Assembly: GCA_903824855.1 (NCBI GenBank) | Contig: CAIJYI010000040.1 | Location: 1 to 32,532, forward strand | Direction: 5' to 3' | From: an uncultured bacterium | GTDB taxonomy: Bacteria > Patescibacteriota > Minisyncoccia > Phycocordibacterales > CAIJYI01 | Length of the DNA: 32,532 nucleotides | Shown here: piece by piece, positions 1-32,532 of the stretch | Numbering within the stretch: position 1 is the stretch's first letter | Layout of the letters: every line of letters starts with the position of its first letter | The notes under the pieces: model-generated | The model's database searches: none | The model's input: the letters and a program-made list of their open reading frames with translations, nothing else | Told to the model about the DNA's origin: nothing | Made by a program: the position numbers and the translations under genes

Positions 1-18
1 GTTCTGTCAGAATTTGTT

Positions 19-133
19 CTTTTTTGGATTTTTGTTTTCCTAAAAACTTTTTTATTTTCCAAAATAACTAATTGCTTTTTTTTGGATTTTTGTTTTACTA
101 AAAACATTTTTATTTTCCAAAATTGCTAATTTC
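19..133. repeat. Imperfect tandem direct repeat, about 58-bp period, two AT-rich copies
   Basis: ttttttggatttttgtttt(c/a)ctaaaaac(t/a)tttttattttccaaaat..ctaatt occurs twice; the shared GG is at 26-27 and 84-85 and tattttcc at 53-60 and 111-118, a 58-bp offset. Confidence 0.85.
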
Positions 134-218
134 TTATTGAACTTTTATTCCTTTTTTGTATCTATTTTTTGTAATCACTATCTGATTATTATTATACTCA
201 CTTGTCCTTTATAAACAA

Positions 219-255
219 GTCCTTTAGTGTGGATAAGTAAATTTCCCTAAAGGAC
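219..255. other. 9-bp perfect inverted repeat with 19-nt loop downstream of xth; the loop carries TGTGGATAA (DnaA-box consensus on the - strand)
   Basis: GTCCTTTAG (219-227) and CTAAAGGAC (247-255) are reverse complements; TGTGGATAA at 228-236. Confidence 0.6.
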
Positions 256-263
256 ACACAAAA

Positions 264-1037
264 CTACGGCTCTAATGAAAGCGATATTGGGCAGTGATCA
301 GAACCGAGTTCATCGGTTAAAATATTTGTTGACTTTATTTTTGCAGATAAATTATTACTTACAAAAAAATAATCTAATCGCCAACCAACATTTCTATCGC
401 GCGCATGTGATTTCATATCCCAAAAAGTATAAGCATCTTTTTTTGTAGGATGAAGGTCTCGGAATACATCAACATACCCATGAGCAATGACTTCGTCAAT
501 CCATGCTCGTTCTTCCGGGAGAAATCCGGTATTGTTTTCGTTTTCTTTTGGCCTTGCAAGATCTATTTCTTCGTGTGCGGTATTTATATCTCCACAAAAA
601 ATGATTTTATTGCCGTTCTTTTTCAATTTATTCACAAAAACAAGAAAGGCATCATAGAAATCGAGCTTGTATTTTAAACGTTTTTCTCCACCTCCACCGT
701 TTGGAAAGTAAACATTTAGTAATGTAAATTTCGGATAATAAGCAACGATAACTCGTCCTTCGGCGTCAAATTCATGATTTCCGATTCCGTATTCGATTTT
801 TTCAGGTTCTTCTTTTGTATATATTGCTACTCCGCTATAGCCTTTTTTTAATGTAGGGGAAGCGAAATAAGAGTAATAACCCTTTATTTTTGCAATTTCC
901 TGCGGTAGTTGAGATTCTTCAACCTTGGTTTCTTGCAGACACAAAATATCCGGTTTTGTTTTCTCTATAAAAGGAAGAAAAAGTTTTTTGTTGTGTGTGG
1001 CGCGAATGCCATTTATGTTCCACGAGATGATTTTCAT
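264..1037 (-). CDS. xth: Exodeoxyribonuclease III (AP endonuclease, EEP family)
   Basis: MKIISWNINGIRA start, CLQETKV, GDINTAH, WRLDYFFVS and GSDHCPI motifs of ExoIII; TAG stop. Confidence 0.95.
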   Translation of the reverse strand: MKIISWNINGIRATHNKKLFLPFIEKTKPDILCLQETKVEESQLPQEIAKIKGYYSYFASPTLKKGYSGVAIYTKEEPEKIEYGIGNHEFDAEGRVIVAYYPKFTLLNVYFPNGGGGEKRLKYKLDFYDAFLVFVNKLKKNGNKIIFCGDINTAHEEIDLARPKENENNTGFLPEERAWIDEVIAHGYVDVFRDLHPTKKDAYTFWDMKSHARDRNVGWRLDYFFVSNNLSAKIKSTNILTDELGSDHCPISLSLEP

Positions 1038-1157
1038 ACTTATAGAATATAAGAGGGGAGAGAATTGAGCAAGGGCACAAAGTTGTTTGTTGCTCTAAAG
1101 ATAATTATTAAACATTACAAATCAATTTTATTATCGGGTCAACTTTGTTTTCTTTTT

Positions 1158-1176
1158 AAACACTGATATAGTGTTT
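1158..1176. other. Small perfect hairpin AAACACT-GATAT-AGTGTTT upstream of pnp
   Basis: 7-bp perfect arms 1158-1164 and 1170-1176, 5-nt loop. Confidence 0.5.
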
Positions 1177-1193
1177 TCATTATTGGAAAAATA

Positions 1194-1260
1194 GTGGTCG
1201 ACGGATCATAGGATTGAAATATAGAGAAGCTCTATTTCAGTACTAGAATCCGGCGGTCAC
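1194..1260 (+). promoter_or_regulatory. Long stem-loop in the pnp 5' leader (candidate RNase III/PNPase autoregulatory hairpin)
   Basis: GTGGTCGACGGAT (1194-1206) pairs with ATCCGGCGGTCAC (1248-1260): 10 Watson-Crick pairs, 2 G-U, 1 mismatch; inner stem TGAAATA/TATTTCA; ends 12 nt before the pnp ATG. Confidence 0.65.
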
Positions 1261-1272
1261 ATAATAAAGAAT

Positions 1273-3501
1273 ATGCAAAGCAAAGAATATTCAGTTGAAA
1301 TAGGGGGCAAACAACTTGTTGCCCAATTTACAGACCTCGCGGACCAGACAAATGGTTCTGTTATCATGCGATATGAGGACACAACCGTCCTTGCAACCGC
1401 CGTTATTGGCGGAGGAGAAAGAGAGGGTATTGATTATCTTCCTCTCACTGTTGATTATGAGGAGCGTTTTTATGCTTCAGGAAAAATCCTCGGAAGCCGA
1501 TATGTGAGGAGGGAAGGAAAGCCTTCAAATGAAGGAATTCTTTCAGGGCGCGTCGTTGATCGCACCATCCGCCCGCTTTTTGACCAACACATCCGCAACG
1601 AAATCCAAGTTGTCATCACAATCCTTTCTCTCGGAGAATGCGACCCTGATGTTTTGGCTGTTAATGCCGCATCTATAGCGCTTGCAACCTCAGATATTCC
1701 GTTCAACGGACCAGTTTCCGCTGTTCATATCGGAAAGAAAAGCAGTGCCTCAGATTTTATTATCAATCCTACCATTGCCGAAAAAGAACTTCCCGAGTTT
1801 GAAATGGATATGACCTTGTGTGGAAAAGATGGGAATATCAACATGATTGAGCTCGGCGGAAAGGAAATCAACGAAGAAACTGCGTCCCTCGCTCTTCTTG
1901 CCGGCGCTGTTGAAATCGAAAAAATTCAGAATTTCCAGAAAATGATCATAAATGAAATTGGAAAGAAGAAAATGGTCATTGAGGCAAAAACTCATTCCGA
2001 AGTAGTAAAGGCGCTTTTTGCCGATGCTGTCGGAAAAACACTAAAAGAAAAGCTTTATGTCGGACCCGGAAGCAAAATCGGTTATGAATTGGAGGCAGAA
2101 TGGGGAAAACTCGTTGCAGAAAAACTTCCTGATGAAGACGTCGGAAAGGCAAAAGAATATTTTCACCACCAAGTAAATGAACTTCTCCACAAAGAAGCAA
2201 TAAAAAATAATTGCCGACCGGACGGACGTGGTATGGATGAATTGCGAAATCTTTCAGCGAAAGCAGGAGGAATTTCTCCGGTACTTCATGGAACAGGCGT
2301 ATTTTATCGAGGAGGAACACATGTTCTCTCTGTTCTCACCTTGGGTGGCCCAAAAGATTCACAAACAATAGACGGAACAGAAAAAGAGAAAACCTATATG
2401 CACCATTACAATTTCCCTCCATACTCAGGAGGAGAAACAGGAAGAATGGGCGGTACAAACAGACGTATGATTGGACATGGAGCCTTGGCTGAAAAAGCTT
2501 TGATTCCTGTTCTTCCAACAAAAGATATTTTTCCTTATACCATTCGCATCGTTTCCGAATCTATGGCCTCAAACGGTTCCACTTCGATGGCATCTGTGTG
2601 CGGTTCCACTATTTCACTCATGGACGGAGGGGTACCGATAAAGGCTCCTGTCGCAGGTATCGCAATGGGTCTTATGATGGAAGACGAAAAAACCTATAAG
2701 ATTCTTATGGACATTCAGGGACCTGAAGACCATCACGGAGATATGGACTTAAAGGTTGCCGGTACCCGTGAAGGAATTACCGCAATTCAAATGGATGTCA
2801 AAGTCGACGGAATACCGGTAAAAATTCTCGGCGAGGCGTTTGCAAAAGCAAAAACCGCCCGATTACAGATACTTGATGTGATTGAAAAAGAAATTGCAGA
2901 GCCAAGAAAAGATATTTCTCCTATCGCACCAAAAATTCTTTCCATAAAAATTAATCCTGAACAAATAGGCGGTATTATCGGCCCCGGAGGAAAAGTGATA
3001 AACAAAATCCGTGAAGCCACCGGAACTGAAATTGATATCGATGAAGATGGAACCGTATTCATCACAGGAAAAACCGAAGGTGCAGAAAAAGCAAAGAGAT
3101 TCATTGAAGGAATGACCCATGTATACAAACCGGGCGAAAAACATATGGGAAAAGTCATTAAGATTCTTGAGGAAGTCGGAGCTGTCGTACAATTCGGTAT
3201 TAACGCAGAAGGACTTGTACATATTTCCGAACTTGCACCATTTCGTGTAAACAAAGTCAGCGAAATAGTAAAGGAGGGGGAGGAAGTGCCGATAATGATT
3301 CGCGAAATTGATGATCGAGGAAAAATGAGACTCTCAATCAAACAAGCTGACCCTGAATTCGCTGCAAAAAAAGGAATTAAACCATCAGCACCGGGAGTTG
3401 GAGGATCCGGAGCATTCGGAAGCCGCCCTTCCGGAAACGATAGGCCAAGACCTCCGTTCCGTGGAGGAGACAGACCATTCACACCAAGACCGAGAGAATA
3501 A
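1273..3501 (+). CDS. pnp: Polyribonucleotide nucleotidyltransferase (PNPase) with KH and S1 domains and an Arg/Pro/Gly-rich tail
   Basis: 742 aa; duplicated RNase PH core (RPDGRGMDELR), KH (IGGIIGPGGKVINKIREATG), S1 (MGKVIKILEEVGAVVQFGINAEGLVHISELA). Confidence 0.98.
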   Translation: MQSKEYSVEIGGKQLVAQFTDLADQTNGSVIMRYEDTTVLATAVIGGGEREGIDYLPLTVDYEERFYASGKILGSRYVRREGKPSNEGILSGRVVDRTIRPLFDQHIRNEIQVVITILSLGECDPDVLAVNAASIALATSDIPFNGPVSAVHIGKKSSASDFIINPTIAEKELPEFEMDMTLCGKDGNINMIELGGKEINEETASLALLAGAVEIEKIQNFQKMIINEIGKKKMVIEAKTHSEVVKALFADAVGKTLKEKLYVGPGSKIGYELEAEWGKLVAEKLPDEDVGKAKEYFHHQVNELLHKEAIKNNCRPDGRGMDELRNLSAKAGGISPVLHGTGVFYRGGTHVLSVLTLGGPKDSQTIDGTEKEKTYMHHYNFPPYSGGETGRMGGTNRRMIGHGALAEKALIPVLPTKDIFPYTIRIVSESMASNGSTSMASVCGSTISLMDGGVPIKAPVAGIAMGLMMEDEKTYKILMDIQGPEDHHGDMDLKVAGTREGITAIQMDVKVDGIPVKILGEAFAKAKTARLQILDVIEKEIAEPRKDISPIAPKILSIKINPEQIGGIIGPGGKVINKIREATGTEIDIDEDGTVFITGKTEGAEKAKRFIEGMTHVYKPGEKHMGKVIKILEEVGAVVQFGINAEGLVHISELAPFRVNKVSEIVKEGEEVPIMIREIDDRGKMRLSIKQADPEFAAKKGIKPSAPGVGGSGAFGSRPSGNDRPRPPFRGGDRPFTPRPRE

Positions 3502-3512
3502 AAAAAATAAAT

Positions 3513-3549
3513 CCCGCGACGCATAGGCGTTGCGGGGTTTGTTTTTTTT
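3513..3549 (+). terminator. Rho-independent terminator after pnp
   Basis: CCCGCGACGC-ATAG-GCGTTGCGGG followed by GTTTGTTTTTTTT. Confidence 0.9.
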
Positions 3550-3716
3550 AAGAAGGAGAAGCTCAAAAGAAACTTGTCCACATTTTTAACGGTATACCGT
3601 TTCATATAAACAAAGTAAGTGATATTATAAAAGAAGGAGAGGGAGAAAACATTCGTGGGACAAACCAAAGTTCTCGGCACCGGAATAAAACAATCATTTA
3701 CACTCCTCTCGTTTGT

Positions 3717-4931
3717 ATGGATACGAACATACCGCAAAAGAAAAATTCAACAGATACTCAACCCCTGGATATTCAAAACCGGGTTCCTTTGGGTGTGCCA
3801 CAAAAAGAAAAAACGTCTTACACTCCTTTAGATTTACAAAATAAGCTTTCTACAGCAAAAGATTTTCAGATACCCAAAAAACCAGAGCCTCCAAAAGAAC
3901 AACCACAAATAGCCGCTACCGGACGGGTAGGAGATTCCCAAAATATCCAAAATAAAGAGCTCGGATGGAAAACCCTTACGCCAACCATAGATATCAAAAC
4001 AGCAGAAATTACTCCTGAAAAGAAAAATGAAATAAAAAAACCCTCCCCAAAACCAGACCTGGAAGATCTTTCCTCTGTCGAGAATATTCGCACCTACAAA
4101 AAAGATGTCGCCGGAGCAATAAAAAACCAAAAAACATCCCTCGTTAGAATGGTTTTAGAGGAACAGCGCGTTCGCCAAGCAAAAGAAACAAACGAGTCAC
4201 CAAAATCAAGAAAAAACTTGCCGCTCATTCTTTTTTCTCTTGTTTTTCTCATGCTTTCCTCCGGAATAATATATTATGCATTTTTTCGCCCGATTACTGA
4301 CAGTGCAATTTTAGCAGGTTTGAAAATAACTCCGCTTATCCAGACTGAAAAAATGAAGGAAATTGACGTTACCGGAAAGACAATAAAGCAACTCACGAGT
4401 CTCGTACAAAGCTCATCGGATGCCAACAGTCTAAAATTAGACACTCTTGAATATATCTATTTTGTTGAAGATTACACTACCCAGTCTGCTTCTGGTCCAA
4501 TAGTATCAAAAAAAATAATTGGGGTAGACAAGCTTTTTGAAGCACTCGGCATCATTGCTCCGGCAGACTTTCTTCGTTCGTTACAAAGCGATTACATGTT
4601 TGGTATTCATAATTTTGTAAAAGGTCAGAAATTTCTCGTTCTAAAAACCGATTATTATGATACGGCATTTGCCGGTATGCTTAATTGGGAAAGTACCTTA
4701 CTTAAAGACATATACCCTTTGTTTGGGGTAAAACCGAATGAAGATTTAGGTGGCAGATCGTGGGTGGATGTTGTTACAAAAAACAAAGACACGAGAGTCT
4801 TGAAAGATTTCAATAATCAGACCGTTTTAGTATATATGTTTAAAGACCAAAATACTTTAATTATCAGCACATCAGAGGGAACTCTTTTTGAGATATCAAA
4901 CCGCATAGACCTCCTTCGTGAAAAAAAATAA
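3717..4931 (+). CDS. Hypothetical protein: disordered Pro/Lys-rich N-terminus, one TM segment, extracytoplasmic C-terminal domain
   Basis: ORF of 404 aa; NLPLILFSLVFLMLSSGIIYYAFF hydrophobic segment. Confidence 0.85.
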   Translation: MDTNIPQKKNSTDTQPLDIQNRVPLGVPQKEKTSYTPLDLQNKLSTAKDFQIPKKPEPPKEQPQIAATGRVGDSQNIQNKELGWKTLTPTIDIKTAEITPEKKNEIKKPSPKPDLEDLSSVENIRTYKKDVAGAIKNQKTSLVRMVLEEQRVRQAKETNESPKSRKNLPLILFSLVFLMLSSGIIYYAFFRPITDSAILAGLKITPLIQTEKMKEIDVTGKTIKQLTSLVQSSSDANSLKLDTLEYIYFVEDYTTQSASGPIVSKKIIGVDKLFEALGIIAPADFLRSLQSDYMFGIHNFVKGQKFLVLKTDYYDTAFAGMLNWESTLLKDIYPLFGVKPNEDLGGRSWVDVVTKNKDTRVLKDFNNQTVLVYMFKDQNTLIISTSEGTLFEISNRIDLLREKK

Positions 4932-4951
4932 TTAGAGAAGTATACAGCTAT

Positions 4952-4985
4952 TTGCTCTTCGCTTAATATTTGTTAAGATAAATAT
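4952..4985 (+). promoter_or_regulatory. Predicted promoter of the DksA/TraR gene: TTGCTC-16 bp-TGTTAAGAT (extended -10), 6 nt before ATG
   Basis: TTGCTC at 4952-4957, TAAGAT at 4974-4979 preceded by TGT, ATG at 4986. Confidence 0.5.
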
Positions 4986-5348
4986 ATGAAAAACATTGAA
5001 TCCTACAAAGTGGCACTAACACAGGAGTTAGCAAAACTTGAAGAAGAACTCGGAAGCGTGGGCCGTATTAATCCTGAAAACACTTCGGACTGGGAAGGTA
5101 CTCCCGGTGATACAGAAAACATCGACTCGGAAGATGAGAATTCTCTCGCTGATAAATTTGAAGAATATGAAGAAAGAAGCGCTATCGAAGCGGAGCTGGA
5201 AATCCGCCGCAAAGAAGTAATGGCGGCTCTTCAAAAAATTGAAAAAGGAGAATATGGTATTTGCCGTGTTTGTAATGGAGAAATTGAAGATGATAGACTC
5301 GAAGCTAATTCCGCAGCCGAAACCTGTAAACAACACATTAACGATTAA
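4986..5348 (+). CDS. DksA/TraR family C4-type zinc finger protein
   Basis: Acidic coiled-coil N-terminus followed by YGICRVCNGEIEDDRLEANSAAETCKQH (C-x2-C ... C-x2-H). Confidence 0.88.
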   Translation: MKNIESYKVALTQELAKLEEELGSVGRINPENTSDWEGTPGDTENIDSEDENSLADKFEEYEERSAIEAELEIRRKEVMAALQKIEKGEYGICRVCNGEIEDDRLEANSAAETCKQHIND

Positions 5349-5399
5349 ACGATCAAGAATCCCCGGTATTATATAGTAAGCGAAAAATTATCGTTTAAT
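5344..5399. other. 10-bp perfect inverted repeat spanning the stop codon of the zinc finger gene
   Basis: ATTAAACGAT (5344-5353) and ATCGTTTAAT (5390-5399); TAA stop at 5346-5348 lies in the left arm. Confidence 0.5.
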
Positions 5400-5460
5400 A
5401 TCGACCTTGTTTACCCGCCTCTCGAAATCCGGGTATTTAATATAAATAAATCTCCTGTCT

Positions 5461-7008
5461 ATGGGTTTTTCAAAATGTTACAGCGCGCAAGCAGTCGGCT
5501 TGAACGCGCATATTGTGTGCGTCGAAGTGGATATTTCCAAAGGAATGGCCTCTTTTTCTGTGGTCGGCCTTCCTGATAAATCGGTTGATGAATCGAAAGA
5601 CCGTATTTCAGCTGCAATAAAGAATTCCGGCTATAAATCGCCAAAAGCAAAAAATCAGAAAATCATTATTTCCCTCACTCCCGCAAATTTCAAAAAAGAG
5701 GGAACTCTTTTTGATCTTGCCATGTCTCTCGGCTACTTACTTGCCGGGGGAGAAATAAAATTTGATACAAAAAACAAACTCTTTTTGGGGGAACTTGGCT
5801 TAAATGGAGAACTCCGGTCCATAAAAGGAGCACTTCCTCTCGTACAAAAAGCAAAAGAGAAAGGTTTCACTGAAATTTTTCTTCCTTTTGAGAACGCCGA
5901 CGAAGCAGCTATTATTGAAGGGGTTACTGTGTATGCCTGCAAAACCCTCAAAGAAGTTATTGAACATTTAAATATTATGGGAGCCGAAGAAGAAAAAGTG
6001 CTTCGTCGACCTCTCACACCTCATACACCGACAATAAAAACAAAAAATGATATCGTCTACGAATATGGGTTTGAAGATGTCAGAGGGCAAGAAACAGCCA
6101 AACGAGGATTAGAGATTGCCGCAGCAGGAAGACACAATGTCCTCATGTTCGGACCTCCCGGAACGGGGAAGACGATGCTTGCTCGCGCTTTCTCGCAATT
6201 ACTTCCTGATCTATCTTTTGATGAATCAATAGAAATTACTGGAATTCATTCCATTTCCGGAACACTCAAAGTACCTCTCGTAACCACGGCACCATTTCGT
6301 GCACCACATCACACCTCATCCTACGTTTCACTTATCGGTGGTGGTGCTTTCCCGAAACCGGGTGAAGTAACACTCGCACATCGAGGAGTCTTGTTTTTAG
6401 ATGAGTTCCCTGAATTTGAAAAACGCGTATTGGAATCTCTCCGTGAACCGCTTGAAGAAAAATTTGTGAGTATTTCACGCGCGAAAGGAACGGAAGTTTT
6501 TCCGGCGAATTTTATCTTGGTTGCCGCGATGAATCCCTGTCCGTGCGGATTCAAAGGCACCAAAAAAGAATGTGTTTGCTCCGCCGGCGATATTTATAAA
6601 TATGAACGCAAACTTTCCGGTCCGATTATGGACAGAATTGATATATTTTTACCCGTTGCCGAAATTGATTACAAAAAACTTTCCGACAAAGTGCCGGAAG
6701 GAACTGACACCTCAAAAAATATTCGCGATAGGGTATTAAAAGCGAGAGAAATTCAGGAAAAACGGTTTGATGGAAAGCGAATCAATACCAATTCCGAAAT
6801 GTCCGCAAAAGATCTTGAAAAATTCGCTCCGCTTGGAGAAAAAGAGAAAAACCTCCTCAACTCCGCTGCGACTCGCATGGGTCTTTCGCCTCGCGCGTAC
6901 CACCGCATCATCAAACTCGCGAGAACGATTGCCGATTTGGAAGGAAGCGAGAATATTCAAGAAAAACACCTTTTGGAGGCGTTGGGATATAGAGAGAAGA
7001 AAGGATAA
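5461..7008 (+). CDS. comM: YifB/ComM family Mg-chelatase-like AAA+ ATPase
   Basis: GLNAHIVCVEVDISKGMASFSVVGLPDKSVDESKDR; Walker A GPPGTGKTML; HRGVLFLDEFPEF; AMNPCPCGF. Confidence 0.95.
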   Translation: MGFSKCYSAQAVGLNAHIVCVEVDISKGMASFSVVGLPDKSVDESKDRISAAIKNSGYKSPKAKNQKIIISLTPANFKKEGTLFDLAMSLGYLLAGGEIKFDTKNKLFLGELGLNGELRSIKGALPLVQKAKEKGFTEIFLPFENADEAAIIEGVTVYACKTLKEVIEHLNIMGAEEEKVLRRPLTPHTPTIKTKNDIVYEYGFEDVRGQETAKRGLEIAAAGRHNVLMFGPPGTGKTMLARAFSQLLPDLSFDESIEITGIHSISGTLKVPLVTTAPFRAPHHTSSYVSLIGGGAFPKPGEVTLAHRGVLFLDEFPEFEKRVLESLREPLEEKFVSISRAKGTEVFPANFILVAAMNPCPCGFKGTKKECVCSAGDIYKYERKLSGPIMDRIDIFLPVAEIDYKKLSDKVPEGTDTSKNIRDRVLKAREIQEKRFDGKRINTNSEMSAKDLEKFAPLGEKEKNLLNSAATRMGLSPRAYHRIIKLARTIADLEGSENIQEKHLLEALGYREKKG

Positions 7009-7029
7009 AAAACACAGTCTAAATTCTTG

Positions 7030-7046
7030 TGATATAATTATTTATT
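7030..7046 (+). promoter_or_regulatory. Extended -10 TGATATAAT 8 nt before the ATG of the next gene
   Basis: TGATATAAT with TATAAT at 7033-7038; ATG 7047. Confidence 0.5.
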
Positions 7047-7718
7047 ATGAAAAAGAAATTTATTTTTGCATCAATAATTATTGCGTTAGTCGTTTTGTTT
7101 GGCGCAGGGTATGTTCTCACACGAAAGGATTCAGCAGAAAAAATACAGTCGCCGAAACAAGAACAACCGCCAGCACCAGAACAGCAAAAAACAGAAGAAA
7201 CCATAAGTATCGAAGACTGGAAAGATGAAAACCTCTTAACATGCCGAAGCGAGAAGTATGGGTATGAGTTTAAGTATCCGAAGAATTGGTATATGTATAA
7301 TCAGGAACCCGAAAGTCGCCAAAACCGTCAGTATATTGCAACTACAACTTTATGCGAAAGTATAATAATACAGATCTCTGATGCGCCTCTTCATTATGGT
7401 TTAACCAGTGACAAGAAAAAGAATATGCAAAAAATCATTATTGATGTCAGGGATCAAGGTCGGTTGTTAAAAACAATATACAAAGGAGTGACATCGCTGG
7501 AAGAGTATTTTCAAAGAAACCAAAAAATATTACAAACCAGAACGAGTGTGAAAAACGGTACAATTTCCGAAGAAAAAGTTCTCTATTCAAAAAGAACAGA
7601 CGATACTTCGGAGGCATGGATTTTTCATAAAAACATACTTTATGCAATACAATTTTCTCAAAAAACACCAACGACCTCTCAAGACGTTTTCCTTTCCAAT
7701 CTTAAATTTCTAGAATAA
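7047..7718 (+). CDS. Membrane-anchored/exported hypothetical protein
   Basis: N-terminal KKKFIFASIIIALVVLFGAGYVLT anchor, Pro/Gln linker, then a YGYEFKYPKNWYMY-type domain. Confidence 0.85.
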   Translation: MKKKFIFASIIIALVVLFGAGYVLTRKDSAEKIQSPKQEQPPAPEQQKTEETISIEDWKDENLLTCRSEKYGYEFKYPKNWYMYNQEPESRQNRQYIATTTLCESIIIQISDAPLHYGLTSDKKKNMQKIIIDVRDQGRLLKTIYKGVTSLEEYFQRNQKILQTRTSVKNGTISEEKVLYSKRTDDTSEAWIFHKNILYAIQFSQKTPTTSQDVFLSNLKFLE

Positions 7719-7730
7719 AGTACACAAAAA

Positions 7731-7756
7731 ACACCCCGCAATTGCGGGGTGTTTTG
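7731..7756. terminator. Bidirectional intrinsic terminator between convergent genes
   Basis: 22-bp perfect palindrome ACACCCCGCAATTGCGGGGTGT (7731-7752) flanked by A-run and TTTT. Confidence 0.9.
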
Positions 7757-7761
7757 AGAAA

Positions 7762-8814
7762 TTAATCCCAGAGTCTTGTGCTGTCGTGTCCGTGTCGTTG
7801 TAATGGGTCAGTATCCTTAGTGCCTGTCCAACCATAAGGATCAACCTGTAAACTATCCTCGTTTTTAACAGTGAAGTGCAGATGTCCGTCCCCAACGGTT
7901 CCAATCTCGTCTCCTTTTTGTACCGTTAAACCAATACTCTCCTCATCTCTTGAGGTCAAATGAAGATAATATGATGTGTATCCATTATCGTGTACGATTT
8001 TTAGATCATGTCGTGAGTTTCCTCCATATATCCACTCGTAATCTTGAAGCGTACCGCCTGCGGCCGCCAGAACGGGATCATTATTATCAGCAGGAAAATC
8101 ATACCCAGTATGGCCACTATAAAAAAGATAGTTGTTATATTCACCGCCGGTATAATGACCGTTTATGGTAAACACCCCTTCTCCATCTTGCATATATCCA
8201 TAAACTCCATCATCAAGCAACGAACCATACTCTTCGTCTCCTATCTCACCTGTATACGCCATAACGGAAGTACTTACACTGTCATGATCCATCACTGATG
8301 AAATATCAGCCGTATATGCTCCTCCTGTCAGTGGAAACCCAATAAAAGGAATATTCCAAATAGGAGAAGAAGGCGTACCGGTATTTATCAACTTCACCGC
8401 ATCATGCAGAGTATACACGCCTCCTGACCACGAAAAGGTGATAAACCACAAGTCACTACCATAAGGACAAGAACCCGGCTGTGTATACGACGTTTGAAGA
8501 ATATAGGAGATAGTGTCTCCTGGGTCGGCTGATTCAGACGAACTGCCGTTCACATTCATCTGAACAGAAGGAATGCCATTCGATCCGATGGGTGTAATGT
8601 AAAAATTATGGCTTGCGTCTGGATCGTCCGCAGGAGATCCGCAACCAAAATATCCCGCATAAGGGGAACCGGTCGTTTTGAATTCAAGTGTTACGTATGT
8701 CGTTCCGCCGTAATACCTCTCATCGATTCTTCCTTGTGGATATGCCGTAGCAAAAGTGTTTTCACAAAGAATTGTGAAAAACAAAAGCAAAAAACACGCG
8801 AGAAATTTTCTCAT
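7762..8814 (-). CDS. Secreted M23 family metallopeptidase
   Basis: Signal peptide MRKFLACFLLLFFTILCENTFA; HTGYDF and GDGHLHFTV zinc-site motifs; TAA stop; GAGG 8 nt upstream of ATG. Confidence 0.9.
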   Translation of the reverse strand: MRKFLACFLLLFFTILCENTFATAYPQGRIDERYYGGTTYVTLEFKTTGSPYAGYFGCGSPADDPDASHNFYITPIGSNGIPSVQMNVNGSSSESADPGDTISYILQTSYTQPGSCPYGSDLWFITFSWSGGVYTLHDAVKLINTGTPSSPIWNIPFIGFPLTGGAYTADISSVMDHDSVSTSVMAYTGEIGDEEYGSLLDDGVYGYMQDGEGVFTINGHYTGGEYNNYLFYSGHTGYDFPADNNDPVLAAAGGTLQDYEWIYGGNSRHDLKIVHDNGYTSYYLHLTSRDEESIGLTVQKGDEIGTVGDGHLHFTVKNEDSLQVDPYGWTGTKDTDPLQRHGHDSTRLWD

Positions 8815-8845
8815 TTTTATTGCCTCATTTTAAAGAACAAAGTAA

Positions 8846-8893
8846 AGTATCCGTCCTCTTGGATACTGTTTGTTGGCGAATTTATTCGACAAC
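8846..8893 (-). other. Two consecutive hairpins in the predicted 5' UTR of the M23 peptidase
   Basis: AGTATCC-8 nt-GGATACT (8846-8867); GTTG(g)CGAA-TTTA-TTCG(a)CAAC (8872-8893). Confidence 0.5.
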
Positions 8894-8900
8894 TTTTCGG

Positions 8901-8928
8901 AGTTTATCAGTGGGGGGGGATAAGTCAA
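8901..8928 (-). promoter_or_regulatory. Predicted M23 peptidase promoter, TTGACT-16 bp-(TGA)TAAACT, with a C8 homopolymer in the spacer
   Basis: - strand: TTGACT tatCCCCCCCCactga TAAACT; -35 at 8928-8923, C8 at 8919-8912, -10 at 8906-8901; TGn extended -10. Confidence 0.6.
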
Positions 8929-8966
8929 GTTTTTTGTAGGACAATGGCTTTGGGAGGGATAATAAA

Positions 8967-8993
8967 AAAGGCGGAGCACTTTGCTTCGCCTTT
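8967..8993 (-). terminator. Intrinsic terminator downstream of the NRS/ER-like gene
   Basis: AAAGGCGGAGCA-CTT-TGCTTCGCCTTT (one G-T pair); on the - strand it is followed by TTTTTTATT. Confidence 0.75.
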
Positions 8994-9004
8994 GGTTTAT
9001 TTTT

Positions 9005-9889
9005 TTATAACACTTTATTATTCAAGTTCTCTTTATATTTTCGCAATATTTCTTCAAGTCGCTTTTTGTTGAGCGCAGGCATAATAATTCCGAGTTCTTT
9101 TGCTTTTACATTTGAAAGAACGCAATTACTTCGTTTCGCTTTGGTTATTCCGCCCGGACCCTGGAGTGCTAAAAGAGAAATAATCTCATACGTATGTGTC
9201 GGGTCAATAATTTTTTTATAGGCCTCCAAAACGTGGCCATTATCTATATATCCGTCATTGGTCAGATTGAGTATTCCCGTTGGTTTTTTTTCCATCAGTA
9301 CTTCAAGCGCCGGCCAGAGATCATCTAAATAAGTTACTGAATTCGGAATTGAAATGACACGGTTGTATCCTGCAATTTTATTTATGAAATTTCTCTTGTG
9401 GGGAATAGAGGATAGTGGCATACGAATACGCGCCTGTAAAACAGGAAGTTCTTTTAGTGCATCTTGCATGACAACTCTCATTCTGGAATAAAAACTCCCG
9501 TAGAAATTCGGTTTGTCTTCCTCGGTGAAAACTTTTCTCTTTCCTCCTTGATAAATACATCCCGAACAAATTTGTATCGGATAAGCACCGCAAGATAAAG
9601 CAGCGGTCATCGCATTTATCGCACCCACGACATTAACAAGCGCGGTTTCTTCTTTGTGGTCTTCACACCAATCAACGGTGGGATAGGCTTTTGCTCCCGC
9701 ACAATTAATGACAACATCAGGTTTTATTTTATTGAACATCGTTGTGAGCGCCGAAAAATCCGAAAGTTCAATGCGTTCATGAAACACGGTATAACCGCGA
9801 GATTTCATATATTCCAAACATAAACCACCTAAATATCCGGACGAACCCAATATGTATATTTTCTTGTCTTTGTTACCACTTTCAAACAT
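9005..9889 (-). CDS. SDR-family NAD(P)-dependent 4-ketoreductase, NRS/ER-like (dTDP/UDP-4-keto-6-deoxyglucose 3,5-epimerase/4-reductase-like)
   Basis: Start reassigned to ATG 9889 (MFESGNKDKK...) preceded by AAGGAGG; GSSGYLGG; VDWCEDHKEETALVNVVG; KPNFYGSFYSRMR; RMPLSS..RNFINKIAGYNRVISIPNSVTYLDDLWP. Confidence 0.82.
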   Translation of the reverse strand: MFESGNKDKKIYILGSSGYLGGLCLEYMKSRGYTVFHERIELSDFSALTTMFNKIKPDVVINCAGAKAYPTVDWCEDHKEETALVNVVGAINAMTAALSCGAYPIQICSGCIYQGGKRKVFTEEDKPNFYGSFYSRMRVVMQDALKELPVLQARIRMPLSSIPHKRNFINKIAGYNRVISIPNSVTYLDDLWPALEVLMEKKPTGILNLTNDGYIDNGHVLEAYKKIIDPTHTYEIISLLALQGPGGITKAKRSNCVLSNVKAKELGIIMPALNKKRLEEILRKYKENLNNKVL

Positions 9890-10015
9890 CTTTATTTCCT
9901 CCTTGTTTCCATATCTGACTTTCAGGTTACTCTGTTTGAATTTTCTGTCAATATTTTTTGAGTAAAATTCTTTTACATATCCACAAAACACAGAGCGGCT
10001 TTTTTTTATTTGTTG

Positions 10016-10029
10016 TACAATAGTATTAC
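10016..10029 (+). promoter_or_regulatory. -10-like TACAAT 8 nt before ATG
   Basis: TACAAT 10016-10021; ATG 10030; no convincing -35. Confidence 0.35.
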
Positions 10030-10350
10030 ATGAATGAGGGCACAGAAAAAATGAGCGGGATGGCATACGCCGGCGGAATGTTGTTTGCCGCTATTATCGA
10101 CATCATTGGAATTGTCGTACCTGTTCTTGGAACCATTTTTATTGGTTTTATGAGGTTATCGTTTTGGCTTGCCGGATACGATATGAGAAACACTACAGGA
10201 ATGACCGTTACAAATGCTCTTCTTGAATCATTACCTATTGTTCCTTGCTGTATGGTCTTTATGTGGTCATCTCATAGGAAAAATGCGATTAATTGCAAGG
10301 AAAGGGAAAAAGAAATGGAGAATTCTCAAACGCAAGAGAGTTACGCCTAA
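10030..10350 (+). CDS. Small membrane protein of unknown function
   Basis: 106 aa; two hydrophobic segments (AYAGGMLFAAIIDIIGIVVPVLGTIFIGFM; LLESLPIVPCCMVFMW). Confidence 0.75.
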   Translation: MNEGTEKMSGMAYAGGMLFAAIIDIIGIVVPVLGTIFIGFMRLSFWLAGYDMRNTTGMTVTNALLESLPIVPCCMVFMWSSHRKNAINCKEREKEMENSQTQESYA

Positions 10351-10369
10351 TGAATATTTCAACGCAAAT

Positions 10370-10399
10370 AAAAAACCGTTCAGTTTTGAACGGTTTTTT
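10370..10399. terminator. Bidirectional intrinsic terminator between convergent genes
   Basis: AAAAAACCGTTCA-GTTT-TGAACGGTTTTTT. Confidence 0.9.
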
Positions 10400-11460
10400 T
10401 AGAATGGGTTTACTCCTCCGCGAACTTCAAAATGGAGATGTGGGCCGGTTGATCGTCCGGTGTTGCCGATGTTTCCAATGAGCTGACCTTGGCTAACCAT
10501 ATCGCCGGCTGAAACAAAGTTGGCTGAAAGATGACCATAAAGCGTCTGCATTCCGTTTGGATGTTGAATAACGATATAGTGCCCATACCCTCCGTTATAA
10601 CCGGAATCAAGACTGACCATAACTTTTCCGGAAGCGGCCGCAACAACGGCTAAACCGCCACGGGCACTCAGGTCGACACCGTTATGACCATGCAAACCTT
10701 GAGTTTCTCCTCCTTTTGCCGGTCGAATAAAGTAACCGTTTGACGAAGCAGAGGGAGATTCAGGGGAAAGAATGTTGGCTATGAATTTTTTAATCGGGGT
10801 AATAACCGGAGTTGGAGTAACTTCGCCGTTTGGAATAATAATTACATCACCGACAGACATTGAAGAGTCGTCGATATCATTGAAATCGCGTATTTCTCCG
10901 GCGTCAGCAGAGTAGGTTTTCGCAATTTTATTTACCGTATCTCCTTTCTTAATAGTATATTGAACACCCGAAACTGGGAGAATGACGAGTTGTTGTCCCA
11001 CTTTAAGACCTCCTCCTTTGGGAATATTGTTTGACCATCGAATCGTATTGGCGCTCACATTAAACATTTTTGCCACTTCAGAAAGAGTGTCTCCGTTATG
11101 AACAACATATACACTGATTTGATCTCCGTAAGTATTTATTTTTGGCTTGTCGGCGTTAGTTGCTGTTGGAGTAACGGTACGGAGAGCAGAGACTGCGGAA
11201 CCTTCAACTTCGCCAACAGATTCATCATCTCCACTTTCTTGATTAAGATCAGAATTCAAAGCCGCCGCCGCGAGGTTCATTGTTTGTGAATTTTTCTCTC
11301 CGGAACTTGTGTTGTTTGTCGCACCAACTGAATCACTTGATGACCCAAGATACGCATCTACAACGGCGCCAAACATATCAGAAAGAGGATTTGCTTGCGC
11401 TTTATGAGCAGGAACGAGAAAAGAAATGCCAACAAAAAAAGCCACAAAAAACAACCTCAT
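10399..11460 (-). CDS. Secreted M23 metallopeptidase with two LysM domains
   Basis: Signal peptide; LysM (VYVVHNGDTLSEVAKMFNVSANTIRWSNNI; YTIKKGDTVNKIAKTYS); M23 (HGHNGVDL, GHYIVIQHPNGMQTLYGHL, GPHLHFEVR). Confidence 0.95.
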   Translation of the reverse strand: MRLFFVAFFVGISFLVPAHKAQANPLSDMFGAVVDAYLGSSSDSVGATNNTSSGEKNSQTMNLAAAALNSDLNQESGDDESVGEVEGSAVSALRTVTPTATNADKPKINTYGDQISVYVVHNGDTLSEVAKMFNVSANTIRWSNNIPKGGGLKVGQQLVILPVSGVQYTIKKGDTVNKIAKTYSADAGEIRDFNDIDDSSMSVGDVIIIPNGEVTPTPVITPIKKFIANILSPESPSASSNGYFIRPAKGGETQGLHGHNGVDLSARGGLAVVAAASGKVMVSLDSGYNGGYGHYIVIQHPNGMQTLYGHLSANFVSAGDMVSQGQLIGNIGNTGRSTGPHLHFEVRGGVNPF

Positions 11461-11491
11461 ACTGCCTGAGTTTGTGCTAAATATATGTGTT

Positions 11492-11539
11492 TTCCGACGG
11501 TTTACCCTTTTAATAAGGCCTGTAAACGCGTAATCGGAA
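11492..11539. other. Nested long hairpin in the 406-bp intergenic region upstream of the LysM-M23 gene
   Basis: TTCCGA/TCGGAA (11492-11497/11534-11539), GTTTAC/GTAAAC (11500-11505/11522-11527), CCTT/AAGG (11506-11509/11515-11518); T6 run shortly downstream on the + strand. Confidence 0.5.
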
Positions 11540-11866
11540 TTCTGTTTTTTGAGAGAAATAAGCCGATGATATTAGGGGGAATTTCTGTCGACAGGAAAGG
11601 AAAACTAAGTATCCTTAACTGCAAATTCAGCCGAAGCAACCATAGAATCAAGTATAGAAAAGTAGGGTGAATAAGTCAACCGAGGAGTATTAAGAAGTGG
11701 AAAACTTTGTTGACAATACAAAACTCACAAACACCGCCACTTACAAAATCTTTTACACAGGGAAACATTGTATTCCGTTTTATATGAGCGTAATATATAT
11801 TATATAGTATTCTCTTTTATATCTGTTTTTAACAGAAAGTAGAAGGAGTATAACTTTTTTAATTTT

Positions 11867-13141
11867 GTGGCAAATTTTCTTACTTTACAATCATTAAAAT
11901 CCTCATCAAGCGATATCGGTGTTCAGCCGATTAAGACTGTTTCGCAACTTCCCGTAGAAACTCCTGACTCCAAGATACTCCTACAACGCATTGAAAAGGA
12001 GGGTGTATTGGTCATCAAAGAAGACCCGGAAAAAGATTTCGACGAAATTCCGGTACCGGAAAAAGAAGAAGCGATTCCGGAAGTTGAGTCATCTGAGCCA
12101 AAAATTACCATTTCTAACGATTCATTTCCAAAAAGACAACTGCCCGATGAAATAAAACAACACTTCGAAAACAACAGTGCATCTTTCATCTCTTTCGCCA
12201 GACAAAAAGAATCTTCCTCTGTTCTTGGTGACGCCGAAAAGCAAGCACTTTGGGATAGAGCCTTGCTTTCTGAAGAATTTTTGGATGGAAGAATTCCTTT
12301 AGAGATAGGTGATGAATCAAAAAAAGGGGTTTCCTTTGTTCCCAAAAAACCAGAGCAAACCTTGGGAGGTGTTTTTCCTACCCGTGTTGTTTCTGAAACA
12401 TTAAAAGGTGTTGACGATGCCGGAATGATAGTATCCGGGCCCCCAAAAAACATCAAAGCAGTTGAAAAAACCGGGAGCGCGTGGCCGGAATACGTACCAA
12501 AAAAACCGGGGGATGTTGTAAATAAAGAAAAATACGCAGTAATGAATTCTGCTGTTGAAAAAAGTGAATCCGCACAATCTCCTGTTTTTGAAAAACCGAT
12601 TCATATAGAAACCCCTAACGAAAAGGAAAGAGAACCGGGGTTAGGTATACCAAAAAAACCAAAAACACAAAACGAACCGCTCGTTGTTTCCAAAAACAAC
12701 ACACCTGAAAAAATTGATGCCTTTATTGTCGCACAAAAGAAGGCTCTAACCCTTGATGATATTAAAAAAGAAACGATTCCTGAAGCAGAAGCAATCCATA
12801 TATTAAAAAAAACTGAAATTGGTGATTCCCTTGAAGAAAAAATTATTGACGTGCAGATGAGAACTATTTTTGAAAATGCTCCGGGTGGCGTGAGGTCTCA
12901 AATGGAAAAAATGCTTGCGAAGGAATTATTGACGGAGAAAGATCAAAACGAAGATTTAAATAATATCTGGAAAAAAAGACTGCGTGACTATATTTTAAAA
13001 CTCAAGGAACAGGGAAAGGGTGTATTTGAAGAAGTCGGAGCTACCGAACCAAAAGAAGGAGAAACGGTGCTTGATTACATCAGACGAATTTATTTGTCTA
13101 TTGTTCGAGCAGAGGTACTAAAAAACGCAGAAAAACAATAA
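11867..13141 (+). CDS. Uncharacterised low-complexity, charged protein with repeated KKP motifs (GTG start)
   Basis: 424-aa ORF; AGAAGGAG upstream but about 18 nt from the GTG; VPKKPEQ/VPKKPGD/IPKKPKT repeats; no signal peptide. Confidence 0.75.
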   Translation: MANFLTLQSLKSSSSDIGVQPIKTVSQLPVETPDSKILLQRIEKEGVLVIKEDPEKDFDEIPVPEKEEAIPEVESSEPKITISNDSFPKRQLPDEIKQHFENNSASFISFARQKESSSVLGDAEKQALWDRALLSEEFLDGRIPLEIGDESKKGVSFVPKKPEQTLGGVFPTRVVSETLKGVDDAGMIVSGPPKNIKAVEKTGSAWPEYVPKKPGDVVNKEKYAVMNSAVEKSESAQSPVFEKPIHIETPNEKEREPGLGIPKKPKTQNEPLVVSKNNTPEKIDAFIVAQKKALTLDDIKKETIPEAEAIHILKKTEIGDSLEEKIIDVQMRTIFENAPGGVRSQMEKMLAKELLTEKDQNEDLNNIWKKRLRDYILKLKEQGKGVFEEVGATEPKEGETVLDYIRRIYLSIVRAEVLKNAEKQ

Positions 13142-13164
13142 ATAACTGAAAAGCAAATTGTGAT

Positions 13165-13344
13165 ATGAAAAAAGAAGGAGGCCCGGAGGCAAAAAATAAT
13201 ATTTTTGATTTCAACGAAAAAAAAGAAGACGTTGATTTATTTTCACAACCGATTTCCATAAAAAGTGAAAGGCACGAAGATTTTCATTCATTGCGAACAG
13301 AATTATCAAAAATGCACAACATAGAAATTCTCGATGAAGAATAA
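13165..13344 (+). CDS. Small 59-aa charged ORF absent from the supplied ORF track
   Basis: MKKEGGPEAKNNIFDFNEKKEDVDLFSQPISIKSERHEDFHSLRTELSKMHNIEILDEE*, in the 225-bp gap between two co-directional genes. Confidence 0.6.
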   Translation: MKKEGGPEAKNNIFDFNEKKEDVDLFSQPISIKSERHEDFHSLRTELSKMHNIEILDEE

Positions 13345-13366
13345 ACTTTTTTTAAGTGATATTTAA

Positions 13367-14587
13367 ATGGAACAACAAGAACCACCGGTCAGAACATCTG
13401 AAATTGTGGAAAGTATATTTCCTCAGCAAACTGAGTCGGTAAGTATTGCCGACAAAATCAATGGAAAAATTGCCGAAATAAGGTCTGTTTTGCTCGCTTC
13501 CGAAAATAAAAACGAAGAGGAAGAAAAAATCGCCATTGAAAAAATTCAAGAAATTCTGGGGAACCAAGATTATTCAGAAAATGAGATTTTATACAGATTG
13601 GAAAAAGTTTATGGAGAAGTAATGGAAATTTCTCAACAGAAAAATACCGAAACGAAACCGATTGGCAAAAAAATCACAGAAGAGGGCATTCATTTTCTTC
13701 ACGATTTTGACAGCGGAAGAATTCCGCCCCTCAAATCAAGTGGTTTAAGAAATATCGCAGAAGGAAACGGTGTTGTTGTTGAAGAATCTGATGATTCAAA
13801 GGAAATAATCAGAAAATTAAAAAATATCAGAGATGGAGTAGAAGAAAAAAAAGAGCCCGTTTTTGAAAAAAAACAGGGTGCGATAGTAAATAAAATAGAA
13901 AAAGAAGACCCCTTAGAAAATTTAAAAACGGAAAGAACTCATCTGCAGGAATCAATATTCAGTCTTAAACTCACACCTCTTAAGAAAGAGTCGGATAAGC
14001 TCCGGCTGAAAAATGAAGAACTAAGGCTTGCTGATATTGAAAGATTTATAAAAGCCGGGGGAGAAGTGAAAATTACTCCAAAAATACCGGTAAAAAGTGA
14101 AACTTCGGAAATTCCTGTAATGAAAACGAGCGAACCCACGAGGTTTGTTCCTATCACAAAAGAAACAAAACAACCTTTACAAAACACAGAAATCAAAGAA
14201 GTTGCTCCTGTCGAAAAAATAGAAGAAATAGAGATAAAACCAGAAGATGTAAAAAGGGAGACTCTTTTGGAAACCAAAAAAATAACCGTTGAAAAATCCA
14301 TTCAAAAGCTCGGCGAGCCTTATATTGCAAAAACGGGAGATACTATCTGGGGGGTTCTCAAAAAAAGACTTTCTGAAAATGAATATATCAATAAGCTGAC
14401 CCCACGCGAAAGAAATTTTATTATGGATAACATGAAAGATACCGTTTCTCATCTTTCAAAAGAACAAATAAGAGCTCTTGGAAAAGGAAAAGATGTCAGC
14501 CATCCAAAAAAGCTGGACGAATTGGATTTCAGCGCCATCATCAAAGAAAACATTCATCTGACCCGACTTCTCAAAAGATTTGAGTAA
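13367..14587 (+). CDS. Uncharacterised coiled-coil/charged protein with a LysM-like C-terminal segment
   Basis: 406-aa ORF; C-terminal GEPYIAKTGDTIWGVLKKRLSENEYINKLTPRERNFIMDNMK; no signal peptide or TM. Confidence 0.8.
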   Translation: MEQQEPPVRTSEIVESIFPQQTESVSIADKINGKIAEIRSVLLASENKNEEEEKIAIEKIQEILGNQDYSENEILYRLEKVYGEVMEISQQKNTETKPIGKKITEEGIHFLHDFDSGRIPPLKSSGLRNIAEGNGVVVEESDDSKEIIRKLKNIRDGVEEKKEPVFEKKQGAIVNKIEKEDPLENLKTERTHLQESIFSLKLTPLKKESDKLRLKNEELRLADIERFIKAGGEVKITPKIPVKSETSEIPVMKTSEPTRFVPITKETKQPLQNTEIKEVAPVEKIEEIEIKPEDVKRETLLETKKITVEKSIQKLGEPYIAKTGDTIWGVLKKRLSENEYINKLTPRERNFIMDNMKDTVSHLSKEQIRALGKGKDVSHPKKLDELDFSAIIKENIHLTRLLKRFE

Positions 14588-14617
14588 AAAAAATCGCCAT
14601 CTGTGGCGATTTTTTTG
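14588..14617 (+). terminator. Intrinsic terminator
   Basis: ATCGCCA-TCTG-TGGCGAT followed by T7; A-run upstream. Confidence 0.9.
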
Positions 14618-14632
14618 TTAACACTTTGTTTG

Positions 14633-14647
14633 TGATATGATATCTCA
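14633..14647 (+). promoter_or_regulatory. Extended -10 TGATATGAT exactly 6 nt before the helicase ATG
   Basis: TATGAT 14636-14641 preceded by TGA; ATG 14648. Confidence 0.5.
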
Positions 14648-16600
14648 ATGACTAAATACACCGAAGGATTAAACGACCCGCAAAAATCGGCGGTTCTTCA
14701 TAAAAACGGGCCACTTTTGATTGTTGCAGGAGCCGGCGCAGGGAAAACAAAAACACTCACTCACAGGATTCTTCATTTGATTGAGGGCGGTGTCCCGGCA
14801 AAAAATATTCTTGCAGTAACATTCACCAATAAAGCGGCGCATGAAATGAAAGAACGCGTGAATTCACTTCTTGAAGAAAGCGGGTCGCATGATTATTACA
14901 ACAAGCCTTTCATTGGCACATTCCATTCGCTCGGTATTCATATTCTTCGAAACGAACATGAAACAATCGGCGTTCCCAAACATTTCAGCGTGTTAGACCA
15001 AAGCGATTCCCGTTCCATTATAAAAGACGCTGTTAAGGCGAGGGATTTAGACCCGAAACAATTTGACCCAAAAAAAATACAAAGCATTATTTCCCTCCAA
15101 AAAGGGGAGTGTGTTTCAGCCGAAACGTTTTATTCCAATTCAAACACGGGTTTTTTCCCAAGACTTGTCGCGGAAGTGTGGTTGGACTATGAACGAAGAA
15201 CAAAAAAAGAAGGGGCTTTTGACTTTGACGACCTTCTTCTAAAGACACTCACTCTTTTACAGGATAATCAGGAGATTCGTGAAAAATATCAAAACCTGTG
15301 GAAGTTTGTGCATATTGATGAGTACCAGGATACCAACACAGTGCAGTATGAACTCTCTCGTATCCTTGCGGGAAAAGAAAAAAATATCTGCGTTGTCGGG
15401 GATGCTGACCAAAATATTTACAGCTGGCGTGGAGCAAATATAAAAAATATTCTCCACTTCGAAAAAGATTATCCGGGATCAACCGTTATTTTACTTGAAG
15501 AAAATTACCGTTCCACGCAAAATATTCTCACCGCAGCCAATAATGTTATCCAAAAAAATAAACAGCGCGTCCCAAAAAATCTCTTTACTAAACTTCCCGG
15601 TGGAGACAAAATTTCTCTTTATGAAGCCTATGATGAAAATGATGAGGCAGCACATGTCGCTGAAAAAATACGCGAGATAAAAGCAAAAAAAGGCTCTTTT
15701 CAAGATATTGCAATACTCTTTCGGGCAAACTATCAATCCCGCGCGCTCGAAGAAGCGATGTTGTCGGCGGATATTCCTTATCAAGTCCTTGGCGTGAAAT
15801 TTTTTGAAAGAAAAGAAGTAAAAGACGTGCTTTCATTCCTTCGCTGTTCATTGAATCCGGAAAATGAAGTTGATATGAAAAGAATCATCAATGTTCCTCC
15901 AAGAGGAATCGGAGATGTCACCCTTAAAAAAATTCTTGCCGGCCAAAAAGAATCTTTACCATCGTCCACAAGGAAGAAAGTTTTGGAATTTGAAACAATA
16001 CTCGGAAAAATACGCGAGACAGCGCTCTCCAAAAAACCGAGTGATACGATAAAATTTATTTTGAAAGAGACGGGAATGGAGCACGGTTTATCTCTCGGAG
16101 GGGAAGAGGAACAGGAAAGAATAGAAAATCTCTACGAGCTTGTTACTTTAGCCACAAAATATGACGCACTTTCCCCCGAAGAAGCCGTTCAAAAACTTCT
16201 GGAAGATGCTTCACTCGCAAGTGATCAGGATTCACTGATGCACAAAAACGAGGAACCTCGTGTTCGCCTTATGACCGTGCATGCCTCAAAAGGTTTGGAA
16301 TTTGAGTCAGTATTCATTACCGGCCTTGAAGATGGGCTTTTCCCGCATAAAAGCTTCGGTGAATCAAATGATTCGCAGAGCCACAAAGAAGAAGAACGTC
16401 GACTTTTTTATGTTGCGATAACAAGAGCCAAAAAACGACTTTTCCTTTCCTATGCATCAATGAGAACAATATTTGGCTCAAGAAATGTGACTATTCCGTC
16501 AGAATTCCTAAATGATATCCCTGACGAATTAATGGAGGCCGAAGAAACAAGAGAAACGACAGGAGGAAGTATTTTGGATAAAATAATATACTACCAATAA
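14648..16600 (+). CDS. pcrA: UvrD/PcrA-type SF1 DNA helicase
   Basis: LNDPQKSAV; AGAGAGKTKTLTHR; VTFTNKAAHEMKERV; VGDADQNIYSWRGA; MTVHASKGLEFESVFITGLEDGLFPH. Confidence 0.95.
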   Translation: MTKYTEGLNDPQKSAVLHKNGPLLIVAGAGAGKTKTLTHRILHLIEGGVPAKNILAVTFTNKAAHEMKERVNSLLEESGSHDYYNKPFIGTFHSLGIHILRNEHETIGVPKHFSVLDQSDSRSIIKDAVKARDLDPKQFDPKKIQSIISLQKGECVSAETFYSNSNTGFFPRLVAEVWLDYERRTKKEGAFDFDDLLLKTLTLLQDNQEIREKYQNLWKFVHIDEYQDTNTVQYELSRILAGKEKNICVVGDADQNIYSWRGANIKNILHFEKDYPGSTVILLEENYRSTQNILTAANNVIQKNKQRVPKNLFTKLPGGDKISLYEAYDENDEAAHVAEKIREIKAKKGSFQDIAILFRANYQSRALEEAMLSADIPYQVLGVKFFERKEVKDVLSFLRCSLNPENEVDMKRIINVPPRGIGDVTLKKILAGQKESLPSSTRKKVLEFETILGKIRETALSKKPSDTIKFILKETGMEHGLSLGGEEEQERIENLYELVTLATKYDALSPEEAVQKLLEDASLASDQDSLMHKNEEPRVRLMTVHASKGLEFESVFITGLEDGLFPHKSFGESNDSQSHKEEERRLFYVAITRAKKRLFLSYASMRTIFGSRNVTIPSEFLNDIPDELMEAEETRETTGGSILDKIIYYQ

Positions 16601-16619
16601 TCGAAAAAATATAAAAAAG

Positions 16620-16648
16620 AACGGCGAGGAATTGATCCTCGCCGTTTT
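16620..16648. terminator. Intrinsic terminator between convergent genes
   Basis: AACGGCGAGGA-ATTGA-TCCTCGCCGTT then TT. Confidence 0.85.
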
Positions 16649-16653
16649 GAATA

Positions 16654-17580
16654 TTACTCTTCTTTTGTAGCTTCGTCGTCTTCGCGGTGATTTTTTATCA
16701 ATCTGATATTTTTTTCACATAAATCCAGCTCTTCGCTGAATTCCTTCTTGTTTCTTTCTTTAAGATAGAAATACGCGGAAGCACTAAGGATTGCGATGGT
16801 TGCTGATATTGCCAACGCAAATTGAGTGGCAGCGCCGAGTGTACTCATCATCGAAAGAGTTTCGCTGGCGTAACCTGACACACCCGAGTAGTCGGCATTA
16901 TACACATAAAGATACATTATGTATGCCGCAACACTTATAACAACACCAACAGCACTCACCACCATAGTATTGTGTGGAATAATAGTATCACGATAAAGAT
17001 AACCATCACGTGCTTTTGTTGCGCTGTTTAAGCTTTTTCTTCGATCGGCCAATTTTCTTTGGTTTTTCTCAACCGATTCAATGATTTTTCTTCTCTCGTT
17101 TGTTTCTTCCGGTACGTCTCCGGCGCGATATTTTTTCACCAAATCAAGCATTTTTTCATTTTGTTCCAATTCTGCTTGAAACTCAATCTTGTTTTTGTTT
17201 TTAGTGAAGAAATAGGCGATAGTGCTCATTATACCGGTTGCGAAAGCAATTGCACCTGAAATAAAGCAGGTTACCCCAAGGGTATTCGAATGAATTGATG
17301 CGTTCGTAATAATATCGTGAGATATATATATGGCTGATGGATTTTCAGGAGCGAATGTCCAAATAAAATTGTACCAAACATGCCAACGAATTATGTCTCC
17401 AACAATTGCCAATATTATCACAATAACACTGGTAATCATTATGTATCGGAAAAATTGTGTGTTTCGGTATAAATACCCGTTTCTTTCATCTTTCACACCA
17501 TCAATCAACTTTCTTCGATCTTCAAGGACTCGTTGTTCTTTTTCAACATCTTCTATTGTTTGTCTTCTTTCTGTACTCAT
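16654..17580 (-). CDS. Membrane protein made of two tandem homologous modules (internal duplication)
   Basis: Start moved to ATG 17580 (MSTERRQ...) with AGAGGTG about 6 nt upstream; ERRQTIEDVEKEQRVLEDRRK..GYLYRNT and ERRKIIESVEKNQRKLADRRK..GYLYRDT repeat. Confidence 0.9.
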   Translation of the reverse strand: MSTERRQTIEDVEKEQRVLEDRRKLIDGVKDERNGYLYRNTQFFRYIMITSVIVIILAIVGDIIRWHVWYNFIWTFAPENPSAIYISHDIITNASIHSNTLGVTCFISGAIAFATGIMSTIAYFFTKNKNKIEFQAELEQNEKMLDLVKKYRAGDVPEETNERRKIIESVEKNQRKLADRRKSLNSATKARDGYLYRDTIIPHNTMVVSAVGVVISVAAYIMYLYVYNADYSGVSGYASETLSMMSTLGAATQFALAISATIAILSASAYFYLKERNKKEFSEELDLCEKNIRLIKNHREDDEATKEE

Positions 17581-17589
17581 TTTAATCAC

Positions 17590-17640
17590 CTCTTTTGTGA
17601 AATTTCAAGAATCTTAGTCTGACAAAAGAGTATCACATAT
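17590..17640 (-). promoter_or_regulatory. 9-bp inverted repeat sequestering the Shine-Dalgarno of the duplicated membrane protein
   Basis: CTCTTTTGT (17590-17598) and ACAAAAGAG (17632-17640); in the - strand RNA the 3' arm ACAAAAGAG runs into GTGATTAAAATG. Confidence 0.55.
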
Positions 17641-17735
17641 ACACACAAAAGTCAATAATAATCGTATTTTTTCTTCGTTTTATCGGTAATTGTGGTATTA
17701 TAAGCATATTAAAAATCTTATTTTCTATAACACCT

Positions 17736-18521
17736 ATGATATTCGCTAAAAAATCACTCGGGCAGAATTTTCTCACAAACACGGGGATTGTGGCATCAAT
17801 TGTTGATGCGGCGTCTATTATTCCTCTCGAAACGGTTCTTGAGATCGGCCCGGGAAAGGGGATTTTAACACAAGAGCTTTTAAAAAGAGGGGCGAAAGTA
17901 ATCGCCGTTGAAAAAGATGATGAGCTTATTCCTTTTTTAGAGGAGAAATTCAAGAAAGAGATTGATGAAAAACAGCTTATCCTGATACATGATGATATTT
18001 TAAACTTAGAATCCGCAAAAAACACTGCTTTTAATTTAAAAGATTACAAACTCGTCGCAAATATTCCCTATTACATCACCGGATTGATTATTCGAAAATT
18101 CCTTACCACAAAAAATCAACCGAAACAGATGGTACTTTTGGTACAAAAAGAGGTCGCGGAACGAATTATTGCAGAAAACGGAAAAAAAAGCCTTCTTTCT
18201 GTAAGTGTTAAAGTGTATGGGACTCCAAAATATATTAAAACAGTAAAAGCGGGAAGTTTTACTCCGGCACCAAAAGTTGATTCAGCGATTCTTCTTATTG
18301 ATAACATATCAAAGAATTTCTTTAATAATATTACAGAGGAACGTTTTTTTGAGGTGTTGCATGCGGGTTTTGCCCACAAAAGAAAACAGCTCTTCGGAAA
18401 TTTAAGAGCTGTTTTTGATGAAAATATTTTAAGGGAGAAGATGAAAATGGCGGAAATTCCTGAAAATACAAGGGCGGAAGATTTATCTTTAGAAAATTGG
18501 CGGAAACTTTCGGAAAAATAA
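17736..18521 (+). CDS. rsmA: 16S rRNA (adenine1518-N6/adenine1519-N6)-dimethyltransferase
   Basis: KKSLGQNFLTN; VLEIGPGKGILTQELL; LVANIPYYIT; FTPAPKVDSAIL; FAHKRKQLFGNL. Confidence 0.97.
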   Translation: MIFAKKSLGQNFLTNTGIVASIVDAASIIPLETVLEIGPGKGILTQELLKRGAKVIAVEKDDELIPFLEEKFKKEIDEKQLILIHDDILNLESAKNTAFNLKDYKLVANIPYYITGLIIRKFLTTKNQPKQMVLLVQKEVAERIIAENGKKSLLSVSVKVYGTPKYIKTVKAGSFTPAPKVDSAILLIDNISKNFFNNITEERFFEVLHAGFAHKRKQLFGNLRAVFDENILREKMKMAEIPENTRAEDLSLENWRKLSEK

Positions 18522-18526
18522 CTATT

Positions 18527-18961
18527 TTAACCGCCGGTACAAGTGCCGGCTGCCGGTCCGGAAAGAGTTGTACCAACATAGCGGATTATTCCGTCTACTC
18601 TTTCGACGTCGGTGCACGGAGGCCAAGAAGTCGGTTTCAAACACACCCCACCAGGCCACGCATCCCCGAGAACACACTGACCGGCGGTGAGGTTATACCA
18701 CATATATAACTTTGAACCGGCGGTAAATAAGAAAGTTCCTTCGCGTGGCCCCCCGACGGTAATTTTTAATCCATTACAACAAACATAGACGGAACGAATC
18801 GGACCACCAAAACAAAGTGTCCCCTGACTGGTTGTGCAATACGCACCAACTCTATTTGTTTTATATAAAAAAGCCCCGGTAATTATTCCCAAACTCACCA
18901 CAAGAGAGAGAAATACCAGTGTTATTTTTGAGGAAAAAATTTTTTTTATTTTTGAAAACAT
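18527..18961 (-). CDS. Exported/membrane-anchored Cys-rich hypothetical protein
   Basis: N-terminal KITLVFLSLVVSLGIITGAFLY; six or more Cys in the mature region; convergent with rsmA with a 5-bp gap. Confidence 0.8.
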   Translation of the reverse strand: MFSKIKKIFSSKITLVFLSLVVSLGIITGAFLYKTNRVGAYCTTSQGTLCFGGPIRSVYVCCNGLKITVGGPREGTFLFTAGSKLYMWYNLTAGQCVLGDAWPGGVCLKPTSWPPCTDVERVDGIIRYVGTTLSGPAAGTCTGG

Positions 18962-18978
18962 ATTTTTGTATTTCGATA

Positions 18979-19998
18979 TTAAATATCGGCAATAAAAAAG
19001 GCGCAGTTACTCATACCGTTATCGTTCATAATACAAACGGGGTATTTAACGGCAGGGAAGTCGCTCGTTATATATTCATTAAAATGAGCTCGGAGATAGG
19101 TACTGCTGGCTACGGTTAATCCTGAGTTGGCCGGTATTATATCGGGAATATTCATCGTAAAAGCAAGTGTTTTTCCATCAGTAGAAGTAACGTTATAAAA
19201 AGTTTCACTGCCGGCAATAATTTTATTGGCTGATTTTGTAATTCCGGAGCCATGAATAATAACATTTACCTTTCCGGAACCATGATTCGGTTCTAAAGAG
19301 GCTATGACAACATTCTCACCAAGTCCGGCAACCGGCCCGGTTGGAATACTCGTCAAAGCGGTGCTTCCCGTCGGTTGTGTTCCTGATACTTTGCTTTTTG
19401 AAAGAGAATTCATTAAGGCTCTGGTTGAAGCACCAAAATATCCGGTCCCGGAGGAAAGTCCGTTCGGCGTAAGCACTTCACCTCGATGTTTTTCCTGCAA
19501 TTTAACGACCGCGGCTTTTGTTTTTGCACCAAAATAGGTCGTTTCATTCCCAGCAGAACCCACACCGGTTACTGAAACGACTGTATCCGTGTCTTCATTG
19601 AGGGCTTTTTGCAACAATAAAACTTGAGCATCAGTATCGCCGAGTTTCAGATTTTTCGTAAAAACATCGGTTCCGGAGGTTCCGGTACCTGATACTGTTG
19701 TTGAATTTGTGTTTGTTGTCGCAGGAACAAGGGTGCTTGGTTGACCCATTATTGAATAGAGAACGGAATCAGGAAGTTGACCTTTGAGTATCTTTTCCAT
19801 AAGGAGAAGTCTCGCTTTTCTCTCTTCTGCAGCTGCCGTACCGTCATCAACCGTTGGAATAAACTCAGTGACGGTTGTCGTCGACGTTGTAGAGGTGGTT
19901 CCAGCGACGGTTTGTCCTAAAACAACTCCGGAAAATGTTCCCCAAAAAAAGAAGAACCCGAGCACACCAAAAATAAATTTTATTTTATAATTTTTCAT
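18979..19998 (-). CDS. Exported protein with a peptidoglycan-binding (PG_binding_1-like) domain and a C-terminal IPT/TIG-like domain
   Basis: LGDTDAQVLLLQKALN..YFGAKTKAAVVKLQEKH..GYFGASTRALMNSL; IASLEPNHGSGKVNVIIHGSGI. Confidence 0.85.
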   Translation of the reverse strand: MKNYKIKFIFGVLGFFFFWGTFSGVVLGQTVAGTTSTTSTTTVTEFIPTVDDGTAAAEERKARLLLMEKILKGQLPDSVLYSIMGQPSTLVPATTNTNSTTVSGTGTSGTDVFTKNLKLGDTDAQVLLLQKALNEDTDTVVSVTGVGSAGNETTYFGAKTKAAVVKLQEKHRGEVLTPNGLSSGTGYFGASTRALMNSLSKSKVSGTQPTGSTALTSIPTGPVAGLGENVVIASLEPNHGSGKVNVIIHGSGITKSANKIIAGSETFYNVTSTDGKTLAFTMNIPDIIPANSGLTVASSTYLRAHFNEYITSDFPAVKYPVCIMNDNGMSNCAFFIADI

Positions 19999-20019
19999 AT
20001 TTTATAGATAATTATTATT

Positions 20020-20060
20020 TTTCCCCGCGGTGTTTTTTCAATAAAAAAAGAACGGGGAAA
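20020..20060 (-). other. Large hairpin in the leader of the peptidoglycan-binding protein gene
   Basis: TTTCCCCG (20020-20027)/CGGGGAAA (20053-20060) with inner TTTTTT/AAAAAA. Confidence 0.5.
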
Positions 20061-20104
20061 TGATATCTTTATAGTATCACGGAATGGCGTCAAAAGAATG
20101 TAGG

Positions 20105-20134
20105 TTATCCACATTTTTAATTTTTATATATAAT
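20105..20134 (+). promoter_or_regulatory. TTATCCACA (DnaA-box consensus) and TATAAT element upstream of the T4SS-like locus
   Basis: TTATCCACA 20105-20113; TATAAT 20129-20134. Confidence 0.4.
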
Positions 20135-20183
20135 AAATACTGATATACTTTACAATAGGTGAGGATTCTCTTTACCATATTCT

Positions 20184-21188
20184 ATGAATTACCTCCCGAG
20201 TAAAAGATTCTTTTATGTGGTCGCAACAATAACTGTTATTGTTGCGTGTATTTTTGGCATTCAAGCGTGGCGAAAAAACATCGCAGAGCAAAATGCAAAA
20301 ATCGCTTTGGAGAAAATCAACAAGTACGCGACATCCAATGCAAATATTGATACTGACGGCGACGGTCTTCTCGATTGGGAAGAGGCAATGTGGGGCACAG
20401 ATTTCAAAAATCCCGACACTGACGGCGACGGCACCTCAGATGGCGCTGAAGTTGCGTTAGGAAGAGATCCACTGACAAAAGGCCCAAACGATTACATTAA
20501 TTATCTAAGTGTAAAAAGCACAACTACTCCTCCAACACTGACCTCTATGAGTAATCTTACGGAAACGGAAAAAATGATGCGAAGCATTCTTGCTCTTGCC
20601 GTCAAAGACAACGGATCAAACCAAGACTTACCCGCTACGGTAGCAAAAAGTATCGTCTCTTCAATAAACGAAAAGAGCACCGCGATTCCGGCAACCTTTT
20701 CTTCAAACAATATTAAAATAGTCACCGAGACAGAGGCTTCTTTAAGAGAATACGGCAATGCTTTAGGTAGCATATTTAAAAAATATGATTCTCAAGAGCT
20801 TGAACAAAACAAACTTTCTATCGCTTTAGTTAATTCACTAAAAACAAGAGATAACGCCGTTTTTGACGTCATCACAACCCTCGTTAAACAAAGAGAGAGT
20901 CAAATTGCCTCAATTTTAAAACTCAAAACACCGAGCGAGGTGGTTATATTACAAATAAATCTTCTCAATAGTCTTTCGGGTATTATTATTTCAATGCAAA
21001 ATTGCGGTTACATGATTACCGATCCGGCACGTGGACTTATCGGAATGAAACAATATCAAAGCGAAGCCACCATACTTGGAACACAAATAAACGCCATCAC
21101 CAATCATTTTGATAATTCAGGCATTACTTTTACCGCAAGTGAGGGTGGTTCTTTTTTCCGAGAAACAGCGACGAGTACCACCATATAA
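20184..21188 (+). CDS. Membrane-anchored protein with thrombospondin type 3-like calcium-binding repeats
   Basis: TM near N-terminus; DTDGDGLLDWEEAMWGTDFKNPDTDGDGTSDGAEVALGRDPLTKGPND. Confidence 0.88.
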   Translation: MNYLPSKRFFYVVATITVIVACIFGIQAWRKNIAEQNAKIALEKINKYATSNANIDTDGDGLLDWEEAMWGTDFKNPDTDGDGTSDGAEVALGRDPLTKGPNDYINYLSVKSTTTPPTLTSMSNLTETEKMMRSILALAVKDNGSNQDLPATVAKSIVSSINEKSTAIPATFSSNNIKIVTETEASLREYGNALGSIFKKYDSQELEQNKLSIALVNSLKTRDNAVFDVITTLVKQRESQIASILKLKTPSEVVILQINLLNSLSGIIISMQNCGYMITDPARGLIGMKQYQSEATILGTQINAITNHFDNSGITFTASEGGSFFRETATSTTI

Positions 21189-21248
21189 TAGAAAAAAGTA
21201 TTTTCAATAATAAATAATTTTCAACCAATAGAAATTTTAAAAAGTTTT

Positions 21249-22193
21249 ATGATTATGTTTAAAAAAATTATCTCTCCAGTTCTTACTTTTGCTTTTGTCA
21301 CTTCTTTTTTCTTTTTCCAAGGAACAAGCGTGTTTGCACAAAGGACTCCATATTCTGTCCTCATTCCGACCGCAGAAATGAGAACACCACTTATTGAAGC
21401 AAAAGATCTTGACTCTTGTCTTCTCAGTCTTATAAATACCGTAGGCAGTGTGGTTAGCGGTGGGGGATTAACCGGAGGTGGTTGCAGTTGGGACTCTATA
21501 GCGTGGATGGCAGCAAAAGCCCTTACAACAATTGAATTCAACGGAATGGTGAAGATGGTTCAAACCGGATATTTTGATACAGGAACCTCATGGCTTGATA
21601 ACCCTCAATCATACTATTCAAGCGTAAACACAGAAACAACTGATTATTTTTTCGCAAACGATTATAATAATTCAACACTGCTTCCAACAATTAAAGGAAA
21701 CGTAAGATCGTCTATTTTACGAAGAGAAACGACTCCTTTTACACAGAGTATTTCTTCCGGAATGGATTTTCCGGGAGGAGAGTCCGGATATCAGGCCTTC
21801 CTCGCAGATTGGAACGCTTGTCCAACGGGAAACCCTTGGGATTGTTACGCTGCATTACAGTCACCAAAAAATGATGCTTTTTCTGTCCAAATGCGAACAC
21901 AACAAGAACTCTCAAGGGTTCAAAATACCGCACTTACTCATGCAACAAACGAAGTCCTTGCCGGGAGCGGGTATCGTGACGTAAAAACAAATTGTGTTTA
22001 CGGTCATTATATCGGTTGCGTATCTCAAACCCCGGGAAGCACCCTTGAAGCCCAGATTAACGATTATTTAAGCACATCAAATGTTCAATTAACCAGCGCG
22101 GACGAATTAGACGAAACAGTAACCACTGCCGTGCAAAATCTTTACGGGGTAATGGTTAACTGGCTAAACAACAAAAGTCTTTCGGGATTATAA
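21249..22193 (+). CDS. Exported hypothetical protein in the T4SS-like locus
   Basis: Signal peptide KKIISPVLTFAFVTSFFFFQGTSVFAQ; 314 aa. Confidence 0.82.
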   Translation: MIMFKKIISPVLTFAFVTSFFFFQGTSVFAQRTPYSVLIPTAEMRTPLIEAKDLDSCLLSLINTVGSVVSGGGLTGGGCSWDSIAWMAAKALTTIEFNGMVKMVQTGYFDTGTSWLDNPQSYYSSVNTETTDYFFANDYNNSTLLPTIKGNVRSSILRRETTPFTQSISSGMDFPGGESGYQAFLADWNACPTGNPWDCYAALQSPKNDAFSVQMRTQQELSRVQNTALTHATNEVLAGSGYRDVKTNCVYGHYIGCVSQTPGSTLEAQINDYLSTSNVQLTSADELDETVTTAVQNLYGVMVNWLNNKSLSGL

Positions 22194-22199
22194 AATAAA

Positions 22200-24554
22200 A
22201 TGTTTTCGAATAGTATAAAGAGTACCATTGCAAAGATATTTATTCTTTTGGTTGTCACACCAATATTTTTCAGCGCGGTTGACACACATGCTCAAGCAGC
22301 TAATCCTCCAACAACAGCACAAGACGAGAAAAGTATTCCTGATTCTTTAAACCTTGACTGTGGGATTGGTACCATTGCCGCTTGTATTGTTTTATACACA
22401 ACGTGGGCTCTTTTTATAAAACTCCCCGGGTGGCTTCTGACTTTTGCCTCAAAAATCAGTAATACAATATTTGCTTATGGATTAAGTAGCGACACTTTTA
22501 ATCAACCCGGTTTTATTAATCCCGGTTGGGTAATTTGTCGTGATGTCGTCAATACTTTTTTCATCTTTGCTCTTCTCTACCTCGCAATAATGACGATTAT
22601 CGGAAAATTGGGTGGAGCAATGAAGTCGCAACTCGTTACTCTTATCATTGTCGCGATATTCATGAATTTCAGCATGTATATCACGCGCTTCGTGATAGAT
22701 GTTGGAAATGTCGTTGCTCTTGAGTTTTACAATGCTTTTCCTGATCCTCCACAAGGCTCTTATGTTATAACAATTCCGGGAATAGCGCAGAGGGATATTT
22801 TTGGCGGATTCTATGGAACGATAACACACGATATCATTAATATGACCAGCTCGTGGAGTAATGTTCAACTCAGTGAGCAGTGGCCATGGTACGTTTTCTT
22901 GTTTTTCTGCTTAGGTATTATTCAATTGGTTTTTATTTTTGTCATATTAGCGGCTTCATTTTTTATGGTTGCACGCGTAGCAACTCTATGGATATTAATG
23001 ATTGTTTCCCCTATCGCTTTTTTCGCTTATGGAATCCCTAAGTTTAGTGCAACATGGTCAACATGGACGGGGGAGCTTACGAAACAAGTCTTTTTTCCTG
23101 CGATTTTACTTTTCTTTATTTACCTCGCGATTTTGTTGAGCGATGCAACCGTGAAAACTTTTATGACCGCGGCCGGAAATTTTGAAAACGTAGATAATTC
23201 TGAGATATTTAGCAAATTAATTACAACAGCCCTTCATTTTGCTTGTGTGGCAGCCTTTTTACTTTATGGTCTTTCAAAAGCTAAATCAGGGGCGAGCCAT
23301 GCTGCCGTATATGCGAGTAAATATCTTGGTGGTGCCACCTCGTTTGGTTTGGGTGCCGGACTTGGTGTTGCGGCAGCAGGAATGAGAAAGGGTGCCGGAT
23401 CTTATGCTGAGTGGAAAAACAGAAGCTTATCGGATGAGGATAAGGCAAAAATGACCACAACGAGGTTTGGACGAATGCAACTTGCAGCGCTTGATAAAGC
23501 ACAGACGGCAAGCTTTGATATCAGAAATACAAAAACTTTTGGAAATACAATTGGTGCGGCGGCTGGACTTGGTGGAATTAATTTTGGCCAAGGTGGGGGG
23601 CAGGGTGGTTACGCAAAAGGTTTGGGTGAGCGATTGGCTGAAAATACAAAATACTACAAGAACCTTAAAACGGACGAGCAGAAAGCTGCCTTTATTCAAA
23701 ATCTCTCAGGTACTGGTATTTTGGGCGCCGGTCCTACAACTCTCATTAATCGAGATGACGCACCGAGACAGTTCTTCAACAGTCTTCCGGTGGCAGAACG
23801 ACAAAAACTTATCGCAAACTCAAAAGGAGACACACAAGCCTTCTTACAAAGAATCGGTAAAAGCCTCGGTGATAAATATTCTACGGATCAGTTATTGGAG
23901 TTATATAAAGCGGATGAACATAATCCAATTAAACAATCTGCTGTTATTAAAGACTTCTTGAACGGAAAGCAGGATGCCAGCGGAAACATTATTTCCGCTC
24001 CTCGAACTGAGAAAGAGATGACTGACATGTTGAAGAAGTTGTCGGTAACAGAAAGAGCTGAAATGGAAACAAGTCTGAAAGAAAGCCCTGTTGAATTAGA
24101 TAAGATTAAGACACTCAACCGTCAGATTCTTGAAAAACTAAAGGCAGAAAAACCGAAACAGTATGAAGCGGCGCTAAAAGAAACGGCCACCTATGAGAGG
24201 GAACAGAAATTCAAAGTATACAAAGACACTATTGATGAGAGTATAGCGAAATATCAGACAGCTTCTGACGCAGACAAACAGAATTTACAAAATAAAATCA
24301 ACGATGCACTTAATAATATCGACAGAAATAAGATTACAGAACTTAGTGGAGCCGTTCTTTCTCATGAATTAGTTGCGAAGAATTTAAAGAGGGAAGATCT
24401 TGATAAAATTACAAAATCAAACACGATAAGCATGTCGAGAGGGGAACAGGATGCAATGAAAACCAATGCCCTGAAGGGAAAAGATCAAGGGGTTATGGAT
24501 TTCTATAATTACGCTCCCGCAGCGAATAAAAACAAAAGGGCGAAGAAAAAATAA
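22200..24554 (+). CDS. VirB6/TrbL-like polytopic membrane protein with a long hydrophilic C-terminal tail
   Basis: Multiple TM segments in the first ~370 aa, then Gly/Ala-rich and charged ~400 aa; adjacent to PrgI/VirB4. Confidence 0.8.
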   Translation: MFSNSIKSTIAKIFILLVVTPIFFSAVDTHAQAANPPTTAQDEKSIPDSLNLDCGIGTIAACIVLYTTWALFIKLPGWLLTFASKISNTIFAYGLSSDTFNQPGFINPGWVICRDVVNTFFIFALLYLAIMTIIGKLGGAMKSQLVTLIIVAIFMNFSMYITRFVIDVGNVVALEFYNAFPDPPQGSYVITIPGIAQRDIFGGFYGTITHDIINMTSSWSNVQLSEQWPWYVFLFFCLGIIQLVFIFVILAASFFMVARVATLWILMIVSPIAFFAYGIPKFSATWSTWTGELTKQVFFPAILLFFIYLAILLSDATVKTFMTAAGNFENVDNSEIFSKLITTALHFACVAAFLLYGLSKAKSGASHAAVYASKYLGGATSFGLGAGLGVAAAGMRKGAGSYAEWKNRSLSDEDKAKMTTTRFGRMQLAALDKAQTASFDIRNTKTFGNTIGAAAGLGGINFGQGGGQGGYAKGLGERLAENTKYYKNLKTDEQKAAFIQNLSGTGILGAGPTTLINRDDAPRQFFNSLPVAERQKLIANSKGDTQAFLQRIGKSLGDKYSTDQLLELYKADEHNPIKQSAVIKDFLNGKQDASGNIISAPRTEKEMTDMLKKLSVTERAEMETSLKESPVELDKIKTLNRQILEKLKAEKPKQYEAALKETATYEREQKFKVYKDTIDESIAKYQTASDADKQNLQNKINDALNNIDRNKITELSGAVLSHELVAKNLKREDLDKITKSNTISMSRGEQDAMKTNALKGKDQGVMDFYNYAPAANKNKRAKKK

Positions 24555-24588
24555 TAAAAAATAAGAGTAAAAAATCAACCAATCAAAT

Positions 24589-25023
24589 ATGTCATACACA
24601 AGTGAAGAGCTCGATAAAATGTACGCAGAACTTCCTGAAGACGTAAAGGATGCGATGTCGTCTGTGGATACGGTTCAAGTAATGAAAGATATCAAAGATA
24701 AATACAATCTTCATTTAGATAAAGCGGGTGATTTATCTGCTGAAATAGCGATGCTTATGATGGGAGCTATTCCGCCACAAAGATTTATTACCAACATCCA
24801 AAGTTCGCTGGAAGTAGATAAGGCAACCGCAAAGGAAATCGCAACCATTGTAAATGATAGAATATTCCAAAAGATTCGCAATTCTTTAATGGAGATCCAT
24901 GACATGGCGGAAAAAAAGGATATTTCCGTACCACAAAAACCTGAGCAAGAAAACATCATCAAAGAGGAAACCCTGGAGATACCAAAAAAAGTCGTAATTG
25001 ACCCTTACAAAGAGGCGATATAG
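24589..25023 (+). CDS. Soluble helical hypothetical protein in the T4SS-like locus
   Basis: 144-aa ORF, LDKMYAELPEDVKDAMSSVDTVQVMKDIKDKYNLHLDKAGDLSAEIAMLMMG; TAG stop. Confidence 0.78.
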   Translation: MSYTSEELDKMYAELPEDVKDAMSSVDTVQVMKDIKDKYNLHLDKAGDLSAEIAMLMMGAIPPQRFITNIQSSLEVDKATAKEIATIVNDRIFQKIRNSLMEIHDMAEKKDISVPQKPEQENIIKEETLEIPKKVVIDPYKEAI

Positions 25024-25102
25024 TTGAACATTTTAAAAAAGGCAACCGATTTTCTTTGAAGGCTGTTTTATTCATGTTATATTTAAGTTGAGAGAAACAT
25101 TT

Positions 25103-25552
25103 ATGCAATATCACGTACCTCAATTTATTGAAGTGGAAGATAAGATATTTACCTTCATAACAATGAAGCAATTCCTCTATCTTCTTGGTGGAGGGGCTAT
25201 CTCCTATCTCGCTTATACCTACCTGATGATATATTTTGCTCTTCCGATAATCGCAGTTGCCGTTTCGTTTTCTCTTGCTCTTGCTTTCTATAAACCAAAC
25301 AATAAACCATTTATATTAATGGTTGAAGCATTTTTCTCTTATATTTTGTCTCCTCGTCTCTACATTTGGAAAAAAATACCAAAAACAAGAGAAGAGAAAT
25401 CAAAAGAAAAAGAGCAACCGGCAGCCTACATTCCTTCGTTATCCGAAAGTACACTCAAAGACCTTTCGTGGAGTCTCGATATTAAAGAACGTGACGGAGG
25501 AGGCACGGCACCAAAGGTGTCAAAAGGAATACCTTTATTGAAAGATTTATAA
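25103..25552 (+). CDS. PrgI family protein (T4SS inner-membrane component)
   Basis: MQYHVPQFIEVEDKIFTFITMKQFLYLLGGG; two TM; start set at ATG 25103 rather than TTG 25088. Confidence 0.88.
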   Translation: MQYHVPQFIEVEDKIFTFITMKQFLYLLGGGAISYLAYTYLMIYFALPIIAVAVSFSLALAFYKPNNKPFILMVEAFFSYILSPRLYIWKKIPKTREEKSKEKEQPAAYIPSLSESTLKDLSWSLDIKERDGGGTAPKVSKGIPLLKDL

Positions 25553-25562
25553 TTTAACAACG

Positions 25563-26207
25563 ATGCAAAAATCAAGACCGGCACAAGAATTTATACCGTT
25601 TAAAGAAATACGCGATGGTATTGTTATAATGAAAGACAATTCCTTTCGTGCTGTTCTTATGACCTCGTCTTTGAATCTTGCTTTGAAATCACAAGAGGAG
25701 CAGGAAGCCATCATCGCACAATTCCAAAATTTCCTTAATTCTCTCGAGTTTTCTATACAATTTTATATCCAATCCAGACGTTTAGATATTCGTCCTTACA
25801 TCGCCTCACTGCAAGAGAAGGAACGTGACCAAGTTAATGAGCTTATGAAAATTCAGACGCGGGAATATATTGATTTTATTAAGAACTTTACTGAAACGAC
25901 CAATATAATGTCTAAGAGTTTCTTTGTTGTTGTTCCTTACGCATCAAACCTTAGTTCATCAGTAACTCAGGGCAAATGGGGTTTTGCTTCCAAAACAGAC
26001 GATCGTTCAAAAACAAAAGAATGGCTTGAGAATTTTGAAGAAAGTAAGACCCAGCTTGAGCAAAGAGTGTCGATAGTCGAACAAGGTTTGTCCCGCTTCA
26101 GTATTCGCGTTGCACAACTTGGTACAGAAGAAGTCGTTGAGCTTTTTTATAAGATATTTAATCCGGGGGAATTGGATAAACCAATATCTCTTGAGTCTTC
26201 AAAATAA
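25563..26207 (+). CDS. TraC/VirB4 N-terminal-like protein encoded as a separate ORF
   Basis: FIPFKEIRDGIVIMKDNSFRAVLMTSSLNLALKSQEEQEAIIAQFQNFLNSLEFSIQFYIQSRRLD resembles the VirB4/TraC N-terminal region; 4 nt before the VirB4 ORF. Confidence 0.75.
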   Translation: MQKSRPAQEFIPFKEIRDGIVIMKDNSFRAVLMTSSLNLALKSQEEQEAIIAQFQNFLNSLEFSIQFYIQSRRLDIRPYIASLQEKERDQVNELMKIQTREYIDFIKNFTETTNIMSKSFFVVVPYASNLSSSVTQGKWGFASKTDDRSKTKEWLENFEESKTQLEQRVSIVEQGLSRFSIRVAQLGTEEVVELFYKIFNPGELDKPISLESSK

Positions 26208-26211
26208 AAAA

Positions 26212-28023
26212 ATGGGGTTTTTCGCAAAAAAAACTGAAAAAAAAGAAATCGTTCCAATTCTTCCGCAGGAAATATATGAATCCGGCGTTCTTGAGTTGCG
26301 TGACGTTCTCGCTCCCGCTGCTCTTAAAATTTCTCCAAAACAATTGAATCTGGGTGAAAAAATAGCCAGAACATTTTTTGTCATCTCTTATCCGAGATAT
26401 CTTTCAGACAACTGGTTTTCCCCAATAATCAACCTTGACCGTGTTTTTGATATTTCAATTTTTGTTCATCCGATAGATACGGGAACAGTTTTAAAACAAT
26501 TCCAAAAGAAAGTTACTGAGGTCCAAAGTCAGATTAACGAAAGGGAAGAGAAGGGGTTCGTAAGAGACCCTGTACTTGAAACTTCTTTTCATGATCTTGA
26601 AGAATTGCGTGACAAACTTCAGCAAGCAACAGAAAAACTCTATGACGTCGGACTTTATTTAACCATTTACGGAGCCGATGATGCCGAATTGGATAAATTT
26701 GAATCACAAATTAAATCTATTTTGGAATCAAAGTTAATTTATGTAAAACCGGCATTATTCCAACAGGAAATGGGTTTTCATAGTGTTATTCCGACAGGAT
26801 CAGATGAATTACAGGTTCATTCCAAACTGAATTCTTCTCCACTCTCAAGTCTTTTTCCTTTTGTTTCATTCGATCTCACTTCCGACAGAGGGATTCTCTA
26901 TGGGGTAAATCGCCACAATTCAAGTCTTGTTCTTTTTGATCGTTTCTCGCTTGAAAACTACAATTCTATTATTTTCGCGAAATCCGGTTCAGGAAAATCG
27001 TATACCACAAAGCTTGAAATATTAAGAACGTTGATGTTTGATACGGAAGTTATTGTTATTGACCCGGAAAAAGAATATGAGTACATGGCAGAGGCCACAG
27101 GAGGGAGGTATTTCAATATTTCTCTCACATCAGGCCATCATATTAATCCTTTTGATCTTCCTTTTCCAAGAGAAGATGAAACGGCTTCCGATGTTCTTCG
27201 CTCCCATATCATCAATCTTGTCGGTTTGTTTCGTATTATGTTTAGCGGTCTAACACCGGAAGAGGATGCTATTATCGACCGTGCGATAACAGAGACTTAC
27301 GCATTAAAAGATATTACCGCCGAATCAAATTTTGCAGAAGTCGAACCGCCGATTTTGGGCGACTTCGAGTTAATCCTCTCCGGAATGGAAGGTGCGGAAT
27401 CACTCGTTCAAAGACTCGCGAAATACACAAAAGGTACGTGGTCAAACTTCATCAACAAGCCATCAAACGTCGATATAAATAAGAAGTTTGTGGTATTTTC
27501 TGTGAGAGACATGGAGGACGAGTTGAAACCGGTTGCCATGTATATTATTACTCACTTTATTTGGAGTTCCATACGAAAAGAGCTTAAAAAGAGACTTTTG
27601 GTGATAGATGAGGCTTGGTGGATGATGAAATCAGAAGATACCGCCTCGTTTCTCTTTAGTCTAGCAAAAAGAGGAAGGAAGTATTTTCTCGGCATTGCTA
27701 CTATTACCCAAGATGTTGAAGACTTCTTACGAAGCCCTTATGGATTACCGATTATCACCAACTCTTCCATTCAGCTTCTCATGAAACAATCGCCGTCCTC
27801 GATTGATATGGTGCAAAAAACATTCAACCTAACAGATGAAGAGAAGTATCTGTTGTTGGAATCTGGGGTGGGGGAGGGTATTTTCTTCGCAGGATCAAAA
27901 CACGTTGCAATAAAAGTCATTTCCTCCTACACGGAAGACCAAATTATAACCTCTGATCCTTCACAAATTCTAGCAATCAAGAAATCAAAGGATGAATATG
28001 CTGAAATGGGGGGTGGAAGCTAA
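26212..28023 (+). CDS. VirB4/TraC-like conjugative transfer ATPase
   Basis: Walker A FAKSGSGKSYTTKLE; VIDPEKEYEYMAEATGG; Walker B LLVIDEAWWMM; TQDVEDFL. Start set at ATG 26212. Confidence 0.92.
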   Translation: MGFFAKKTEKKEIVPILPQEIYESGVLELRDVLAPAALKISPKQLNLGEKIARTFFVISYPRYLSDNWFSPIINLDRVFDISIFVHPIDTGTVLKQFQKKVTEVQSQINEREEKGFVRDPVLETSFHDLEELRDKLQQATEKLYDVGLYLTIYGADDAELDKFESQIKSILESKLIYVKPALFQQEMGFHSVIPTGSDELQVHSKLNSSPLSSLFPFVSFDLTSDRGILYGVNRHNSSLVLFDRFSLENYNSIIFAKSGSGKSYTTKLEILRTLMFDTEVIVIDPEKEYEYMAEATGGRYFNISLTSGHHINPFDLPFPREDETASDVLRSHIINLVGLFRIMFSGLTPEEDAIIDRAITETYALKDITAESNFAEVEPPILGDFELILSGMEGAESLVQRLAKYTKGTWSNFINKPSNVDINKKFVVFSVRDMEDELKPVAMYIITHFIWSSIRKELKKRLLVIDEAWWMMKSEDTASFLFSLAKRGRKYFLGIATITQDVEDFLRSPYGLPIITNSSIQLLMKQSPSSIDMVQKTFNLTDEEKYLLLESGVGEGIFFAGSKHVAIKVISSYTEDQIITSDPSQILAIKKSKDEYAEMGGGS

Positions 28024-28033
28024 AACTCAACAC

Positions 28034-28069
28034 AAAAAAACGGATTAATTAATATTAATCCGTTTTTTT
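28034..28069 (+). terminator. Intrinsic terminator after VirB4, splitting the T4SS-like locus
   Basis: AAAAAAACGGATTAAT-TAAT-ATTAATCCGTTTTTTT. Confidence 0.92.
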
Positions 28070-28125
28070 TATTTATTTTTGCTCATCTAGTGGATAACTT
28101 TCTTTTTTGTGTGTATTTTTTACGC

Positions 28126-28137
28126 TATAATGAATAT
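28126..28137 (+). promoter_or_regulatory. -10 TATAAT exactly 6 nt before ATG
   Basis: TATAAT 28126-28131; ATG 28138. Confidence 0.5.
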
Positions 28138-29151
28138 ATGAAAAAAAGATATTTTCCGTTAATTATTTTGCTGTTTTTTGGTGTGTGTGGTTACGCATTA
28201 GGGCAATCAGCATTAACCGGAATAGGTGGCACCGAAAGTAATGGTAACGCTGTTTCTTTGTCTGTTTCTCCTGAACACCCGAATCCAAACCAAAAGGTAA
28301 CAATAAAAGCACTTTCGTTTCAGGTAAATTTAGATAATACCATTATTTCTTGGTCTGTTGATGGTGTTGTAAAACTTTCCGGTATGGGGAAAAAAGAATT
28401 TAGTTTTACCACAGGATCAGTTGGAAAATCTTCAAAGATTGTTGTCTCAATGAATCCGGCAGATTTTGGACAAATCACAAAGGGAATAACGATAACACCG
28501 GCAGATATGGATGTTCTTTGGGAGGCAGATACTTATATACCCCCATTCTATAAAGGAAAAGCACTCCCTTCATCACAAAGTTCCGTTCGTGTTATTCCGT
28601 TCACGTCTTTTTCAGGAAAAGAGGGGTATTACAACTCTGCTGATTTAGTTTATAAATGGAAAAAAGGATATTTTGGAGATGCGGCGAATTCAGGTTATGG
28701 AAAAAATATTTTTGTGTTTAACACAGGCTACACATTCAACACTGACGACATAGAGGTTGTCGCCTCTACCTTAGAGACAGGAATATCTGTAAAAAAAATC
28801 GCATCCGTGTATATCTATAATCCAAAAATTACCTTTTATGAGAACAAGCCTCTACAGGGAGTACGGTACGAAAACTCTCTGGAAAACTCTTTCCTGTTCT
28901 CAAACAAAGAGTTTGTTGTTCATGCTGTGCCATATTTTTTCTCACTTGATGGAATAAACAACAATACCGCAGCATACAACTGGAAACTAGACGGGAAGAA
29001 ACTTGAAATAAATCCTGATAATAAAAATGAATTCACTTTTCAAAAACCAAGCGAGGGCTCAGGAAGTTTCCGGTTAAGTTTAGATATAGATAATACCGGT
29101 TACGATCTTCAATCTTCAACAAAAAGTCTTTCCATTATGTACTCAAATTAA
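28138..29151 (+). CDS. Exported protein with predicted Ig-like beta domains in the T4SS-like locus
   Basis: Start set at ATG 28138 (MKKRYFPLIILLFFGVCGYALGQ signal peptide); VSLSVSPEHPNPNQKVTIKALSF.. beta-rich. Confidence 0.82.
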   Translation: MKKRYFPLIILLFFGVCGYALGQSALTGIGGTESNGNAVSLSVSPEHPNPNQKVTIKALSFQVNLDNTIISWSVDGVVKLSGMGKKEFSFTTGSVGKSSKIVVSMNPADFGQITKGITITPADMDVLWEADTYIPPFYKGKALPSSQSSVRVIPFTSFSGKEGYYNSADLVYKWKKGYFGDAANSGYGKNIFVFNTGYTFNTDDIEVVASTLETGISVKKIASVYIYNPKITFYENKPLQGVRYENSLENSFLFSNKEFVVHAVPYFFSLDGINNNTAAYNWKLDGKKLEINPDNKNEFTFQKPSEGSGSFRLSLDIDNTGYDLQSSTKSLSIMYSN

Positions 29152-29160
29152 TAAGGAATT

Positions 29161-30459
29161 ATGACAAAAAAACAGCTTTATATAATAGTGGGAATATTTG
29201 CGATAGTCGCGATTGGATTCCTTGTTGCCGTATTTCTCATCACAGGGGGAGGGAAAACACCGGCAGGAACTACTTCGACAAATCCTTTTGTTAATTTTTC
29301 TCCCTTTGGTAAACCGAGCGCTAATATTACAACCAATACCGGCGAAAACACTGCGGGAACAAACACTCCGACGGGAAATGGAGAAATAATTCCTATACAA
29401 ACAGGAAGCTTATCGCTCTTGAGACAGATTACTCCGAATCCGGTAGCGGGAATATTTCCAATAAACAGAATAGGGAAATCCTATATTGATTTTATTGAAA
29501 AAGAAACCGGAAACATTTTTGAAACACGGATAGCTGATATGCAAATGAATAGACTCTCAAATTCCATTATGCCGAGAATTTTTGAAGCATATTTTGCAAA
29601 TGGCGGTAATTCCATTGTTGTGCGCTATCTTAAAAACAACAGTGATGTTATTTCTTCTTTTGATCTTGATATTTCTAAATCAAAAATTGTTCCGGGGAGT
29701 AGTGCCACGAGCACAAGCGCAATGCCGAGCGGACGTTTTCTCCCCGCTGGAGTTATGGATATGAAAATATCTTCTGATATGAATTCGGCATTTTTTATGA
29801 CAAGAAACGCCGGCTTTAAAGACAGGAATTCTTTCGGCTCTGTTTTTGATTTCAATAAAAACACCGTGTCGGAAGTTTTTCAGTCAGCGTTCTCAGAGTG
29901 GCTTCCGGTATACTTTAATTCAGCCGAGGTTCTCCTTCAAACAAAAGCTTCTCAAAAAGTTCCCGGATTCCTTTATTCGCTCAACATAAAAACGGGTGTA
30001 CTTCAGAAAGTAATGGGGGATATAAACGGACTCACCACACTTCCAAGTCCCGATGGTCAAAAAATTCTTTATTCAGAAAGCACAAAAGGTGGTATGACGC
30101 TTCATGTTTACAATAGGGCGAATGAAACAACAACAGATCTCCCGAAACAAACGTTACCCGAAAAGTGTGTCTGGACAAAAGACGGCTTGTTTATCTATTG
30201 TGCTATCTCCAACACAATAACAAGCAGTGAGTATCCTGACACCTGGTATCAAGGAATCACATCATTCTCTGATAATATCTGGAAAATAAACACACAAACA
30301 GGAATTTCTGCGATTATTCTTACTACGTCAAGCTTCACACCACAATCAATGGACATGACCCATCTCACACTTTCACCCCTTGAGGATTATCTCTTCTTTA
30401 TAAACAAAAAAGATTCAACTCCGTGGCTATACGACTTAAGAAGTGTTGGGTTACAATAA
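29161..30459 (+). CDS. Membrane-anchored protein with a beta-propeller (WD40/TolB-like) ectodomain
   Basis: N-terminal TM; LTTLPSPDGQKILYSESTKGGMTLHVYN, MTHLTLSPLEDYLFFINKKDSTPWLYDL blades. Confidence 0.78.
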   Translation: MTKKQLYIIVGIFAIVAIGFLVAVFLITGGGKTPAGTTSTNPFVNFSPFGKPSANITTNTGENTAGTNTPTGNGEIIPIQTGSLSLLRQITPNPVAGIFPINRIGKSYIDFIEKETGNIFETRIADMQMNRLSNSIMPRIFEAYFANGGNSIVVRYLKNNSDVISSFDLDISKSKIVPGSSATSTSAMPSGRFLPAGVMDMKISSDMNSAFFMTRNAGFKDRNSFGSVFDFNKNTVSEVFQSAFSEWLPVYFNSAEVLLQTKASQKVPGFLYSLNIKTGVLQKVMGDINGLTTLPSPDGQKILYSESTKGGMTLHVYNRANETTTDLPKQTLPEKCVWTKDGLFIYCAISNTITSSEYPDTWYQGITSFSDNIWKINTQTGISAIILTTSSFTPQSMDMTHLTLSPLEDYLFFINKKDSTPWLYDLRSVGLQ

Positions 30460-30463
30460 AAAA

Positions 30464-31555
30464 ATGAGAGATTTTATAACCAAAAAACGTATTTCATCTT
30501 TCCTCGGATTGTTTTTTCTGGCATTCGTTCTTCTTGCACCAATTCAAAGTCTTTTTGCCGCCACGGAATATTGCCAAGCTGCTTGGACGGGTACTGACCC
30601 GAATAATTATTTTTCATGTTACACCACGCTCTCTGCTTGTCAGAATACTTCTTGCTCAAACGGAGTACCTTTTAGTTGCCATTGTGTTCCTTATGACAGA
30701 AGCACAAACACAACGCCCGGCAACACAACTCTGACCAATACACAGACGAGTAATACAACACAAACTCAATCTTCAGCCAAAGGATATGCACTCCTTGCTC
30801 CAATTCCAACAATTACGAGTGGGGAAGTTCCTTCTCTGGCTGTTTATATGAAGGCGCTTATTGTCGTGATTGTCGGTCTTGCTATTGTTCTTGCTGTTGT
30901 AATGATTCTTGTTGGTGGAATCGGATACGTCCTTGCAGCCTCTCCTTCTGCGATGTCCACAGGAAAAGGGTACATAACAAACGCTCTTATCGGTCTTTTT
31001 CTCGCTATTTTTTCTTATCTTCTTCTTTATACAATAAACCCCGACTTAACCGTGGTAGGATTAAATATTGAAAAACTCGATGTTAGTGGGTGGAGTGGTG
31101 GCGGTGGGAGTAGTGGCGGAGGTGGCGGTGGGAGTGGTGGTAGTGGGAATGGAAGCTGTTCTCCTGTACCTTCCGGCCCATGTTCTGTAGACAACCTCAC
31201 TCCCGTATTTGGAGATAATGCAACAAAAGCATCGGGGATTTGTAACGGGGAGAGTAGTGGAAACGCTACAATCGCCAGCAGGAGCGACGTTTGTGCAGAT
31301 GGAAACTCTGTCTCATACGGATTATTCCAAATAAACATAAGTGCAAATCCTATTGGTGGCTTTGATTGTCCTAAGGCTTTTACCTCCGCTTACACAGGAA
31401 GTAACCACTCTTGCAGGGTAAAAGACCAAGCTTTATTTAATCAGTGTGTGGCGACGGCTAAAAATCCGGGTATGAATATTGCAAAAGCGGCATCAATGTC
31501 ACATGGTGGTAGTAGTTGGCGTCCATGGGGGGCAAACAAAAAATGTGGTTTTTAA
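30464..31555 (+). CDS. VirB2-like pilin domain fused via a Gly/Ser linker to a lysozyme/lytic transglycosylase-like domain
   Basis: ATG 30464; GYALLAPIPT..YMKALIVVIVGLAIVLAVVMILVGGIGYVLA..TINPDL; SGGGGSSGGGGGGSGGSGNG linker; GICNGESSGNATIASRSD..SYGLFQINI..NIAKAASMSHGGSSWRPWGANKKC. Confidence 0.85.
   Translation: MRDFITKKRISSFLGLFFLAFVLLAPIQSLFAATEYCQAAWTGTDPNNYFSCYTTLSACQNTSCSNGVPFSCHCVPYDRSTNTTPGNTTLTNTQTSNTTQTQSSAKGYALLAPIPTITSGEVPSLAVYMKALIVVIVGLAIVLAVVMILVGGIGYVLAASPSAMSTGKGYITNALIGLFLAIFSYLLLYTINPDLTVVGLNIEKLDVSGWSGGGGSSGGGGGGSGGSGNGSCSPVPSGPCSVDNLTPVFGDNATKASGICNGESSGNATIASRSDVCADGNSVSYGLFQINISANPIGGFDCPKAFTSAYTGSNHSCRVKDQALFNQCVATAKNPGMNIAKAASMSHGGSSWRPWGANKKCGF
31083..31150 (+). repeat. 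Low-complexity GGT/GGC/AGT codon tract encoding the poly-Gly/Ser linker
   Basis: gttagtgggtggagtggtggcggtgggagtagtggcggaggtggcggtgggagtggtggtagtggg. Confidence 0.8.
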
Positions 31556-31582
31556 GTTTATTGTGTGTAAAATAAAATTGTC

Positions 31583-32176
31583 ATGAATAAAAAAACTCTT
31601 ATTATTGTAAATATTACTGTTTTAGTTTTTATTGTCGGTGGTTTTATTTTTTGGAAATTATCACAAAAAACTCCCGTTGTGAATAATCCGGTTACACAAA
31701 ACCCTTCAACGCAAACCCCTACAAAAAACACAAACCAACAAACAACCGCCCCAATTGTTCAGCAGGGAGAAACCGCCACAACCACAGAAGAAACACCACA
31801 AACAACAACTTCTGATAAAATTACCATAAAAACAATGAGTGGTGACCGAATTAAAGTCGTTGATTTTTATCAAAATCCATACACCCAGATTTTTGACCCG
31901 CAAAATGATGCAGTAATAAAAGAGGGTGCGAACTATTCCATCGTATATTATGTAAAGGATCAGAGTTTTACTATTACCTTATTGGGGGGTGATCTTCCAA
32001 CAACAAGAAATGAGGCGGAAAATGCGTTTTTGGAAAAACTTGGTATTTCAAAAGAAGAGGCGTGTCAGTTTTATGTGACTCTTGGTGTGCCGTTCTTTGT
32101 AAGCGAAAAAGCTTCGGGGACTGATTACGGTTTAAGCTTCTGTCCAAAAAGTATTGCTTTACCTAAAAACCTTTAA
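31583..32176 (+). CDS. Membrane-anchored hypothetical protein with a Thr/Gln/Pro-rich linker
   Basis: KKTLIIVNITVLVFIVGGFIFWKL anchor; ectodomain with ISKEEACQFYVTLGVPFFVSEKASG..LSFCPKS. Confidence 0.8.
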   Translation: MNKKTLIIVNITVLVFIVGGFIFWKLSQKTPVVNNPVTQNPSTQTPTKNTNQQTTAPIVQQGETATTTEETPQTTTSDKITIKTMSGDRIKVVDFYQNPYTQIFDPQNDAVIKEGANYSIVYYVKDQSFTITLLGGDLPTTRNEAENAFLEKLGISKEEACQFYVTLGVPFFVSEKASGTDYGLSFCPKSIALPKNL

Positions 32177-32180
32177 TTCT

Positions 32181-32532
32181 ATGTTTAAAAAGACGACATA
32201 TTTTCTCTCCATACCGTTTCTTTTTTTATCGCAATTCATTTCTGCAATTGCCGCCAATGAGGGGTATACTCTTCTTGCGCCGATTCCAACGGTTGCCAAC
32301 AGTACTAATACCTCTTTTGTTGAATACATGAAGGGTTTGTACACACTTTTTGTCGGCCTCTCTATTGTTTTTGCGGTCATTATGATTGTTTTAGGGGGAA
32401 TGGAATATATTTTAGCAGAAACACCATTCGCGAAGGGTGGGGGAAAAGAAAAAATAATGAATGCGATTACCGTTCTCCTGTTGGTTCTTATTGCATCAAT
32501 TATTTTACATACCATCAATCCTGATTTATTGA
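32181..32532 (+). CDS. VirB2-like pilin paralogue, truncated by the window edge
   Basis: MFKKTTYFLSIPFLFLSQFISAIAANEGYTLLAPIPTVANSTNTSFVEYMKGLYTLFVGLSIVFAVIMIVLGGMEYILAETP..TINPDLL; not in the ORF track because no stop is reached. Confidence 0.85.
   Translation, partial: MFKKTTYFLSIPFLFLSQFISAIAANEGYTLLAPIPTVANSTNTSFVEYMKGLYTLFVGLSIVFAVIMIVLGGMEYILAETPFAKGGGKEKIMNAITVLLLVLIASIILHTINPDLL

Follow-up and report, generated by a model that had tools for sequence, protein, structure and literature searches.

The window, a stretch of 32,532 nucleotides from a host genome of 1.1 Mb, contains on its minus strand a gene for an M23 peptidase, and upstream of this gene lies a candidate promoter with eight consecutive C residues between the two hexamers (Table 1). 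PF01551 matches the protein with 52.9 bits against a curated cut-off of 28.7 (E 4e-14), the zinc ligands H235, D239, H311 and H313 are invariant in an alignment of M23 homologues (A1), and the C-terminal domain matches solved M23 peptidases in PDB, including LytM. The N terminus is signal-peptide-like by a simple hydropathy rule and secretion is predicted. The domain match, the zinc motifs and the N terminus are in line with the earlier note, which had described the downstream gene as a secreted M23 peptidase.

Table 1. Features of the M23 locus, with positions in the window
Feature	Positions	Strand	Basis
PsbP_2-like membrane protein, convergent with M23	7047..7718	+	PF18933
350-aa M23 peptidase, signal-peptide-like N terminus, HxxxD and HxH intact	7762..8814	-	Pfam, alignment, PDB
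Shine-Dalgarno-like GAGG, 8 nt ahead of the ATG at 8814	8823..8826	-	direct sequence
TTTGTTCTTTAAAA, boxA-like motif of the 5' UTR (resemblance only)	8828..8841	-	direct sequence
5'-UTR hairpin AGTATCC-N8-GGATACT	8846..8867	-	inverted-repeat and automatic scans
-10-like hexamer TAAACT (4/6), with TGA of an extended -10 just before it (8909-8907)	8901..8906	-	direct sequence, site scan
C8 tract in spacer (G8 on the + strand)	8912..8919	-	direct sequence
-35-like hexamer TTGACT (5/6)	8923..8928	-	promoter-like-site scan
Intrinsic terminator hairpin followed by TTTTTT, ending the upstream gene 9005-10066	8967..8993	-	inverted repeat, minus-strand sequence

The upstream gene (9005-10066) is NAD-epimerase/RmlD-like and shows no synteny in the genomes of the family. 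It has its own terminator, which an automatic scan flagged on the plus strand and which is read here on the minus strand, and the M23 gene therefore needs its own promoter. An Rfam search of the locus gave nothing above the gathering scores. The PsbP_2-like gene is the convergent neighbour of M23 also in three other loci, L126, L127 and L130 (phmmer E 2e-15, 4e-15 and 4e-11). The convergent pair of secreted M23 and PsbP_2-like genes (7047-8814 in the window) is conserved across Patescibacteria families, and is possibly an effector/protector pair or a co-transferred module.

Read 5' to 3' on the minus strand, the promoter-like element consists of TTGACT (8928-8923), TAT, C8, ACTGA (8911-8907) and TAAACT (8906-8901), which gives a spacer of 16 bp with the TG of the extended -10 at 8909-8908, one base ahead of the -10. 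Direct sequence and a site scan both confirm this layout as it had been claimed, with the C8 in the spacer and the TGn. The earlier note had also noticed no other 8-nt G/C homopolymer in the window, and the G8 at 8912-8919 is indeed the sole G/C run longer than 6 there; other tracts of 8-11 in the genome lie outside the window. A G-quadruplex on the plus strand, formed by the G8 and GGGAGGG, was judged unlikely because the loop of 33 nt is too long.

The element has nine of twelve consensus matches and its -10 is weak (4/6). Sites of this 9/12 type are as frequent over the surrounding 2.6 kb as in shuffled sequence (7 found, 7.5 expected), and the match alone therefore proves little. Within the 146 nt from the upstream terminator to the M23 start codon the element is the top promoter-like site, and an equally good one, by an ad hoc score, appeared in 7 of 1000 dinucleotide shuffles. 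Of C8 tracts placed randomly in the upstream regions of the genome, 4.7% land in such a spacer. With the best site of the interval and a terminator upstream, the reading of TTGACT-C8-TAAACT as the predicted promoter of the secreted M23 gene (7762-8814) holds.

Spacing was counted in the upstream regions of a 289-kb genome sample. Among pairs of -35 and -10 hexamers with at least 10/12 matches, a distance of 17 bp is the most frequent (20 pairs on the coding strand, 10 on the reverse), and at 16 bp there are five on each strand. Extended -10 sequences (TGnTAnnnT) number 90 on the coding strand and 39 on the reverse in the same regions. The earlier suggestion that one additional C would give an optimal spacer of 17 bp fits in its direction, with native pairs peaking at this distance.

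Similar promoters in other Patescibacteria

Neither the other two genomes of the genus nor the other genome of the family contains the M23 gene. No relatives of it were found in viral contigs or in contigs of single-sequence genomes, and plasmids gave only weak Rhodococcus M23 matches. The subfamily, which has a conserved VDPYG(W), a terminal LW and no LysM, is spread in Patescibacteria and scattered phyla. Homologues in the order are named Paceibacterota/Parcubacteria, and the window therefore probably derives from a Patescibacterium; most of the order-level matches cover the catalytic domain only, and no C runs of at least 6 were found upstream of the order-level matches. The homologous promoter in L127 reads TTGCAA-AGTAG-C7-ATAGTG-TAGAAT, while the best homologue of the order (L126 = G252) has T7 instead of a C tract in the promoter spacer. 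These two loci have the leader AGATTTGTTCT in common, and no C run is found upstream of the homologues in L141 and L187.

A pattern with C8 inside a TTGAC...TANNNT spacer was searched for in 297 genomes of the order and 384 genomes of the class, two samples that partly overlap. It was found in seven further loci in the former and four further genomes in the latter, compared with three and one matches for a reversed control pattern (11 versus 4 loci, p ~0.06, or 0.006 with every G393 copy counted). The gene downstream encodes a secreted CBM-like protein and is followed by an M23 gene in G281, where the M23 protein ranks among the best homologues of the one in the window; it encodes a secreted M23 in G175, a secreted PG_binding_1 protein in G050 and other signal-peptide proteins in G194, G644 and G620. 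The remaining loci precede IF-1 (G116) and a 98-aa protein (G311), have no clear gene downstream (G006), lie probably within a gene (G159) or belong to a multi-copy promoter (G393). Signal-peptide genes are thus found downstream in 6 of the 11 loci versus 20.5% of the host's leader genes (p 0.013), a secreted-gene enrichment that is qualified by the low counts, a signal-peptide rule made by hand and a grouping chosen after the fact. M23 genes or operons are driven in 2 of the 11, far above a rough expectation of 0.4%. When the -10 is chosen by best match, 4-6 nt separate the end of the C run from it in eight of nine independent loci, with 1-6 nt between the run and the -35, and TGn is present at many of the sites. 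The promoter anatomy is confirmed and recurrent.

In G393, a genome of the class, ten copies of one promoter and leader are distributed over contigs C4, C8 and C11 (L116, L226-L234). TTGACTTTT is retained in the copies, most of which also have a TAGCCT-type -10, and the main difference between them is the C run, which is C6, C8, C9 or interrupted (CCCTCCCC), with spacers of 14-19. From this sequence comparison, it is the length of the C run that differs between the paralogues. The genes after the copies include radical SAM, HisRS-like and IGPS genes. These encode cytoplasmic enzymes, and the C-run architecture is therefore not confined to surface genes. The repeated unit also carries a boxA-like motif, GTTCTTTAAAA, and motifs similar to the boxA-like TTTGTTCTTTAAAA of the window occur in the leaders of L126, L127 and the G393 copies.

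Long G/C tracts and mismatch repair

G/C tracts of at least 8 number nine genome-wide versus only two of exactly 7. All nine are contained in the 289-kb sample, which was drawn from tract-carrying contigs, and eight of them are noncoding there; order-1 and order-2 models give an expectation of 0.8-1.7 noncoding tracts of this length genome-wide (Poisson p 3e-6 to 4e-4 for the excess). Expectations from order-3 and order-4 Markov models are inflated because the sample was chosen from tract-carrying contigs, and only the two lower orders were therefore used. The two long tracts of contig C38 are a local duplication. Three relatives show no excess of tracts of at least 8 over 7-mers, with exactly-7 versus at-least-8 counts of 8 versus 5 (G001), 6 versus 4 (G002) and 8 versus 1 (G117). 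Long G/C tracts are enriched in this genome, yet several are located where no promoter effect is expected. None of the four family genomes yielded a match to the mismatch repair domain MutS_V, which was detected in 11 of 14 control genomes.

Homopolymers of A/T end sharply at 8 in the 289-kb sample, with 114 runs of 8, two of 9 and one of 10. This drop past 8 is weaker in the relatives, and the noncoding G/C runs of the present genome exceed 8.

Several individual tracts were also seen. One is a G13 between two convergent genes in the same-genus genome G001 (L058, C8:77544-77556), where a promoter effect is not expected. A G11 tract precedes a TTGACA...TAACGT promoter-like site by about 20-30 bp (L011, G000 C41:36984-36994). 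Just past the 3' side of a tmRNA gene (4477-4864) there is a C8 tract at L076:4424 (G000 C43), and a similar sequence, GGTTCAAT..C9-ATCTCCACA, is found at C4:232.

Tract variation at the M23 promoter and competing explanations

Pathogens adapted to a host offer many documented cases of phase variation. In porA the tract is a poly-G on the sense strand, unlike the C8 of the M23 promoter. For N. meningitidis promoters of the porA/fetA type a 17-bp spacer gives high expression, and expression from one meningococcal promoter with this spacer was consistently high (PMC4577077); 17 bp is likewise the native spacing peak in this genome. The poly(C) promoters of fim2 and fim3 in Bordetella pertussis resemble the M23 promoter in having the C tract between -35 and -10, and the distance between these elements sets their strength; fim3 is on with C14 and expression is abolished with C13 (PMC10172299). 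However, these promoters are BvgA-activated and the tract is far longer than C8. According to PMC3447861, which cites Sarkari et al. 1994, the N. meningitidis gene opc has a poly-C promoter causing transcriptional phase variation of a surface protein; expression is higher with C12 than with C11, and switching becomes more frequent when mutS is lost. The likeness is a poly-C in the promoter, where a single C alters expression in opc. The opc promoter differs in having 11-12 C, in belonging to a Proteobacterium, in driving an adhesin gene and in that switching has been demonstrated, whereas the present case is a candidate C8 tract before a peptidase gene in Patescibacteria. A search of the open-access literature gave no paper describing promoter-spacer phase variation in Patescibacteria.

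In a similar manner to opc and fim3, the spacer tract might be mutable and tune the transcription of the secreted M23 peptidase, a reading to which we give a little less than an even chance. The C8 tract would be prone to slippage and, in a lineage without MutS, would win or drop C residues at replication. Each gain or loss would shift the distance between -35 and -10, from the present 16 bp to 17 bp with C9, and thereby alter the level of M23 transcription, which could result in cell-to-cell variation in peptidase output. The logic of opc, fim3 and porA predicts a stronger M23 promoter at C9. We infer that variation of the tract within the population, with a function at the M23 promoter, is plausible. 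Phase variation at this promoter is supported only indirectly, by the missing MutS, the excess of long noncoding G/C tracts, the recurrence of the architecture ahead of other secreted and M23 genes, the C7 of the L127 promoter and the unequal runs among the G393 copies, and the locus is known from one assembly. Several points speak against it: C8 is short beside the C11/C12 of opc and the C13/C14 of fim3, the -10 is weak, the best M23 homologue has T7 and those in L141 and L187 have no C run, and the G393 promoter drives cytoplasmic enzymes, so that the link to surface genes is not strict.

The main rival to a phase-variable tract is a fixed C-tract/extended -10 element, and neutral slippage is next. 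In the former case Cn-x(1-3)-TGn-TAnnnT would be a structural or regulator-recognised element in some Patescibacteria, and variation in length would be incidental. The narrow gap between the C run and the -10 in eight of nine loci, with a more variable gap to the -35, is consistent with this, as are the TGn at many sites and the run kept in all copies of the G393 promoter. However, the tract varies in length (C6-C9 among the G393 copies, C7-C10 in other loci), a T7 takes its place in L126, and the spacers are scattered over 14-19 without clustering at 17. We consider a fixed element of this kind unlikely, though a serious competitor. That long noncoding G/C runs simply pile up when mismatch repair is missing, the location in the spacer being due to chance and of little effect, is somewhat more doubtful. 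The noncoding position of eight of the nine long tracts points in this direction, and so do tracts without promoter meaning, such as the G13 between convergent genes in G001, those after stop codons on contig C38 and those in hairpins on contig C45; moreover, about 5% of random placements reach a spacer. Yet C8 is found again ahead of secreted and M23 genes in different families, and the C runs cluster beside the extended -10.

It is quite improbable that the promoter does not work, M23 being transcribed from another site and the 9/12 match a product of chance, or that the tract length is an assembly error. The shuffle-level frequency of 9/12 sites over 2.6 kb, the TAAACT with only four of six matches and the single assembly would agree with such an explanation, but there is no other comparable site in the 146-nt interval, the upstream gene ends in a terminator, and the homologous promoter of L127 is laid out in the same way.

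Should the M23 tract indeed vary, slippage by itself would be enough for these minimal bacteria, most of which depend on a host, to diversify a secreted enzyme that cuts cell walls and whose target may be the host cells. A broader proposal is that, in Patescibacteria without mismatch repair, C-tract/extended -10 promoters form a widespread contingency system in which tract slippage changes how much is made of secreted cell-wall hydrolases and of other gene products. We regard it as speculative and rather unlikely; if true, the candidate phyla radiation would have phase variation at the level of transcription.

Another arrangement of tracts was observed at L005:1501-1578 (G000 contig C13:6878-6955), where a C8 directly precedes GTGATATAAT and a G9 tract follows 69 bp further on, about 11 codons into a frame opened by an ATG. 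This frame runs into a TAG immediately at G9, and a long, repeat-rich, surface-protein-like frame (P0003) runs on in another phase. No Pfam match was found for this adhesin-like protein. The locus is either a stronger candidate for phase variation than the M23 promoter or a tract-length error.

Follow-up and report, generated by a model that had tools for sequence, protein, structure and literature searches.

A VirB2-like pilin joined to a lysozyme-like domain in a type IV secretion locus shared across Patescibacteria

The window, meaning the whole 32,532-nucleotide stretch analysed here, is the complete contig C40 of a genome of approximately 1.1 Mb assembled in 45 contigs. It carries genes of a type IV secretion system (T4SS), among which lies a single reading frame joining a pilin module to a lysozyme-like domain. 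The features of this locus and the parts of the fusion gene are as follows:

22200 to 24554, forward strand: polytopic protein, weak VirB6 candidate (TM-rich N-terminal half by eye; NCBIfam CD3337/EF1877 at E 0.003, far below the cut-off)
25100 to 25552, forward strand: PrgI, VirB3-like (Pfam PF12666, 29.9 bits, cut-off 27)
25563 to 26207, forward strand: VirB4 N-terminal or TrsD-like protein (NCBIfam matches below the cut-off, VirB4_plasma at E 3e-13 and TrsD at E 5e-7)
26203 to 28023, forward strand: VirB4 ATPase, C-terminal part (NCBIfam CD1110-family VirB4, 369 bits, cut-off 325)
28132 to 29151, forward strand: secreted PKD-like protein, syntenic in G001
29161 to 30459, forward strand: one-TM beta-propeller-like protein, whose homologues adjoin the fusion in Moranbacteria
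30464 to 31555, forward strand: pilin-muramidase fusion gene, 363 aa (reading frame, Pfam and relatives)
30464 to 30559, forward strand: signal peptide or first hydrophobic segment, aa 1-32 (sequence; AlphaFold2 helix 2-29)
30566 to 30697, forward strand: Cys-rich segment, aa ~35-78 (sequence and alignment A2)
30851 to 31030, forward strand: T4SS_pilin (VirB2-like) two-TM module, aa 130-189 (Pfam PF18895)
31094 to 31159, forward strand: Gly/Ser-rich linker, aa ~211-232 (sequence)
31160 to 31552, forward strand: SLT_3 lysozyme-like domain, aa ~233-363 (Pfam PF18896, invariant columns and AlphaFold2)
31583 to 32176, forward strand: TM1p, a conserved one-TM protein of 197 aa, found 3' of the lysozyme gene in 23 of 27 loci
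32181 to 32532, forward strand: second T4SS_pilin gene, ending with the contig (Pfam; syntenic relative in G001)

VirB4 is thus encoded in two parts. The gene order in G001 (L137), the second genome of the genus, matches that of the window: prgI, virB4, PKD-like, propeller-like, pilin plus SLT, TM1p, and pilin plus a second module. There, the counterpart of the truncated second pilin gene runs on into a putative zinc-peptidase module; the rest of the window's gene was not found elsewhere in its own genome. The same genome also encodes plain pilin arrays and one other SLT-domain protein, on contig C37, which could be VirB1. Upstream of the T4SS genes, at 18979-19998 on the reverse strand, lies a gene for a protein with a weak PG_binding_1 match.

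The reading frame of the fusion is uninterrupted from its ATG at 30464 to its stop at 31555. It opens with the signal or TM segment MRDFITKKRISSFLGLFFLAFVLLAPIQSLFA, followed by the Cys-rich segment, which several homologues share, and by a two-TM module running from GYALLAPIPT to TINPDL, with helices predicted by AlphaFold2 at residues 125-157 and 161-191. The linker that follows, WSGGGGSSGGGGGGSGGSGNGS, is embedded in a stretch (residues 195-229) with pLDDT below 50 in the full-length model, and the lysozyme-like domain carries GESSGN..SYGLFQIN, comprising the candidate catalytic Glu E263 and the motif S284-x-G-L-x-Q-I-N291. A sequence-only reading of this DNA had described precisely such a fusion, and the reading frame, Pfam and relatives bear out each of its elements, from the signal peptide to the lysozyme motifs. 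A pilin-family and a lysozyme/SLT-family domain are thus combined in one protein, inside a T4SS locus with virB4 and prgI/virB3, and this combination is conserved across Patescibacteria. That reading was correct on the fusion and its domain families; it overlooked their generality, the second, putatively peptidase-bearing pilin and the conserved one-TM neighbor. The architecture is real and conserved and is built from known parts. In canonical T4SSs, the transglycosylase (VirB1) and the pilin (VirB2) are separate proteins.

For the pilin module, PF18895 (T4SS_pilin) matched the full protein at E 1.4e-4 and the isolated N-terminal half at E 5.3e-5. These scores of 22-24 bits lie below the cut-off of 26.6, whereas a genome-wide search placed the same protein above it, and relatives matched the family at E values down to 6e-14. 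TrbC/VirB2 was also matched by 12 of 55 long pilin ORFs. Like members of the VirB2/T4SS_pilin families (PF18895, PF04956), the fusion has a predicted signal peptide, two predicted hydrophobic helices separated by a short positively charged loop and an INPDL-type end, occurs in multiple copies and resides in a T4SS neighborhood; unlike them, it has a Cys-rich N-terminal extension and approximately 150 additional residues with an enzyme domain. From the charge of the loop, we infer that both ends of the pilin module lie outside the membrane. PF18895 and PF18896 are consecutive accessions, which suggests that Pfam curators perhaps met the two families together.

The C-terminal domain very likely belongs to the lysozyme superfamily. 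SLT_3 (PF18896, "lysozyme like domain") matched aa 251-356 of the fusion at E 8.4e-5, and the isolated domain scored 27.2-27.7 bits against a gathering cut-off of 27. Although these single-sequence scores are marginal, the family evidence is strong, since 19 of the 20 homologous domains match SLT_3, at E values down to 6.8e-22, and five match classical SLT. All 20 aligned domains share E263-S264, G266, S284, G286-L287, Q289-I290-N291 and W355 without exception. AlphaFold2, proposed in the sequence-only reading as a check on the lysozyme assignment, returned a confident model of the isolated domain (pLDDT 93.9, pTM 0.87), in which a long helix ends at E263, and gave nothing to refute that assignment. 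A single-sequence search of solved structures with the fusion found nothing relevant; with the domain profile, the sole meaningful neighbors were c-type lysozymes, at E 0.03 and worse. Foldseek comparison of the domain model with the PDB gave eight matches, all to MltE (E 0.95-6), and SLT-domain proteins led the viral matches (E 0.03-0.8). Most of these weak matches are to SLT, lysozyme or MltE proteins, and as every E value exceeds 0.001, the fold assignment leans mainly on sequence profiles. The full-length model was uninformative against the PDB, its matches being driven by poorly modelled helices. The domain resembles SLT_3 and, remotely, c-type lysozyme and MltE in its Glu-Ser motif at the end of a helix, its G-[LI]-[FY]-Q-I-N motif and its conserved C-terminal Trp. 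It differs in its extra Cys residues and in S284, which aligns with the second catalytic acid of c-type lysozymes, Asp52. The domain is probably catalytically active, and the Ser in place of Asp52 suggests a one-acid chemistry like that of lytic transglycosylases; that it is such an enzyme and not a hydrolase is a guess.

G001 harbors the same fusion in the same place, with 42% identity overall. A single-sequence scan of genome contigs with the fusion retrieved no relatives, whereas a profile-based scan identified 16 loci in Patescibacteria, among them Moran-, Doudna-, Nomura- and Ryanbacteria. Of these loci, 10 hold the complete fusion, two have it broken inside the gene, two have it truncated by a contig end and two lack it. 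Two Moranbacteria copies considered as unfused were rejected as such, owing to an N-gap within the gene (L132) and a missing TM1 stretch (L139). Fusions of pilin and SLT_3 were seen in Moran-, Doudna-, Ryan-, Nomura- and other Paceibacteria. The sequence-only reading would have fallen had the pairing been absent from relatives; it recurs in independent genomes, which rules out an assembly artefact or a chance match. The lysozyme subfamily occurs in 20 of 384 genomes of the class, being clearly pilin-fused in 17, a remnant in one (L153) and unfused in two. Counting the remnant, 18 of 20 are fused in the class, against one of seven loci elsewhere in the phylum. The enzyme can therefore do without the fusion, which is largely confined to this class. 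Within the order, only 12 of the 247 genomes examined carry SLT_3, and this particular enzyme is accordingly not universal there. Homologues L142, L144 and L172-L175 have other TM anchors instead of the pilin module. In L142, L144, L172 and L173, the lysozyme domain stands at the end of a long protein that is rich in Ala and Pro and contains internal TM segments, and in L142 and L144 the gene lies directly after virB4, where the pilin fusion would stand.

Pilin modules in the order are also joined to other wall hydrolases. Among query-like pilin frames from other genera of the order, 30 of 50 are at least 250 aa long, far above the size of a plain pilin, and six of the scanned long pilin ORFs carry classical SLT (E 2e-14 to 7e-11), M15_4 (8e-13), VanY (1e-6) or M23 (4e-6, just below the cut-off) domains. 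Many others contain modules with an H..D..H-x-H pattern resembling LAS-type zinc peptidases. Comparison of the pilin-fused neighboring modules A5, A6 and A7 with Pfam, PHROGs, PDB profiles and by hhalign yielded no significant match; at the level of motifs, they are putative M15/LAS peptidases. In approximately 10 loci (L033/L137, L131, L132, L133, L135, L140, L146/L113, L117, L016/L092 and L035/L125), the pilin-muramidase is adjacent or nearly adjacent to such a second, putative-peptidase pilin fusion. On a tree of short modules, the fused pilin modules group largely apart from those of plain arrays, with 16 label changes where shuffled labels gave at least 40, a pattern that a specialised subunit would produce. 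As the modules were sampled partly by ORF length, this separation is indicative only.

If the lysozyme has an inhibitor or an adaptor, TM1p is the strongest candidate. In searches of the class and phylum, the 23 loci with TM1p directly downstream of the lysozyme include all eight that lack a pilin module, and four pilin-lysozyme loci are without it. Within the order, only four of 118 genomes yield a convincing TM1p that follows a gene for a pilin-muramidase, and in one of these, G071, the lysozyme-like motif is recognized at the pattern level only. In G071 (L185), TM1p is itself fused to a peptidase-like module, and an adaptor therefore fits better than an inhibitor. No match of TM1p to known lysozyme inhibitors was seen. 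Matches of TM1p to Tir_receptor_C and YidC were discarded as low-complexity, and a G067 match to the TM1p profile was discarded since its ORF reads as a cyclophilin. The outward domain of TM1p is conserved and ends in SFC. An orphan copy of the family with no adjoining lysozyme (L188) lies in the window's own genome (G000), on contig C36 at 11934-12296.

Taken together, the fusion is somewhat more probably than otherwise a muramidase tethered to the membrane or the pilus base and doing the job of VirB1; we infer its topology, its catalysis, its docking on the T4SS and its target wall. The signal peptide and the two-TM module would leave both the Cys-rich N-terminal segment and the lysozyme-like domain on the outer side of the membrane; the short loop that joins the TM segments and bears Lys would face inward. 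Through its pilin module, the enzyme may be held on the T4SS, either at the base of the pilus or in the role of a minor pilin, and the flexible Gly/Ser arm would give the catalytic domain access to the wall, where it would cleave glycan strands beside the channel. The second pilin fusion with its putative peptide-cleaving domain, often located next door, would cut the cross-links, and in this respect the pair is likened to the two-domain (SLT plus peptidase) VirB1 of Gram-positive bacteria. As in VirB1 and its Gram-positive counterparts (TraG of pIP501, TrsG and CD419), a lysozyme/SLT-type domain within a T4SS cluster is the predicted opener of peptidoglycan. However, VirB1-like proteins stand alone or are joined to CHAP, whereas the SLT_3 domain of the window is joined to a pilin, and the peptide-cleaving part, unlike in the Gram-positive proteins, would sit on a second pilin fusion. 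Counting against this reading, the eight lysozyme loci outside the order without a pilin module indicate that a pilus is not required for the enzyme to function, and the SLT-domain protein on contig C37 may itself be a VirB1.

According to the accessible text of a survey of patescibacterial T4SSs, these bacteria have VirB2 arrays and few VirB1 proteins, most VirB2-bearing genomes are without VirB1, and VirB1 was judged dispensable for the pilus; lysozyme and peptidase genes just downstream of virB4 in S. epibionticum are stated there to be essential for epibiotic growth (PMC12102498). The fusions would offer another answer to the missing VirB1, namely a wall-cutting function placed covalently on pilins and overlooked by VirB1 profiles. 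The locus shares with the known arrays (Quinonero-Coronel 2025; S. epibionticum) several divergent pilins near virB4, but hydrolase fusions go unmentioned in the accessible text of the former; the same holds for pilin-hydrolase fusions in the accessible text of a 2025 nomenclature review (PMC12857230) and a Tn-seq paper (PMC10633639). Full-text literature searches, whose coverage excludes most subscription journals, returned no description of such fusions. The fusion is a concrete candidate for passing the secretion channel through peptidoglycan in ultrasmall epibionts, the T4SS in question being essential for growth of a cultivated relative. A metatranscriptomic study of Paceibacteria that parasitise archaea predicted structures for highly expressed genes, and those of T4SS pilins and of peptidoglycan-binding proteins were among them (PMC10936435).

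The sequence-only reading also envisaged a muramidase at the pilus tip that could open host peptidoglycan. In this alternative, the fused subunit would be incorporated in or attached to the growing pilus, at its tip or along its shaft, and the muramidase would open the host wall at contact. VirB2 topology would expose the C-terminus, Patescibacteria live on other cells, the plain arrays of the own genome could supply the shaft, and S. epibionticum cannot do without its pilin arrays according to the accessible text of PMC10633639. That a pilin with an appendage of approximately 150 residues polymerises is nevertheless supposition, the lysozyme also occurs without a pilin, and the hosts of the lineage may include archaea that lack peptidoglycan (PMC10936435), leaving such a weapon unlikely. 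A tethered VirB1-like enzyme must also be weighed against an ordinary wall-remodelling enzyme, functionally unconnected with pilus and T4SS, that borrowed a pilin-derived two-TM anchor. The separation of fused from plain modules on the tree and the different TM anchors of L142, L144 and L172-L175 would suit this reading, but the fusion adjoins virB4 and prgI both here and in G001, even the pilin-less L142 and L144 adjoin virB4, and unrelated hydrolases are repeatedly joined to the same pilin module; we regard it as distinctly unlikely.

The constancy of TM1p after the lysozyme, including in all pilin-less loci, and its confinement within the order to spots after pilin-muramidase genes, save for the C36 orphan, would also be expected if the muramidase targeted rivals or hosts and TM1p, membrane-anchored and outward-facing, inhibited it for self-protection. 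Such an effector pair is improbable, given the fusion of TM1p to a peptidase-like module in G071, the lack of any match seen to known inhibitors and the four pilin-lysozyme loci without TM1p. A wider scenario, conceivable but unlikely, is a two-part perforator built from pilins, in which a muramidase-tipped pilin and its peptidase-tipped neighbor, with TM1p holding or restraining the muramidase, would be brought by the pilus as wall-opening tools to a partner cell.

In this order, the pilin module seems to serve generally to anchor surface proteins. Proteins of 520-906 aa that combine a pilin module with fibronectin-like or PKD-like repeats, M15, VanY, M23, beta-helix or dockerin parts were observed at L091, L108, L031, L020, L097 and L095. 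In the window's own genome, tandem plain T4SS_pilin genes lie at the end of contig C7 and at the start of contig C17, and probably form one array broken by the assembly.
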